Of a stretch of DNA of 54,272 nucleotides, positions 1 to 54,272 are shown piece after piece (the stretch's first letter is position 1; each line of letters begins with the position of its first letter). Both the position numbers and the translations under genes were made by a program. The notes below the pieces were generated by a model that had not been told where the DNA came from, did no database searches, and saw only the letters and a list, made by a program, of their open reading frames with translations. The stretch is from a virus, in the IMG/VR virus record IMGVR_UViG_3300037502_000299, positions 1 to 54,272 of that record. One strand, written 5' to 3'.

Positions 1-108
1 AAACACCCCCCCATGCAAAAAATAAAGGCTTTGTAAAAAAATTTCTACAAAAAATGTTGAAAATCAAGGACTTAGGGTAAACAGGGTGTAAAGTATGCTT
101 TACAGAAA
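1..108. other. Left-edge noncoding stretch with hairpin
   Basis: No convincing gene is seen here. A perfect 7-bp hairpin, TGTAAAG-TATG-CTTTACA, lies at 87-104, just beyond the stop codon of the minus-strand gene at 109-453. It has no U-run, so it may be a weak terminator or an mRNA-end structure. A second, AT-rich inverted repeat (TTTGTA/TACAAA) lies at 30-51. A run of seven C at 6-12 is close to the edge and may mark an assembly end. Confidence 0.35.
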
Positions 109-453
109 TTAAATTGCTTTTGGATCGAAGTTGTATAACTCGGAGTAGACTGATTTAATACGAAGAAATTTAGGGCCATGTTGATCAAAGTCATCATCGC
201 CTCGAACGTAGAGAGCTAGGTGAACCATTTCATGAAGGAGAGTTTGAAAGATTGTAATGAAGTGACCACAAGAACCAGAACTTATTTCAATTGCCATGTC
301 TACTTCGTCAAAACAACCATATATATTAGGGTTTTTAATGACACGGAACTTAACTTTGTCTGATTTGGGCATAGGAAGGGTATTGAAAGGTGCCATTTGG
401 CAGGCCATGTTGTATAGAATCTCTAAATTCTTTTTAGTTAACGTGGTTTTCAT
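109..453 (-). CDS. SprT-like zinc metalloprotease domain protein
   Basis: This 114-residue protein has a zincin signature, HEMVH at residues 74-78, and a downstream His at 92 in a DQHGPKF context, the usual third zinc ligand in SprT/Spartan-like domains. Compact SprT-like domains are frequent in phages and are usually assumed to cut proteins on DNA or to process phage proteins; the substrate here is unknown. The gene is the most upstream minus-strand gene at the left edge and is divergent from the terminase genes. There is no Shine-Dalgarno sequence ahead of the ATG; instead a TATAAT lies six bases upstream, which suggests a leaderless transcript. The family call is firm, the role is not. Confidence 0.8.
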   Translation of the reverse strand: MKTTLTKKNLEILYNMACQMAPFNTLPMPKSDKVKFRVIKNPNIYGCFDEVDMAIEISSGSCGHFITIFQTLLHEMVHLALYVRGDDDFDQHGPKFLRIKSVYSELYNFDPKAI

Positions 454-459
454 ACAGTT

Positions 460-465
460 ATTATA
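460..465 (-). promoter_or_regulatory. Putative -10 box for a leaderless SprT-like mRNA
   Basis: On the minus strand a consensus TATAAT is followed by six bases and then the ATG of the gene at 453. Transcription would start at about the A of the start codon. No good -35 box sits at normal spacing; a TTGTCA at 487-492 is 21 bases away, which is too far. The call rests on the exact -10 match and the missing Shine-Dalgarno sequence. Confidence 0.4.
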
Positions 466-475
466 CTAAAAAAGG

Positions 476-503
476 TTGCGACTTAATGACAAAGTAGTAT
501 AAA
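476..503 (+). promoter_or_regulatory. Putative sigma70-like promoter for the structural block
   Basis: TTGCGA (476-481) and TATAAA (498-503) are separated by 16 bases, placing a start near 510, about 40 bases ahead of the terminase small-subunit gene. It lies in the divergent region between the minus and plus transcription blocks, where a main promoter is expected. No phage RNA polymerase is seen in the window, which fits host-type promoters. Confidence 0.45.
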
Positions 504-550
504 ATCATAAAATAGCTGCAAATATAAACTCATAGGTGATACAGCAACCC

Positions 551-1156
551 ATGCAAACTGAACAAAATCAAACACTTAACGATAAAGAAGTCGTTATAAT
601 ACCCCATTTAGAGGAAAATATTTCTCTACCTAGAAACGTCCGTGATGCATTACCTGACTTAACTAACGAAGAAGAGTTAGAAATGCTAACTAACACCATG
701 AGACTTCTCTCAGACATAACCGGAGAGCCTATTCAAGCTACGAAAGAAGACATTGCAGAGGCAAAAACAGTAATTACAACTATGACTAAAGAGCCTCAAA
801 CCAAATTACATCTAAAAAAATATAAAAATGGCACATTAGCAAGCTTAGCAGGTATGGTTGCAGAGTTAGATGCACAAGTTGTTGATGAGTTAAAAGATTT
901 AAAGACGTTTGTAGTTAACGGACTCATAAAAGAAGCTGCTACTGCAGAAAAGTCTAAGGAAAGAATCACAGCACTACGTGCAATTGGTGAGGTAGATGGA
1001 GTAGATGCCTTTAAAAAGACTACAGAAGTCATACATAAGAGTATGTCATTAGATGATATTGAAGATAAACTAAGAACCTTAGTAAATAAAATAGAAAAAC
1101 GTATTCAAGATAAAAAATCTGAAGTTATAGATGCAGAAATAGTAAAAGATGAGTGA
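551..1156 (+). CDS. Putative terminase small subunit
   Basis: This 201-residue, mostly helical and charged protein lies directly ahead of the large terminase gene and overlaps it by 8 bases, the usual place for the DNA-recognition subunit of the packaging motor. No textbook HTH is obvious, but residues from about 130 to 185 (an ALRAIGEVDGVDAF stretch and the following charged helices) look like the oligomerising helical core common in small terminases. I chose ATG 551 because AGGTGA lies 11 bases upstream; an in-frame GTG at 536 would add five residues but has no ribosome site. The call rests mostly on gene order. Confidence 0.65.
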   Translation: MQTEQNQTLNDKEVVIIPHLEENISLPRNVRDALPDLTNEEELEMLTNTMRLLSDITGEPIQATKEDIAEAKTVITTMTKEPQTKLHLKKYKNGTLASLAGMVAELDAQVVDELKDLKTFVVNGLIKEAATAEKSKERITALRAIGEVDGVDAFKKTTEVIHKSMSLDDIEDKLRTLVNKIEKRIQDKKSEVIDAEIVKDE

Positions 1157-2699
1157 TGAAAAGAAGGAACAAGAGGCTCGGATAGCGAGTTTACTTATAT
1201 TTTTACAGTCTAATAACAAGTATTTAGAAGATAAAGAAGCTACGCTAGTTGATGGACTAGTAGAGGCTATGGGTGGTAAGATAGTACAAGATGTTGGCAG
1301 TACAAGTTTTCTAGAATTTATACAACATGTTTATCCAGGTTATATGGTAGGAGCGCATCATGCTAGGTTGGCTAAGATATTTGAAGATATTGCTGCGGGA
1401 AAGAAGAAACGAGTTATTGTTAACATTGCACCGAGACATGGTAAGTCAGAGCTTATTTCATATCTTGCGCCAGCATGGTTCCTCGGTAAATTTCCTCACA
1501 AAAAGGTTATTATGGCGTCTCACACAGCTGACTTGGCGGTTAGTTTTGGTCGTCGTGTCCGTAATTTGGTGGGCTCAGATGCGTATAAGGACATATTTCC
1601 GCAAGTAGAACTGCAAGCAGACAGTAAATCTGCATCACGATGGGGAACAAACTCTAATGGAGAGTATTTTGCAATTGGTGTTGGTGGTGCCCTCGCTGGT
1701 CGCGGCGCTGATCTTTTTATCATTGATGATCCACACTCCGAACAAGATGCAAAACTTGGAAGGCCTGATGTGTTTCTCCCTGCTTGGGAGTGGTTTCAGT
1801 CTGGCCCTCTTCAACGTCTTATGCCGAACGGTGCGATTATTGTAGTGATGACACGTTGGTCTAAGCTTGATCTGACTGGACAGATTGTAAACCAGATGAT
1901 TAAGAATGAAGATGTAGATCAGTGGGAAGTTGTAGAGTTTCCTGCAATTATTGAGGATAAAGAAGGTAATGAAGTACCGCTTTGGCCTGAGTTTTGGAGT
2001 TTAGAAGAATTATTAAGTAAGAAAGCAGCACTTGATGTTAGATATTGGAACTCACAGTACTTACAGAACCCAGTATCAGAAGAAGGTGCGTTAATTAAAA
2101 GAGAATGGTGGAAAATATGGGATGGTGAAGATCCTCCCACCTGCGAATTTACAATAATGAGTTTAGATGCAGCCCAAGAGGCTAATAATAGAGCGGACTA
2201 CAACGCGCTCACTACTTGGGGCGTCTTTTTTAACGAAGAAACCAATAACTATAATATAATACTATTAAATTCAATTAAAAAACGATTAGAGTTCCCTGAT
2301 CTTAAAGAATTAGTCTTACAAGAATATAAAGATTGGGAACCTGATGCATTTATGGTTGAAAAAAAGTCTAACGGTGCCGCACTCTACCAAGAAATGCGTA
2401 GAATGGGCTTACCTATTGGCGAATTTACGCCCGGTAAAGGGCAAGATAAGATTAGTAGAGTAAATGCTATTTCCGATTTATTCAGAAGTGGTATAGTATG
2501 GGCGCCTGATAGACGTTGGGCGCATGATGTAATAGAAGAATGTAACGATTTTCCTAGTGGTGCCAATGATGACTTGGTAGATAGCACTACTTTAGCATTA
2601 ATGCGGTTTAGACAAGGTGGATTTATTAGACTACCTAGTGATGAACCTGAAGAAATACCAGGATTTAAAAGCTCACGAAACAGATTGTATTTAGTTTAA
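1149..2699 (+). CDS. terL: Terminase large subunit (packaging ATPase/nuclease)
   Basis: This 516-residue protein has the full two-domain packaging motor. The ATPase part shows Walker A (APRHGKS, residues 94-100), Walker B (LFIIDD, 189-194) and a coupling TRW motif near 235-237. The C-terminal RNase H-like nuclease shows acidic residues at D340 (SLDAAQ), E404 (MVEKKSNG) and a D474/D475/D478 cluster (NDDLVDS). It pumps DNA into the prohead through the portal encoded next and cuts the concatemer. The length is normal for the family. The ATG overlaps the end of the small-subunit gene, which suggests translational coupling. Confidence 0.95.
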   Translation: MSDEKKEQEARIASLLIFLQSNNKYLEDKEATLVDGLVEAMGGKIVQDVGSTSFLEFIQHVYPGYMVGAHHARLAKIFEDIAAGKKKRVIVNIAPRHGKSELISYLAPAWFLGKFPHKKVIMASHTADLAVSFGRRVRNLVGSDAYKDIFPQVELQADSKSASRWGTNSNGEYFAIGVGGALAGRGADLFIIDDPHSEQDAKLGRPDVFLPAWEWFQSGPLQRLMPNGAIIVVMTRWSKLDLTGQIVNQMIKNEDVDQWEVVEFPAIIEDKEGNEVPLWPEFWSLEELLSKKAALDVRYWNSQYLQNPVSEEGALIKREWWKIWDGEDPPTCEFTIMSLDAAQEANNRADYNALTTWGVFFNEETNNYNIILLNSIKKRLEFPDLKELVLQEYKDWEPDAFMVEKKSNGAALYQEMRRMGLPIGEFTPGKGQDKISRVNAISDLFRSGIVWAPDRRWAHDVIEECNDFPSGANDDLVDSTTLALMRFRQGGFIRLPSDEPEEIPGFKSSRNRLYLV

Positions 2700-2709
2700 G
2701 GATAAATAT

Positions 2710-5178
2710 ATGGCAGATATAGATAAAAGTTTAGCACAAGCACCACAAGGAATAGAAGAGTTAGCTATGAGTCAACCAGACCTTGCTATTGAAATTGAAA
2801 ATCCAGAAAGCGTTACTTTAGATGATGGTAGCATGGAAATTACTATTGTGCCTGGTAAAGAACAAAATGATGAGTTTAATGATAACTTAGCAGAGGATAT
2901 GGACGAAGGTCAGCTCACTGAATTATCAGGAAATTTAATTGGTGAATATGATGCTGATATTAATTCAAGAAAAGATTGGTTAACAACTTATGTGGATGGC
3001 TTAGAGTTACTAGGTCTTAAAGTTGAAGACAGAACAGAACCGTGGCCTGGGGCATGCAATGTGTACCACCCCTTGATGACAGAAGCGCTGGTTAAATTCC
3101 AAGCTGAAACTATGATGGAGACATTTCCAGCGGCAGGCCCAGTTAAAACAGTGATTGTTGGTAAGCAAACAAAAGAAAAAGAAGAAGCTGCCGAACGTGT
3201 AAAAGATGATATGAATTATCAACTCACGGATATGATGCCTGAGTACAGACCTGAGCACGAAAGAATGTTATGGGGTCTAGGGTTATCTGGTAATGCATTT
3301 AAAAAAGTTTATTATGATCCTAACATTGAGCGTCAAGTATCAATGTATGTCCCTGCCGAAGATATTGTAGTTCCATACGGCGCATCTAGTTTAGAAACAG
3401 CAGAACGCGTCACGCATGTGATGAGAAAAACAAAAAATGAATTACATAAATTACAAGTAGCAGGTTTTTATCGTGATGTAGATTTAGGTGAACCATTCTT
3501 AGACATTGATGAAGCTGAAAAGAAAATCGCAGAGAAGTTAGGATTTAATCCTACAGAGGATGACAGATATAAAATTCTTGAGATGCATGTTAATCTTGAT
3601 TTAGAAAACGGTGATAGTGAAGATGGCATTGCATTACCTTATGTTATAACTATTGAAAAGGGTACAGGTACAATCTTAGCAATACGTCGTAATTGGAATC
3701 CAGATGACAAATTAAAAGCTAAGCGTCAACACTTTGTACACTACGGATATATTCCTGGATTTGGTTTCTATTGTTTTGGTTTAATTCATTTAATCGGAGC
3801 ATTTGCTAAATCAGGTACGATGATTCTTCGTCAATTAGTTGATGCAGGTACATTATCAAATCTTCCTGGTGGTCTTAAGTCTCGTGGGTTACGTATTAAA
3901 GGTGACGATACACCGATTGCTCCAGGTGAATGGCGTGACGTAGATGTACCTAGTGGTGCAGTAAGAGATAATATCTTACCATTACCATATAAAGAGCCAT
4001 CACAAGTTCTTAATCAGTTAATGAATCAAATCATTGAAGAAGGTAGACGTTTTGCATCAGCTGCTGATATGAAAGTCTCTGATATGTCTGCTAATTCTCC
4101 AGTGGGTACTACACTAGCAATTCTTGAACGTACATTAAAAGTAATGAGTGCTGTACAAGCTCGTATTTACTATGCAATGAAACAAGAGTTTAAATTACTT
4201 AAAGGTATTATTCGTGATTACACACCAACAGAGTATTCATACGAACCTGAAGTAGGCAATAGACGCGCTAAACAATCTGATTATGATAATGTAGATGTTA
4301 TTCCTGTATCAGATCCTAATGCTGCAACCATGTCACAAAAAGTGGTTCAGTACCAAGCAGTCATGCAAATGGCAGCTCAAAGCCCACAAATCTACGATCA
4401 AGTAGAACTTAATAAACAGATGTTAGAAGTACTTGGTATTAAAAATATTGGAAAACTTATTCCGTCAGCTGATGACCAAAAACCAAAAGACCCTGTTTCA
4501 GAGAATATGAATATTATTAACGGTAAACCTGTTAAAGCATTTATTTATCAAGACCATCAAGCACATATTCAAGTACATATGATGGCTATGCAAGATCCTA
4601 AGATTCAAGAAATGGTAGGACAGAACCCACAAGCAGGTGCAATTCAAGCTGCAGCTATGGCACATATTAATGAGCACGTTGCGTTTGAATATAGAAAACA
4701 ACTTGAAGAACAATTAGGAGTTCCATTACCAGCCCCTGATGAAACATTACCAGAAGATGTTGAATATGAATTATCTAAAGTAATGGCTGAAGCTGCTAAA
4801 AAACTTGCTGCTAAATCTGCTTCAGAAGCACAACAAGAACAAGCTCAACAGCAGGCTCAAGATCCAATTATTCAAATGCAACAACAAGAATTAGCGTTGA
4901 AAGCACAAGACTTACAGATTAAAGCACAAAAAACTCAAGCAGATATTCAAGCTGAACAAACTAGATTAGCACTTGATAAAATGCGTATTGAATCACAAGA
5001 ACGTATTGCTGGCGCTCAACTAGGTGCTGATACTGTAATGGCTAATAAAGAGTTACAAGCTAAAGAATTAATTGAAGGTGCTAAGTTGGGTATTAATGCA
5101 GTAAGTCAAAAAGAAGAACGCTCAATTAGAGAAAAACAAATGGAATTACAAAGGAATCAACAACCAACAGAGGAGTAG
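2710..5178 (+). CDS. Portal protein
   Basis: This 822-residue protein follows terL and precedes the scaffold and capsid genes, the standard portal position, and has the length of podovirus portals. The region around residues 108-200 (EPWPGACNVYHPLM, then a charged helical stretch and MLWGLGLSGNAF) resembles portals of aquatic podoviruses. The last 130 residues are Gln/Ala/Lys-rich and predicted helical, like the C-terminal barrel and coiled-coil tail of P22-type portals. It should form the dodecameric ring at one vertex that joins terminase, adaptor and tail. The start has AAGGATAAATAT ahead of it. Confidence 0.85.
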   Translation: MADIDKSLAQAPQGIEELAMSQPDLAIEIENPESVTLDDGSMEITIVPGKEQNDEFNDNLAEDMDEGQLTELSGNLIGEYDADINSRKDWLTTYVDGLELLGLKVEDRTEPWPGACNVYHPLMTEALVKFQAETMMETFPAAGPVKTVIVGKQTKEKEEAAERVKDDMNYQLTDMMPEYRPEHERMLWGLGLSGNAFKKVYYDPNIERQVSMYVPAEDIVVPYGASSLETAERVTHVMRKTKNELHKLQVAGFYRDVDLGEPFLDIDEAEKKIAEKLGFNPTEDDRYKILEMHVNLDLENGDSEDGIALPYVITIEKGTGTILAIRRNWNPDDKLKAKRQHFVHYGYIPGFGFYCFGLIHLIGAFAKSGTMILRQLVDAGTLSNLPGGLKSRGLRIKGDDTPIAPGEWRDVDVPSGAVRDNILPLPYKEPSQVLNQLMNQIIEEGRRFASAADMKVSDMSANSPVGTTLAILERTLKVMSAVQARIYYAMKQEFKLLKGIIRDYTPTEYSYEPEVGNRRAKQSDYDNVDVIPVSDPNAATMSQKVVQYQAVMQMAAQSPQIYDQVELNKQMLEVLGIKNIGKLIPSADDQKPKDPVSENMNIINGKPVKAFIYQDHQAHIQVHMMAMQDPKIQEMVGQNPQAGAIQAAAMAHINEHVAFEYRKQLEEQLGVPLPAPDETLPEDVEYELSKVMAEAAKKLAAKSASEAQQEQAQQQAQDPIIQMQQQELALKAQDLQIKAQKTQADIQAEQTRLALDKMRIESQERIAGAQLGADTVMANKELQAKELIEGAKLGINAVSQKEERSIREKQMELQRNQQPTEE

Positions 5179-5181
5179 TAC

Positions 5182-5376
5182 ATGGACCAAACGCTAGAGC
5201 TATTATTGTCTCGAATAGATGATCAGCGCAAAACAGTATTAATAAATTTAGGAGACGGAGCAGCAAAAGATTTTGCTTCGTACCAAAATATGACAGGATA
5301 TATACGAGGTCTATCCGTCGCAGAAAGTATCATTAAAGACCTTGCACAAAGAATGGAGACATTTGAAGATGAGTGA
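5182..5376 (+). CDS. Small conserved phage protein, unknown function
   Basis: This 64-residue helical protein sits between portal and co-chaperonin genes, with short spacing on one side and an 8-base overlap on the other. It contains a central DFASYQNMTGYIRGL stretch followed by a charged helix, a pattern I recognise from small proteins in the same spot of other podovirus genomes. No catalytic motif is visible. A GGAG ends four bases before the ATG. Confidence 0.7.
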   Translation: MDQTLELLLSRIDDQRKTVLINLGDGAAKDFASYQNMTGYIRGLSVAESIIKDLAQRMETFEDE

Positions 5377-5812
5377 CATACTCACAATGAATAAGAGCAT
5401 AGTTGATGCAAGCGGTCGACCAGTTTATATTCCAAGCGTAGATGAAGTAAAAGTAGAAGATATACCGATTGAAGAACGTGGTTTACAGTTACCTGAGCCT
5501 AAAGGATACAAGATACTTTGTGCAATTCCTGATGCTTCAGAAACATATAAAGGTGGTATTGTAAAAGCGGATTCAACTAGAACTATAGAAGAGCATTCAA
5601 CTGTAGTTTTATTTGTAGTAAAAGTAGGTGATTTAGCTTATAAAGATGAGACTAGATTTCCTACAGGTCCATGGTGTAAAGAGGGTGATTTTGTTTTGAC
5701 ACGTGCATACGCAGGTACAAGATTTAAAATCCACGGAAGAGAATTCCGCATTATTAACGACGATACAGTCGAGGGGGTTGTTGAAGATCCTCGTGGCTAT
5801 ACTCGCGCATAA
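5369..5812 (+). CDS. GroES-like (Cpn10 fold) co-chaperonin
   Basis: This 147-residue protein has the pattern of phage GroES-like proteins: a beta strand with an exposed loop (GYKILCAIPDASETYKGGIV), a VGDLAY element, a GPWCKEGDFVL stretch and a closing FRIINDDTVEGVVEDP. Viral Cpn10 proteins such as T4 gp31 cap host GroEL and help large capsid proteins fold. Its place just before scaffold and capsid genes fits that job. I chose ATG 5369, with GGAG nine bases upstream, over a TTG at 5342. Whether the mobile loop can contact GroEL cannot be read from the sequence. Confidence 0.75.
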   Translation: MSDILTMNKSIVDASGRPVYIPSVDEVKVEDIPIEERGLQLPEPKGYKILCAIPDASETYKGGIVKADSTRTIEEHSTVVLFVVKVGDLAYKDETRFPTGPWCKEGDFVLTRAYAGTRFKIHGREFRIINDDTVEGVVEDPRGYTRA

Positions 5813-5822
5813 GGAGAACTAA

Positions 5823-6845
5823 ATGGCTGACGTAAAAGATGGCGATATTGTATTTGAATATCCAGAGGATGACGAAATACCAGCAGCTAAACCTGCTGAA
5901 GAAAAAGAAGTAAAAGTTTCTGCTGAAAAAAATGAAGTTAAGGTAGAAACAAAGGCAGATGATATTGATCTTGAAATTGAAGACGATACTCCTGTTGAAG
6001 ATAAAGGCAAAGAACCTTTACCTAAAGAAAAAGTTGAAGAGCTAGAAAATGACACTTTAGAAGATTATTCTGAACGTGTTAAACAACGTATGGCTCAGCT
6101 TAAAAAAGTTTGGCATGACGAAAGACGTGCTAAAGAATCTGCTGATCGTGAAAGACAGGAAGCAATTAGGTTTGCACAACAAATTGCAGAGGAAAATAAA
6201 AAGCTTAAAACTACTTTAGAGTCAGGTGAATCAACTTATATTGAAACACTTAAAAATGCTCTTGAGAGTGAACTTGCTTTAGCTAAAGAATCTTACCGTA
6301 AAGCTTATGATACAGGCGAAACAGATAGTATAATTGAAGCACAACAGAAAATGAATGATGCTCAGTTTAGACTGTCACAAGCTAAACAATATGAGCCTAG
6401 ATTTAAAAATGCTTTACAAGAGGATAAAAATCCTGTATATATACAACAAAATGAACAACCTTCATTTAAACCAGACGATAAAGCTTTAAAATGGCAAGAA
6501 AAAAACGAATGGTTTGGTAAAGATGAAGAAATGACAAGCCTTGCATTAGGCTTACATGAGAAATTAGTTAGAAGTGGGATTAGTCCTACATCTGATGAAT
6601 ATTACCGTCGTATTGATAGTACGATGCAGAAACGATTCCCAGAACACTTTGGGGATGCAACGCTAGACGAGGAAACACCCGCCCAGCGCACAAAACCTTC
6701 GACTGTAGTTGCTCCGGCAACGCGTAGTACCGCGCCTAAAAAAGTACGATTGACGAAGACACAAGTAGCGTTAGCCAAGAAATTTGGTCTAACACCGGAA
6801 CAATATGCAAGAGAAACTTTAAAATTGGAGAACGCAAATGGATAA
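5823..6845 (+). CDS. Head scaffolding protein
   Basis: This 340-residue protein is very acidic over the first 80 residues, then forms a long charged helix/coiled coil (about 85-200), and ends in a basic, Ala/Lys/Thr-rich segment (about 290-330). Acidic N-terminus, coiled-coil centre and basic C-terminus are typical of scaffolding proteins, whose basic end contacts the capsid protein. It lies between portal and major capsid genes, as scaffolds do. The AAGGAG ribosome site is strong. No protease domain is present. Confidence 0.75.
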   Translation: MADVKDGDIVFEYPEDDEIPAAKPAEEKEVKVSAEKNEVKVETKADDIDLEIEDDTPVEDKGKEPLPKEKVEELENDTLEDYSERVKQRMAQLKKVWHDERRAKESADRERQEAIRFAQQIAEENKKLKTTLESGESTYIETLKNALESELALAKESYRKAYDTGETDSIIEAQQKMNDAQFRLSQAKQYEPRFKNALQEDKNPVYIQQNEQPSFKPDDKALKWQEKNEWFGKDEEMTSLALGLHEKLVRSGISPTSDEYYRRIDSTMQKRFPEHFGDATLDEETPAQRTKPSTVVAPATRSTAPKKVRLTKTQVALAKKFGLTPEQYARETLKLENANG

Positions 6846-7287
6846 TAAAAGATTAGATCGTGAACAAGATACAAGGGATGATTTTCAAAGACCTGATAGC
6901 TGGAAACCTGCATCATTACTACCTGAGTTTAAAAAGGTACCTGGTTGGGCTTATCGTTGGATTCGTACTAGTGTTATGAACGAGGCTGATAATCTAAATG
7001 TATCCTCCAAAATGCGTGAAGGATGGGAACCCGTTAAATTAGCGGACCACCCTGAAATGAAGTTAATGGTCGACCAAAATTCCCGTTTCAAAGACGGTGT
7101 TGAAATTGGTGGATTATTACTTTGCAAGATCCCAGAAGAGTTCGTTGCACAACGTAAGGCTCACTATGCTAAACAATCACAGCAACAAGCCGATGCAGTT
7201 GACAACAGCTTTATGAAACAAAACGATCCACGTATGCCTCTTTTCTCAGAGAAGAAGTCTACAACATCGTTTGGTAAAGGTAATTAA
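6838..7287 (+). CDS. Conserved head-region protein, unknown function
   Basis: This 149-residue protein overlaps the scaffold gene by 8 bases and precedes the decoration protein. Recognisable parts are a PGWAYRWIRTSV segment, a MREGWEPVKLADHP segment and a hydrophilic Gln/Lys-rich end. Proteins with this layout recur next to scaffold and capsid genes of aquatic phages. A role in head assembly is inferred from position only. Confidence 0.65.
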   Translation: MDNKRLDREQDTRDDFQRPDSWKPASLLPEFKKVPGWAYRWIRTSVMNEADNLNVSSKMREGWEPVKLADHPEMKLMVDQNSRFKDGVEIGGLLLCKIPEEFVAQRKAHYAKQSQQQADAVDNSFMKQNDPRMPLFSEKKSTTSFGKGN

Positions 7288-7310
7288 TATAAACTTATAA
7301 GGAGAATAAA

Positions 7311-7934
7311 ATGGCATATCCAACCATTAACAGTCCTTACGGTTTTCAACCAGTTAATCGTTATGATGGTATTCCGTACGCCGGGGCAACTTTACAGATC
7401 CCAATTGGCGCTTCGTACAATACCCCAATCTATAACGGTTCTTCAGTTAAAATCGTACAGAACGGCACGCTTGAATTATCAGCAGCTACAACTACCGGTA
7501 CTATTATCGGCGTTGCAACTGGCTTTCAATACACTAATTCATCAGGCCAAACAGTTCAAGCTCAATACTACCCAGGTACTAGCGTTACTAACGCTATCGC
7601 TTACGTAGTTGTTGATGCATCAGCTGAATTTAAAGTATCATTAACAGTTTCAGGCGCTCCTACAGTAGTAGTTGGTGCTAATGCAACTATTGTTGGTACA
7701 AACTTAGCTGAAATTCAAAACAGTAACGGTTCAACATCAACAGGTAATTCACAAGCTTCATGTGTGATCCCTGCTAACGGTGCTGGTGCTGCTACAACAT
7801 TACCATGGAGAGTAGTTGCAGTAGTTCCAGACACAGCTTACTTGTCAGGTTCTACAGTGCTTTACCCAGAAGTACTTGTAAAAATTAACAACCCACAGTT
7901 AACTGCCCTTACTGGCGTTAATTACGTAGCTTAA
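7311..7934 (+). CDS. Putative capsid decoration (head stabilisation) protein
   Basis: This 207-residue protein is beta-rich, dominated by Thr, Ser, Val, Ala and Gly, with one Cys and almost no charge after residue 20, as in secreted or virion surface proteins. It lies directly ahead of the major capsid gene with its own strong TAAGGAG site. Its N-terminus (INSPYGFQPV) looks like head-associated proteins of podoviruses. Decoration is the likeliest role; an additional capsid-type subunit cannot be excluded. Confidence 0.6.
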   Translation: MAYPTINSPYGFQPVNRYDGIPYAGATLQIPIGASYNTPIYNGSSVKIVQNGTLELSAATTTGTIIGVATGFQYTNSSGQTVQAQYYPGTSVTNAIAYVVVDASAEFKVSLTVSGAPTVVVGANATIVGTNLAEIQNSNGSTSTGNSQASCVIPANGAGAATTLPWRVVAVVPDTAYLSGSTVLYPEVLVKINNPQLTALTGVNYVA

Positions 7935-7950
7935 CTAAGGAGAATAAAAC

Positions 7951-8868
7951 ATGGCTATTTCACGTGCACAGCTCCTAAAAGAGCTATTACCAGGACTTAA
8001 CGCGCTATTCGGTTTAGAGTACAAGCGTTATGGCGAAGAACATAAAGAAGTTTATGAAACAGAGACTTCAGAGCGTTCATTCGAAGAAGAAACAAAACTT
8101 TCAGGTTTCTCAGCAGCACCAGTCAAAAACGAAGGCACAGCAATCGCTTATGACAATGCTCAAGAAGCTTGGACTGCTCGATACAATCATCAAACTATTG
8201 CTCTTGGTTTCTCTCTAACAGAAGAAGCTGTAGAAGATAACTTGTATGATACATTATCAGCTCGTTACACAAAGGCTTTAGCTCGCGCTATGGCATACAC
8301 AAAACAAGTTAAAGCAGCTGCAGTATTAAACAATGGCTTCAACACTTCTGGTTCTTACAACGGCGGTGATGGTGTTTCATTATTTAACACAGCTCACCCA
8401 CTTGTTTCAGGCGGTACAAACAGCAACACTCAATCAACTCCAACAGACTTGAACGAAACAGCACTAGAAAACGCTGTTATTCAAATTGCTGCATGGACAG
8501 ATGAGCGTGGCCTATTGATCGCTGCTCAACCACGTAAGTTAGTAGTTCCACCAGGTAATCAATTCGTTGCAACTCGTTTGCTCGAAACTGAACTTCGTGT
8601 TTCTACAGCTGACAACGACATCAACGCTATTAAGAATAATGGTTCAATCCCAGAAGGTTACACAATTAACCACTTCTTAACAGATCCAGATGCGTACTTC
8701 TTAACAACTGATGTACCTAACGGCATGAAACACTTTGTGCGTACTCCGTTATCAACATCTATGGATGGCGACTTCGATACAGGTAACGTTCGTTACAAGG
8801 CTCGTGAGCGTTATTCATTCGGTTGGTCTGATCCTCTCGGTATGTGGGGTTCACCAGGCGCTGCTTAA
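7951..8868 (+). CDS. Major capsid protein
   Basis: This 305-residue protein follows scaffold and decoration genes and has the strongest ribosome site pattern (CTAAGGAG). The sequence is of the Mu gpT / HK97-fold capsid type: an N-terminal helical arm (LLPGLNALFG), a charged E-loop-like stretch, a long central helix (YTKALARAMAYTKQVKAAAVL), an FNTAHPLVSGG element, and a C-terminal RERYSFGWSDP. It forms the icosahedral shell. A strong terminator lies 30 bases downstream, so its mRNA end is defined. Confidence 0.85.
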   Translation: MAISRAQLLKELLPGLNALFGLEYKRYGEEHKEVYETETSERSFEEETKLSGFSAAPVKNEGTAIAYDNAQEAWTARYNHQTIALGFSLTEEAVEDNLYDTLSARYTKALARAMAYTKQVKAAAVLNNGFNTSGSYNGGDGVSLFNTAHPLVSGGTNSNTQSTPTDLNETALENAVIQIAAWTDERGLLIAAQPRKLVVPPGNQFVATRLLETELRVSTADNDINAIKNNGSIPEGYTINHFLTDPDAYFLTTDVPNGMKHFVRTPLSTSMDGDFDTGNVRYKARERYSFGWSDPLGMWGSPGAA

Positions 8869-8898
8869 TTGCACACTTGGTTTTAATGTACTAGGATT

Positions 8899-8925
8899 AA
8901 CCCTGCTTCGGCGGGGTTTTTCTTT
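8899..8925 (+). terminator. Rho-independent terminator after the major capsid gene
   Basis: An AACCCTGC stem arm (8899-8906), TTCG tetraloop and GCGGGGTT arm (8911-8918, one G-U pair) are followed by a T-rich tail. It separates the capsid transcript from the pqqA cassette, although partial read-through is likely. Confidence 0.85.
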
Positions 8926-8984
8926 GCCTGCTATTCATGATTTTCTCTATTTCACAGGCAAAATAAAAGCGTAATATGTGAAGC

Positions 8985-9001
8985 ATACACACGGTGTGTA
9001 T
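8985..9001 (+). promoter_or_regulatory. Perfect inverted repeat upstream of pqqA, possible operator/promoter
   Basis: ATACACAC (8985-8992), a single G, then GTGTGTAT (8994-9001) form a perfect 8-bp inverted repeat ending ten bases before the pqqA ribosome site. A TATAAA (8999-9004) overlaps the right arm and could be a -10 box, so this may be an operator-promoter. With a one-base centre it cannot form a tight RNA hairpin without opening some pairs, so a protein-binding site is more likely. No good -35 box is seen. Confidence 0.45.
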
Positions 9002-9021
9002 AAAATTTTAGGAGAACTACT

Positions 9022-9093
9022 ATGTGGACAAAACCAGCTGCAACAGAAATGAGATTTGGCTTTGAAGTAACTATGTACGTAATGAACAAGTAA
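9022..9093 (+). CDS. pqqA: PqqA, precursor peptide of pyrroloquinoline quinone
   Basis: A 23-codon gene starts at ATG with GGAGA six bases upstream and stops at TAA. The peptide begins MWTKPAATEMRF and ends GFEVTMYVMNK. This matches the PqqA family over its whole length: an N-terminal WxKP, a central R-x-G, and the invariant Glu15-x3-Tyr19 in EVTMY. In known PQQ synthesis the radical SAM enzyme PqqE, helped by PqqD, links this Glu and Tyr, and the linked pair is excised and made into PQQ. No pqqB-F is in the window, so host enzymes must act on it. It is flanked by two strong terminators directly behind the major capsid gene, so late expression is expected. The wording is close to betaproteobacterial PqqA, pointing to acquisition from such a host. 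Confidence 0.92.
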   Translation: MWTKPAATEMRFGFEVTMYVMNK

Positions 9094-9123
9094 TGATTAT
9101 CGTAACAGATTGTTATTAAATTA

Positions 9124-9144
9124 GGGGCTTCGGCCCCTTTTTTT
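9124..9144 (+). terminator. Rho-independent terminator after pqqA
   Basis: GGGGC (9124-9128), TTCG tetraloop, GCCCC (9133-9137), then seven T (9138-9144). This textbook terminator ends the pqqA transcript 30 bases after its stop codon. Confidence 0.9.
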
Positions 9145-9145
9145 G

Positions 9146-9154
9146 TGCTATAAT
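9146..9154 (+). promoter_or_regulatory. Putative extended -10 promoter
   Basis: TGCTATAAT matches the extended -10 consensus exactly and lies right after the pqqA terminator, with transcription expected from about 9161. A -35 box is absent, as allowed for extended -10 promoters. It would restart transcription for the next virion genes. Confidence 0.5.
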
Positions 9155-9274
9155 GCTTGCAAATAGTACGAATTCAGGTATTATTTGGGAATCCGGGTTA
9201 CCCGGTTCATTAGACTGTCCCGGCAGACGCATACAAGACTAATGAGCTTAACTTTGTATGAAGGAAAAAATATC
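9155..9274 (+). other. Structured 5' leader ahead of the virion gene at 9275
   Basis: This 120-base leader holds a perfect hairpin CCGGG-TTA-CCCGG at 9193-9205, followed by CATTAG (9208-9213) and CTAATG (9239-9244), which can pair around a GC-rich loop. The frame of the downstream gene stays open back to 9185, but the strong start is ATG 9275, so I read the stretch as untranslated. Its role may be mRNA stability or translation control; no known riboswitch is recognised. Confidence 0.35.
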
Positions 9275-9751
9275 ATGGCAATAACTACATTTAGCGGCCC
9301 AGTCCGATCACTCGCCGGTTTTATTACAGGTACAGATGGTGTTTCAACAGTTACAGCATCAACATTATCAGTAACAGCAGCTGATTATAATGGTCAAACA
9401 ATCAATTTATCACGTGCAGCAGGTATTACAGTAACTCTACCAGCAGCTACAGGTTCAAACGCTGTTTACACATTCGTAATTACAACAGCAGTTACATCTA
9501 ATAACTATGTTATTCAAGTTGCTAATGCAACAGATACTATGAATGGTTTAGCTTCAGTAGGTGGAACTACAGCTTCTGTATTTGGTACATTACCAGCTTC
9601 TGACACAATCACTATGAACGGTACAACAACAGGCGGTTTAGTTGGTTCTTATGTTCAAGTTACTGATATTGCAGCAGGTGAATACTTAGTATCTGCAGCT
9701 TTAGTAGGTTCTGGTACACCAGCAACACCATTCAGCGCAGCTGTAAGTTAA
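9275..9751 (+). CDS. Putative virion structural (decoration/fibre-like) protein
   Basis: This 158-residue protein is rich in Thr, Ala, Gly and Val with little charge, consistent with an all-beta virion protein. It starts MAITTFSGPVRSLAGF and contains DYNGQTINLSRAAGITVTLP, a pattern common in phage structural proteins that ends in short beta repeats. ATG 9275 has AAGGA nine bases upstream. It comes just after the capsid gene and pqqA cassette, so a head-surface role is plausible. No homologue with known function is recognised. Confidence 0.55.
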   Translation: MAITTFSGPVRSLAGFITGTDGVSTVTASTLSVTAADYNGQTINLSRAAGITVTLPAATGSNAVYTFVITTAVTSNNYVIQVANATDTMNGLASVGGTTASVFGTLPASDTITMNGTTTGGLVGSYVQVTDIAAGEYLVSAALVGSGTPATPFSAAVS

Positions 9752-9761
9752 TTAATCACTT

Positions 9762-9778
9762 GGGGGTACTTAGCCCCC
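9762..9778 (+). terminator. Hairpin, possible weak terminator
   Basis: GGGGG (9762-9766) and CCCCC (9774-9778) pair around a seven-base loop between two virion genes. Only two T follow, so termination would be weak; it may instead protect the upstream mRNA end. Confidence 0.35.
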
Positions 9779-9802
9779 TTACTAAAATAAAGGAGATTAA
9801 TT

Positions 9803-10300
9803 ATGGCAATGCAATATGATGTACAAAGTGCACACACAAATGTCAGCGCTAAGATGGTCGTAGGACGCACTAGAGTTAAAGGCATTGTTTTAGGCGGTGC
9901 AGCAGGTACTTTAAATCTATGGGATGCAACTCAAGCACCAACGGCAGTTACCTATGCTAGAAGCGCTGCCGGCGTTATTACAATTACACACAATGCTCAC
10001 GGCTTTGTAGCTGGTCAAAAAATCGGTTTAACATTTGCTGCGGGTACAGGTGGTACAGCTACTAATGGCAACTATGTAATTCTTACAGCTGCTACTAACA
10101 CATATACAGTTCAAGATATTAATACAGGTGCTATTACTGCTGGTGCAGCTGCTAACGAAAATACTCGTTGGTTGTTCTCAGTAGATAATGCAGATACTGT
10201 TCCATATAATATTATTGTTCCTGGTGAAGGCATGTTAGCTGAGAATGGTGTTTACGCACAATTATCTAGTGTTCCAAACGTAGAAATATTTTATGGCTAA
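9803..10300 (+). CDS. Virion-region protein with an inserted FCCH-like beta domain
   Basis: This 165-residue protein has an outer frame (residues 1-46 and 121-165, with LNLWDATQAP and the NIIVPGEGMLAENGVYA end) typical of small head-associated phage proteins. Residues 47-117 form an inserted beta module with ITITHNAHGFVAGQKIGL and NGNYVILTAATNTYTV. Phage modules with this pattern are often annotated as 'ubiquitin-activating E1 FCCH-like'; that name describes a fold match and not ubiquitin chemistry. A related module occurs in the hub protein at 28041-30014. An AAGGAG site precedes the ATG. Confidence 0.6.
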   Translation: MAMQYDVQSAHTNVSAKMVVGRTRVKGIVLGGAAGTLNLWDATQAPTAVTYARSAAGVITITHNAHGFVAGQKIGLTFAAGTGGTATNGNYVILTAATNTYTVQDINTGAITAGAAANENTRWLFSVDNADTVPYNIIVPGEGMLAENGVYAQLSSVPNVEIFYG

Positions 10301-10547
10301 AAAAGGCGTATCCTTAGCAGTCGGACGTGGTGAGAAGCTCCCTGTGTCTAAAGGCGCAGGTCTTACCGCTAAAGGACGTGCTAAATATAACCGAGCTACA
10401 GGATCAAACCTAAAAGCTCCGCAACCTGAAGGGGGCGCTCGTAAAAAATCATTCTGTGCAAGAATGTCGGGCATGCCTGGTCCAATGAAAGATGAAAAAG
10501 GTAGACCTACTCGCAAGGCTGCTTCTTTAAAAAGGTGGAAATGTTAA
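10293..10547 (+). CDS. Small basic conserved phage protein (DUF6321-like)
   Basis: This 84-residue basic protein starts inside the end of the upstream gene (8-base overlap). Its strongly conserved wording, VSLAVGRGEKLPVSKGAGLT with an RYNRATGSNLKAPQPEGG-type middle and a Cys-containing FCARMSGMPGPM segment, is a small-protein family common in cyanophages and related phages; I believe it is the one named DUF6321. Function is unknown. Basic charge and position suggest a DNA- or head-associated protein. Confidence 0.65.
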   Translation: MAKKGVSLAVGRGEKLPVSKGAGLTAKGRAKYNRATGSNLKAPQPEGGARKKSFCARMSGMPGPMKDEKGRPTRKAASLKRWKC

Positions 10548-10735
10548 TGACAAAATATTTTGAAAATGTAGATGAACATACTAAACATTTAATAGATGGG
10601 GTTTCGGTGGCAACAGTTATGGGTACATTAATGAGCTGGTTACCAGCAATCGCAGCACTCTTTACTATTATATGGACTGCTATTCGTATTTACGAAACTA
10701 AAACTGTGCAAGGCTGGTTAAAAAAAGGTAAGTAA
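10547..10735 (+). CDS. Small membrane protein, class II holin-like
   Basis: This 62-residue protein has one or two closely spaced membrane segments (about residues 18-50: a VATVMGTLMSWLP part and an AALFTIIWTAI part), ending in a basic tail (GWLKKGK). This is the layout of small phage holins with the LPAIAA...IRIYE pattern. The start at ATG 10547 overlaps the upstream TAA, with AAGGTGG eight bases upstream; GTG 10535 and ATG 10541 are poorer. Two further holin candidates lie next to the lysozyme, so its role in lysis is not certain. Confidence 0.55.
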   Translation: MTKYFENVDEHTKHLIDGVSVATVMGTLMSWLPAIAALFTIIWTAIRIYETKTVQGWLKKGK

Positions 10736-10736
10736 T

Positions 10737-10958
10737 ATGAAATCTTTTATAGACAGAGTATTTAAATCAAAGCAACAAAAGCAAAAGGAATTATTAAATG
10801 AAATCACTCATAAAGAAGTTAAAGACCAAGCTACAGAAGCTATTGTCGAAGCTATCATTAAAGAAGTAAAAAAAGAAGAAGTAGTTAAGCCTAAAAAACC
10901 TAATCACTTCCCAGATTGTAATTGTTTTAAATGTTTAAGATGGAAACAAAATGCCTAG
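10737..10958 (+). CDS. Small charged protein with C-terminal CxC..C motif
   Basis: This 73-residue protein is a Lys/Glu-rich helix for most of its length and ends in HFPDCNCFKCLRW. The closely spaced cysteines could bind a metal. It is packed into a row of small basic proteins and overlaps the next gene by 8 bases. Function is unknown. Confidence 0.6.
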   Translation: MKSFIDRVFKSKQQKQKELLNEITHKEVKDQATEAIVEAIIKEVKKEEVVKPKKPNHFPDCNCFKCLRWKQNA

Positions 10959-11301
10959 TAAATCTAAGAAACAACATAATTTAATGGCAGCTGTAGCTAA
11001 TAACCCAGCCTTCGCTAAGAAAGTTGGTATTAAAAAATCAGTAGGAGAAGAGTTTATGAAAGCAGATAAAGGTAAAAAATTTAAAGGAGGCGGTATGATG
11101 GACAAGAAAGATATGGCTCAAGATAAAAAGATGGCTAAAAAAGCAGTTGGTATGCATGAAAGCCAGTTACATGGTGGTAAGAAATCTGATTTAGCTAAAC
11201 TTAAAAAAGGTGGTATGGCTAAGATGAAAAAAGGTGGTTCATGCTACGCTAAAGGCGGCGGTATTGAGAAAAAAGGTAAGACTAAAGGAAAGATGATTTA
11301 A
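10951..11301 (+). CDS. Lys/Gly-rich basic protein with KGKTKGKMI tail
   Basis: This 116-residue, very basic protein is built from KKGG/KGGG repeats and ends in KKGKTKGKMI. The tail is shared with the next two genes (KGKTKGRMI, KGKTRGRIC). It begins PSKSKKQHNLMAAVANNPAFAKKVG, a start often seen in small phage proteins. Such basic, low-complexity proteins in virion blocks may bind DNA inside the head, but this is inferred from composition and place. Confidence 0.65.
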   Translation: MPSKSKKQHNLMAAVANNPAFAKKVGIKKSVGEEFMKADKGKKFKGGGMMDKKDMAQDKKMAKKAVGMHESQLHGGKKSDLAKLKKGGMAKMKKGGSCYAKGGGIEKKGKTKGKMI

Positions 11302-11303
11302 TC

Positions 11304-11603
11304 ATGGGACTATTAGGCAAAAACACAGCATCAGCAACAGCGTCACCAGACGGTGGAGGTTCTTCAGAGCCATCAGGATTTTTTGGTTCAATATTAAAAG
11401 ATGCAGTTGGACAATTAAAAACTCAAGGTGGATTTGATTCTGCATTAAGTGGTACACCTAAAACTCAAGTTAATCTTAATTTAGTTGATGATAAATTTGA
11501 AGGTAAGGGTATGAAAAAAGGTGGCAAAGTGAAAGCCTCTTCGGCATCTAAACGTGCAGATGGTTGTTGTAAAAAAGGTAAAACAAAAGGAAGGATGATT
11601 TAA
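11304..11603 (+). CDS. Small protein with ADG..KGKTKGRMI C-terminal motif
   Basis: This 99-residue protein has a Ser/Gly-rich N-terminal half, a FFGSILKDAVGQLKTQ helix, and a basic end SASKRADGCCKKGKTKGRMI. The same end, with small changes, is found in the genes on both sides. A vicinal CysCys pair replaces the Ile-Ala of its neighbour. No function is known. Confidence 0.6.
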   Translation: MGLLGKNTASATASPDGGGSSEPSGFFGSILKDAVGQLKTQGGFDSALSGTPKTQVNLNLVDDKFEGKGMKKGGKVKASSASKRADGCCKKGKTKGRMI

Positions 11604-11605
11604 TC

Positions 11606-12019
11606 ATGGCTGATGCAGGAAAAAAACCTATGAAAGTAATTAAAGAAGGGGATATGTCTCCTGAAACTAAAGCTTTACCTGATGAAGTAATTAAACCACC
11701 AAAAGGAATTGGCGAGTCTGAAAAAGATATGGATCCAATACCTAAAAAAGCTGCACCTACAGGATATACCCCCAAAGATGTCAGCAGCAAAAAACCCGAA
11801 CCTACTTTTAAATCAGACGTTGATGATATAGTATCAGGAGTTAAAAAAGTTGAGGATAGATTAAATAAAGGTATAGCAAAAGCTGCAGGGAAAACGGAAA
11901 AAGGAATTTTAAATACAAAACTCAGTAAAGACTATAAAAAAGGCGGTTCAGTTTCATCAGCTTCCAAACGTGCAGATGGTATTGCTACAAAAGGCAAAAC
12001 TAGAGGAAGGATTTGCTAA
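11606..12019 (+). CDS. Small protein with ADGIATKGKTRGRIC C-terminal motif
   Basis: This 137-residue protein has a Pro/Lys/Glu-rich, probably disordered N-terminal 70 residues, a helical part around 72-100 (VDDIVSGVKKVEDRLNKGI), and the conserved end SASKRADGIATKGKTRGRIC. The shared tail makes it a relative of the preceding protein by domain shuffling. Its stop overlaps the start of the next gene (TAATG). Confidence 0.6.
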   Translation: MADAGKKPMKVIKEGDMSPETKALPDEVIKPPKGIGESEKDMDPIPKKAAPTGYTPKDVSSKKPEPTFKSDVDDIVSGVKKVEDRLNKGIAKAAGKTEKGILNTKLSKDYKKGGSVSSASKRADGIATKGKTRGRIC

Positions 12020-12279
12020 TGAGACCTTCACGTGGTATGGGTGCTATAAAGAAAACTAAGATTCCTAGTGCAAAAGAAAACACTATGCCTAAAGGCGTGG
12101 TTAAAAAACGTCGTGATAACACAGACTTTACTCAGTTTAAAGAAGGTGGACCTGTAGGACTTTATGCAAATATAAATGCTCGTAAAAAAGCAGGTACTTC
12201 AAGACCAAAATCGAAGTCTACAATATCACCTAAAGCTTATGCAAACATGAAAGCAGGATTTCCTAAAGGGAAAAAATAA
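12019..12279 (+). CDS. Small basic conserved phage protein (GLYANINARKKAG type)
   Basis: This 86-residue basic protein has a central GGPVGLYANINARKKAGTSR and ends in a basic KSKSTISPKAYANMKAGF stretch. The GLYANI-x-A-K/R-K segment is a conserved phage small-protein signature. The start at ATG 12019 overlaps the upstream TAA and has GAGGAAGG upstream; a TTG at 12013 is less likely. Its function is unknown. Confidence 0.65.
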   Translation: MRPSRGMGAIKKTKIPSAKENTMPKGVVKKRRDNTDFTQFKEGGPVGLYANINARKKAGTSRPKSKSTISPKAYANMKAGFPKGKK

Positions 12280-13217
12280 TGGTAGATAGAACCACAGGAC
12301 AGACAAGTTTTAATTTAGATTTAAATAATCTAGTTGAAGATGCATTTGAACGATGTGGACAAGAGTTACGTACTGGATATGATTTACGTACTGCACGACG
12401 TTCTTTAAACTTGATGACGATTGAATGGGCTAATCGCGGTATTAACTTATGGACTGTAGAGCCTGGTCAGATTAGTTTAGAACAAGGTCGTATTATGTAT
12501 CCGTTGCCTGTAGACACGATTGATCTACTTGATATGGTGACGCGTACTGGAACAGGATCAAACCAACAAGACATTAATATTAACCGTATTAGTGAATCAA
12601 CCTACATTACAATACCAAATAAAAATGCAACGGGTCGTCCTATTCAAGTATGGATTAATAGACAAAGTGGCCAAGAGAACCCTACAGATATTTTATTAAA
12701 TGAAACTTTAACAGGTACTGATACAACTAATGACGACACTATAACTCTCTCTTCTACTGTAGGCTTAGCTCAGTTTGGTTTTATTAAGATTGGTGTTGAA
12801 ACTATTCAGTATGGTGGTATCAGTGGTAATACTATTACAGGATGTATTCGTGCGGTTAATAATACAGTAATTGCACCTCATTCGATTGGGGATAGAGTCT
12901 ATGTGCAAAATCTTCCAACAGTCAATGTATGGCCAGCACCGGATCAAAGTAATTTCTATCAGTTTGTTTATTACAGATTAAGACGTATACAAGATGCAGG
13001 TAACGGTGTCACTGTAGAAGACATTCCGTTTAGATTTATTCCTTGCATGGTTGCAGGGTTAGCTGCTTATTTAAGTATGAAATTACCTAATGTTATGCCT
13101 GATAGAATTGCCATGCTAAGAGCAGACTACGAATCAGCGTTTCAACTAGCAGCAGATGAGGATAGAGAAAAAGCAAGTGTGAGGTTTGTACCTCGTGAAA
13201 TGTTTTACCACGGGTAA
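12279..13217 (+). CDS. Head-tail adaptor protein (P22 gp4 / SU10 adaptor-like)
   Basis: This 312-residue protein starts with helices typical of podovirus adaptors (LNNLVEDAFERCGQELRTGYDLRTARRSLNLM split by turns), has a beta core with INLWTVEPGQ and YPLPVDTIDLLDM, and ends in helices around PDRIAMLRADYESAFQLA. Residues of roughly 128-200 form an inserted beta module (ITLSSTVGLAQFGFIKIG). Adaptors of this type bind the portal ring and extend it to the tail. Its ATG overlaps the previous stop. A second, shorter adaptor-like protein is encoded at 14090. Confidence 0.6.
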   Translation: MVDRTTGQTSFNLDLNNLVEDAFERCGQELRTGYDLRTARRSLNLMTIEWANRGINLWTVEPGQISLEQGRIMYPLPVDTIDLLDMVTRTGTGSNQQDININRISESTYITIPNKNATGRPIQVWINRQSGQENPTDILLNETLTGTDTTNDDTITLSSTVGLAQFGFIKIGVETIQYGGISGNTITGCIRAVNNTVIAPHSIGDRVYVQNLPTVNVWPAPDQSNFYQFVYYRLRRIQDAGNGVTVEDIPFRFIPCMVAGLAAYLSMKLPNVMPDRIAMLRADYESAFQLAADEDREKASVRFVPREMFYHG

Positions 13218-13221
13218 TTAA

Positions 13222-13653
13222 ATGCCAATTAAATACGCTAGTGCCAAGAATTCCATATCCCAATGTGATCGATGTGGATTTAGATTTAAACTAACGCAAT
13301 TAAAACGCTTAGTTATAAAGACAAAAAATGTTAATATACTCGTATGCCCAGAATGTTGGGAACCGGATCAGCCACAGTTAAGCTTAGGCCTATACCCAGT
13401 TAATGATCCGCAAGCAGTGCGAAATCCAAGACCCGACAGTCCTAGTTATTATCAGGCAGGTTTAAATGGGTTACAAACAGTAGAAGTAACAGGGCCATTA
13501 CAAACTGAAACAGGTGTACCTACACTAGGTAGTAGAATTATACAATGGGGTTGGAACCCTGTAGGTGGGGCAAGACTAAACGATGCTGGATTAACGCCAA
13601 ATGATCTAGTAGGTATAGGTAACGTAGGCACAGTAACAGTAACAACAACTTAA
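13222..13653 (+). CDS. Virion-block protein with N-terminal zinc ribbon
   Basis: This 143-residue protein has a clear zinc ribbon: C15-x2-C18 and C42-x2-C45 (SQCDRCGF and VCPECWEPDQ). The remainder is Pro/Gly/Thr-rich and likely beta. Zinc-ribbon proteins of this form are found beside adaptor genes in related phages. Whether it is part of the particle cannot be read from the sequence. Confidence 0.65.
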   Translation: MPIKYASAKNSISQCDRCGFRFKLTQLKRLVIKTKNVNILVCPECWEPDQPQLSLGLYPVNDPQAVRNPRPDSPSYYQAGLNGLQTVEVTGPLQTETGVPTLGSRIIQWGWNPVGGARLNDAGLTPNDLVGIGNVGTVTVTTT

Positions 13654-13664
13654 GGAGAAGTAAC

Positions 13665-13859
13665 ATGGCATATAAATCAGGAGCTGATGGTATTACTAAA
13701 CAAGGTAAAACTAAAGGTAAAAATTTAGGCAATGACGGCGCTAAAGTAGGTATCGAAAAAGGCCCTAAACATGCAGGTTCTAAAGGTGGTAAAAAGAACA
13801 TTGACATGAAAACTATGGGTCGCGGTATGGCTAAAGTTGCAGCACAGAAAAAAGGATAA
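13665..13859 (+). CDS. Small basic protein with N-terminal ADGITKQGKTKGKN motif
   Basis: This 64-residue Lys/Gly-rich protein carries near its N-terminus the motif SGADGITKQGKTKGKN, the same motif that ends the proteins at 11304 and 11606. The rest is rich in GxK repeats (GTKxx/GPKHAGSKGGKK). It has a strong TAAGGAG site. Probably a head- or DNA-associated basic protein; this is by composition only. Confidence 0.6.
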   Translation: MAYKSGADGITKQGKTKGKNLGNDGAKVGIEKGPKHAGSKGGKKNIDMKTMGRGMAKVAAQKKG

Positions 13860-13864
13860 TTATC

Positions 13865-14086
13865 ATGGCAGAATATAAACAACCAATCGTTGTACCTAAT
13901 GCAGATATTAGTTTTAGCCAAGACCCTAACAAGTTAAAAGCTCAAGACTTAAATCAAGGTACAGCTAGACAACGTGTAAGTGCAGGGGACCCAGGTTCTA
14001 ACAAAATGAATAGACACGGTGAAACACAAATTCGTGGTTGCGGCGCAGCAACTAAGGGTACTAAAGCTAGAGGCCCAATGGCGTAA
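13865..14086 (+). CDS. Small protein with RGCGAATKGTKARGPMA end
   Basis: This 73-residue protein ends in QIRGCGAATKGTKARGPMA, which resembles the basic glycine tail of other small proteins in this block (conserved in phages as RGxGAATKGxKxRGP). It contains a SAGDPGSNKMNRHGETQ middle. No known domain. It follows the previous gene by five bases. Confidence 0.6.
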   Translation: MAEYKQPIVVPNADISFSQDPNKLKAQDLNQGTARQRVSAGDPGSNKMNRHGETQIRGCGAATKGTKARGPMA

Positions 14087-14089
14087 TAA

Positions 14090-14731
14090 ATGAATTACAG
14101 TCAGCTCGTAGCACAGATACAGGATTACACGGAAAATCAGTTTACTACTACGGTAATAAATACGTTTATTACTCAAGCTGAACAGAGGATCTATAATACA
14201 GTCCAATTACCAGCGTTACGTAAAAACGTAACAGGTACAACTACGTCTGGAAATAAGTATTTAGCTATACCTACGGGTTGGTTATCTACATTTAGCTTAG
14301 CTGTAATTAATGCAAATAATGAATACTTGTATCTTTTAAATAAGGACGTGAACTTTATTAGACAATCATTTCCTGATACAGATTCAGATTTTTATGGTGT
14401 GCCTGAGTATTACGCAGTGTTTGACCAAAACACATTTATTATGGGGCCAACACCTGATGCCAGTTATGCAGTAGAGTTACATTATTTTTACTATCCTGAA
14501 TCAATTACAACTGTGGCAGGTGGTACAACTTGGTTAGGTGATAACTTTAGTTCAGTTCTTTTATATGGTTCTTTACTAGAAGCTTACACTTATATGAAGG
14601 GCGAAAAAGACGTACTTGATAATTATAGAGTTAGATATGACGAAGCAATGCTTCTATTGAAACAACTTGCAGACGGCAAAGATAGACAAGATGCATATAG
14701 ATCAGGTCAAGTAAGGTATCCAGTTCAATGA
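14090..14731 (+). CDS. Second head-tail adaptor-like protein (SU10 adaptor type)
   Basis: This 213-residue protein begins NYSQLVAQIQDYTEN followed by FITQAEQRIYNTVQLPALR, the helical start of a widespread phage adaptor family; a beta core with IPTGWLSTFSLAV and VELHYFYYPE follows, and it ends in a long helix (YRVRYDEAMLLLKQLADG). The shape and order suggest a connector ring between portal and tail. With the protein at 12279 it may form a two-layer adaptor, or one of the two may be a tail-tube-like ring. It overlaps the next gene by 4 bases. Confidence 0.6.
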   Translation: MNYSQLVAQIQDYTENQFTTTVINTFITQAEQRIYNTVQLPALRKNVTGTTTSGNKYLAIPTGWLSTFSLAVINANNEYLYLLNKDVNFIRQSFPDTDSDFYGVPEYYAVFDQNTFIMGPTPDASYAVELHYFYYPESITTVAGGTTWLGDNFSSVLLYGSLLEAYTYMKGEKDVLDNYRVRYDEAMLLLKQLADGKDRQDAYRSGQVRYPVQ

Positions 14732-15153
14732 TTTTAGGACAAGCACAGACCACGACGTTTAAACTAAATCTATTAAAAGGTTTAGAGAATTTTTTTACAG
14801 GTTCACCTTATACATATAAAATTGCTTTGTATGATGCAACGGCTACTATTAATAGCGAAACAACGGCATATACAACAACTAACGAAATTACAGGTACGGG
14901 CTATACTGCAGGGGGATTAACATTAACTCCTACGGTTGGTAGTGATACTAGTAATAACACGGCTTATGTAACATTTGCCAATGTAACTTGGAGTCCTGCA
15001 AATTTTGCTGCAGCAGGCGCCTTGATATATAATAGCACTACAAACGCATCAGTCGCAGTATTAAGCTTTGGTGGGGTAAAAACAGCCACTACAACATTTA
15101 CAATAGAATTTCCAGCAGCTACCTCAACCACTGCTGTATTACGAATTAATTAA
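14728..15153 (+). CDS. Putative tail/virion structural protein
   Basis: This 141-residue beta-rich protein starts MILGQAQTTTFKLNLLKGLENFF and has a YKIALYDATATI strand, then Thr/Gly/Ala-rich repeats. The N-terminal half is a conserved phage structural family found next to fibre genes. It may be an attachment ring or fibre base; the exact role is unknown. Confidence 0.55.
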   Translation: MILGQAQTTTFKLNLLKGLENFFTGSPYTYKIALYDATATINSETTAYTTTNEITGTGYTAGGLTLTPTVGSDTSNNTAYVTFANVTWSPANFAAAGALIYNSTTNASVAVLSFGGVKTATTTFTIEFPAATSTTAVLRIN

Positions 15154-15163
15154 GGAGTCAATT

Positions 15164-15769
15164 ATGAATCAAAGAGAACAAGGCGGATTTGGCGATCACG
15201 CTAGCGTCGTTTTAAATGCTGGTGCACAAGCTAATGAAACTGTAGGTATTGAAGGTATTTACAAAGTTGAATGCCGTGATAAAGACGGTAATTTAAAATG
15301 GGAAGATTCGTTTCCTAATCTAGTAGTTGCAGTTGGTAAACAACTCTTATTAGACACATTATTAAAAGGCGTTAGTTACTCAGTAGTTGGTCCGTTTTTA
15401 GGTCTTACAAGTGCATCTTTAACACCGGCAGCTACAGATACTATGGCTACTATTGTCCCATCTTCTGAATTTATTAACTACACAGTAGGTGGTTCAGCAG
15501 TACGTGGTACAGCAGTATTTGCTTCAGCAACGTCTACAGGTACAACACCAACAAACGTAACTACTTCAACAGCCACTGCGATTACTTACACAATTACAGG
15601 TGCAGGTGGTACAGTTTATGGATGTTTCTTAGTTACAGGTACTGGCGCATCAAGTGCTCAAGGTAATACAGGCGGTACATTGTACAGCGTAGGTAACTTC
15701 GCAACTGCTAAAATTACAACAGCAGGTGATACAGTAAGCGTTACATATTCAGCAACTGCTACAAGCTAA
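15164..15769 (+). CDS. Putative tail fibre-associated structural protein
   Basis: This 201-residue protein has an N-terminal domain with IEGIYKVECRDKDGNLKWED and FPNLVVAVGKQLLLDTLL, a motif of phage tail proteins that precede fibres, and a Thr/Gly/Ala-rich C-terminal half with beta character. An AAGGAG site precedes it. Likely part of the fibre or baseplate; which part is not known. Confidence 0.55.
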   Translation: MNQREQGGFGDHASVVLNAGAQANETVGIEGIYKVECRDKDGNLKWEDSFPNLVVAVGKQLLLDTLLKGVSYSVVGPFLGLTSASLTPAATDTMATIVPSSEFINYTVGGSAVRGTAVFASATSTGTTPTNVTTSTATAITYTITGAGGTVYGCFLVTGTGASSAQGNTGGTLYSVGNFATAKITTAGDTVSVTYSATATS

Positions 15770-15779
15770 AGGAGCTTAA

Positions 15780-17744
15780 ATGGCTCTTGTAGTCAAGGAT
15801 CGGGTACAGGAAAACTCCACGACTAGTGGTACCGGCACACTCACGCTCTCAGGGGCAGTGCCTGGGTTTCAATCCTTTGCTGTTATTGGTAATGGCAATA
15901 CTACTTTCTACACCATCTATGACAACATAGCTCAGGTTTGGGAAGTAGGTATTGGTACTTATACTTCTTCAGGCACTACTTTATCTAGAGATACGGTACT
16001 ATCAAACTCATCTGGTACTACTTCACCTATTAGTTTAGCTGGTAATGCAGTTTCTGTATTTGTTACTTATCCTGCAGAAAAATCAGTTAATCTAAATGCA
16101 TCAGGTAATGTAAGTCCATTAGGTACTGTTAGTTCTGGTACATGGAACGGTTCTACTATCGGTGTAGCTTATGGTGGTACAGGCGTTACAACATCATCTG
16201 GCGCTAACTCAGTAGTTTTAAGAGACGCTAATCAGAACATAAATGTTAATAGAGTTAATCAAGCTAACACAAGTACTACAGCAGCTGGTGGAACCACTGC
16301 ACTGACCACAGCATCAAGTTACATTCATTCTCTCATTGGTACAGGGGGACAAACATATACATTACCTGATGCGACTACTTTAACTACTGGCGTAGCGTTT
16401 GTATTTAATAACCTCGCTACCGGAAACATAACAATTCAAGATTATGCTACTGCCACGATTGGAACAATTCCATCTGGTGGAGCTGGTGCAGTATTTTTAA
16501 CTAATAACGCTACAGTTGGTGGTACTTGGGACTTACATAGCTATCTTCCAGAAGGCGTGACCTTCGGCACCAATGCGTTTAATCTCGGATCTGCAGTTAT
16601 TACAGGTGGTACTTGGAATGGCGGCACAATAGGAACTGCTTATGGCGGTACAGGCTTAACTTCTTTCTCTGCAGCAAACTATGCTTTATACTCAACATCA
16701 TCAAGCACACTAACAGCGGGTACATTACCTGTTGCAGCGGGGGGTACAAATGTCACTTCATTTACAGCTAATGGTATTGTTTATGGTAATGGTACATCTG
16801 CATTAGGTGTTACAGCAGCAGGCGCTACAGGAGAAGTCTTAATAGGTAATACAGGATCTGCTCCAACGTGGGGTTCATTATCAGGTTCAGCAGTTACAAC
16901 ATTCCAAACATCGTTAAGTGGATTAACACCAAGTACAGCTACAACTGGCGCTGTAACTTTAGCAGGCACATTAGGTGCTACATCAGGCGGTACAGGATTA
17001 ACTTCTTACACGACTGGTGATATTATTTATTCATCAGCTACAAACACATTAGCTAAATTACCTGCGGGTACTAACGGACAAATACTTAGTTTAGCTTCAG
17101 GCATTCCTTCATGGATCAATAATACAGCATCTGGTGTTTCGTTTGTAGTAACAAATATTACTGCGTCTGCTAGCCAAACAACCTTTACAGTTAGTTATAC
17201 AGTAGGTCTAGTAGAAGTTTATAGAAACGGTGTTAAATTAGCGATTGCTGACTATACAGCATCAAATGGTACTACGATTGTTTTAACTAACCCCGCTAAT
17301 GCAGGAGATGTGATTGAGGTCGTAGCGTTTGGATCTGTTAATACAGCAGCGGTAATTACAGCAGAAGACTTTAGTGGTACAGGCTCTCAAACAGCATTTA
17401 CAATGTCTGTAACCCCAGCTAACTCAGCATCAGTCATTATAGCTATATCAGGTGTCGTTCAAGACCCAAGCACATATACAGTATCAGGAACTACATTAAC
17501 ATTCTCAACAGCACCCCCAGCAGGTACTGACAATATTTCATGCCGTTACCTAGCTCTACCTACCACTACGACAGGAACAGGGGCTGTAATTAATGCAACT
17601 AATGGTATAATTATTAATAACCAAACTATCTCAGCTTCTTATACAATACCTGTGGGCAGTAATGCCATGAGTACGGGTCCTGTAACAGCAGCAAGTGGTG
17701 TAACCGTTACTGTCTCTGCAGGCAGTAGATACATAGTTATTTAA
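15780..17744 (+). CDS. Tail fibre protein with GTWNGSTIGVAYGGTG repeats
   Basis: This 654-residue protein has an N-terminal fibre anchor (residues 1-105: LVVKDRVQENSTTSGTGTLT and VWEVGIGTYTSSGTTLSRDT). A repeat region carries GTWNGSTIGVAYGGTG-type and AYGGTGLTSF-type units, typical trimeric fibre shaft segments. Near residues 460-600 two modules with VEVYRNGVKLAIADYTASNG and VIIAISGVVQDPSTYTVSG look like fibre beta domains. This fits a main tail fibre with several short adhesins encoded downstream. Confidence 0.75.
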   Translation: MALVVKDRVQENSTTSGTGTLTLSGAVPGFQSFAVIGNGNTTFYTIYDNIAQVWEVGIGTYTSSGTTLSRDTVLSNSSGTTSPISLAGNAVSVFVTYPAEKSVNLNASGNVSPLGTVSSGTWNGSTIGVAYGGTGVTTSSGANSVVLRDANQNINVNRVNQANTSTTAAGGTTALTTASSYIHSLIGTGGQTYTLPDATTLTTGVAFVFNNLATGNITIQDYATATIGTIPSGGAGAVFLTNNATVGGTWDLHSYLPEGVTFGTNAFNLGSAVITGGTWNGGTIGTAYGGTGLTSFSAANYALYSTSSSTLTAGTLPVAAGGTNVTSFTANGIVYGNGTSALGVTAAGATGEVLIGNTGSAPTWGSLSGSAVTTFQTSLSGLTPSTATTGAVTLAGTLGATSGGTGLTSYTTGDIIYSSATNTLAKLPAGTNGQILSLASGIPSWINNTASGVSFVVTNITASASQTTFTVSYTVGLVEVYRNGVKLAIADYTASNGTTIVLTNPANAGDVIEVVAFGSVNTAAVITAEDFSGTGSQTAFTMSVTPANSASVIIAISGVVQDPSTYTVSGTTLTFSTAPPAGTDNISCRYLALPTTTTGTGAVINATNGIIINNQTISASYTIPVGSNAMSTGPVTAASGVTVTVSAGSRYIVI

Positions 17745-17753
17745 GGATAAAAA

Positions 17754-18818
17754 TTGGCATCTCAAATAAATGCAAGTAATTCTGGTTTTGGTGGCATAGT
17801 CTCTACTGGAGATTCTAGCGGAGAATTACAACTTCAAGCAGCTGGTACTACAATTGCTAATATAACTGCAACTGGAATGGCTGTTACTGGCACTTTATCT
17901 GCTACTGGACGATTAAATTTACCTACATGGACAACAGCTACAAGACCATCAAGCCCATCAACAGGAACGACAGGTTATAATACAACTACATCTCAGATAG
18001 AAGTTTATAATGCTACATATAGCTCATGGGTTAATGCAGGATCTTCTGGAGTTACTTATTCTGCTACATATTTAGTAGTAGCTGGTGGAGGGGGTGGTGG
18101 AACAAATATTGGTGGTGGTGGCGGTGCTGGAGGATATTTAACTGGTACTACTAATTTATCAGTCGGAACAACATATACAGCTACTGTAGGTGCTGGTGGC
18201 GGAGCAACAACAACAGGAAGCAATTCTGTATTCTCATCAATCACTTCATCTGGTGGTGGAGGTGGCGGTAATTATGGAACAAATGGTAAAGCAGGGGGCT
18301 CCGGTGGCGGAGGTGGTGTAGATGGTGGTAGCGGAGCTGCTGGAACATCTGGTCAAGGATTTGCTGGCGGTAATGGCGTTGCATCTATATCTACAAACTT
18401 TCCATCTGGAGGTGGCGGCGGATCTTCTGCGGTAGGAGCTAATGGTACATCAAATGGTGCATCGGGTTCAGGCGGAGCAGGAACAGCAAACTCTATCACG
18501 GGATCATCTGTAACATATGCTGGAGGTGGCGGTGCTGGTGCGTACAATAATTCAGTAGGTAGCGGTGGATCTGGCGGTGGTGCTAATGGAAGCAACGGAG
18601 CAAGTGGAACTGGCGGATCTGGAACAGCTAATACAGGCGGTGGAGGTGGCGGTGGAGGCTACAGTAGTGGAGCAGGTGGAACTGGCGGTTCAGGTGTAGT
18701 TATTCTTTCAGTCCCCACGGCAAACTACACAGGTACAACAACTGGTTCACCTACAATTACAACCTCAGGTTCTAATACTATTATTAAATTTAACTCATCT
18801 GGCACATATACAGCATAG
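17754..18818 (+). CDS. Glycine-rich adhesin/fibre tip protein, paralogue 1
   Basis: This 354-residue protein starts at TTG with AAGGAT five bases upstream; no ATG fits. It has an N-terminal fibre part, a WTTATRPSSPSTGTTGYNTT connector (about residues 62-85), then a long glycine-rich domain starting YLVVAGGGGGG and ending in a conserved tail, VPTANYTGTTTGSPT, with SSGTYTA at the C-terminus. Phage glycine-rich domains of this type form polyglycine-helix bundles or loops at fibre tips and contact host receptors. Four more proteins in the window share this plan. Confidence 0.7.
   Translation: MASQINASNSGFGGIVSTGDSSGELQLQAAGTTIANITATGMAVTGTLSATGRLNLPTWTTATRPSSPSTGTTGYNTTTSQIEVYNATYSSWVNAGSSGVTYSATYLVVAGGGGGGTNIGGGGGAGGYLTGTTNLSVGTTYTATVGAGGGATTTGSNSVFSSITSSGGGGGGNYGTNGKAGGSGGGGGVDGGSGAAGTSGQGFAGGNGVASISTNFPSGGGGGSSAVGANGTSNGASGSGGAGTANSITGSSVTYAGGGGAGAYNNSVGSGGSGGGANGSNGASGTGGSGTANTGGGGGGGGYSSGAGGTGGSGVVILSVPTANYTGTTTGSPTITTSGSNTIIKFNSSGTYTA
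18761..18817 (+). repeat. Near-identical 3' end shared by adhesin genes (copy 1)
   Basis: The last coding bases of the gene at 17754 match those of the gene at 19466 (20481-20537) with only a few differences, including a long identical core around CAGGTTCTAATACTATTATT. Such shared ends could allow recombination between paralogues. Confidence 0.75.
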
Positions 18819-18826
18819 GATAAAAC

Positions 18827-19462
18827 ATGGCAAGCATAGTAGTCGCAGGAGATACATCAGGAACCGTAACCTTAGCTGCCCCAGCAGTATCAGGTACAAC
18901 TACGCTCACCCTGCCTACAACAAGTGGGACTGTATTGACAAGTGCAAGTACTATTCCTACAAGCCAATTATCTGGCTCTATTTCTTCAGCTTCTTTACCC
19001 GCTGGAAGTATTATTCAAGTTATTCAATCTACAAAAACAGACGCAACTACAGTCACAAGCACTTCTTATGTTGATGTAACAGGCCTATCATTATCTATTA
19101 CTCCGTCATCTACATCTAGTAGGATTTTAATTATGTATTCAGTTGATGCAGGCACAAATGGGGATATTTGCCATGGGTACGGAACTTTAGTTAGAAATTC
19201 TACTGAAATTTTTAAAGCTGATGCTGCTGGAATTAGAAGATGTGCCACATTTGTTGTTAATACAAACGGACAAGGCCAATATACATTTAGTGGTTCTTAT
19301 ATTGACTCTCCATCAACTACTTCAGCAACTACATACAAGATTCAAGTTTTAAGTTCTAATGGAACTGCTATAGCTATTAATAGATCAGGAAGAGATGAGA
19401 ATTTAGCAGGGTATGATGGAAGAGCAGTATCTTCTATAACAGCTATGGAAATAAAAGGATAA
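18827..19462 (+). CDS. Tail fibre-like protein with C-terminal beta domain
   Basis: This 211-residue protein has a short fibre N-terminus (VVAGDTSGTVTLAAPAVSG and TTLTLPTTSGTVLTS), a linker, and from about residue 60 a compact beta domain (IIQVIQSTKTDATTVTSTSY to SSITAMEIKG). This domain pattern is common in phage fibre tips and looks like a jelly-roll receptor-binding head. It sits between two glycine-rich paralogues. Confidence 0.6.
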   Translation: MASIVVAGDTSGTVTLAAPAVSGTTTLTLPTTSGTVLTSASTIPTSQLSGSISSASLPAGSIIQVIQSTKTDATTVTSTSYVDVTGLSLSITPSSTSSRILIMYSVDAGTNGDICHGYGTLVRNSTEIFKADAAGIRRCATFVVNTNGQGQYTFSGSYIDSPSTTSATTYKIQVLSSNGTAIAINRSGRDENLAGYDGRAVSSITAMEIKG

Positions 19463-19465
19463 ATA

Positions 19466-20539
19466 ATGCCACTCTTACTTACAGGCGCAGCAGGTTCATC
19501 TACACTAGATAGTTCTACAGGGTTAGCTATTGCTACTTGGACAACTGCTACACGCCCCACAAGCCCTGTTGCCGGACAGATTGGGTATAGCTCTACTTTT
19601 ACAACATTAGAAGTTTATAACGGTACAGGATGGGAAATTATTAATGGTGTTTGGACGACAGCAACAAGACCTACAACCCCTCCTATGGGAACGATTGGAT
19701 ACAATACAACGACAGGTCAAATAGAAGCTTATAATTCTACAACTGCAGTATGGGCTAATGCCGGGACTTCTGGGGTTACATATTCAGCATCTTATTTAAT
19801 TGTAGCTGGTGGGGGTTCAGGTGGTAATCAGTTAGGATCATCAACTTATGCTTCAGCAGGGGGCGGAGCAGGGGGATTATTAACTGGCACATCAACATTA
19901 ACTATAGGAACAACATATTCGTTTGTTGTTGGTGCAGGGGGCACAACACCAAGCATAGGTTCTAATTCTACAGGATTTAGTCTTACAGCAATTGGTGGTG
20001 GTTGTGGCATACCTACAGGTGCAGCTTCAAAAAATGGAGGTTCTGGTGGAGGCGGTGGAGACCCTGTAGGTGCTGCAGACACAACAGGCGGAACAGGCAC
20101 TGCAGGTCAAGGTAATGCTGGTGGTAATAACTCAGGAGGCCAAGGAACATCTGCAGGTGGTGGCGGAGCTGGTGCCGCAGGTTCTGGAACACAAGGTGGT
20201 GTTGGACTCTCAAACTCTATCACAGGCTCTTCAGTATTTTATGCTGGTGGAGGTTCAGGTACTACAGGTTCAACTGTAACTGGCGGAAATGGTGGTGGCG
20301 GAAATGGTGGCTTATTTGCCAACTCAACTGCTGGAACTGCTAATACTGGTGGGGGCGGTGGAGGTTCTCAAGGTCCAAGTGGGGGTTCTCAAGCGGGTAA
20401 AAATGGTGGTTCTGGAGTAGTTATTTTATCCGTACCCACAGCCAACTATTCAGGCACGACAACAGGTTCACCTACAGTTACAACATCAGGTTCTAATACT
20501 ATTATTAAATTTAACTCATCTGGCAGTTATACAGCTTAA
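19466..20539 (+). CDS. Glycine-rich adhesin/fibre tip protein, paralogue 2
   Basis: This 357-residue protein carries two copies of the WTTATRPTSPVAGQIGY-type connector (about residues 29-50 and 66-92), then a glycine-rich domain from YLIVAGGGSGG onward, and the shared end VPTANYSGTTTGSPT with SSGSYTA. The connector duplication distinguishes it from paralogue 1. It probably forms an alternative or additional receptor-binding tip. The gene starts four bases after the previous stop. Confidence 0.7.
   Translation: MPLLLTGAAGSSTLDSSTGLAIATWTTATRPTSPVAGQIGYSSTFTTLEVYNGTGWEIINGVWTTATRPTTPPMGTIGYNTTTGQIEAYNSTTAVWANAGTSGVTYSASYLIVAGGGSGGNQLGSSTYASAGGGAGGLLTGTSTLTIGTTYSFVVGAGGTTPSIGSNSTGFSLTAIGGGCGIPTGAASKNGGSGGGGGDPVGAADTTGGTGTAGQGNAGGNNSGGQGTSAGGGGAGAAGSGTQGGVGLSNSITGSSVFYAGGGSGTTGSTVTGGNGGGGNGGLFANSTAGTANTGGGGGGSQGPSGGSQAGKNGGSGVVILSVPTANYSGTTTGSPTVTTSGSNTIIKFNSSGSYTA
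20216..20250 (+). repeat. 35-bp exact direct repeat, copy 1
   Basis: The 35 bases starting TCTATCACAGGCTCTTCAGT are repeated exactly at 22027-22061 inside the next glycine-rich paralogue in the same frame. Exact identity over 35 bases in genes otherwise diverged suggests recent recombination or gene conversion. Confidence 0.85.
20481..20537 (+). repeat. Near-identical 3' end shared by adhesin genes (copy 2)
   Basis: This is the counterpart of 18761-18817. The two differ at a handful of positions, mainly near the last four codons and at the first bases. Confidence 0.75.
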
Positions 20540-20558
20540 TTTTTAAAGGAGAAAAACA

Positions 20559-20873
20559 ATGTCACATTTTGCAAAAGTAGTAGACGGTAAAGTAACACAG
20601 GTCATCGTGGCTGAACCAGAATTTTTTGATACATTCGTAGATTCAAGTCCAGGTACTTGGCTACAAACAAGTTATAATACGTATGGCAATCAACACCCAG
20701 AAGGTAGACCTTTAAGAGGTAACTACGCAGGAATCGGGTTTACATACGATGCAGTAAACGATGTATTCTATGCCCCTAAACCATCAGACACAGCAGTGTT
20801 AAACGAAACAACATGGTTATGGGAAGATACAGAAGCTCAAGCACCAGAATTACCACAAGATCCACAAGGATAA
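20559..20873 (+). CDS. Conserved small tail-region protein, unknown function
   Basis: This 104-residue protein starts MSHFAKVVDGKVTQVIVAEPEF, has a GTWLQTSYNTYGNQHPEG segment, LRGNYAGIGFTYDAVNDVFYAPKP, and an acidic Pro-rich end. This family is common in cyanophages and other aquatic phages, usually next to fibre genes. Function is unknown; a fibre-associated or chaperone-type role is only a guess. AAAGGAG precedes the ATG. Confidence 0.7.
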   Translation: MSHFAKVVDGKVTQVIVAEPEFFDTFVDSSPGTWLQTSYNTYGNQHPEGRPLRGNYAGIGFTYDAVNDVFYAPKPSDTAVLNETTWLWEDTEAQAPELPQDPQG

Positions 20874-20877
20874 CTAA

Positions 20878-21093
20878 ATGACATACGCAGTCAATGTAGC
20901 AACACTAGGTTCTAGCGGAGGAACGTCCATATCTACATGGACTACAGGAACTCGTCCATCTTTACCTTTAACAGGGCAGATTGGATATAACACAACTACA
21001 AGCTCACCAGAATATTATAACGGAAGTTCTTGGCAATCTATAACTACAACAGGAAAGTCTATTGCTATGTCAATAGTATTTGGAGGAAGTTAA
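20878..21093 (+). CDS. Short fibre connector protein (WTTGTRP module)
   Basis: This 71-residue protein is little more than the connector module found in the adhesins: WTTGTRPSLPLTGQIGYNTT, then YYNGSSWQSI. It could be a free-standing fibre module or the remnant of a longer adhesin gene that lost its glycine-rich part. Start and stop are intact and spacing is normal. Confidence 0.5.
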   Translation: MTYAVNVATLGSSGGTSISTWTTGTRPSLPLTGQIGYNTTTSSPEYYNGSSWQSITTTGKSIAMSIVFGGS

Positions 21094-21094
21094 T

Positions 21095-21454
21095 ATGGCA
21101 GCACCTAATATAGTCAATGTAACAACAATTACAGGAAAAACCACAGGAGCAGCTCTTACTACAAGTAGTGCAGATATTGTCACTAATTCAGCAGCTAGTG
21201 GTAAAGTATTTAAAATAAATGCTATTTATGTAGCTAACGTTGATGGTACAAGTAACGCTGACGCTACAGTATCTTTTTTTAATGCTGATAATACAACATC
21301 ATATAAATTAGCTCATACGATTACAGTCCCTGCCGATGCAACATTAGACTTAATAAGCAAACATATTTATCTTGAAGAAGGTGACAAAATTACAGCTTTA
21401 GCCTCTGCTAATGGAGACTTAGAGATTGTTGTGTCTTATGAGGAAATAAATTAA
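21095..21454 (+). CDS. Small beta-rich virion protein
   Basis: This 119-residue protein has KVFKINAIYVANVDGTSNAD and TVPADATLDLISKHIYLEEG, a beta-sandwich-like pattern of a common phage structural family. ATG 21095 is preceded by GGAGGAAG at ideal spacing; a TTG at 21080 is less likely. Its stop overlaps the ATG of the next adhesin. It may be a tail or fibre attachment protein. Confidence 0.6.
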   Translation: MAAPNIVNVTTITGKTTGAALTTSSADIVTNSAASGKVFKINAIYVANVDGTSNADATVSFFNADNTTSYKLAHTITVPADATLDLISKHIYLEEGDKITALASANGDLEIVVSYEEIN

Positions 21455-22332
21455 TGAAACGTCATAATGGCGGAATAGTGGGTAAATTTAATGCCACTTC
21501 AACCTCTAGTGCAAAAGGTAGATTTTCTTTATCTGAAATACAAGAAGCCCTTTTAAACGGCACTTGGCCATTACAAATTATTACTGCTGACTATTTAGTA
21601 GTTGCGGGCGGTGGTGGTGGTGGTGGGGATAACATTAATGGAACACAATCTGGTGGTGGTGGAGCAGGGGGGTTTTTAACTGGATCTTTAACATTATCTA
21701 GTACCACAGTTTATACCATTACTGTAGGTGCTGGTGGTGGCGGTGCTGGTGGTACTAATCGTGGTGGATCAGGATCAGATTCAGTATTAAGTGGAACAGG
21801 AATAACTACAGTCACATCTACAGGTGGTGGTGGGGGAGCGGGACGAAGTAATAATACTGGTATAAGTGGTGGTTCAGGCGGTGCATCAACTAATAATGGC
21901 TCTGCTGGATCAGGTACAGCTGGACAAGGTAATAATGGCGGTGTAGGTAACAGTGATGGTGGTGGCGGAGGTGGTGGCGCTGGCGCAGTTGGTGGTACTC
22001 CTAATGGAGGTAGTGGATTAGCATCTTCTATCACAGGCTCTTCAGTATTTTATGCTGGTGGTGGTGGAGGCAGATTAGGTACTTCTCCTTTTACAACAGG
22101 CACAGGTGGCGCAGGTGGTGGCGCTAATTATGGAGGCGGTGGCGGTGCGAATACTGGTGGCGGTGGTGGAGGTGGTGGTGGATCTGGTGGTGGATCTGGT
22201 GGTTCAGGAGTAGTTATTATTTCAATCCCTACATCAAAATATACAGGAACAACTACAGGAAGCCCTACTATAACAACTTCAGGTTCTAATACAATTATGA
22301 CATTTACAGCTTCAGGCACATATACAGCATAA
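21454..22332 (+). CDS. Glycine-rich adhesin/fibre tip protein, paralogue 3
   Basis: This 292-residue protein differs from the others in its N-terminus (GGIVGKFNATSTSSAKGRFS then EIQEALLNGTWP), a short fibre cap seen in other phages. From residue 47 it has the glycine-rich domain (YLVVAGGGGGGG), and it ends in the shared IPTSKYTGTTTGSPT and SGTYTA. It contains the second copy of the 35-bp repeat. No WTTATRP connector is present. Confidence 0.7.
   Translation: MKRHNGGIVGKFNATSTSSAKGRFSLSEIQEALLNGTWPLQIITADYLVVAGGGGGGGDNINGTQSGGGGAGGFLTGSLTLSSTTVYTITVGAGGGGAGGTNRGGSGSDSVLSGTGITTVTSTGGGGGAGRSNNTGISGGSGGASTNNGSAGSGTAGQGNNGGVGNSDGGGGGGGAGAVGGTPNGGSGLASSITGSSVFYAGGGGGRLGTSPFTTGTGGAGGGANYGGGGGANTGGGGGGGGGSGGGSGGSGVVIISIPTSKYTGTTTGSPTITTSGSNTIMTFTASGTYTA
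22027..22061 (+). repeat. 35-bp exact direct repeat, copy 2
   Basis: Exact copy of 20216-20250, in the same reading frame, within the glycine-rich domain. Confidence 0.85.
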
Positions 22333-22341
22333 GGATAAATC

Positions 22342-23328
22342 ATGCCATTAACACAAGTCCCACCAGCGCTTTTAACTTCCACTACAGGAACAGGATCAAC
22401 TGTTGTACTAGGTACATCGCCTACGATTACTTCGCCTACTGTTACAGGCCAATTAAATTTTCCTGTGTGGACTACAGCTACACGCCCTGGAAGCCCAAGT
22501 ATGGGAACCGTTGGATATAATACTACAACAGGTCAAATCGAAGTTTATAATACAGATTCTAATACATGGAAGAACGCAGGTACTTCTGGAGCTGGATATA
22601 CCGTAGAATATTTTATTGTTGGTGGCGGAGCTGGTGGTGGTTTTGGTGTTTATGCATCAGGTGGTGGAGGTGGAGGTGGATATACAACAACTTCAAGCTT
22701 ATTTATTTCAACAGGAGTTTCTTCAACTGTTACGGTAGGTGCTGGTGGAGCAGCTTACACTTCAGGGCAAGTTTCTTCTCTTGTATCTAGTGGGACAACT
22801 TATTCAGCTGCTGGAGGTGTAGGAGGAAATCTAGGTGCTGGTAACTACGCAGGGACAGCTGGTGGTTCTGGCGGTGGTGGTGGTAGTTATGCTGCTTATG
22901 GCGCTGCTGCTAATGGTGGTACTGATGGAAGCAATGGAGCATATAGTGCTTATGATAGCGGAGTAGGACAGGGAACTACAACTCGTTATTTTGCAACCGC
23001 TGGAGCAACTCTTTATTCTGGCGGTGGTGGTGGTGGAGCTAGTAATTATTCAGGTTCATCGGCTGCTGGTAGTGGCGGTTCGGGTGGTGGCGGTGGAGGC
23101 GGTGCAGCTGGTACAGGTACAGGAACTGCAGGAACTGCAAACACAGGTGGCGGTGGCGGTGGTGGCGGTGGTTCAGCAGGGGGCAGTGGTGGTACTGGAG
23201 GTGCTGGAGGATCAGGTATTGTTGTTATTCGCTACCCCGGTGCTCAAAGAGGTACAGGTGGTACAGTCACTTCAAGCGGTGGATACACATATCATACATT
23301 CACAACATCAGGTACATATACAGCATAA
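22342..23328 (+). CDS. Glycine-rich adhesin/fibre tip protein, paralogue 4
   Basis: This 328-residue protein has a fibre N-terminus (LTQVPPALLTSTTGTGST), the WTTATRPGSPSMGTVGYNTT connector and a glycine-rich domain rich in Tyr, Ala and Ser. Its end, VVIRYPGAQRGTGGTVTSSG then FTTSGTYTA, differs from the other paralogues and belongs to a different glycine-rich end type. The different end suggests a different binding tip. Its stop overlaps the next start (TAATG). Confidence 0.7.
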   Translation: MPLTQVPPALLTSTTGTGSTVVLGTSPTITSPTVTGQLNFPVWTTATRPGSPSMGTVGYNTTTGQIEVYNTDSNTWKNAGTSGAGYTVEYFIVGGGAGGGFGVYASGGGGGGGYTTTSSLFISTGVSSTVTVGAGGAAYTSGQVSSLVSSGTTYSAAGGVGGNLGAGNYAGTAGGSGGGGGSYAAYGAAANGGTDGSNGAYSAYDSGVGQGTTTRYFATAGATLYSGGGGGGASNYSGSSAAGSGGSGGGGGGGAAGTGTGTAGTANTGGGGGGGGGSAGGSGGTGGAGGSGIVVIRYPGAQRGTGGTVTSSGGYTYHTFTTSGTYTA

Positions 23329-24236
23329 TGTTTGGATACGCTGCCTTTGCTCAACCTACCTTTGCTTCCTTAGCGGGTAATGCGATTGTATTTTCTTTAG
23401 TTGAGAATATTGGGGTAGCCGATGCAAATAGCCAAGTCTGGAGCTTTACACAAAATGTTGCAGAGAATATTGAGGTTGGAGATTTAAATTCTCCCGCAGG
23501 TATTTTCATAGGTACACTAAATGAGAACATAGGATTAGCAGACGCAAGTACACAATTATCAACGTTCTTACAAAGTATCACAGAAGATGTTGCTGTTAAC
23601 GATGTAGAAAATATAAGCGCTCAGTTTAGTGCATCAGACACAGAAAATATCGGAGTCCAAGAAGAAGCTATACCTTACTTTGCAGCGTTACAAAGCATTA
23701 CAGAAAATGCAGATCTAAACGACGTTGAAACCATAGCTGCAAACTTTGTAGCTTCAGATACAGAAAATATAAACGTAGCCGATGATGCTACCGTGACTGC
23801 TCAATTCGCAGTATCTAGAACTGAGAATATAAACCTAGCTGACTTAAATAATATCACTGCTAACTTTAGTGTCACAAGGGCAGAAGACATTACGCTAGAT
23901 GATTTAAAAACAATTATCTCTATATTTACGTTTGATATTACAGAGAACGTTAACGTGGCTGATGCCAACATCACATCAGCTAACTTTGTACAAAGTATCG
24001 CAGAAAACGTCAGCCCTGCAGACTCTTATGTTGTGGTGGCTAATTTTGCTACTTCTATTACAGAGGCTATTACGCTACTTGATGATTTATGCTATAACGG
24101 CTGGTTTAAGATTGATGATTCACAAACTGCAGCTTGGGCTGCTATTGGACCTGCACCTGCTGGGGTCTGGGTAGATGTGAACGATGCTCAAACACCAAGT
24201 TGGGGCGCAATTGATACATCACAGCCTTGTAAATAA
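23328..24236 (+). CDS. Fibre-like protein made of 20-residue repeats
   Basis: From about residue 25 to 262 this 302-residue protein consists of some twelve tandem repeats of 20 residues with the pattern E-N-[IV]-x-[VL]-x-D-x5-[AS]-x-F-x-x-S-[IT]-[TA]. The repeat differs from copy to copy, so it is old. Even spacing with hydrophobic and Asn/Asp positions suggests a beta-solenoid or an elongated rod. A C-terminal part carries WAAIGPAPAGVWVDVNDAQT, a Trp-rich motif seen at ends of phage fibres. The gene starts by TAATG coupling with no clear ribosome site. Confidence 0.65.
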   Translation: MFGYAAFAQPTFASLAGNAIVFSLVENIGVADANSQVWSFTQNVAENIEVGDLNSPAGIFIGTLNENIGLADASTQLSTFLQSITEDVAVNDVENISAQFSASDTENIGVQEEAIPYFAALQSITENADLNDVETIAANFVASDTENINVADDATVTAQFAVSRTENINLADLNNITANFSVTRAEDITLDDLKTIISIFTFDITENVNVADANITSANFVQSIAENVSPADSYVVVANFATSITEAITLLDDLCYNGWFKIDDSQTAAWAAIGPAPAGVWVDVNDAQTPSWGAIDTSQPCK

Positions 24237-24271
24237 GATATAATACGGATAACTAAAATAAAGGAATTATT

Positions 24272-25099
24272 ATGGCAAGTACCTATTCACCACTTAAAAT
24301 AGAGCTTATTGGAACAGGCGACCAATCGGGTACCTGGGGGGTCACTACAAACACTAATTTAGGCACAGCAATTGAAGAGGCTATCACAGGAACGGCCGAT
24401 GTTACATTCTCAAGTGCTGACGTTACTTTAACCCTTACTAATACTAATACAACCCAAACTGCTCGTAACCTACGTCTAAACTTAGTAGGTACAGTAGGCG
24501 CTGCCCAAAACCTAATTGTACCTAGTATTGAAAAGCAATACATTGTTAATAATACTTTAGGTTATGACATCACAGTTAAGAACTCAACCGGTACAGGTGT
24601 GGCTGTACCTGCAGGCAAATCCATGATTGTGTTTAATACAGGATCAAACGTGGTTGAAACAGTAACAGCTCTAGCTACAGGCACAGTGATCCCCGTTGCA
24701 AACGGTGGTACAGGCGCTTCTACTGCATCTCTTACATCGTTCAATAATATTACAGGCTATACAGCGTCCGGTGCTACGGGTACTACGAGTTCTAACTTAG
24801 TATTCTCAGCTTCCCCTACTCTAACAGGTACGCCTCTAGCACCTACAGCGGCCCCTGGTACTAACACTACTCAAGTTGCAACCACTGCGTTTGTAGGAGC
24901 CGCGGTCACTGCAGCCACAGGTTCTTTAGGAACAATGTCTACACAAAATGCTAGTGCTGTTGCAATTACAGGAGGCACTATTACGGGCACTACAGTTAAC
25001 ACTGTAACAGTAGGATCAAATGCATCAGGAACTAAAACAATTTCAACAAGCACTCCAACCGGCGGTTCAGATGGAGATATTTGGTACCAAGTAACTTAA
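24272..25099 (+). CDS. Tail fibre protein (GTGDQSGTWG N-terminus)
   Basis: This 275-residue protein starts with YSPLKIELIGTGDQSGTWG and NTNLGTAIEEAITG, a well-known N-terminal anchor of phage fibres. It continues with a beta domain (IVPSIEKQYIVNNTLGYDI), then repeat units including PVANGGTGAST and APGTNTTQVATTAFV, the classic fibre repeat. AAAGGAATTATT precedes the ATG. Confidence 0.7.
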   Translation: MASTYSPLKIELIGTGDQSGTWGVTTNTNLGTAIEEAITGTADVTFSSADVTLTLTNTNTTQTARNLRLNLVGTVGAAQNLIVPSIEKQYIVNNTLGYDITVKNSTGTGVAVPAGKSMIVFNTGSNVVETVTALATGTVIPVANGGTGASTASLTSFNNITGYTASGATGTTSSNLVFSASPTLTGTPLAPTAAPGTNTTQVATTAFVGAAVTAATGSLGTMSTQNASAVAITGGTITGTTVNTVTVGSNASGTKTISTSTPTGGSDGDIWYQVT

Positions 25100-25105
25100 T
25101 ATAAA

Positions 25106-26470
25106 ATGCCATTAGTTTATGTAAAACAATCCGGTGTTTGGAAAACAGTCCAACGCATCTACGTTAAAGATGGAGGAGCTTGGAAAAACCTTCAAGTAGG
25201 ACTTGTTACGCAAAGTGGTATAGGCAAACAATTTTATCCAAATTCAGTAGGTCCAACAACTTATAGTACTGCAGGGTCTTATACTTACACAGTACCTGCT
25301 ACAGTCACTTCTATTAGTGTGGCTGCCACAGGTGGCGGCGGTGCAGGGCAAGTATCATTTTTTAATGCAGGGTCATGGACTCAATCTAATGGCGCTGCAG
25401 GCAGTAGTTCTACAGTAACTAACGGCACTTGGACAATAACTTCTAATGGCGGTGGAGGTGGTTCATCTGGCGGAACAGGTGGTACTGTATCTATATCAGG
25501 TGCCTCATCTACTACACTTAATCAAACAGGTGGAAGTAAGTCAGGTGGTACTGGCGGTAGTTCATATTATGGTTCAGGTTCCGCACAAGGTGGAAGTTTT
25601 TCAAAACCTGCTACACCAAATTCTGGAGCAGGGGGCGGTGCTGGATTCCAAAATGATGGACCTCAAAACTATGGTGGCTCAGGTGGTGGTACAGGGATTG
25701 CAGTTTTTGCAGTAACACCCGGTCAAACCATTAATATTACAGTAGGTGCAGGTGCTACAGGTGCCAATGTTGATTATACAAAAGGAAGTAGTTTTGGCTC
25801 TTACGCAGGTAATGGCGGCACGGGTTTTGTATCTATTACACCAATAAATCCTAACGTTACTACATACTCTACTAATGGAACTTTCACAGTACCGATAGGC
25901 ATAACATCTCTTACTATGACTGCGGTTGGTGGTTCTGGTGGCGGAGGTGGCGGAGGTACTGGAGCTGGACAGACAGGTAGTACATCTAGTAAAGATAGTA
26001 GAACAATTACTGTTACTCCCGGTGAAACACTTACTATATCTGTAGGTCAAGGGGGCCAAGGCGGCAGGTCAGGTATATCTAATTGCGGCAGTAATGGTAT
26101 AAATTGGATTAACATTAATAATGATCCCGCACAAACAAGAGGACAAGGTGGTAGCGGGTATGTTAGTGGAGGTGCTGGAAGTGGCTCTGGATGCCCTAAC
26201 TCATTTAATTCTACTGGTGGCTGGTCTGGCGGCGGTGGCGGGTCAAGTGCATATGTATACTCAGGTGGAACAGTTATAGCTGGTGGTGGAGCTGGTGGTA
26301 ATGGCGGTATAAATTATGGTGGTGGTAGCGGAACAGGTGGTACAGGCGGTAATTCAGGTACTGGTAATCAAGGTGCAACAGGGGTAACAGGTGGTGCTGG
26401 ACAAGGTGCAACATTCTCTGGTGGATACGGAACTGACGGTTCAGCTGGATATGTAACTATCTCATGGTAA
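25106..26470 (+). CDS. Glycine-rich adhesin/fibre tip protein, paralogue 5 (two domains)
   Basis: This 454-residue protein begins with a YVKQSGVWKTVQRIYVKDGG anchor, a conserved start for fibre-tip proteins. It then has two glycine-rich domains: the first starts at YTYTVPATVTSISVAATGGG, the second at GTFTVPIGITSLTMTAVGGS, and each has its own beta entry strand and a C-terminal GGYGTDGSAGYVTISW end. The doubled domain is unique within the set. It overlaps the next gene by 7 bases. Confidence 0.7.
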   Translation: MPLVYVKQSGVWKTVQRIYVKDGGAWKNLQVGLVTQSGIGKQFYPNSVGPTTYSTAGSYTYTVPATVTSISVAATGGGGAGQVSFFNAGSWTQSNGAAGSSSTVTNGTWTITSNGGGGGSSGGTGGTVSISGASSTTLNQTGGSKSGGTGGSSYYGSGSAQGGSFSKPATPNSGAGGGAGFQNDGPQNYGGSGGGTGIAVFAVTPGQTINITVGAGATGANVDYTKGSSFGSYAGNGGTGFVSITPINPNVTTYSTNGTFTVPIGITSLTMTAVGGSGGGGGGGTGAGQTGSTSSKDSRTITVTPGETLTISVGQGGQGGRSGISNCGSNGINWININNDPAQTRGQGGSGYVSGGAGSGSGCPNSFNSTGGWSGGGGGSSAYVYSGGTVIAGGGAGGNGGINYGGGSGTGGTGGNSGTGNQGATGVTGGAGQGATFSGGYGTDGSAGYVTISW

Positions 26471-26763
26471 ATTATAAAGAATCAGTAGAGTTTATTAATG
26501 CTCATAAGGATAAAGTAAGAGGCGTTATCATGACTACTTTAAGTTGCAAAGCTTGTGAACCTATTATTAATATATTTAATGAGTCTACTATACCGTTTGT
26601 TGCATTAAACGCAGATTCAGATGATTTAATTTATAAACCTCTTGGATATCCACAAACGTATTTGTTTTCTGAAAATAATAAATGTTATACAAGAGTAGAT
26701 GTTTTTGATTCTAGAATGTTTTATGAGTGGTTAGATAAAATTAAGGATTGGGAAGGAGTTTAA
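26464..26763 (+). CDS. Thioredoxin-like protein with CKAC site
   Basis: This 99-residue protein has a C28-x2-C31 (TLSCKACEP) after a strand, and a GYPQTYLF segment with Pro63 in the place of the thioredoxin cis-proline, then a final helix. These are the marks of a thioredoxin/glutaredoxin fold. It overlaps the end of the preceding adhesin gene and precedes the lysis cassette. It could help disulfide formation or reduction in virion proteins. T7 uses host thioredoxin as a polymerase clamp, but nothing here shows such a role. Confidence 0.65.
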   Translation: MVNYKESVEFINAHKDKVRGVIMTTLSCKACEPIINIFNESTIPFVALNADSDDLIYKPLGYPQTYLFSENNKCYTRVDVFDSRMFYEWLDKIKDWEGV

Positions 26764-26764
26764 T

Positions 26765-27112
26765 ATGAATGAATCAGCAAGAGAAGCAGCAAGTCGGTTT
26801 ATAGGCAAGTTCGGTATGCCTATGATTGTATTTTTAGTTTGTGTAGGCGTATTTGCCGCAATGTTTTTATCTGCCGAAGCATTAACACCTGTTATAGGAT
26901 TAGTATCTACTGCAGCTATGGCGCTCATTGGTATTCTTACAGGTATTACAGGTACTAAAGATAAAGAAGAAAGACCTGAAATAGAAGTCATTAAAGAGCT
27001 TGTAGCTAGATTAGATAAATCAGAAGTGCCTATGTCTGTAACAGTTGAAGGAGATAAAGTTACAGTGACTAAAGGTTCTGACTCAATTATTACAAAGGGT
27101 AAACAATGTTAA
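26765..27112 (+). CDS. Putative holin-type membrane protein
   Basis: This 115-residue protein has two membrane segments (about residues 18-36 and 42-62: MPMIVFLVCVGVFAAMFL and VIGLVSTAAMALIGILTG) and a soluble charged C-terminal half. It begins the lysis cassette with a second membrane protein and a lysozyme. This makes a holin or antiholin role likely. It overlaps the next gene by 7 bases. Confidence 0.55.
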   Translation: MNESAREAASRFIGKFGMPMIVFLVCVGVFAAMFLSAEALTPVIGLVSTAAMALIGILTGITGTKDKEERPEIEVIKELVARLDKSEVPMSVTVEGDKVTVTKGSDSIITKGKQC

Positions 27113-27591
27113 GCATACTATCATCTATCTTAGGCTTCGCTACAGCAGGGCTTCCAAACGTTTTAAACTTCTTCCAACAAAAGGGAGATCAAAAACATGA
27201 ACGTGAGATGGCTAAGCTACAAACCGAACGTGAACTTCAAATGGCTGAACGAGGTTTTATAGCTCAACAAAAAATAGAAGAGATTAAGCTAGATCAAGTT
27301 GAAGCACAAACTTATGCAGAAGAACGTGTAGCTTTATATGAACATGATAAAAAATTAGTTGACTCTGCTTCTCCTACAGTACGTAACTGGAATGGTATGG
27401 TAAGACCTGTGGTTGCATTTATCTTTGTAGGTGAGTTAGTCTTAATTAATTTTGTATCATTAGCTTGGGCTATGTGGTCAGGCGTTGATTTTATTGTAGC
27501 TTCTCATGAAGTATTTTCAACAGATGAAATGGCTATCGTAGCATCTATTATTGGTTTCTACTTTGGCTCAAGGACTTGGGAAAAGAAATAA
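27106..27591 (+). CDS. Holin of the three-TM gene-transfer-release type
   Basis: This 161-residue protein has a hydrophobic N-terminus, a charged coiled coil (about residues 25-90), a membrane segment (VVAFIFVGELVLINFVSLAW) and a final AIVASIIGFYFGSRTW segment. The end SIIGFYFGSRTWEK resembles the 'holin of 3TMs, for gene-transfer release' family. The coiled coil alone might suggest an inner-membrane spanin, but the C-terminal membrane segments do not fit that. It would let the lysozyme reach the cell wall. Confidence 0.6.
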   Translation: MLSILSSILGFATAGLPNVLNFFQQKGDQKHEREMAKLQTERELQMAERGFIAQQKIEEIKLDQVEAQTYAEERVALYEHDKKLVDSASPTVRNWNGMVRPVVAFIFVGELVLINFVSLAWAMWSGVDFIVASHEVFSTDEMAIVASIIGFYFGSRTWEKK

Positions 27592-28041
27592 GTGAATGTT
27601 TCAGAACGCGGCATTAAGCTCATTAAACATCATGAAGGCATGCGTTCTCGGCCCTATCGTTGTCCTGCTGGGCTGTGGACTGTTGGCGTGGGTCATCTTA
27701 TTGGGGATGGCAAATCTTTGCCTGAATCTTGGAATAGAACTTTTACGGAAGCTGAAATAGATGGAATTCTTAAATCCGACCTACGTCGCTTCGAGCTGGG
27801 AGTACATAAGATGCTACCTAACGTGTCTCTTCGACAACATGAATTTGACGCTATTATTAGTTTTTGCTTCAATTTGGGCCTTGGATGCTTTCAAAGATCA
27901 ACACTCCGTCAAGCGCTTCTACGCGGCAATAAAAAGGCGGCTATGGAATCGTTAGTGAAATATTGTCGTGCAGGTGGTAAAATACTTAGAGGTCTACAAA
28001 TTCGTAGATTAGATGAACGTGCACTTTTTGAAGGTAGATAA
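27592..28041 (+). CDS. Endolysin, GH24 phage lysozyme
   Basis: This 149-residue enzyme has the GH24 pattern: Glu15 in IKHHEG, Cys24 in YRCPAG and Thr30 in WTVGVGH, spacing 9 and 6 as in the E-C-T triad of P1 Lyz (T4 has Asp in place of Cys). It cleaves the peptidoglycan glycan chain. No signal or SAR anchor is present, so export needs the holins encoded just before. The start is GTG immediately after the upstream stop; no ATG would keep the conserved N-terminal helix. Confidence 0.92.
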   Translation: MNVSERGIKLIKHHEGMRSRPYRCPAGLWTVGVGHLIGDGKSLPESWNRTFTEAEIDGILKSDLRRFELGVHKMLPNVSLRQHEFDAIISFCFNLGLGCFQRSTLRQALLRGNKKAAMESLVKYCRAGGKILRGLQIRRLDERALFEGR

Positions 28042-30014
28042 TGGCACTAAGTAAACTTATATTTAAACCAGGAGTTAACCGAGATCAAACTAACTATGCA
28101 TCAGAAGGTGGTTGGTATGAAACTCAGCTCGTTCGTTTTAGATCAGGCTTTCCTGAAAAGTTTGGTGGTTGGACAGTATCTAACTTAAATCAATACACAG
28201 ATTCTGCACGTGCTATATTCTCATGGTCAACTACTGATGGATCTAACTTATTAGGTATTGGTACTAACTCAAGAGTTTATGTAGGTGCAGGTACAACATT
28301 ACATGACATCACACCTGTCTATGCTACCTACACTAATGCTACTACACCTTCTTCTAGTAATTGCATAGGTACGACAAATGGTTCTAAAACAGTTACAGTT
28401 ACTATAACAGGTCATGGCGCTACTACAGGAACTTATGTATTATTTAGTGGTATTGCTGGTCCTACGATTGGGGGTATACCTGTAACTGAAATGAATACAA
28501 CTGTTCAAGTGACAGTGCTAGACTCTAATACATTTACGTTCCAAGCTACAACGACTGCTACATCAACTACAACAGGACAAGGCGGTACAGGCATTACGGT
28601 TATTATTTATATGCCCGCCGGATACCCTATAGCTACTGCAGGTTATGGCTGGGGTACTTCTACTTGGAGTCGAGGTACTTGGGGTTCTGGTTCAACATCA
28701 CCTATCTTCCAACCTGCACGTCTTATTTTTATGGATAAGTTTAATAACGATTTAGTATTTAATACTCAATACGATGCAGTATCAGGTACAGGTGGTGAAA
28801 TATATTATTGGACATATAACACAGCGTTTAGTAATGATGCAGTTTTATTAAAATCATTAGCAGGTGCGGTTGCTGTACCACAAAAAGTTACTAAGATATT
28901 ATTTACACCACAAGGTTTCTTACTTGCATTAGGTTGTACTAACTATGATGCAACAGCGGCGGCACCTGATTATTTAGGAACTTATGATCCACTACTTATT
29001 CGTTGGTCTAATGTTGATCCTGATATAGGTCCTGAACCCGAAAATTGGCAACCTACAACTATTAACACTGCAGGGTTCTTACGACTTCAATCAGGTTCAA
29101 GAATTGTAACTGCAATTAATACACGACAAGAAACACTTATATTTACTAATACATCATTATCATCTATTCAATTTTTAGGTACGGCTGAGGTATTTGGTTT
29201 ACAAGAGTTATCTCATAACATTTCTATCATTGGCGCTAATGCACTTGTGGGCTCTAACAATATTACTTACTGGATGGGCCGAGATAGATTTTATACATAC
29301 TCTGGTCGTGTAGATACATTACCTTGTACGATCAGACAATATATATTTACTGATATTAACTTTACTCAAAGTGCGCTTATTTTTGCAGGTGTTAATAATA
29401 AATTTACAGAGATTATTTGGTTTTATTGTTCTGCAGCTTCTAGTGAGATTGATCGCTATGTAGTCTTTAACTACCTTGAAAACATTTGGTACTACGGACA
29501 ATTATCAAGAACTGCATGGATTGACTCTGGTGTATTTAATAACCCTGTAGGACTATCTAATGGCTGGGTATATCAACATGAAAACGGTACAAACGATGGA
29601 CAACCTTTAGGAGCTGCTCCACTTCCTATTACTTCGTTTATTCAATCTGCTGACGTTGATATTGATGATGGTGATAAATATATGTTAATACGTCGTGTTA
29701 TTCCTGATATTAACTTTAGAGGTTCTGATACTAATAATGAAGTAACAGGTGCTGCAATTATTCCTGAAGCTGATATTACTGTAGGTGTACGTAACTTCCC
29801 TGGTGCTGCATCAGCTACCATAAATGCAGAGGGTGTTGCTACAGGTGCTACGATTGTAACTGCGACAGCTACCGTTGACCAATATACAAACCAAGTATTT
29901 ATTAGAGCTCGTGGTCGTCAAATGAATTTTAGAATTGCATCAGATACTGTAGGTACGCAGTGGCAACTAGGTATGCCAAGAGTTGATGCACGGCCAGATG
30001 GAACAAGAAACTAA
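28041..30014 (+). CDS. Tail hub/nozzle protein (P22 gp10 / T7 gp12-like)
   Basis: This 657-residue protein begins LSKLIFKPGVNRDQTNYASE and GWYETQLVRFRSGFPEKFGGW, a strongly conserved start of podovirus tail hub or stabilisation proteins. Many Trp/Tyr-rich beta segments follow, in keeping with a propeller-like fold. Residues of about 110-195 hold an FCCH-like beta insert (VTVTITGHGATTGTYVLFSG), related to the insert at 9803-10300. The protein should form the lower tail ring. It overlaps the lysozyme stop by one base. Confidence 0.6.
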   Translation: MALSKLIFKPGVNRDQTNYASEGGWYETQLVRFRSGFPEKFGGWTVSNLNQYTDSARAIFSWSTTDGSNLLGIGTNSRVYVGAGTTLHDITPVYATYTNATTPSSSNCIGTTNGSKTVTVTITGHGATTGTYVLFSGIAGPTIGGIPVTEMNTTVQVTVLDSNTFTFQATTTATSTTTGQGGTGITVIIYMPAGYPIATAGYGWGTSTWSRGTWGSGSTSPIFQPARLIFMDKFNNDLVFNTQYDAVSGTGGEIYYWTYNTAFSNDAVLLKSLAGAVAVPQKVTKILFTPQGFLLALGCTNYDATAAAPDYLGTYDPLLIRWSNVDPDIGPEPENWQPTTINTAGFLRLQSGSRIVTAINTRQETLIFTNTSLSSIQFLGTAEVFGLQELSHNISIIGANALVGSNNITYWMGRDRFYTYSGRVDTLPCTIRQYIFTDINFTQSALIFAGVNNKFTEIIWFYCSAASSEIDRYVVFNYLENIWYYGQLSRTAWIDSGVFNNPVGLSNGWVYQHENGTNDGQPLGAAPLPITSFIQSADVDIDDGDKYMLIRRVIPDINFRGSDTNNEVTGAAIIPEADITVGVRNFPGAASATINAEGVATGATIVTATATVDQYTNQVFIRARGRQMNFRIASDTVGTQWQLGMPRVDARPDGTRN

Positions 30015-30682
30015 TGACTACTTCCGTTGTAAGAGCTACTAAGGCCCCCAACTTACCTATACCTACAATTGCGTATAGTCAAACAGTTCAAGAATCTTTT
30101 AGTAATGCACTACGTTTATATTTTAATACTTTAGATGCCTTTACTACGAATTTAAGTACTACCGCTGGTGGATCTGCTTTAAGCTTTCCTCACATTGCGG
30201 CATACGATACAACCGACCAATATGCTACGGCTAGTAATACACCTACGATTGTTAAATGGAATACATTAGATTCTGGTTTAGGTTTTACTTTAGATCCAGG
30301 GTTTTATGCAACGGCTGACTATACTGGGTTTTACAAAATAGATTACAGCCTTCAGTTTGCTAATACCGCAAACGCACCACATGACGTAGTAGTATGGATG
30401 AGAGTTAATAACATAGATGTGGCTGGATCTGCTAGTAAAATAACTATAACTTCTCGTAAAAGTGCAGGCGTTCCTAGCTATGTATTAATGTATTCAACTA
30501 TACCTTTTGCAGTTAACGCAGGGGATGAGATAGCACTATGGTGGGCTACGGACTTAGCTTATAATCCTGTAGGACCTGTAGATGGTGTTTACATGGAATA
30601 TGCACCAGCACAAACTGTACCATATCCTCACCCGTCAATTCCCTCAGCAATTGGCGCAATTACCTTTGTTTCTAGACTATAG
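30014..30682 (+). CDS. Virion protein with C1q/TNF-like jelly-roll pattern
   Basis: This 222-residue protein has an N-terminal linker and, from about residue 60, a beta domain (FYKIDYSLQFANTANAPHDV, then VWMRVNNIDVAGSAS, ending in a VDGVYMEYAP strand) that resembles phage C1q-like jelly-rolls used at fibre tips and spikes. It overlaps the hub gene by one base. A tail tip or side-fibre role is likely. Confidence 0.6.
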   Translation: MTTSVVRATKAPNLPIPTIAYSQTVQESFSNALRLYFNTLDAFTTNLSTTAGGSALSFPHIAAYDTTDQYATASNTPTIVKWNTLDSGLGFTLDPGFYATADYTGFYKIDYSLQFANTANAPHDVVVWMRVNNIDVAGSASKITITSRKSAGVPSYVLMYSTIPFAVNAGDEIALWWATDLAYNPVGPVDGVYMEYAPAQTVPYPHPSIPSAIGAITFVSRL

Positions 30683-30720
30683 ATATGATATTATTACTGT
30701 ATATTTAAGGATTTTTAATT

Positions 30721-32397
30721 ATGATTAATCAATCAGCACAAGGTTTAGCTTCCCTAGGTCGTAACGGCGATTCAATGCTCGTCCATATGAGCCCAGAAGA
30801 AGTAGGTGGCCTTCAACAAATAGGTAATTCATTAGGCATTAAGATGTCTACTAACCCTCATACCGGTATGCCAGAAGCATTTAGCTTTGGCGATTTCTTT
30901 ACTTCATTCCTACCTACCATTGTTGGTGCTGCTGTTGGTGGCCCAGCTGGTGCTGGATTTATGTCTTCAACGATGACTCCTATTTTAGCAGGTGCTGGTA
31001 CAGGCGCTTTGTTAGCTGCAGCTAAAGGCGATGATCCATTAATGGGTGGTCTCATGGGCGGTATGGGTGGTTATGGTGGTGCTGGATTAGGCTCAACATT
31101 TGGTAAAGCATTTGGTAAAGTCGGCGGAACTACCGCAGGTGCTGTAGATGATATGATTGCTGCAAATACTGCGCAACAATTAACAGGCGGGGGTGTAGGA
31201 AATATTGGCGCTTTTAGTAATTTTAAAGATGTAATATCTCCTGTAGCATCTGCTACTCCTAAAGCTGTTACAAGCCTTACAAATCAAATTAGTCCATTTA
31301 CTAATAATGCTTTAGGTCCAAGCTTAGGCGTACAAAATGTAAATCCAACAGTTGGTGTTAACGCAGGTGGTTACGATGCTGCAGCTACAGCCGCGGCTGA
31401 ATTAAATAAACCCTCACAAATTATGACAAACTTAGGTGATTTTGGTACTGGGGTTAAAGAATTAACAGGTTTTGGCGACATGTCTATTGGCGATGCCTAT
31501 AAAAAATTCACTGACGCTGGTGGTACTGCTATGGACTTAGCTATGCCTGTTGGAGGTGGAGTATTAGCAGGGATAGAACCTTCTGATTTAGGTTATGGTG
31601 GTGGTGATCTTTATGATGATCCGGATAAAGGTAAATACAGAGGTCCACAAGGCCAACTTAATTTAAGTGATAAATACGATACAGGCCTTCGTTTAGTTGC
31701 AAAGGGTGGTTACATTGATGGTTATGCTCTAGGTGGTGCTGTTCGTCCTAATCCGTCTGTAGGTGGAGGACTATCTGATTTATATAACCGTGCAGAAGGC
31801 GCTACTACACAAAATATTTCAAGTGATGGATATGGTATAGGACGTCTTAATAATCTGGCAGGTGAACAATCTATGTATCAAGCTCAAACATTAGGTTATG
31901 CTGAAGGTGGTAATGTTTCTAATTATATGACACCAAATACGCCCCTTTTAAATCAAAGAAATGTTTTTTTAGAAACTATGACAAAAGATAATCCTACCCC
32001 TGTTAATTTTGATAGCTATACTGGGAATATAACTCCTAACACTCAGAATGAATTAACCTTGTTTAATACTATAGGAAATTTAAAACCCGAAGCATTAGAT
32101 TATTTGTCAGAACTACGTAAAAAAAGTAATTTTGGAATGGTTAAAGGCGGATATTTAGATGGCGAAGGTGATGGTATGTCTGACTCAATCCCTGCTACAA
32201 TAGAAGGCAAACAACCAGCTCGTTTAGCAGACGGTGAATTTGTAGTACCTGCAGATGTTGTAAGTCATTTAGGTAATGGCTCATCTAAAGCTGGATCAAA
32301 AAGATTATATGCTATGTTAGATAAAGTAAGACATGCACGTACAGGAAATAAAAAACAAGGTAAAGAAATTAAGGCAGAGAAATACCTACCTGCATGA
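30721..32397 (+). CDS. Internal virion/ejection protein
   Basis: This 558-residue protein starts LASLGRNGDSMLVHMSPEEV, continues with a Gly/Ala-rich hydrophobic region (about residues 60-130) and ends with GGYLDGEGDGMSDSIPATIE and a DGEFVVPADVVSHLG motif, then a basic tail. This start and end are well-known features of internal proteins in podoviruses; the hydrophobic centre may enter membranes when the genome is delivered. It opens the ejection-protein block and overlaps the next gene by four bases. Confidence 0.65.
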   Translation: MINQSAQGLASLGRNGDSMLVHMSPEEVGGLQQIGNSLGIKMSTNPHTGMPEAFSFGDFFTSFLPTIVGAAVGGPAGAGFMSSTMTPILAGAGTGALLAAAKGDDPLMGGLMGGMGGYGGAGLGSTFGKAFGKVGGTTAGAVDDMIAANTAQQLTGGGVGNIGAFSNFKDVISPVASATPKAVTSLTNQISPFTNNALGPSLGVQNVNPTVGVNAGGYDAAATAAAELNKPSQIMTNLGDFGTGVKELTGFGDMSIGDAYKKFTDAGGTAMDLAMPVGGGVLAGIEPSDLGYGGGDLYDDPDKGKYRGPQGQLNLSDKYDTGLRLVAKGGYIDGYALGGAVRPNPSVGGGLSDLYNRAEGATTQNISSDGYGIGRLNNLAGEQSMYQAQTLGYAEGGNVSNYMTPNTPLLNQRNVFLETMTKDNPTPVNFDSYTGNITPNTQNELTLFNTIGNLKPEALDYLSELRKKSNFGMVKGGYLDGEGDGMSDSIPATIEGKQPARLADGEFVVPADVVSHLGNGSSKAGSKRLYAMLDKVRHARTGNKKQGKEIKAEKYLPA

Positions 32398-32807
32398 ACA
32401 CCGTACAAATCGTAGCACCTAATAACATATATAATGTTTGGGAAGATATAAAAGAATATTTAAATGCATCAATCAATGTAAGCGGTGGTGATTTTACTTT
32501 AGACCAATTAAAGTTATTACTAGTAAGAGGCGAACAAACTTTATTAGTATCCGTCAATAAAGAAAATAAAATAAACGGAGCCATGACTGTAGAATTTATT
32601 AATAATGCTAATGCAAGAACTATGTTTATTACAGCATTAGGTGGTAGTGGAATTGTAAATGATGAAACGTTTAGCCAAGTAGAAACATGGGCTAAAATGC
32701 AAGGTGCGACAAAAGCTAGTGCATGGGCACAAGAAGCTCAAGCAAGACTGTATAAACTAAAAGCAAACTTTAATACCGTACGAATGGTTGTGGAGAAAGA
32801 TTTATGA
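32394..32807 (+). CDS. GNAT-like internal protein (T7 gp13-like)
   Basis: This 137-residue protein begins QIVAPNNIYNVWEDIKEYLN and has a strand-helix order of a compact GNAT-like fold (LLLVRGEQTLLVSVNKENKI and MFITALGGSGIV). In T7-type genomes a protein of this kind sits beside the ejection proteins. No acetyl-CoA loop (R/Q-x-x-G-x-G/A) is clear, so it may be structural and not enzymatic. ATGA overlaps link it to both neighbours. Confidence 0.6.
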   Translation: MNTVQIVAPNNIYNVWEDIKEYLNASINVSGGDFTLDQLKLLLVRGEQTLLVSVNKENKINGAMTVEFINNANARTMFITALGGSGIVNDETFSQVETWAKMQGATKASAWAQEAQARLYKLKANFNTVRMVVEKDL

Positions 32808-33919
32808 AATTATTTAATTTGTTTAATTGGGTAACTAACCTAGTAGAAACATTTACCTTTTATGGTGGTGGTTCTAAAGGCGGCGGTGGTGGTGGTAATA
32901 CTACGCAAACTTCCTATTCTACAAACTTGCCTGAATATGCTAAACCATTCTATGAAGAGCTTTTAAAACAAACAGGTAAACAAGTTTATCAAACAGATGC
33001 ATCTGGTAATGTTACAGGTGTTAAAGAATATACTCCATATACAGGTCCACGCGTAGCAGCGTTCACACCAGAACAAGAAGCCGTACAAAGAGAAGTAGCA
33101 GGCATGACTACACCAGGCGGTTTTGGTACAGCAGCTTCTGGATTAGGTGCCGGAACAGCGTTAGGTTTTGGTGCAGCGGGTGCTGGATTAAGTTCTGCAT
33201 TAGGCTACACTCCAACAGCTATTTCTGGTGGTACATTTACACCTGGCGCGGCAGCGTATTATGGTAGTCCATATGAATCAGCAGTAACAGACGTTGCAGT
33301 GCGTGAAGCTCGTCGTCAAGGTGATATAGAAAGATCTCGTGGCGCAATGGGTGCTATTGGTCGAGGTACATTTGGTGGTGCCCGTCAAGGTTTAATGCAA
33401 GCTGAACAAGATAGAAATCTAGCGCAAAACATAGGGGATATTAGAGCTAAAGGTGCTCAGGCTGGATATGAGAACGCACAAAAAATGTTTGAAGCAGACC
33501 AAGCTCGTCGTATGAAAGCAGCTGAACTAGGTCAACAAGGACAACAATTTGCTGCAGGTCTTGGTAAAGATATTGGTCTTGGTGGTCTACAAGCTGGTAT
33601 GGAAGGTGCTGCTAAAACAGGTGCATTGGCTGCAACAGAACAAGTATCTAACCTTGAAAGACTTAAAGCACAAGCCGCATCGGGGGGTGAAAGACAAGCA
33701 CTACAACAAGAAATTGATAACCTTAAATATCAACAATTCCAAGAAGAACGTAATTATCAAAAAGCACAACTTGATTACCTCAGTAATATTCTTCGTGGTA
33801 ACGCAGCAGCATTGGGTACTACTCAAGTACAATATGCACCAGCTCCAAGTTTAGCTTCACAATTAGGTGGTGTAGGATTAGCAGGGTTAGGACTTTATAA
33901 TATATTAGGAAATAGATAG
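32804..33919 (+). CDS. Ejection protein, Gly/Ala-rich with coiled coil
   Basis: This 371-residue protein starts with a hydrophobic/Gly-rich segment, then LPEYAKPFYEELLKQTGKQV, a Gly/Ala membrane-like stretch (about residues 105-135), an Arg/Gln-rich helical region (about 165-330) and a final hydrophobic turn. This order is common in internal proteins of podoviruses that are ejected with the DNA. It is in the ejection block between two similar proteins. Confidence 0.6.
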   Translation: MKLFNLFNWVTNLVETFTFYGGGSKGGGGGGNTTQTSYSTNLPEYAKPFYEELLKQTGKQVYQTDASGNVTGVKEYTPYTGPRVAAFTPEQEAVQREVAGMTTPGGFGTAASGLGAGTALGFGAAGAGLSSALGYTPTAISGGTFTPGAAAYYGSPYESAVTDVAVREARRQGDIERSRGAMGAIGRGTFGGARQGLMQAEQDRNLAQNIGDIRAKGAQAGYENAQKMFEADQARRMKAAELGQQGQQFAAGLGKDIGLGGLQAGMEGAAKTGALAATEQVSNLERLKAQAASGGERQALQQEIDNLKYQQFQEERNYQKAQLDYLSNILRGNAAALGTTQVQYAPAPSLASQLGGVGLAGLGLYNILGNR

Positions 33920-33920
33920 T

Positions 33921-35480
33921 ATGAACATTATTAAACTACAGAATATGTTACGTGGTGTGGCTGATGAGGCACTTATTGGTTATGTTCAAAATCCACAAGG
34001 TGAAGTACCTAGTTATTTAGCACTAAGTGAATTACAACGTAGAAAAGATACACGTGCTAAATATCAAGCTGAACAAGCTCCAGAATCAAGTGTAGCTGAA
34101 GAATTAACACAAACTCCCAGTCAAGGCGGCCTTGCGACGCTAGCTAAAAACCCACAACCTGGTGCTCCTATGTCGCAAGGTGTCGCCGACTTACCTGTTG
34201 CTGATGATATGTATCAAGAAGATAGCTTTGCAGGGGGCGGTATTGTGGCATTTGAAGATGGTGGAGATGTAAAACGTTACGCTGCTGGTGACTATGTTAT
34301 CCCCTCTAAAACTCCATCAGAATATTGGCAAGCTATAAAAAATAGCGGTAGTATTGGTAAATCATTTATGTATAACAAATTTGAAACTCCATATGATGAA
34401 GCTATTAAATATTATGCAGGGTTAAAAAATACAGCTACTGATCCAGAATCAGCAAGACAATTAGATAATGCTATTCAAGAATTACAACTACAAAAATATC
34501 AATTTACTCGTAGTAAAGAAGATCCTACTGAAAGAATGATGCAAACAGGCCTTAAACCTACATTCTCAGGTAAACCTTTACCTAAAGTTATAACATTGGA
34601 AGATTTAGATAAAAAAATAATTGGAGATACTAATCCTCCGTCACCATCGGTAAATCCTGTTAAACAAGTTAAAGAAGGGGCAACCGGTCAAAAACAAGAC
34701 GAGCCAACAATAAAAACTACAGAATCTGTAGAAGTAACAGGTGATCCTTTCTATTTTGAAGAAAGACCTGAAGTTGTAGCTGAACAGGAAAAACAACGAT
34801 TTAAAGATATGTATGGTGAAGACCCATTTACTAAACGTGGTAAAGAACGTCTTGAAAAAATGGAAGCTCGTGCTAAACGTATGGAAGATATGGCACCGGG
34901 TATGGCTATGTTAGAAGCAGGATTAAGTATAGCTGGTGGTAGTTCTCCGTTTGCTTTACAAAATATTGGTCAAGGTGCATTAGCTGGTGTTAAATCTTAT
35001 GGTGAGGCTCAAAATAAATTAGCTGATCTTGAAGAAAAACGATTTAACGTTGATTCTAAACTTGCAGATGCACAAAGAACAGTAGAACTTGCTGCTATGC
35101 AACATGGCTTTAAGAGTGAAGAATATAACAAAGCTGCTAATGATCTTAAGAGACTTGAGTTACTTAAAGGTAAACTTGATATTAAGAAATACGAAACACT
35201 TGCTGGCACTAATGAAACAAAAATGGTTATGAAACAAAAACAAGATTTCTTAAGAGATAGAGATAAATATTTAAAAGATAATTGGCGAGTTAAAAACGCT
35301 ATAGATGTATATAATGACCAAAATGCATTTAATAAACTTAATGAAACACAGAAAAAAGCTGTATTGCAAGATGTAAATACGTATAATCTATATGTACAAA
35401 ATTTAAAATTAAGTTATCCTCTTGCTAATATGGATTTACCTGCTAGAGATCCCATTGCACTTTTAAATAGAGTTAGATAA
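33921..35480 (+). CDS. Ejection protein with helical C-terminal half
   Basis: This 519-residue protein starts MNIIKLQNMLRGVADEALIG and YLALSELQRRKDTRAKYQ, a conserved N-terminus in podovirus internal proteins; FAGGGIVAFEDGG follows near residue 105. A helical charged region (about 285-460) with a Gly/Ala-rich hydrophobic centre (GMAMLEAGLSIAGGSSPFAL) could cross the host membrane. It probably forms part of the trans-envelope conduit with its neighbours. Confidence 0.6.
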   Translation: MNIIKLQNMLRGVADEALIGYVQNPQGEVPSYLALSELQRRKDTRAKYQAEQAPESSVAEELTQTPSQGGLATLAKNPQPGAPMSQGVADLPVADDMYQEDSFAGGGIVAFEDGGDVKRYAAGDYVIPSKTPSEYWQAIKNSGSIGKSFMYNKFETPYDEAIKYYAGLKNTATDPESARQLDNAIQELQLQKYQFTRSKEDPTERMMQTGLKPTFSGKPLPKVITLEDLDKKIIGDTNPPSPSVNPVKQVKEGATGQKQDEPTIKTTESVEVTGDPFYFEERPEVVAEQEKQRFKDMYGEDPFTKRGKERLEKMEARAKRMEDMAPGMAMLEAGLSIAGGSSPFALQNIGQGALAGVKSYGEAQNKLADLEEKRFNVDSKLADAQRTVELAAMQHGFKSEEYNKAANDLKRLELLKGKLDIKKYETLAGTNETKMVMKQKQDFLRDRDKYLKDNWRVKNAIDVYNDQNAFNKLNETQKKAVLQDVNTYNLYVQNLKLSYPLANMDLPARDPIALLNRVR

Positions 35481-35502
35481 TAAGGAATAGACTGAGCCTA
35501 CT

Positions 35503-38500
35503 ATGGCATTAATAGACGAACTACGCGCTAAATATCCTGACCGATATAGGACTATGACCGACAAGGAGGTAGCCGATCAACTATATAATGCTCACTATGC
35601 CACCGAAATGCCTAAGATTACTTTTTATAAGCAATTAGGTGTAGACGTTCCCGAATCAAGTTATGCTGAAATAATAGCTAGAGATATACCGTTAGCTGGT
35701 GCGCAAGGTACAGTTGGTTTATATGAAGCGGCTAAAGGTCTTACAGGGTATATTCCATTCACAAAAGGTAAAATTCCTAAAGCAATAGAAAGCGCAGAAA
35801 AATCTGTTCTTGGTGGTACATCTTCCGACTTACAACAATATCTAGAGTCCTTAAAATCTGAAGGTCAACAAATGGTATCGCAAGGTGCCGCAGAAATACA
35901 ACCTACAGGAAATATAATACAAGACACTATTGCACAACTTCAATACGCTGGACAAAACCCACAACAAATACCACAAATAATTGCGCAATCATTGCCATCT
36001 ACTTACGGAGGTGCATTGGTTGGTAGGGGTATAACTAAAACTGCTGGTAGGTTTGGTAAAGATGTTTCTCCAATTACTGCCGCTGCATCGGGGGAAGGTA
36101 CAATAGCTGCTGGTGCTGGTCTTGAGTCTATACGTCAACAAACAGAAGATAGAGAAGTTACAGGTGGACAACAAGCTATAGCCGCATTTAGTGGTTATAT
36201 GACTAATAGATTAGGTAGGCTTGGTGCTAAAGCAGCAAAATATCTAGATGCTGGTGATATAGATGTTATCTGGACACAAGGCACTACAGGTGTTACATCT
36301 GCTGCAAATCAAAAAGCGCAAAGTAAACTATTAGCTGGTCTTAAGTCAGCACTTAGCGAATCAGTATTTGAAGAACTTCCACAATCAGCGCAAGAACAAA
36401 TATCACAGAACGTAGCTCTTGGTAGACCTTGGGATGAGGGCGTTGCAGAACAAATGGCTGGGGGTATAATTGGTGGTGCAGGTGCAGGGTTTGGTTTTGG
36501 TGCATACAATCAATATAAAATAAACAAAGCAATAGAAGACATGCCTCCACCTGGAGATATAACTGCAGAACCGCCAGGCACAGATATAGAAGTACCAAAG
36601 ACAGATACTAAGAAAAATGCTCAAACAAGAAAAGAACTGTTAGACTCTATTGAAGACGAAGAAACTAGAAAGTCATTAGAAGAACTTTTAGGTAAGAAAG
36701 GACAACCAAGTGGAACTCAGCAGACAACAGCTGGAACTAGCGATGCAATATCTGGACGATCCACTGATGGAACTGCCGGAGGAGTTAAAAAACCTGTCGG
36801 AGGTGGAGTGGCTGGGGCTGCAACTGATGAACTCACAGATAAGACTGGAGAGGCAAGAAGCGACGTTGCATTAGAAAACATCACAACAAATGATGTAGGT
36901 AAACCTTTTCCAACAATAGGTCAAGCGCATAAATTCCGTAGAGATAATAAGTTACAAGATTTATATTCTGTTAAAGAATTAGATGATGGTACGATTGCTC
37001 TTGTGCCAAAGATACCAGTTACAGAACAACAACCCCCAGTAACCAAAACTAAAAAACCTGCAGTAACTAAAGAACCTGAAGTAGCTGCAGAAGAAACAGA
37101 AGAAGATATAGCAGATGAAGAAATAGGCTGGGAGAAGTTTGAAGAAACCAAACCTGATGGCACTATGACTACAGGATATAGAAGAAAACAAACTACAGCA
37201 AAAACTCCTAAATCAACTGAAGTATTAAAAACAGCCGCAGAACTTACAGAAGCTGATAAAGCTGATTTAGATCAAGAAGAGTCAGATGAAGACGCTGCAA
37301 GCCAAGCTAGAATAAATGAAGCTAATGAAAACGGATTTGATGATTTACCTGATTATGTTAAAACAGGTTCTAAATTAGCTGCTAAATCCCCAGTAGTACA
37401 GGCTAATGAATCTAATCCTAATGCAGATACTACAGTTAAAAAACAAGAAGCTAGGCGATTAGCAGTTAAACATGCTGCATTTGACCAAGCAATGGACGAG
37501 TTTGATACTGTAAGTATTGAAGACTTTGATGCAAGATTAAAAGAATTATCTGATGAGAAAAAGGCTGAAACAGGTAAAGAATATTCTATTAATAAACCTT
37601 TAGAATTTATAAAAGGCCTTACTCAAGCACAACGTTTTAGTAATTATTATAAAGAGTTTAATAAATTTTTAGGTACAAAACAATTAAAACCTAGAAGAAT
37701 TAAACAAGCAACTACTCGCGAAGACTTTTTAAAAACTCTATCTAAAGAAGAAAGAAAATTATTTAATAGAGCATATTCTAGCTATATAACTACACAAGTT
37801 AAAACAATGAAATCTGGTGTTGGGTCTGTTGATGAAACGGAATCTAATGTAGATGCGTTATATAGAAAACTACAAGCTGAAATAGAATTGGTTAAAAAGA
37901 AAAAAGGTAGCCAAGCTAAAGTAGATAAGTATAAAGCTCAGTATTTAGCAGAAAGACAAAAACTACAAAAAGTATCACAGTCTAGACAAGTTGTTGAGAA
38001 AGATACATCTGCACTATTTGATAGAGTTGCTAATTTAGAACAAGCTATTAAAGATGGTGAGAATGAAATCAAGTCTATTAAAGCTGCCAAAAAAATTAAA
38101 GATAAAGCAGTGCAAATTAAAGGTGTTCAAACACAGATTAATAAAGACAGAGCTGAATTAAAACGTGCTAAAGCAGAATTAGATATTGCCCAAAAAACTA
38201 CTACAGTACTAGGCGCTCCGGGAAGATACACAAATATAGCTGATGAAGATACTCGCGCTGCTGAAATAGTAGCTAAAGAAAATAAAAAGAATGAAATAAA
38301 AGAGACAGGAACTCCTGAAGAAGTAGCGGAAGTTCTAGATGAAGAGACCGAAGAAGAAGCTAAAAAAATAATAGCATCGGATAAAGAAAAGGCTCAAGCA
38401 AAAGCTGAAGAGAAGGCTAAAAAACAACCTAAAATTACTGTTGTTGGTAAGCTAAACATGATTGTGTCTAAGAGTATTACTCAAGGTAAGAATGCTATTG

Positions 38501-41500
38501 AGATATTGTCAGACCTGTACGATAGTAAGAATAAAGAAAAAGCTCGTAGCTACCAACGCACTGCCCTGTTGTTTAGTGAAGTATTAGATAAGCTTAAGAA
38601 AAAAGGTTATGCCTTACCTAAAGTAGTATTTGGTCCAGTACCTAATGATCGTCCTGGTATGTTTAATCCAGAAACAAATACTATTACAATTAATGATACT
38701 TCAGAAGTAGAGTACGGTAGGGTATTAGTGCACGAAACATTACATTATTTATTAGACCATATAGTAGAAGAATATCAAAAAAATCCTAATAGTAACTTAC
38801 TATCCCCATCTCAAAAAGCATATCTAGGAGCCCTAGTAGAATCATACAACTATGCTATACCGAAATTAGGTGAGCAATTTAAAGGCATGGAGTTCAAAGA
38901 GTTCCTAGCTGAAGCAGTGGAAGGCATGCAGTTTTCAATAGAATTAGGTAAATTAAAACCTATGCCTGGTCGTGTATTACCATTCTTACGACAATTAGCT
39001 AGAGACATTGCAGGTATGTTAGGATTTAGACTTGAACATAACTTGCCTGCGGTAGATAAAGGTGCACCAGCTCAAGCCTATATATTAGAAGCAGTATTAA
39101 ACGATATTGAAAGTATTCTTACAGGTGAAGATTATGTGGCACCTAATCCATTATTTAGGTCTGGTGATGTATCATTTGCTAGAAAAATAGATTTATCTGA
39201 TGATGCCGAAGAAGCTAGTAAAGTAGAAAGAACATTTGATGAGTTAGTAGATAATGATAAGAGCACCATGTTAGAACGTGGAATTAAAACTTCCATACAA
39301 AAAACAGTTGAGCTTTTCTCCAGTGGTCAAAACTTTATAGATGAAATGGCTACTCTATTTTCTAATGAGCGGTTTGTATTAGAAAGAATACAAGAAAATA
39401 TGGATAGAGCAGGGTCTATAAGCTATGCTGATGATTCATTTAATAACTTTTATGATTATATATCTACAGCTTTTGGTAAAGCACAATGGTATTTAAAACA
39501 AAAAATAGAAAATCCTAGAAAGACTTATATTAGAACTTTAGCTAATTTTGCAAATGCTAAGGGAGTATCTAATTCTAAAGCAGCTACAATATTAAAATAC
39601 TATCAAATAGCGTTTCATGCACCTGAAAGACGTATGACAAAATGGTTAATGAACGTGCCATTAGAAAAATTAAATAAGGTTAAATTTAGAAGTTCTTTAT
39701 TTGGCACTGTAAATGACACTCCAGCAAACATTAGAGAAAGAATTTTTGATACGATATCTTCTGATGTTATAGCTAAACTAGACGAGCCTCAAAGAAAATA
39801 TATTGCTGATTCATTAAGAAATGATTTAATTAGATTGGTTAATTCTAAGGGTGCTATTACTGAAACAGGATATAGTCCAGCAGGTTATAAGAAAACAAAT
39901 ATGACAGAAGCAGACTATAACGTTATTGAAGATTTAAACTTTAATGATGAGCAAGCATGTAAGAGTAAGTATATGGCTGAGTCGACTGAAATGAAAACTT
40001 TGGTACAACAATTCTTTGCTTCTAAAAAACAATTACTAGATGCTACTATAGAATTAAATAGAATGTCAGGTTACTGGAGTACTGCTACAGACGCTATTGT
40101 TGAGTTTTATGGATGGAAAAACTACTCACCATTCAAGGTTAGACCTGGAGATAAAGCAGCATCTAAATTAAACATTGAAGGTACTGCATTAGGTAATACG
40201 GGTAAAGGTTTTACAGGCGGTAGATTTGAAGGTAGTAGTGCTGATGTAGAAAACCCAGTGCATCAAGTATTGGTTGAAGCTGCGCAATCTGCTGCTAGAG
40301 CTGGTGCTGATGGGTTAATGAGATCAATTATAAATGCGGTAAATCAAGGTTATCTAAAAGGTCATATGGTAGATGCCAAGGGAATGCCTCGTAAGAAAGC
40401 TGAAATAAATAAACCTACTTATACATTCCAAGAAAGATTTACAGGAAAAGTAGATGAAGCATTACTAAAAAGACCTGATATATTATATTCTTACAACAAA
40501 GATGGTTCTATGGATTTAGTTAGAATTACTGATCCAAAACAATTAGAAGCTATCCGTAGAACTTATGCTATTAATAATGAAGGAATAATAAATAGTGTAA
40601 CGCAATTTTTAAATAAAGGTACAAGCCTCATGGGTCAAGGGCACACTAGATTAAACCCTGGATTTGGTCCTTATAACTTTGTACGTGACCTTTTAACCAA
40701 TGCTGGTATTGTATCAATGAAAGAAAACCCAGTGTTAGGGGCTAGAATTATTTCATCAGTTGCAACAGAATTAATAGCTAAAAGAGGTTTAGCTAAATCA
40801 GCTAGATTCTCATTCTTATTTCACAATAATAAAATAGATGATATTAAAAAATTGGCGGATAAAGACCAATTCTATCAATCTTTAATTGAGTATGGTGAAA
40901 ACGGTGGTAACGTTTCTGTGGTGCAAGGATTAAGTGCAGCTAGTGCTATGGAACAATTATCTAAACAATTAGATAAAAGTCTGACTTTAAAAAATAGAGA
41001 TGATGTACTTAAATATTTTGATATGTATAACTCAATGTTTGAGTTTGGTGCTCGTGTAGCAGTATATAGAGTTATGAAACGACATTTCCAAAATCAAATG
41101 GCTAAAGAATTAAATGTACCACCTAGTCAAGTAGAAAAAGCTGCAATTCAAAAAGCCGTTGCATATACAAAAAATCTAGCAAACTTTGAAGAACGTGGAT
41201 TAGCTACTAAACAATTAGGTACTTACTTTATGTTCTTTGGAGCTAGTGCTGTTGGTGCTAGACAAGCTTTAAAAGCTTTAAGTCCTGCATGGAGAAAATA
41301 TGAAGCAGTAGCTAATACCTTACCTGAAGTAGATCAAAAAGATCCAGTTAAAATGGCTAAATTTAAAAAACGTTTTATGTACCAAAAACATATGAGTAGA
41401 TTAGTAGCAGCTGCTATGATAGGTATGGGTTATAGTATATGGCATTTAATGCACATGATGGCAGGGGATGACGATGACTTAGATCAAGAAGGTAGAAATA

Positions 41501-42540
41501 AAATAGCTACAGATGACTCCCGTAGGTGGACTAGAAATGCTAGAATTTATTTAGGTTATGATACTAATACTCATAAAGATATAATGGGTAATATACCATG
41601 GGGTTTTGGTCCTAATGCATTTATGGCTTTTGGAGCACAAGTAGCAGCATATACTTCAGGTGAAGGAGTACAATTAAAAGACTTTGCTGTTAATACTCTT
41701 CATATTGCAATGGACTCTTATCTTCCTATTCCTACAACAGGTATTGATCCAGTAGAAAATACTACAGCGTTTCTTGTTGATTTAATAACACCAAGCGTAG
41801 GCAAGCCATTTATTGAATTTGCTATGAATAAAAACTCATTAGATATGCAAATTTATAGGAGTAATTATAGTAGGTATTCATCCGCTTATGCTGGTAGTGA
41901 TGTTGTGCCTAAATATTTTAAAGACGCATCTGAAACATTATTTGATGCTACCAATGGTAAAGTAGTATTATCGCCAGATCAAATGTATTTCTATGCTAAT
42001 AATTTTGCTGATGGATTAACTAAAATAGCAGAGAGTTTATATGGCGGAATAGCTGTGTTAAAAGGTGAGAAGTATTTTGATCCTGAAAAAGACCTATTTG
42101 TTTTAGATAGTTTCTTGTCTACTACTTCTAATCTTGATGCTAGACGATTCGATGTTTTAAGGAACAATATAGAACGTAAATCTAAAGTATTAGAAGATAT
42201 GAAGCTACGTAATCCAAATCAAGCATACACATTTGCTACAGTAACTAACCCTCATTTAGATGTAAAAATAAAAGTTTTAAACTACTTTGATAATAAAGCA
42301 TTAAAGCCATTAGATACGGCGGCTAATCAAATTAGAAATAATCCTTTGCTTACATCTAAAGAAAAAACTGATCTTTTATATAGAAACAAACTAGAAAAGA
42401 ATCATGTAAAAAAAGGTGTATATGACACTATAAAATCACTAGATGATTTAGGTGAAGATAGAATTAATGTTTTATTAGAAATGATTGATCAGGATGAAGC
42501 AGCGATGGACTTACGCAACGCGCCAGACTCTAACCCCTAG
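35503..42540 (+). CDS. Giant ejected polyvalent protein with zincin-like site
   Basis: This 2345-residue protein is by far the largest gene and ends the structural block. Its N-terminus (LIDELRAKYPDRYRTMTDKE) is a conserved start of ejected virion proteins. Residues of about 55-345 hold hydrophobic and Gly/Ala segments; about 700-1000 is highly charged and helical. A zincin motif HETLH lies at 1077-1081, with Glu1137 (FLAEAVEG) as a possible third ligand. The C-terminal 350 residues (WGFGPNAFMAFGAQ, LDARRFDVLRNNIERKSKVL) resemble a 'large polyvalent protein' domain, probably LPD38. By size and place it is a counterpart of T7 gp16: delivered with the DNA and probably active in envelope passage or early takeover. 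Confidence 0.7.
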   Translation: MALIDELRAKYPDRYRTMTDKEVADQLYNAHYATEMPKITFYKQLGVDVPESSYAEIIARDIPLAGAQGTVGLYEAAKGLTGYIPFTKGKIPKAIESAEKSVLGGTSSDLQQYLESLKSEGQQMVSQGAAEIQPTGNIIQDTIAQLQYAGQNPQQIPQIIAQSLPSTYGGALVGRGITKTAGRFGKDVSPITAAASGEGTIAAGAGLESIRQQTEDREVTGGQQAIAAFSGYMTNRLGRLGAKAAKYLDAGDIDVIWTQGTTGVTSAANQKAQSKLLAGLKSALSESVFEELPQSAQEQISQNVALGRPWDEGVAEQMAGGIIGGAGAGFGFGAYNQYKINKAIEDMPPPGDITAEPPGTDIEVPKTDTKKNAQTRKELLDSIEDEETRKSLEELLGKKGQPSGTQQTTAGTSDAISGRSTDGTAGGVKKPVGGGVAGAATDELTDKTGEARSDVALENITTNDVGKPFPTIGQAHKFRRDNKLQDLYSVKELDDGTIALVPKIPVTEQQPPVTKTKKPAVTKEPEVAAEETEEDIADEEIGWEKFEETKPDGTMTTGYRRKQTTAKTPKSTEVLKTAAELTEADKADLDQEESDEDAASQARINEANENGFDDLPDYVKTGSKLAAKSPVVQANESNPNADTTVKKQEARRLAVKHAAFDQAMDEFDTVSIEDFDARLKELSDEKKAETGKEYSINKPLEFIKGLTQAQRFSNYYKEFNKFLGTKQLKPRRIKQATTREDFLKTLSKEERKLFNRAYSSYITTQVKTMKSGVGSVDETESNVDALYRKLQAEIELVKKKKGSQAKVDKYKAQYLAERQKLQKVSQSRQVVEKDTSALFDRVANLEQAIKDGENEIKSIKAAKKIKDKAVQIKGVQTQINKDRAELKRAKAELDIAQKTTTVLGAPGRYTNIADEDTRAAEIVAKENKKNEIKETGTPEEVAEVLDEETEEEAKKIIASDKEKAQAKAEEKAKKQPKITVVGKLNMIVSKSITQGKNAIEILSDLYDSKNKEKARSYQRTALLFSEVLDKLKKKGYALPKVVFGPVPNDRPGMFNPETNTITINDTSEVEYGRVLVHETLHYLLDHIVEEYQKNPNSNLLSPSQKAYLGALVESYNYAIPKLGEQFKGMEFKEFLAEAVEGMQFSIELGKLKPMPGRVLPFLRQLARDIAGMLGFRLEHNLPAVDKGAPAQAYILEAVLNDIESILTGEDYVAPNPLFRSGDVSFARKIDLSDDAEEASKVERTFDELVDNDKSTMLERGIKTSIQKTVELFSSGQNFIDEMATLFSNERFVLERIQENMDRAGSISYADDSFNNFYDYISTAFGKAQWYLKQKIENPRKTYIRTLANFANAKGVSNSKAATILKYYQIAFHAPERRMTKWLMNVPLEKLNKVKFRSSLFGTVNDTPANIRERIFDTISSDVIAKLDEPQRKYIADSLRNDLIRLVNSKGAITETGYSPAGYKKTNMTEADYNVIEDLNFNDEQACKSKYMAESTEMKTLVQQFFASKKQLLDATIELNRMSGYWSTATDAIVEFYGWKNYSPFKVRPGDKAASKLNIEGTALGNTGKGFTGGRFEGSSADVENPVHQVLVEAAQSAARAGADGLMRSIINAVNQGYLKGHMVDAKGMPRKKAEINKPTYTFQERFTGKVDEALLKRPDILYSYNKDGSMDLVRITDPKQLEAIRRTYAINNEGIINSVTQFLNKGTSLMGQGHTRLNPGFGPYNFVRDLLTNAGIVSMKENPVLGARIISSVATELIAKRGLAKSARFSFLFHNNKIDDIKKLADKDQFYQSLIEYGENGGNVSVVQGLSAASAMEQLSKQLDKSLTLKNRDDVLKYFDMYNSMFEFGARVAVYRVMKRHFQNQMAKELNVPPSQVEKAAIQKAVAYTKNLANFEERGLATKQLGTYFMFFGASAVGARQALKALSPAWRKYEAVANTLPEVDQKDPVKMAKFKKRFMYQKHMSRLVAAAMIGMGYSIWHLMHMMAGDDDDLDQEGRNKIATDDSRRWTRNARIYLGYDTNTHKDIMGNIPWGFGPNAFMAFGAQVAAYTSGEGVQLKDFAVNTLHIAMDSYLPIPTTGIDPVENTTAFLVDLITPSVGKPFIEFAMNKNSLDMQIYRSNYSRYSSAYAGSDVVPKYFKDASETLFDATNGKVVLSPDQMYFYANNFADGLTKIAESLYGGIAVLKGEKYFDPEKDLFVLDSFLSTTSNLDARRFDVLRNNIERKSKVLEDMKLRNPNQAYTFATVTNPHLDVKIKVLNYFDNKALKPLDTAANQIRNNPLLTSKEKTDLLYRNKLEKNHVKKGVYDTIKSLDDLGEDRINVLLEMIDQDEAAMDLRNAPDSNP

Positions 42541-42711
42541 ATGTTTGTCTTTGCTGGTTATAAAAACTTTTACTTGTACTTTAGCCCTTTTAGCACCACA
42601 CTCAACGGCATAAACCATTTCTGCAGTATTTAAAGTAGGTATAAAAAAACTATCCCCAACGTCCATATGTTCGAAGGGGAATAGCCACGTAGGTTCACTA
42701 TGCTGATCCAG
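42511..42711 (-). CDS. Small conserved phage protein (VGDSFFIP...GVRVWRV), possible CTG start
   Basis: A frame of up to 66 residues contains WLFPFEHMDVGDSFFIPT and ends in GVRVWRVA, a recognisable phage small-protein family of unknown function. No ATG, GTG or TTG keeps the conserved WLFPFE part. A CTG at 42711 has AAAGGAG six bases upstream and is the best start; a later ATG at 42666 would give only 51 residues and lose it. The 5' end overlaps the end of the primase-helicase gene, and the stop lies 30 bases inside the convergent giant gene. The frame is convincing; the start is a proposal. Confidence 0.65.
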   Translation of the reverse strand: MDQHSEPTWLFPFEHMDVGDSFFIPTLNTAEMVYAVECGAKRAKVQVKVFITSKDKHLGVRVWRVA

Positions 42712-45622
42712 AAATCTCTCCTTTTACTTTATCTAATATATCTTTCTTTTGAAATGCGTAGCACATTAGATTATATTCAGAACTACTTGCATCTTTCCAA
42801 CCTGTCAGCATGCGTTTTTTTTCTTCCCAGAATTTAATATCTGAATTAGCAATACGTTTTTTAAAGTCGCTCTTATTAATATCCAATTCAGCAATTAGAT
42901 AGTTATTAAATATACTTCTTGGTATATAGATAGTGCCTGTATCGTCTTCTGCTCTGATAACTAATGGTGTTCTAGGTTCATCTGCAACCTTACCATCTCT
43001 CATAACTAAAGTGCCAGAGTGGTTCTTAATTAAAAACTCTGTAAGAATATTCTCATAGTCGATAGTATTAAACTGGATAACATTGTTCTTGATGTTTAGC
43101 ATCTCTGTAACCAACCTAGTATATAATTTTTCTACATTACAATTATCTAATATGCCATATTCAAGAGCTAGTTCACCACAACCTAAAGGTAAGGCAATCA
43201 AGTTATGATAGTATCTATCACCTGGGTCAGTACCATAATCTGCTACAAATCTGTCTACCCATTTCTGAAAACGTGGTCCTAGCTTATGGTCGTCCTCCAT
43301 ACTGTATAGCCTAATTACTTCACCTTTGTTTTCTATATCAAATAAAGCTTGTATAAATTTAGGGCCAGAGTGACCATAGTTTAATTTAAATGTTTCAAAC
43401 ACTCGTTTACCATAGTTTAAATCTGTTTGTAGTATCTTAGGTTGACCTAACATAAATTCTATAATACGAGCAACCTCACCGTTAGGGTCATGTTTCAATG
43501 CGGATAACTTATCGTATATAGATTTATTAGATGTAAACAAAGCAATCATACTAGCTGAAGCTTCAAAATCTCGTTCTGCATTAACGGATGCTTGCATTCT
43601 AATTTTAGGTTTACCAGTAGAAATCATATGAGATAATTCTGATATATCTTCAGGGTCTAAGTTAGTTACCTCATCGTGTGCATACGTCATATTATGTAGG
43701 GTGCTAATTCTTCCTTTTAAGGCATTGAATGTACCGCCTTTTTTAGCATGAACATATAATACTTTAGGGTTACCCCATATACTTACAGCTGAAAATAATG
43801 CTCCTGTTTTAGCCGCACCTGTATCACCTGTTAAACAAACAATAGCACCATCTGTATTAGTGTAAGCCATAAGAGGAGATGCAAAACCACATAACATAGC
43901 ATATTGATGTAGTTCCATACCAGGCGCATCTAGTTGATTAGCAGCTTTCTTCCAATCTTCAAACGTACCTTTTGGTGTCATATGCCTACCAATCTTATCT
44001 GTAATGGCGGAGAAAGGTATTTTAGTTTCACTACCATCTCTTTTATATTCTCTATCACCTATAACAAAAGATGTTCTATCATCATCAGTCCAACCTAATT
44101 GATTTCTAATAATGTCTGCCTCCATCTCATTAGACATGACAGTACCCCATTTAATTATATAATCCATAACTGTTACTACCTCGTGCTTTCTTAAATAAAT
44201 ACCATTATTGGCTAAATGTGATGCTGTTTTAATTGGTTCATAAGCTAACCTAATTGGGAATAAAAACTCTACTGGTTTATCTTTAGGAAATGTGCATCTT
44301 ATTAATAGGCAATCACCATCTGCTGGATTTTTAAGTCTTTGTCTTGGTTTAAAATTATAGCTTGATACTTCAGTTGGTTCTTGTTCTATGTATTGTTGTG
44401 TTTCTTCATTCCATACAGGAAGTTCTTTTTTATAAATGCCACCATTAGCCCCGTGAATATATGGAAACATATTAGGTGGTAAGAAAAAAACTTCTTCAGT
44501 AGCTAGTGCAGTAGTAGAATTTTGAGTTATTACTTCACCTATTTTTTCTTCTACAGGTACAGGTGTCATTTTAAATACTTTACCTAGTTTAAGGGGGTTA
44601 GTAATCCTACCTCTATGTGGGCAACCATTACAACCACCTGGATTAGCATTGTCAAAAGAATTACAGGAATGGACGCCATCAAACGAAGCCGCCTTTAATA
44701 TCGTAGCTTCACGGTTATAGTTTTTAGCCCCTTCTGATAAGGTATGTATTGCAGTTTCAGCATCTACGCAACGACTAGCTACGGTTAGTCCAGCAGTCCA
44801 TAGTTCATAACTAACGTCATCAGGATGCTCCATCATGTGTTTAATCTGATTACATCCAGTGCCTGCAATACTTTCTTTTAGTATCTTATCGAAGCTAGCT
44901 TCCCAGTTATCTAGTCCATGCATTCTTCTTTCTTCTTCAGTTAATCCTTTGAATGCAGACTTTAATATATCTTCAGTAGATTGTGTTTCTTCGCCTAGAA
45001 ATTGTTTAAACTCTTCAAAGACGTAGACAGGTAATTCATCGCTAATTACTTTTGTTGGTGATGGGGGATTAGTTTTATAGTTAAGGCAGTTAGGTGCGCG
45101 AGTTACACGACCTTTATCAGCTGTTACTGATGGGTCTATTTTAAAGCCTTTATCTAGGCATAGCTTTTTAAATTTCTCAGCATATGTTTTCCATTCTTCA
45201 ATAGGAATATCAGCATCAAATGCCCACCACGCCCATATACCTCGGCCAGAGTCTAGTCTAATAGGTGGGGGTAAATTAACATCTTCAATAAATTTATCTA
45301 TTGCATTGTTAGCTTCTTCTTTAGATAGATACTTTTTATTATTTTTTTCCTCATCAGGTACATTATCTTGAGGGTCTACGTCTAAATCAACAAATAAAGA
45401 CCTAGAATATAAAGCATTATCTTTTCTTGAATAACCTTTTTGAGAACTATGTGTGACATATATATTGTCTCCATCTTGTTTTAATTCATTTATTTTAGGT
45501 TCTATTTCATCTATTGATTCTACATAATAATTAGTTGTTTTGCCTGTAAGAGATATAGTTGCTATACAATACACCCCTTGAGATGGCAATACTTTCTTAT
45601 AAAATTCCGTTGTGCCTATCAT
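42698..45622 (-). CDS. Primase-helicase (AEP primase-like plus DUF927-type ATPase)
   Basis: This 974-residue protein joins an archaeo-eukaryotic-type primase domain to a helicase-like ATPase. Near residues 75-83 SLFVDLDVDP gives the metal-binding D-x-D; LDSGRGIWAWW and RVTRAPNCLNYK match further AEP motifs. A Cys cluster follows (about 320-335, CNSFDNANPGGCNGCPHRGR). Around 595-603 GDTGAAKTGA is a Walker A, and TYAHDEV is the Walker B, as in DUF927-type ATPases. It would make primers and unwind DNA at the fork for the polymerase at 50719. ATG 45622 has a GAAAGAA-type ribosome site; a GTG at 45652 is less likely. Confidence 0.8.
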   Translation of the reverse strand: MIGTTEFYKKVLPSQGVYCIATISLTGKTTNYYVESIDEIEPKINELKQDGDNIYVTHSSQKGYSRKDNALYSRSLFVDLDVDPQDNVPDEEKNNKKYLSKEEANNAIDKFIEDVNLPPPIRLDSGRGIWAWWAFDADIPIEEWKTYAEKFKKLCLDKGFKIDPSVTADKGRVTRAPNCLNYKTNPPSPTKVISDELPVYVFEEFKQFLGEETQSTEDILKSAFKGLTEEERRMHGLDNWEASFDKILKESIAGTGCNQIKHMMEHPDDVSYELWTAGLTVASRCVDAETAIHTLSEGAKNYNREATILKAASFDGVHSCNSFDNANPGGCNGCPHRGRITNPLKLGKVFKMTPVPVEEKIGEVITQNSTTALATEEVFFLPPNMFPYIHGANGGIYKKELPVWNEETQQYIEQEPTEVSSYNFKPRQRLKNPADGDCLLIRCTFPKDKPVEFLFPIRLAYEPIKTASHLANNGIYLRKHEVVTVMDYIIKWGTVMSNEMEADIIRNQLGWTDDDRTSFVIGDREYKRDGSETKIPFSAITDKIGRHMTPKGTFEDWKKAANQLDAPGMELHQYAMLCGFASPLMAYTNTDGAIVCLTGDTGAAKTGALFSAVSIWGNPKVLYVHAKKGGTFNALKGRISTLHNMTYAHDEVTNLDPEDISELSHMISTGKPKIRMQASVNAERDFEASASMIALFTSNKSIYDKLSALKHDPNGEVARIIEFMLGQPKILQTDLNYGKRVFETFKLNYGHSGPKFIQALFDIENKGEVIRLYSMEDDHKLGPRFQKWVDRFVADYGTDPGDRYYHNLIALPLGCGELALEYGILDNCNVEKLYTRLVTEMLNIKNNVIQFNTIDYENILTEFLIKNHSGTLVMRDGKVADEPRTPLVIRAEDDTGTIYIPRSIFNNYLIAELDINKSDFKKRIANSDIKFWEEKKRMLTGWKDASSSEYNLMCYAFQKKDILDKVKGEISGSA

Positions 45623-45715
45623 GTTTATTCTTTCTATTTTTAGAGACAACACTGCCCCACCACACCAAACGTGTGTTTTTAAAATAACTACCGAGAAATT
45701 CTATTTTACTACTTT

Positions 45716-46027
45716 TTAAATCTTATTGCTTACGTTATACTCTAAATATTTTTTAGCATCGAGAAGAGTACTTACAGGTAAATCCCCCTCATGTAGCCCT
45801 TCTCTAACCAATACCATAAAGTTTTCAATACGCGTACAATTTTTATCTCTAATAGCCTTGCCTCTAAACCAACTATGAATAGTCATTCTTGATACCCCAA
45901 AAACTTCTGCCACATATTGCGCAGGTAGGTTAGCTTTGACACATAGTTTTGCCAATCTTACACCCAATCTTTTTGAGTCAAGATCAGATAGAGCCATTAA
46001 ATATCCTTTACTATATGGTCTTGCCAT
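45716..46027 (-). CDS. HTH transcriptional regulator
   Basis: This 103-residue protein has a helix-turn-helix at about residues 35-56 (PAQYVAEVFGVSRMTIHSWF) followed by RGKAIRD, in the style of Cro/CI-like regulators. It is within the replication block, between the primase-helicase and the ssDNA-binding gene. A GGGGAAATAA site precedes the ATG. It may regulate the phage early-late switch; no target site is proven, but inverted repeats occur at 48941-48948 and 8985-9001. No lysogeny genes accompany it. Confidence 0.7.
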   Translation of the reverse strand: MARPYSKGYLMALSDLDSKRLGVRLAKLCVKANLPAQYVAEVFGVSRMTIHSWFRGKAIRDKNCTRIENFMVLVREGLHEGDLPVSTLLDAKKYLEYNVSNKI

Positions 46028-46036
46028 TTATTTCCC

Positions 46037-46909
46037 CTATGTTTTAACTGACCATTTTTTCATTACATCATTAGCATTGTTTACTACTTGTGGTTTAGCT
46101 TCTTCAGTACTTCTTAATACTGGCTCGTCCACTACATCTGCTACTGGCGTACTTGCAACTTGTGTTGTAACAACTTCTTCACTTGTTGAGTCAGTTTGAT
46201 ATACGGTTAATTTAACAGCACCCTCTGCGGCGGCAGATTTACTTTGTCTTTGTAACACTTCTAAGTCATTAGCATTAACAGCAGCTGCTGGACTAAATAA
46301 AACTTTAGGTGTAGAAGCTTTAGCATCAAATTGCATGCGAGTTACTACACGACCAGCACTAACATTATTGTTAGCTAATAATTGAACATAAGGTCTGAAT
46401 GGATACTTACCGCCTTCTTCCTTACCGAAACATGATGTAGCAGGTAAAACTAATTGCATAACATCGCCAGCAGGGTCGTTAGGTAATACAACAGCCATTC
46501 TCCATGATAGACGACATGCAGTCCCTGTGCCATTAGCCCCTGAATTTTTAGCACTAAATTGACAAGTATCGCATGTTTTAGATTGTGGTGTTTTTACATC
46601 AATATCAGGTACACGAGAATCACTAGACCAACATGTAGGACTAATCTTCTCACCTTCCTTATATGATTGTGCGTAGAATGTTCTTGATGCAGTATGTGCC
46701 ATCTTAACAATTACAACGTCCATGTAATTATTTTCTGAAACACTTACTTCTTTACCACCAACTACTTTTCTAAATGCTTTACCACGAATTGAAATACGTT
46801 TGTTACCTTGATTTATGGCACCACCAGCAACGGCTAAGGTATCTTCATCTAGCCCTGTTTGGATTAATGCACCACTATTTTGTAATATTACTGATAATTC
46901 ATTACTCAT
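46037..46909 (-). CDS. Putative ssDNA-binding protein with zinc-binding Cys cluster
   Basis: This 290-residue protein has Cys at 93, 113, 116 and 132 (CWSSDSRVPDI, CDTCQFSAKN, ACRLSWR), a zinc-binding set embedded in a beta domain, and an acidic, disordered C-terminal 80 residues. A beta core and an acidic tail are the usual design of phage ssDNA-binding proteins, and the family sits beside helicase and primase genes in other phages. It should cover single strands during replication. ATG 46909 has GGAG six bases upstream; GTG 46921 is an alternative. Confidence 0.6.
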   Translation of the reverse strand: MSNELSVILQNSGALIQTGLDEDTLAVAGGAINQGNKRISIRGKAFRKVVGGKEVSVSENNYMDVVIVKMAHTASRTFYAQSYKEGEKISPTCWSSDSRVPDIDVKTPQSKTCDTCQFSAKNSGANGTGTACRLSWRMAVVLPNDPAGDVMQLVLPATSCFGKEEGGKYPFRPYVQLLANNNVSAGRVVTRMQFDAKASTPKVLFSPAAAVNANDLEVLQRQSKSAAAEGAVKLTVYQTDSTSEEVVTTQVASTPVADVVDEPVLRSTEEAKPQVVNNANDVMKKWSVKT

Positions 46910-46920
46910 TATATTCTCCA

Positions 46921-47331
46921 CTAAATTGACTTGCTTGTTGGTTTGCGTACAGTTATTTTAAATTCTCGCATAGTGCTGATACCGGGAGGAAGACCATCCT
47001 CTGAACGAGAACTCATAAACTCTTTAAAATTATTCTGACTTATACGTTGTTGCAAGAGGTCTAGTGCGTTGTTTTCCACAACGAATTGCTTAAAGTTGTC
47101 CCAATCGCTACAAACAAAATCTTCTTTTAAAGACTTAATGATAGTCCCACTCCCTGTACGAATGCTATCAGCATTTATTTCATTGCAGGCTAACATCATA
47201 GCCCGTTCCAATTCTTCTAAGTCTGCTTTTAATTCAGCATCCTTTAATTCAAATTGGTTCTTAAGTGTATTCCTCTCTGTTCTAATTGTCAAGTATGTTG
47301 TTACTAAATCATCTAATTTCATATCACTCAT
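46921..47331 (-). CDS. Conserved phage replication-block protein, unknown function
   Basis: This 136-residue protein has an N-terminal coiled coil (about residues 10-50), then a conserved domain with INADSIRTGSGTIIKSLKED, SDWDNFKQFVVEN and LPPGISTMREFKITVRKP. This layout is common in phage replication regions and has no agreed function. It overlaps the helicase stop by four bases (ATGA), so they are probably translated together. Confidence 0.65.
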   Translation of the reverse strand: MSDMKLDDLVTTYLTIRTERNTLKNQFELKDAELKADLEELERAMMLACNEINADSIRTGSGTIIKSLKEDFVCSDWDNFKQFVVENNALDLLQQRISQNNFKEFMSSRSEDGLPPGISTMREFKITVRKPTSKSI

Positions 47332-48893
47332 GTTTCTATTTCCTCTCTATAAAGATCAACTAATTTACTATGCATATCTACTTTGTTTTGTAGCATATCA
47401 TACATTCTCCTTTCAATATCTGAACCTTGTAAATGAACTACTGTCATTTTATTTTTCTGACCAACTCTATCCATACGGGCAATACATTGTAGATATGTTT
47501 CGACTGATAACACTGGAGACCAAAACACTACTGTGTCTGCCGCAGTAAGAGTTACACCATGCGATGCCGCTTGAGGTTGAATAACTAATACACGAGGGTC
47601 ATACATGTTTTGAAATCTAGATATAATTGCAGAGCGTTCGGTAGCCGATACTTGTCCGTTAATTATTTCATTAGTGATGCCATGTGCATCAAGATACTTA
47701 GATACTACTTGAATGGTATGTCTATATGGCACGAAAATAATTGTTTTGTTTTCTGTCTCGTCTAGCACCTCTTGTAATGCATTTAGACGTGGACTAATAT
47801 CAAATTCAATAACATCTTTATTATCCGTATACACTGCCCCACCAGAAATTTGTAGTAGTTTGTTAAGGTTAGCCGCCGCGTTAACCGCAGTTACTTGTTC
47901 TCCAGCCGCACTGATTAGCCATTCTTTTTTTAATTCACTATAATATTTATGCACTTGGGCTGTTAGTGGAACTTCTCTTGTCTGATACATAACGTCGGGT
48001 AAGTCAAGACAATCTTTTTTAGCATATCGTATAGCAGGTTTTAATGCTTTAAATACTTCATCTTTTGCGTTCGTCTTTGGTAGCCACTTAAATCTAGATA
48101 CTTGATACATAACTTTATCTCGCCATCCTGCCGTCACCTTAGGAACTCTTTGAGGACACACTAATCTAGCTAATCCATATGCATCTACTGGGGACTGTGA
48201 AGCTGGGGTTCCTGTTAACATCCATAATCTAGTTGATGGTTTTAATATTTTAGCTAAAGTTTTCCATCGGGAAGTTGTAATAGTTTTATAAGCATTAGCT
48301 TCGTCTATTACAATTAAATCAAACTCGGCTTTAGATATAGCATCTCTGACTACATTTACGCCATCATAATTTATGATTACAAATTCATATTCACCATTAA
48401 TTATTTTTGTTCTTTTCTCTGCGGTGCCATGTGCTACTGCTACAGTTCTATGCATGCAAGTATTAAAGACATCGCCTTGCCATGCTGAATACATAATAGA
48501 TAAAGGACATATGATAAGAACACGTTTTATTTTGCCTTGCTTCATAAGATAATCAGCCGCCCAAAGTACTGACGAGGTTTTGCCTGTGCCTGCTTCATTA
48601 AAACAAAAAGCACGATGATTAATTGATAAGAATTCGGAAGTTACACGTTGATGGTCGAAAGGTTCATATAACCCTGGCCAATTATAATCTCTTGTGATAG
48701 GGGACGGTAAATTGTTTCTAAATGATACTAGTTGGTTTAGCCGAGTCATTTCATCCAGCCCCCAGTATACTAGCACTTCGGAGAGATTGCCTCTCTGTTC
48801 TAATACTTCGCTTTTTTCTATGTTATTAATTATGCTATCTACTATGTGAGTAGGAGCAACAAATTTTACTGCTGAATTTTCTATAATTTCCAT
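47328..48893 (-). CDS. SNF2-family DEAD-like helicase
   Basis: This 521-residue protein has both RecA-like domains of superfamily 2. Motif I is AGTGKT (residues 101-106), motif II IVIDEAN (about 194-200), motif III LTGTPAS, and the second domain has NKTIIFVPYRHT, ASHGVTLTAADTVVFWSP and QCIARMDRVGQ (motif VI). The order and QCIARMDRVGQ form are those of SNF2 enzymes. Phages use such helicases in replication, recombination or repair. It opens a unit with the next four genes, behind a promoter at 48945-48972 and a 7-bp hairpin. Confidence 0.9.
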   Translation of the reverse strand: MEIIENSAVKFVAPTHIVDSIINNIEKSEVLEQRGNLSEVLVYWGLDEMTRLNQLVSFRNNLPSPITRDYNWPGLYEPFDHQRVTSEFLSINHRAFCFNEAGTGKTSSVLWAADYLMKQGKIKRVLIICPLSIMYSAWQGDVFNTCMHRTVAVAHGTAEKRTKIINGEYEFVIINYDGVNVVRDAISKAEFDLIVIDEANAYKTITTSRWKTLAKILKPSTRLWMLTGTPASQSPVDAYGLARLVCPQRVPKVTAGWRDKVMYQVSRFKWLPKTNAKDEVFKALKPAIRYAKKDCLDLPDVMYQTREVPLTAQVHKYYSELKKEWLISAAGEQVTAVNAAANLNKLLQISGGAVYTDNKDVIEFDISPRLNALQEVLDETENKTIIFVPYRHTIQVVSKYLDAHGITNEIINGQVSATERSAIISRFQNMYDPRVLVIQPQAASHGVTLTAADTVVFWSPVLSVETYLQCIARMDRVGQKNKMTVVHLQGSDIERRMYDMLQNKVDMHSKLVDLYREEIET

Positions 48894-48907
48894 ACTATCC
48901 TTTAACT

Positions 48908-48924
48908 AAGTCTCACCGAGACTT
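48908..48924 (-). other. Perfect 7-bp hairpin in the helicase leader
   Basis: AAGTCTC and GAGACTT pair around three bases, 15 bases ahead of the helicase start, just before AAAGGAT. It would be near the 5' end of the mRNA from the promoter at 48945-48972 and may stabilise it. No U-run follows on either strand. Confidence 0.6.
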
Positions 48925-48944
48925 CTAAATATTACTAACTGACT

Positions 48945-48972
48945 AGTCTACTACACTAAACTTATATGTCAA
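48945..48972 (-). promoter_or_regulatory. Sigma70-like promoter for the helicase-primase unit, with palindrome
   Basis: On the minus strand TTGACA (48972-48967, perfect -35) and TAGACT (48950-48945) are spaced by 16 bases, placing a start near 48938. The palindrome GACTAGTC (48941-48948) overlaps the -10 box and start, a usual place for a repressor site. Confidence 0.55.
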
Positions 48973-48975
48973 GTA

Positions 48976-49287
48976 TTATTTTTTACGTTCTTTTTTACTA
49001 ACTTCGGAAATTAAATTACCTTGAGAATCTCTTTTGAATGAACGGTTTTTAGACGCACTTTGAATACGTAATCCGTTCTTATTTGAACCGCCTTTGTCAA
49101 GTGCTTTTACATGAGCAACGTCTTTACCTTCTCGCATATCAGCCTTGCCATTACCATTTAAATCCTTACCTTTTTTATCGATAGAACGACGACCACGCTG
49201 ACGTTCCATACGACGTTCGTGTTCACCACGAGCTTTTTGTTGCTCGTATTCTTTCTTATAGGGTCTTGGTTTATTAACGTAAGGCAT
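48976..49287 (-). CDS. HNH-like (His-Me finger) small phage protein
   Basis: This 103-residue, very basic protein has DLNGNGKADMREGKDVAHVK then LDKGGSNKNGLRIQSASKNR, which resembles the D-H...G-G-x-N...N-R pattern of small His-Me finger nucleases or their inactive relatives in podoviruses. His59 would be the key residue. It may be a nicking nuclease in DNA processing. It is close to the Cas4-like gene and to the second, true HNH gene. Confidence 0.55.
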   Translation of the reverse strand: MPYVNKPRPYKKEYEQQKARGEHERRMERQRGRRSIDKKGKDLNGNGKADMREGKDVAHVKALDKGGSNKNGLRIQSASKNRSFKRDSQGNLISEVSKKERKK

Positions 49288-49301
49288 GGCTATATTATAT
49301 C

Positions 49302-49958
49302 TTAAGTCTTATTAAAATCACAGCTTTTTACAGGACAGTATCCACATAGAGGGGTAGGGTTTGGTTGCCATGTATTTGAAATATATGAGTTATCTAATCT
49401 TAAAAGTGTTCCTAAAAACTGCCCCCAATACTTGTCTATGTCTTGTCGTTTATATTCTTCGGGGATAAATTGGTTATGAGCTAAGAATAATAATCCTGCT
49501 TTAACTTTATTTATCTGCGGAAAATGGGCAAACGTCATTAGTGCCATAAGTTTTAATTGTTTAGGGTCGGGATACTTATTACTTCCCGTTTTATAATCTA
49601 CAATAAATGCAGTGTCACCATCAATAATAAGTAAGTCACAAATACCACGCACCCAACGGTCAGAACTCTCAAACTCGCAAGGCGTTTTTTCTTTTGTAAG
49701 TGCCATTTCATGTTCACAATATTTTTCTCCTGGAATTGCGATTAAATTATCTACTAACTCTTTATATCGCTCATAATTTTTAGCTAGTGCAGTATTACTT
49801 CTTACATAATCTTCGAGTGCTTTATGCACCTCTTTACCATATATAGTTTGTGGAGTGTCTTGAGAAATGTAGTTTTTAGCTACTCGAATTTCGTAGTATT
49901 TTTTAGGACAGTTTTGATATTCTTTAAGGGAAGAATAAGACCATGTAAAATCACTCAT
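49302..49958 (-). CDS. Cas4/RecB-like PD-(D/E)XK exonuclease with Cys cluster
   Basis: This 218-residue protein has the family elements in order: YSSLKEYQNCPKKY (Cys17), GKEVHKALE (His45), RGICDLL (Asp108), VDYKTG (Asp121-x-Lys123) and Gln134 in the following helix. Cys205, Cys208 and Cys213 (CGYCPVKSC) close the set with Cys17, a four-cysteine iron-sulfur site as in Cas4 and AddB. It probably degrades or trims DNA ends in phage recombination or host DNA recycling. There is no CRISPR gene nearby. ATG 49958 overlaps the stop of the HNH gene; a TTG lies one codon upstream. Confidence 0.85.
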   Translation of the reverse strand: MSDFTWSYSSLKEYQNCPKKYYEIRVAKNYISQDTPQTIYGKEVHKALEDYVRSNTALAKNYERYKELVDNLIAIPGEKYCEHEMALTKEKTPCEFESSDRWVRGICDLLIIDGDTAFIVDYKTGSNKYPDPKQLKLMALMTFAHFPQINKVKAGLLFLAHNQFIPEEYKRQDIDKYWGQFLGTLLRLDNSYISNTWQPNPTPLCGYCPVKSCDFNKT

Positions 49959-50472
49959 CAATAAATTTGTTACTCTTTCTGTTGTTTAAACTACCTTGTA
50001 TAACTTGTAGATTTTCGGGAACATGTAACCCCGATACGTTTTTACCCTGTAATGGAATAATATGGTCAACATGCCACTGAATACCTGTTACTTTAGTTAA
50101 AGATGATGCCAACACATACATAGCCTTTATTTGTAATTTATTTTCTTCAGTTAACCATATAGGTAATCTTTGTTTTCTTACAGTATATCTTTTATTAGTA
50201 TGAAAATTTATTATACCTTTATTTCTACTTCGCCATTCTTTATCTCTAGCATACTTTTTTTCTTTTATCTTTTCAAAATTTTGATGATACCAAGCTAAAG
50301 TTCTAGCATTTTCTTTGTCTTTATTATTTTCTCTATATTTTTTACTATATTCCCTATTATATGCGTTTCTTTTAGCTTTATTTTTTTCTCTGTATTCTTT
50401 AAATGCTTTTTTATGTTCTTGATAATAACGTTTTCCAGCTTCTTTTTTATCTTCAGAGTTACTGTAAGGCAT
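49951..50472 (-). CDS. Free-standing HNH endonuclease (homing-type candidate)
   Basis: This 173-residue protein has a Lys/Tyr/Asn-rich N-terminal half with short repeated units (RYYQEHKKAFKEYREKNK, KYRENNKDK), probably DNA-binding helices, and a C-terminal HNH site: WHVDHIIPL (His134, Asp136, His137), ENLQVI (Asn154) and LNNRKSN. This is the design of free-standing HNH homing enzymes. It is wedged between the gene at 50475 and the Cas4-like gene. Possible mobile element; no intron is seen. Confidence 0.85.
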   Translation of the reverse strand: MPYSNSEDKKEAGKRYYQEHKKAFKEYREKNKAKRNAYNREYSKKYRENNKDKENARTLAWYHQNFEKIKEKKYARDKEWRSRNKGIINFHTNKRYTVRKQRLPIWLTEENKLQIKAMYVLASSLTKVTGIQWHVDHIIPLQGKNVSGLHVPENLQVIQGSLNNRKSNKFIDE

Positions 50473-50474
50473 TA

Positions 50475-50732
50475 TTAATCTTTCTTTTGCACTTCGCCTG
50501 TCGATTTATTTAATTCGTATTCTGCTAATGCTTTATATATTTCCTCATCCTCTTTGATACTTTCTTCTAAGGCTTTTACAACCTCAGGATTCTCTAACAT
50601 TTTCTCTACCATTTCTTCATGAGGTATAGGTTTTTTCTTTCTAAATATAGCATCAAAGTTTTTTTCAAACATTTCACTATTAGGTTTAGATTGTATCCAA
50701 TCTCCAGTCACATCATTTTTAGCAGTCGCCAT
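50475..50732 (-). CDS. Small conserved phage protein, polymerase-adjacent
   Basis: This 85-residue protein starts MATAKNDVTGDWIQSKPNSE and MFEKNFDAIFRKKK, a family found in many phages in replication blocks. The rest is acidic and helical. ATG 50732 has GGAG at good spacing inside the polymerase gene, with which it overlaps by 14 bases. A longer start at 50762 is unlikely. Function is unknown. Confidence 0.7.
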   Translation of the reverse strand: MATAKNDVTGDWIQSKPNSEMFEKNFDAIFRKKKPIPHEEMVEKMLENPEVVKALEESIKEDEEIYKALAEYELNKSTGEVQKKD

Positions 50733-52587
50733 AACTTTCTCCATATTTAGCTTCACATGCAACGGGTAGTCCTTCCGCCCATGTAGGTGGTGTTGACATT
50801 ATATCAGTAATAAATTTCATAGCGGTATCTATTTCTTCTTTAGAAACAACATTAACTATAGCATCATGCACGGTTAAAACGGGTCTATACTTTTCACTTA
50901 TATGTAGCATTTGTTCGCCTACAATAATTCTAGCCAATGCCTGCACTACGTTTTCGACTACCGAACCGCCCCATATAGTGATGTCACCTCTTCTAGACTT
51001 ATAAACAAACTTAGTCTTACCATCTATTTTTTCTTGCCGTAAGTTCGGATAATAAATGTATAGTCCATTTGGTAGTTTAATCCCGGCTGCGGAAACTTCT
51101 AAACATTTATGTCGTCCAAGATAATATGGCTTCATAGTAGGTGACCAATTAGCCATATCTTTTAATGCTTTATCACATTCTTCCCATAATTTAATTACTT
51201 TATCATTAACTTCACGATAAACCTTAACAAGTCTTTGGCATTCTAAGTCATCTAATACTGCACATGGCGGTTGAGTCTTTAATGTATGTTGTAGCTTTGC
51301 CCACCCTGTCCCATACCCTAGACCTAACGTGCATGTCTTACCAACGAATCGTTCAGTTGCATCAGCTTTAGTAATAGTCCTACCGTATACCTTTGAAGCG
51401 AATTCGGAATACACATCTCGACCATCTTTATACCACTCTACTATATCGTCTTGTCCTGCTAACCATACAAGAACCCTAGCTTCAATTTGTGATGAGTCAC
51501 AGTTAATAACTAATGAGCCTCTTGGTGCTATAACTGCATTTTTAAGGGCTTTCTTTTTCATATCTCGTGAGGGTAAATTTTGAAAGTTTACTTTGTCTGA
51601 GCCTGCCCATCGCCCTGTGTGAGCGCCATAATACTTAAGTGGGATAGGTAATTTGCCTTTGTTACGAGAGCCAATATCTAAGAATCTTTTAATCCTTGAC
51701 TCTTCTATGGTTGATTTAGTGCCTAGACGAACAGCACATAGTTCTTGTATGAATGGGTCTTCATGTTCAGTTAATGCAATAAAGCCTTCATCATTTTTAG
51801 CTAACGCAAATGTTTCTTTGTCTGTCGCTGGAGATATTTTTAACGGAACCTCAACATTATGTTCTTCTAATAGTTCCGCAAATTGTTTATTAGATGCTAA
51901 CTTTTTACGAACGCACTCTTCATCTTCGCATTCAAGCCTAACCATTAAATTGCCTAGCAACTCTTTCTTTTCCGTCTCGACCTCATCTAGTCTATCAGAT
52001 AACAAAGCATCATCAAGACACAATACAGGCTCCATATACATACGAAGTGTTAAGTCTATTAATTTTAGTTCATTTGTAGGAAAGTTTTGGGATAGTATAT
52101 TATATAATTTATAGGTAAGTTCAACATCGTTCTTACAATACTCACCGTATTTTTCTAGTTCGTCTTTGGTAAACTCTTGTAACCGTTTACCTTTAGCATT
52201 TATTACTTCAGTGCCTTTTTTACCTAGATTATACCGTTCAACAAGATACGCAAGAGAGCCACCCACATCCACACCATGCTTAGCACGAGCCATGCCAAGA
52301 GTATCAAGATAAATAGCTGGAATAATGTTGAAAATAAACGAGAGAATAGCCCCATCGAATTGTGTATTATGGCAAAGTAAGATGGCTTCGTTCCAATCAA
52401 TCTCCACAAGTCTACTTTTAATATAGTTATGTGTGCCTGTAATCCATTTAGTTTCTTGGTCGTCAATCTTAATACCCACTCCAATAACTTGAAATCTTTC
52501 ATCGCGTATGTATTCCTCTGTGGTTAAATTAGATAGACTAAATCCAGTATCGTAGAATGTTTCAAAATCTAGTGTGATAAATTTCAT
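50719..52587 (-). CDS. DNA polymerase, family A, with 3'-5' exonuclease domain
   Basis: This 622-residue replicative polymerase has exonuclease motifs at Asp7/Glu9 (LDFETF), Asp78 (NTQFD) and Tyr150-x3-Asp154 (YCKND), and polymerase motifs at HTGRWAGSDKVNFQNLPS, motif A Asp364 (CDSSQIEAR), motif B/O-helix Arg413, Lys417 and Tyr425, and motif C His574-Asp575 (VHD). The O-helix residue matching E. coli Phe762 is Leu421. ATG 52587 has AAGG six bases upstream, so I use it over the longer frame to 52617. A structured leader lies upstream. The enzyme copies the phage genome with the primase-helicase. Confidence 0.95.
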   Translation of the reverse strand: MKFITLDFETFYDTGFSLSNLTTEEYIRDERFQVIGVGIKIDDQETKWITGTHNYIKSRLVEIDWNEAILLCHNTQFDGAILSFIFNIIPAIYLDTLGMARAKHGVDVGGSLAYLVERYNLGKKGTEVINAKGKRLQEFTKDELEKYGEYCKNDVELTYKLYNILSQNFPTNELKLIDLTLRMYMEPVLCLDDALLSDRLDEVETEKKELLGNLMVRLECEDEECVRKKLASNKQFAELLEEHNVEVPLKISPATDKETFALAKNDEGFIALTEHEDPFIQELCAVRLGTKSTIEESRIKRFLDIGSRNKGKLPIPLKYYGAHTGRWAGSDKVNFQNLPSRDMKKKALKNAVIAPRGSLVINCDSSQIEARVLVWLAGQDDIVEWYKDGRDVYSEFASKVYGRTITKADATERFVGKTCTLGLGYGTGWAKLQHTLKTQPPCAVLDDLECQRLVKVYREVNDKVIKLWEECDKALKDMANWSPTMKPYYLGRHKCLEVSAAGIKLPNGLYIYYPNLRQEKIDGKTKFVYKSRRGDITIWGGSVVENVVQALARIIVGEQMLHISEKYRPVLTVHDAIVNVVSKEEIDTAMKFITDIMSTPPTWAEGLPVACEAKYGESYGDC

Positions 52588-52603
52588 ATTGACCTTAATT
52601 AGT

Positions 52604-52693
52604 GCTATCTTATGCAAACGACAGATAGCGGTGCCGTCCTAACTTATGACTAGGATGTATGAGTAAACCTAGTCATCTCACTTGCATTGTGAG
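52604..52693 (-). promoter_or_regulatory. Three tandem stem-loops in the DNA polymerase leader
   Basis: In 90 bases there are three perfect inverted repeats: CTCAC/GTGAG (52677-52693), ATGACTAGG/CCTAGTCAT (52646-52676, 9 bp, 13-base loop) and GCTATCT/AGATAGC (52604-52629, 7 bp). The last ends a few bases before the polymerase ribosome site. They could form an RNA element for translation control, or be part of a replication origin. The rest of the gap 52618-52784 has only a weak TATAAA and no gene. Confidence 0.5.
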
Positions 52694-52784
52694 GGATGTT
52701 TGGTGGGCTACTAGCGGTTTATATAAGTGCAAAAATACCATCACGAATTTAAACATATAAATAAAGTGCTTTCGCCCATAACTC

Positions 52785-53024
52785 TTAGAGTGTTGATAAT
52801 AATAACAAAACAATTACCACTATGGCAAACATTATTTTTTCGTTTCGTTTTTCATATTTATCTGTATGGTCGGGTTTGTAACTTCCACCCCATGCTTCTT
52901 TTGCACTGCGTGGTGTAGAAGTATCTATACTGTCAGGCTGAAAAAATCTCCAACCTTTTTTTGCGTTCTTAGCAAATATTTTAATTTGCCAGTCTTCTAA
53001 GCTTTGTAAATTTGTGTGTTTCAC
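52785..53024 (-). CDS. Small tail-anchored membrane protein
   Basis: The protein of 79 residues has a soluble, charged N-terminal 60 residues (LQSLEDWQIKIFAKNAKKGW, RSAKEAWGGSYKPDHTDKY) and one C-terminal membrane segment (IMFAIVVIVLLLLSTL). I chose GTG 53024, preceded by AAGAGGAG, because the longer frame would cross the well-supported zinc-finger gene upstream. It may be an early membrane protein in host takeover or exclusion. Unknown family. Confidence 0.6.
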   Translation of the reverse strand: MKHTNLQSLEDWQIKIFAKNAKKGWRFFQPDSIDTSTPRSAKEAWGGSYKPDHTDKYEKRNEKIMFAIVVIVLLLLSTL

Positions 53025-53046
53025 AATTTTTCTCCTCTTAGGTTTA

Positions 53047-53241
53047 TTATTTTGCGTATTTCTCAAATTCATTACGGCACTCGGTAGAACACCAACGGCG
53101 GTCATCTTTGACTGGGTCTTCACACCATATACATTTCCCTGTTTGATTAGAAGGTTTTTTGATTTTATCTTTGGCATTTCTTACCCCCATGTCAATCATG
53201 TGTTGCATTAAATCATTGGCTACGTCAGCATCATCACTCAT
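53047..53241 (-). CDS. Small zinc-finger protein
   Basis: This 64-residue protein has a helical N-terminus and a zinc-finger CIWCEDPVKDDRRWCSTEC (Cys37, 40, 51 and 55). Short zinc-finger proteins with this W-C-S-x-E-C wording are frequent in phage early regions and resemble DksA-type or FPG-type fingers; function is unknown. It starts with ATG and only a weak ribosome site. Confidence 0.65.
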   Translation of the reverse strand: MSDDADVANDLMQHMIDMGVRNAKDKIKKPSNQTGKCIWCEDPVKDDRRWCSTECRNEFEKYAK

Positions 53242-53243
53242 AT

Positions 53244-53504
53244 TTATTTATGCCTTCTTGCTCCTCTTGAGTTTACTTTGGAAGTCATATAGGTAGGCAC
53301 TTGAATTGCGTCTTTCTTTTTTAGTTTATAAAATTGATGTTTAGTAATTCCAAAATAATCTAGCACATCTTGTCGCACTAACGGTTTCTTTTCTTCAAAA
53401 TATTGGTTGATTTTTTTGGCAAGTTCTGCTTCTTCTACGGACAATATTCTTTCTTGTTCTAATCTAGAATGGTGCTGAGCCGTATAATTTAGTAAATTCA
53501 TCAT
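53244..53504 (-). CDS. Putative HTH DNA-binding protein
   Basis: This protein of 86 residues has a likely helix-turn-helix in RQDVLDYFGITKHQFYKLKK (about residues 45-64), then a basic end (KVNSRGARRHK). It overlaps the gene upstream by 41 bases. ATG 53504 is used because a TTG two codons earlier is less likely. A regulator role is plausible for the replication block, but it might also be a terminator-like or packaging HTH. Confidence 0.5.
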   Translation of the reverse strand: MMNLLNYTAQHHSRLEQERILSVEEAELAKKINQYFEEKKPLVRQDVLDYFGITKHQFYKLKKKDAIQVPTYMTSKVNSRGARRHK

Positions 53505-53655
53505 AGTCAAATTCTTTCATAATTTCTTTAGGTAGTTTTATTACTTTAGCATGCGGGTTGTTATCTGTAAACCATTTTGCTTCCTTGACAGACCATCTAT
53601 GTTTGCGTATGACTTCACCTTCATCATCTACGATTGCATAACTAAATGGAATCAT
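53464..53655 (-). CDS. Small conserved hypothetical protein
   Basis: This 63-residue protein starts IPFSYAIVDDEGEVIRKHRW, then KEAKWFTDNNPHAKVIKLPK. The pattern of a strand, a charged turn and a WSVKEAKWF helix recurs in small phage proteins of unknown function. AGGAAG lies ten bases ahead of the ATG. It overlaps both neighbours. Confidence 0.6.
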   Translation of the reverse strand: MIPFSYAIVDDEGEVIRKHRWSVKEAKWFTDNNPHAKVIKLPKEIMKEFDYDEFTKLYGSAPF

Positions 53656-53783
53656 TTCTTTTGTTCTTCCTGCGTTTGTTCTACTTTAGGTTTATCCAAT
53701 TCAAAATCTCTTTTAAGGTTATCTTTATGCACACCAAACCATACGGCTATGTAAATCGCAGTTAGAATTGCTATTGCATCCAT
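53652..53783 (-). CDS. Short single-span membrane protein
   Basis: A 43-residue frame starts at ATG with AAAGGAG upstream and ends by a 4-base overlap (ATGA) with the next gene. It begins MDAIAILTAIYIAVWFGVHK, an N-terminal membrane segment, followed by a charged Glu/Lys/Gln-rich tail. Ribosome site, overlap and composition support it despite its short length. Unknown function. Confidence 0.65.
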   Translation of the reverse strand: MDAIAILTAIYIAVWFGVHKDNLKRDFELDKPKVEQTQEEQKK

Positions 53784-53784
53784 G

Positions 53785-53991
53785 TTAAAAACTCCTTTGT
53801 TCAAAACATTCTAAGTGTGACTTCACATAAAAGTTAGGTCTAATTTCTTCATATAATTCACCTTGTATACATTTTAAATTCATACTGTATTTCTTTTGCA
53901 CATGAATGGATTGCATCACTGCCCATGTTAAACAGCACCCAATAATAAATCCTACTACTGCAAATCCTGTGCCTTCATATTTATTATTCAT
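53785..53991 (-). CDS. Small membrane protein with Cys pair
   Basis: This 68-residue protein has one membrane segment (FAVVGFIIGCCLTWAVM, about residues 10-26) and a soluble tail with two more Cys. GGAGAGTGTA precedes the ATG, which overlaps the previous stop by one base. It forms a small row of membrane proteins with its neighbours; early takeover or exclusion is a guess. Confidence 0.6.
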   Translation of the reverse strand: MNNKYEGTGFAVVGFIIGCCLTWAVMQSIHVQKKYSMNLKCIQGELYEEIRPNFYVKSHLECFEQRSF

Positions 53992-54230
53992 TACACTCTC
54001 CTTGTTAAATAAGTTCTACTTACTCGACACATCTTATTACCTTTAATTACATTAATTACATTACATTTAATCGTTGGTTTATTTTGCGATATTAGATATT
54101 GTTCACCTACTACTTGCACGCCCGCTTGAGTGGCTACACTTGTAGCAAGGGATACACACCCTAAATTAATGACCAATGTTAGCATCAATAAGACGCTTGG
54201 TAGCTTCTTTATAACTTTTAACGCCGTCAT
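53991..54230 (-). CDS. Putative exported protein/lipoprotein
   Basis: This protein of 79 residues has a signal-like start: basic ALKVIKKLPS, then a hydrophobic VLLMLTLVINLGC. Cys25 after Leu-Gly could be a lipid attachment site, but the -3 residue is Asn, so the lipobox is imperfect. The rest is polar with three more Cys or so. ATG 54230 is used; GTG 54251 is also possible. It overlaps the partial gene at 54166-54272 by 65 bases, so the true start may be the ATG at 54185. Confidence 0.5.
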   Translation of the reverse strand: MTALKVIKKLPSVLLMLTLVINLGCVSLATSVATQAGVQVVGEQYLISQNKPTIKCNVINVIKGNKMCRVSRTYLTRRV

Positions 54231-54272
54231 GTTTTTCAGCTTTCTCTTCACATTTATATAAAGGGGTTAAGA
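54166..54272 (-). CDS. 3' end of a gene cut by the right window edge
   Basis: A minus-strand frame is open from the edge to TAA at 54166-54168. The 34 visible residues include CEEKAEKHDGVKSYKEATKR and end LIDANIGH; they are hydrophilic and helical with coding-like composition. No function can be given from the fragment. The rest of the gene is outside the window. Confidence 0.5.
   Translation of the reverse strand, partial: LTPLYKCEEKAEKHDGVKSYKEATKRLIDANIGH

Follow-up and report, generated by a model that had tools for sequence, protein, structure and literature searches.

Why would a phage carry, behind its major capsid gene, a gene of 23 codons for PqqA, a peptide that is consumed in PQQ synthesis? 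The question is raised by IMG/VR virus record IMGVR_UViG_3300037502_000299, which was analysed over its full 54,272 nucleotides and is here called the window. The window is that of a tailed phage, as terminase, portal, major head protein, endolysin and DNA polymerase were all found in it. In its capsid protein it shares 64% identity with pelagiphage HTVC023P and 72% with a cyanophage group; no tRNAs were found in the window and no methanol dehydrogenase was recognised there.

The pqqA gene and its surroundings in the window

A first-pass annotation of this DNA had read positions 9022-9093 as pqqA, pointing to a start codon, 23 codons, a stop and a ribosome-binding site. All of these are present: an ATG at 9022 opens a frame of 23 codons that is closed by TAA at 9091-9093 (Table 1). 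The assignment itself is upheld by two profiles that score the peptide well above their cut-offs, PF08042 of Pfam (42.4 bits against 21.1; E=6.4e-11) and the NCBIfam PqqA equivalog TIGR02107 (40.4 bits against 20; E=1.8e-10), and the peptide is the single PqqA match in the whole 54-kb virus record. It contains both members of the Glu-x3-Tyr pair that becomes PQQ, Glu15 and Tyr19, and in residues 2-23 it does not differ from a common Methylophilaceae form of PqqA. Judged by its sequence, the identity of the peptide as PqqA is secure. When a DNA probe for the peptide was run against the genome collection, the matches were labelled Methylophilaceae or broader groups able to contain them, and from the peptide together with the isolate phages described below we infer that the host of the window phage belongs to the Methylophilaceae. 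No pqqE was found in the window record, so that the host's enzymes must be relied on, which supports the dependence on host Pqq enzymes that had been suggested at the outset.

Table 1. Features of the pqqA locus in window coordinates
Feature	Position	Strand	Basis
Major capsid protein gene, upstream neighbour, outside the cassette	7951..8868	+	PHROG major head protein, capsid relatives
Terminator-like hairpin with T-rich tail, between capsid gene and pqqA	8899..8925	+	
pqq box TTCATGATTTTCTCTAT, palindrome-type putative operator with degenerate right half	8934..8950	+	Matrix scores
Putative -10 element TAATAT, 21 nt past the box	8972..8977	+	-10 enrichment position in aligned phage cassettes
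Stem-loop ATACACA-CGG-TGTGTAT, 7-bp stem, at predicted mRNA 5' end	8985..9001	+	Equivalent position paired in other phages
Ribosome binding site AGGAGA	9010..9015	+	Sequence
pqqA, 23-residue PQQ precursor peptide MWTKPAATEMRFGFEVTMYVMNK	9022..9093, stop included	+	PF08042, TIGR02107, selection, Glu15/Tyr19
Terminator-like hairpin with T run, downstream of pqqA	9123..9145	+	

The end of the capsid gene and the start of pqqA are 153 nt apart. The placement behind the capsid gene, stressed in the first-pass annotation, is correct for the window but does not hold as a rule: the cassette has many other insertion sites, and of the 51 phages with a closely related capsid protein (84-98% identity) whose flanks are long enough, 46 lack pqqA. 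From the capsid gene to the next ORF the gap measures about 100-190 nt in most pqqA-less relatives, as compared to about 380-520 nt where the cassette sits behind the capsid gene. Close relatives have strongly differing genes as the capsid gene's downstream neighbour, and its first few hundred nt of downstream sequence may therefore be an insertion hotspot. The leader of the next gene in the window (9150-9275) folds barely better than shuffled sequences (z -1.7), and a search of the window against Rfam gave no match above threshold; weak matches to a Brucella sRNA and to rsmX were discarded, as they rest largely on the two terminators. As a separate observation, a GroES-like (Cpn10) domain (E=6e-5) is encoded at 5342-5812, between the portal and capsid genes, and its product is possibly, on sequence grounds, a phage co-chaperonin for capsid folding.

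Occurrence in phages and selection on the frame

A tblastn search of the 23-residue peptide against 50,697 phage records matched nine records of Methylophilales or Methylophilaceae phages (P19250A, Venkman, MEP301, MEP401, MEP402 and four Melnitz). Where we speak of all Methylophilales phages, these nine recovered records are meant; MEP431-434 and HIM624-A were not among the matches. The remaining matches were ctXG6705, a podovirus from a metagenome, and two contigs labelled as Acinetobacter 'phage', and a generic PqqA query returned the identical list of phage records. In 9/9 isolate records the known hosts are PQQ-dependent methylotrophs, which is in line with the role first proposed. The Acinetobacter matches were rejected as host DNA because the examined contig holds the host pqq operon: in CAKLQF020000010.1 (Acinetobacter phage MD-2021a), around position 108210, a bacterial pqqABCDE operon lies beside ppk in what looks like host chromosome.

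The expectation that so short a gene would be overlooked proved right, as the frame falls below annotation limits and is unannotated in every isolate. It is missing from the annotation of deposits MT375522, KX815270, MW452941, OP830906/7, MZ577095-8 and MW202481, the opposite strand was annotated with a hypothetical ORF across it in Melnitz and ctXG6705, and a keyword search of papers on isolate phages did not find pqqA. IMG/VR was probed with back-translated DNA probes, and the counts are lower bounds. A 7-residue probe gave at least 120 matches, and all 120 of those listed are in-frame peptides of the WxxP...PqqA type, so that chance is not their source. Re-probing with a codon subset, which accounts for nine of the 120 listed, again gave at least 120 matches, and among the new loci in the matches listed 91/93 are PqqA-like and 2/93 are cut by the contig end. 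If the share of this subset holds, we estimate the total in IMG/VR at above about 1,500 contigs, a figure extrapolated from nine sequences. Standard annotation passes over these 72 bases, yet all recovered phage records of the group and a great number of viral contigs from the environment have them, so that an influence of phages on PQQ, and hence on methanol oxidation, may have been missed.

The frame is under purifying selection. Calculated from 115 different copies of the gene in phage DNA, pN/pS comes to 0.20 for all codons and 0.30 outside the searched motif, and Trp2, Pro5 and Arg11 are invariant. Glu15 and Tyr19 are retained in 130/130 matches listed for a probe that spans the N-terminus only. 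Loss of these two residues in relatives and a lack of purifying selection had been named beforehand as findings that would speak against the gene; the listed matches retain both residues, and the pN/pS values of 0.20-0.30 are those of a constrained frame. Being a host metabolic gene that occurs in complete genomes of isolate phages and is maintained by selection (pN/pS 0.20-0.30), pqqA is a candidate auxiliary metabolic gene.

Cassette structure, pqq box and 5' hairpin

The contexts in which the gene is found are many. Its upstream neighbour belongs to 70 families across 170 phage copies; diversity was counted by families of immediate neighbours because single-linkage clustering by shared ORFs chains nearly all loci together. 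In 55/170 copies pqqA is opposite in strand to both neighbours. Terminators follow it in 62/162 copies as compared to 1/162 shuffled sequences, and a ribosome-site motif is present in 153/162. That pqqA would be expressed late, along with the capsid gene, as was first supposed, is not borne out by this arrangement: a terminator-like site intervenes in the window, the cassette has its own predicted promoter with a host-type box, and other phages place it at many sites, where it is often transcribed in the direction opposite to the genes on either side. Lambdoid phage morons are small autonomous cassettes that have their own promoter and terminator and are absent from close relatives. The pqqA cassette likewise has its own promoter, as read from the sequence, and a terminator, and close relatives lack it. 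It differs from the lambdoid morons, however, in that it is carried by strictly lytic phages of methylotrophs, encodes a metabolic peptide and has an operator of host type.

This operator is a palindrome, CTMATGA-WWW-TCATKAG, which is common to host pqqA and pqqB promoters. Expectation maximisation (EM) on 122 host pqqA upstream regions recovered it as cTcATGAAttTcaTTAG, around position -126, in 95% of the regions and at 18.4 bits, as opposed to 6-7 bits for shuffled sequences; the starting motif had been picked by eye, and the shuffles were given the identical seed. With up to one mismatch allowed, the pattern occurs at 20 sites in ten host genomes, 12 of which precede pqqA and 5 of which precede pqqB, and with 17 of 20 sites so placed the box marks a PQQ regulon. 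Its presence upstream of pqqB as well in several Methylophilaceae suggests, at the level of sequence, a dedicated PQQ regulon. We found no description of the pqq box in the literature searched. A reading of TAATGATTATC as a Fur box was dropped, as the motif is the palindrome of the host pqqA and pqqB promoters.

With the host-only matrix, 53% of the pqqA upstream regions in phages exceed 8 bits, as compared to 0.8% of 1,199 upstream regions of other phage ORFs and 1.9% of shuffles, and in held-out loci the host-trained matrix fires in 37% versus 1.3%. The window box is weak by the host-trained matrix (9.0 bits) and scores 20.7 bits by the phage-trained one. At least one member of 41/70 context families has the box, 42/225 phage copies, about a fifth, have none, and behind the capsid gene it was found in 0/69 pqqA-negative capsid relatives.

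What sets the phage promoters apart is their spacing. Among host copies with a box, the -10 element lies about 44 nt past the box in 105/107, whereas in phage copies it lies about 21 nt past the box in 102/183, and the gap of 21 was seen again in held-out loci; a -10 at the host distance of 44 occurs in 49 phage copies, with about 15% expected by chance. Assuming that the transcript begins about 7 nt past the -10 element, the phage box would be centred near -42, which is the position of a class II activator, and the host box near -65. Among 77 phage copies with the 21-nt geometry, the usual start of a stem-loop is 4-8 nt past the -10 element, at the likely mRNA start, with a stem of at least 5 bp in 82% as compared to 25% in shuffles and of at least 6 bp in 55% as compared to 8%. 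Since 34 different left arms occur among 42, the pairing is kept while the sequence changes. Host copies reach a stem of at least 5 bp far more rarely (27% versus 16%). Known 5'-stem stabilisers protect mRNAs, and by analogy the phage hairpin may protect the short pqqA mRNA.

Proposed role and alternative explanations

But why would one more pqqA be of use to a phage whose host already has the gene? Fourteen likely host genomes contain 1-7 pqqA each and at most one pqqE, which is present in 13/14. In line with this, 3-12 pqqA copies have been reported alongside typically single copies of the other pqq genes (PMC4109929), and the copies are separately placed and unequally expressed (PMC9851590). 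With one pqqE and 1-7 pqqA in the hosts, the phage would supply another dose of a consumed substrate and in doing so repeats the hosts' own course of having more precursor genes. The single pqqA per phage, set beside the several that hosts already have, weakens the case for a gain per infection.

As far as sequence can tell, the phages carry an intact, selected PqqA in a stand-alone cassette of box, -10 element, hairpin, ribosome site and terminator, and we think it quite probable that this is a phage moron which would supply an extra dose of PqqA to a Methylophilaceae host under host-type control. Transcription would rely on the RNA polymerase of the host and on the host regulator of the box, the hairpin would shield the short mRNA against decay from its 5' end, and host PqqD and PqqE would crosslink Glu15 with Tyr19, after which the remaining Pqq proteins would complete PQQ. 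The added PQQ might then keep the methanol dehydrogenases XoxF and MxaF loaded, and we propose that methanol oxidation and energy supply would thereby be sustained during phage production. We infer both the higher PQQ level and the dehydrogenase that would be served. To judge from the viral sequences, raising host methanol oxidation in infection looks like a widespread, overlooked strategy. With less assurance, but still inclining to it, we regard this mobile PQQ-precursor cassette, common to methylotroph phages, plugged into the host pqq regulon, with its altered activator spacing and 5' hairpin and with a consumed peptide as product rather than an enzyme, as the characteristic auxiliary gene of these phages.

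Could the cassette instead act mainly as DNA, its extra boxes sequestering the host regulator and so altering the host pqq genes, with the peptide being incidental? The box is indeed common to host pqq promoters and arrives with the cassette. However, titration would not lead one to expect a peptide under purifying selection with invariant Glu15 and Tyr19, copies that do without the box, or retention of the -10 element, the ribosome site and often the terminator, and we hold it to be very improbable. A shade less probable still is a decoy that occupies PqqD and PqqE and reduces host PQQ: it would suit a phage that has the peptide without the pathway enzymes, but residues 2-23 are those of normal host PqqA, both crosslinked residues included, with no sign of a defective substrate. 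We give no more weight than to the decoy to a PQQ-independent role, for instance in signalling or regulation by the small peptide, given that the conserved residues are those of a PqqE substrate and the box belongs to the PQQ regulon. The least probable of all is host DNA devoid of phage function, either recently transduced or present as contamination. Such contamination does occur, as the MD-2021a matches illustrate, but against it stand pqqA in complete genomes of isolated phages, no pqqB/C/D/E motif adjoining pqqA in the viral loci, purifying selection, the 70 upstream neighbour families, and a promoter spacing and hairpin unlike those of host copies.

An extra PqqA dose under host-type control resembles and departs from several known systems. 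The cyanophage psbA gene is an auxiliary metabolic gene of host origin that is thought to support host energy metabolism in infection. Different from psbA, pqqA encodes no enzyme or protein part; its product is a ribosomal peptide that a cofactor pathway uses up as its substrate, and the gene arrives with a cis-element of a host regulon. With the often multicopy PqqA of the Methylophilaceae the window shares peptide residues 2-23, the type of box and the stand-alone position apart from pqqBCDE, but it differs in the phage location, in the box, which in phages usually lies 21 rather than 44 nt before the -10 element, and in the hairpin, which is mostly absent in hosts. An earlier viral case is Lake Baikal virus VP_266, reported in 2020 as a methylotroph virus that encodes PqqA, for which a boost of methanol oxidation was likewise proposed (PMC7678222). 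There, PqqA was described from one representative genome together with methanol dehydrogenase, which was not recognised in the window, and the accessible part of that report yielded no analysis of cassette, promoter, prevalence or selection (PMC7678222). In addition, pqqA is among the viral genes listed from reservoir sediments (PMC13188868). What appears to be new is the near-universal presence in the recovered methylotroph phages, together with the operator common to phages and hosts, the changed spacing and the hairpin at the 5' end.

In coastal and fresh waters methanol is oxidised by abundant Methylophilaceae (OM43, Methylopumilus, Methylotenera, Methylophilus), and cultured phage-host pairs, such as Venkman or Melnitz with strain H5P1 and MEP301 with its OM43 host, are available for a clean test of the role of pqqA. 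The host pqq operator can now be traced to its regulator, and the cassette shows how a small phage mRNA headed by a hairpin can be built in nature. Other viral contigs, one of them 340 kb long, were also seen to encode PqqA peptides that differ from the Methylophilaceae form, and by their sequence these may belong to phages of other PQQ-using hosts.
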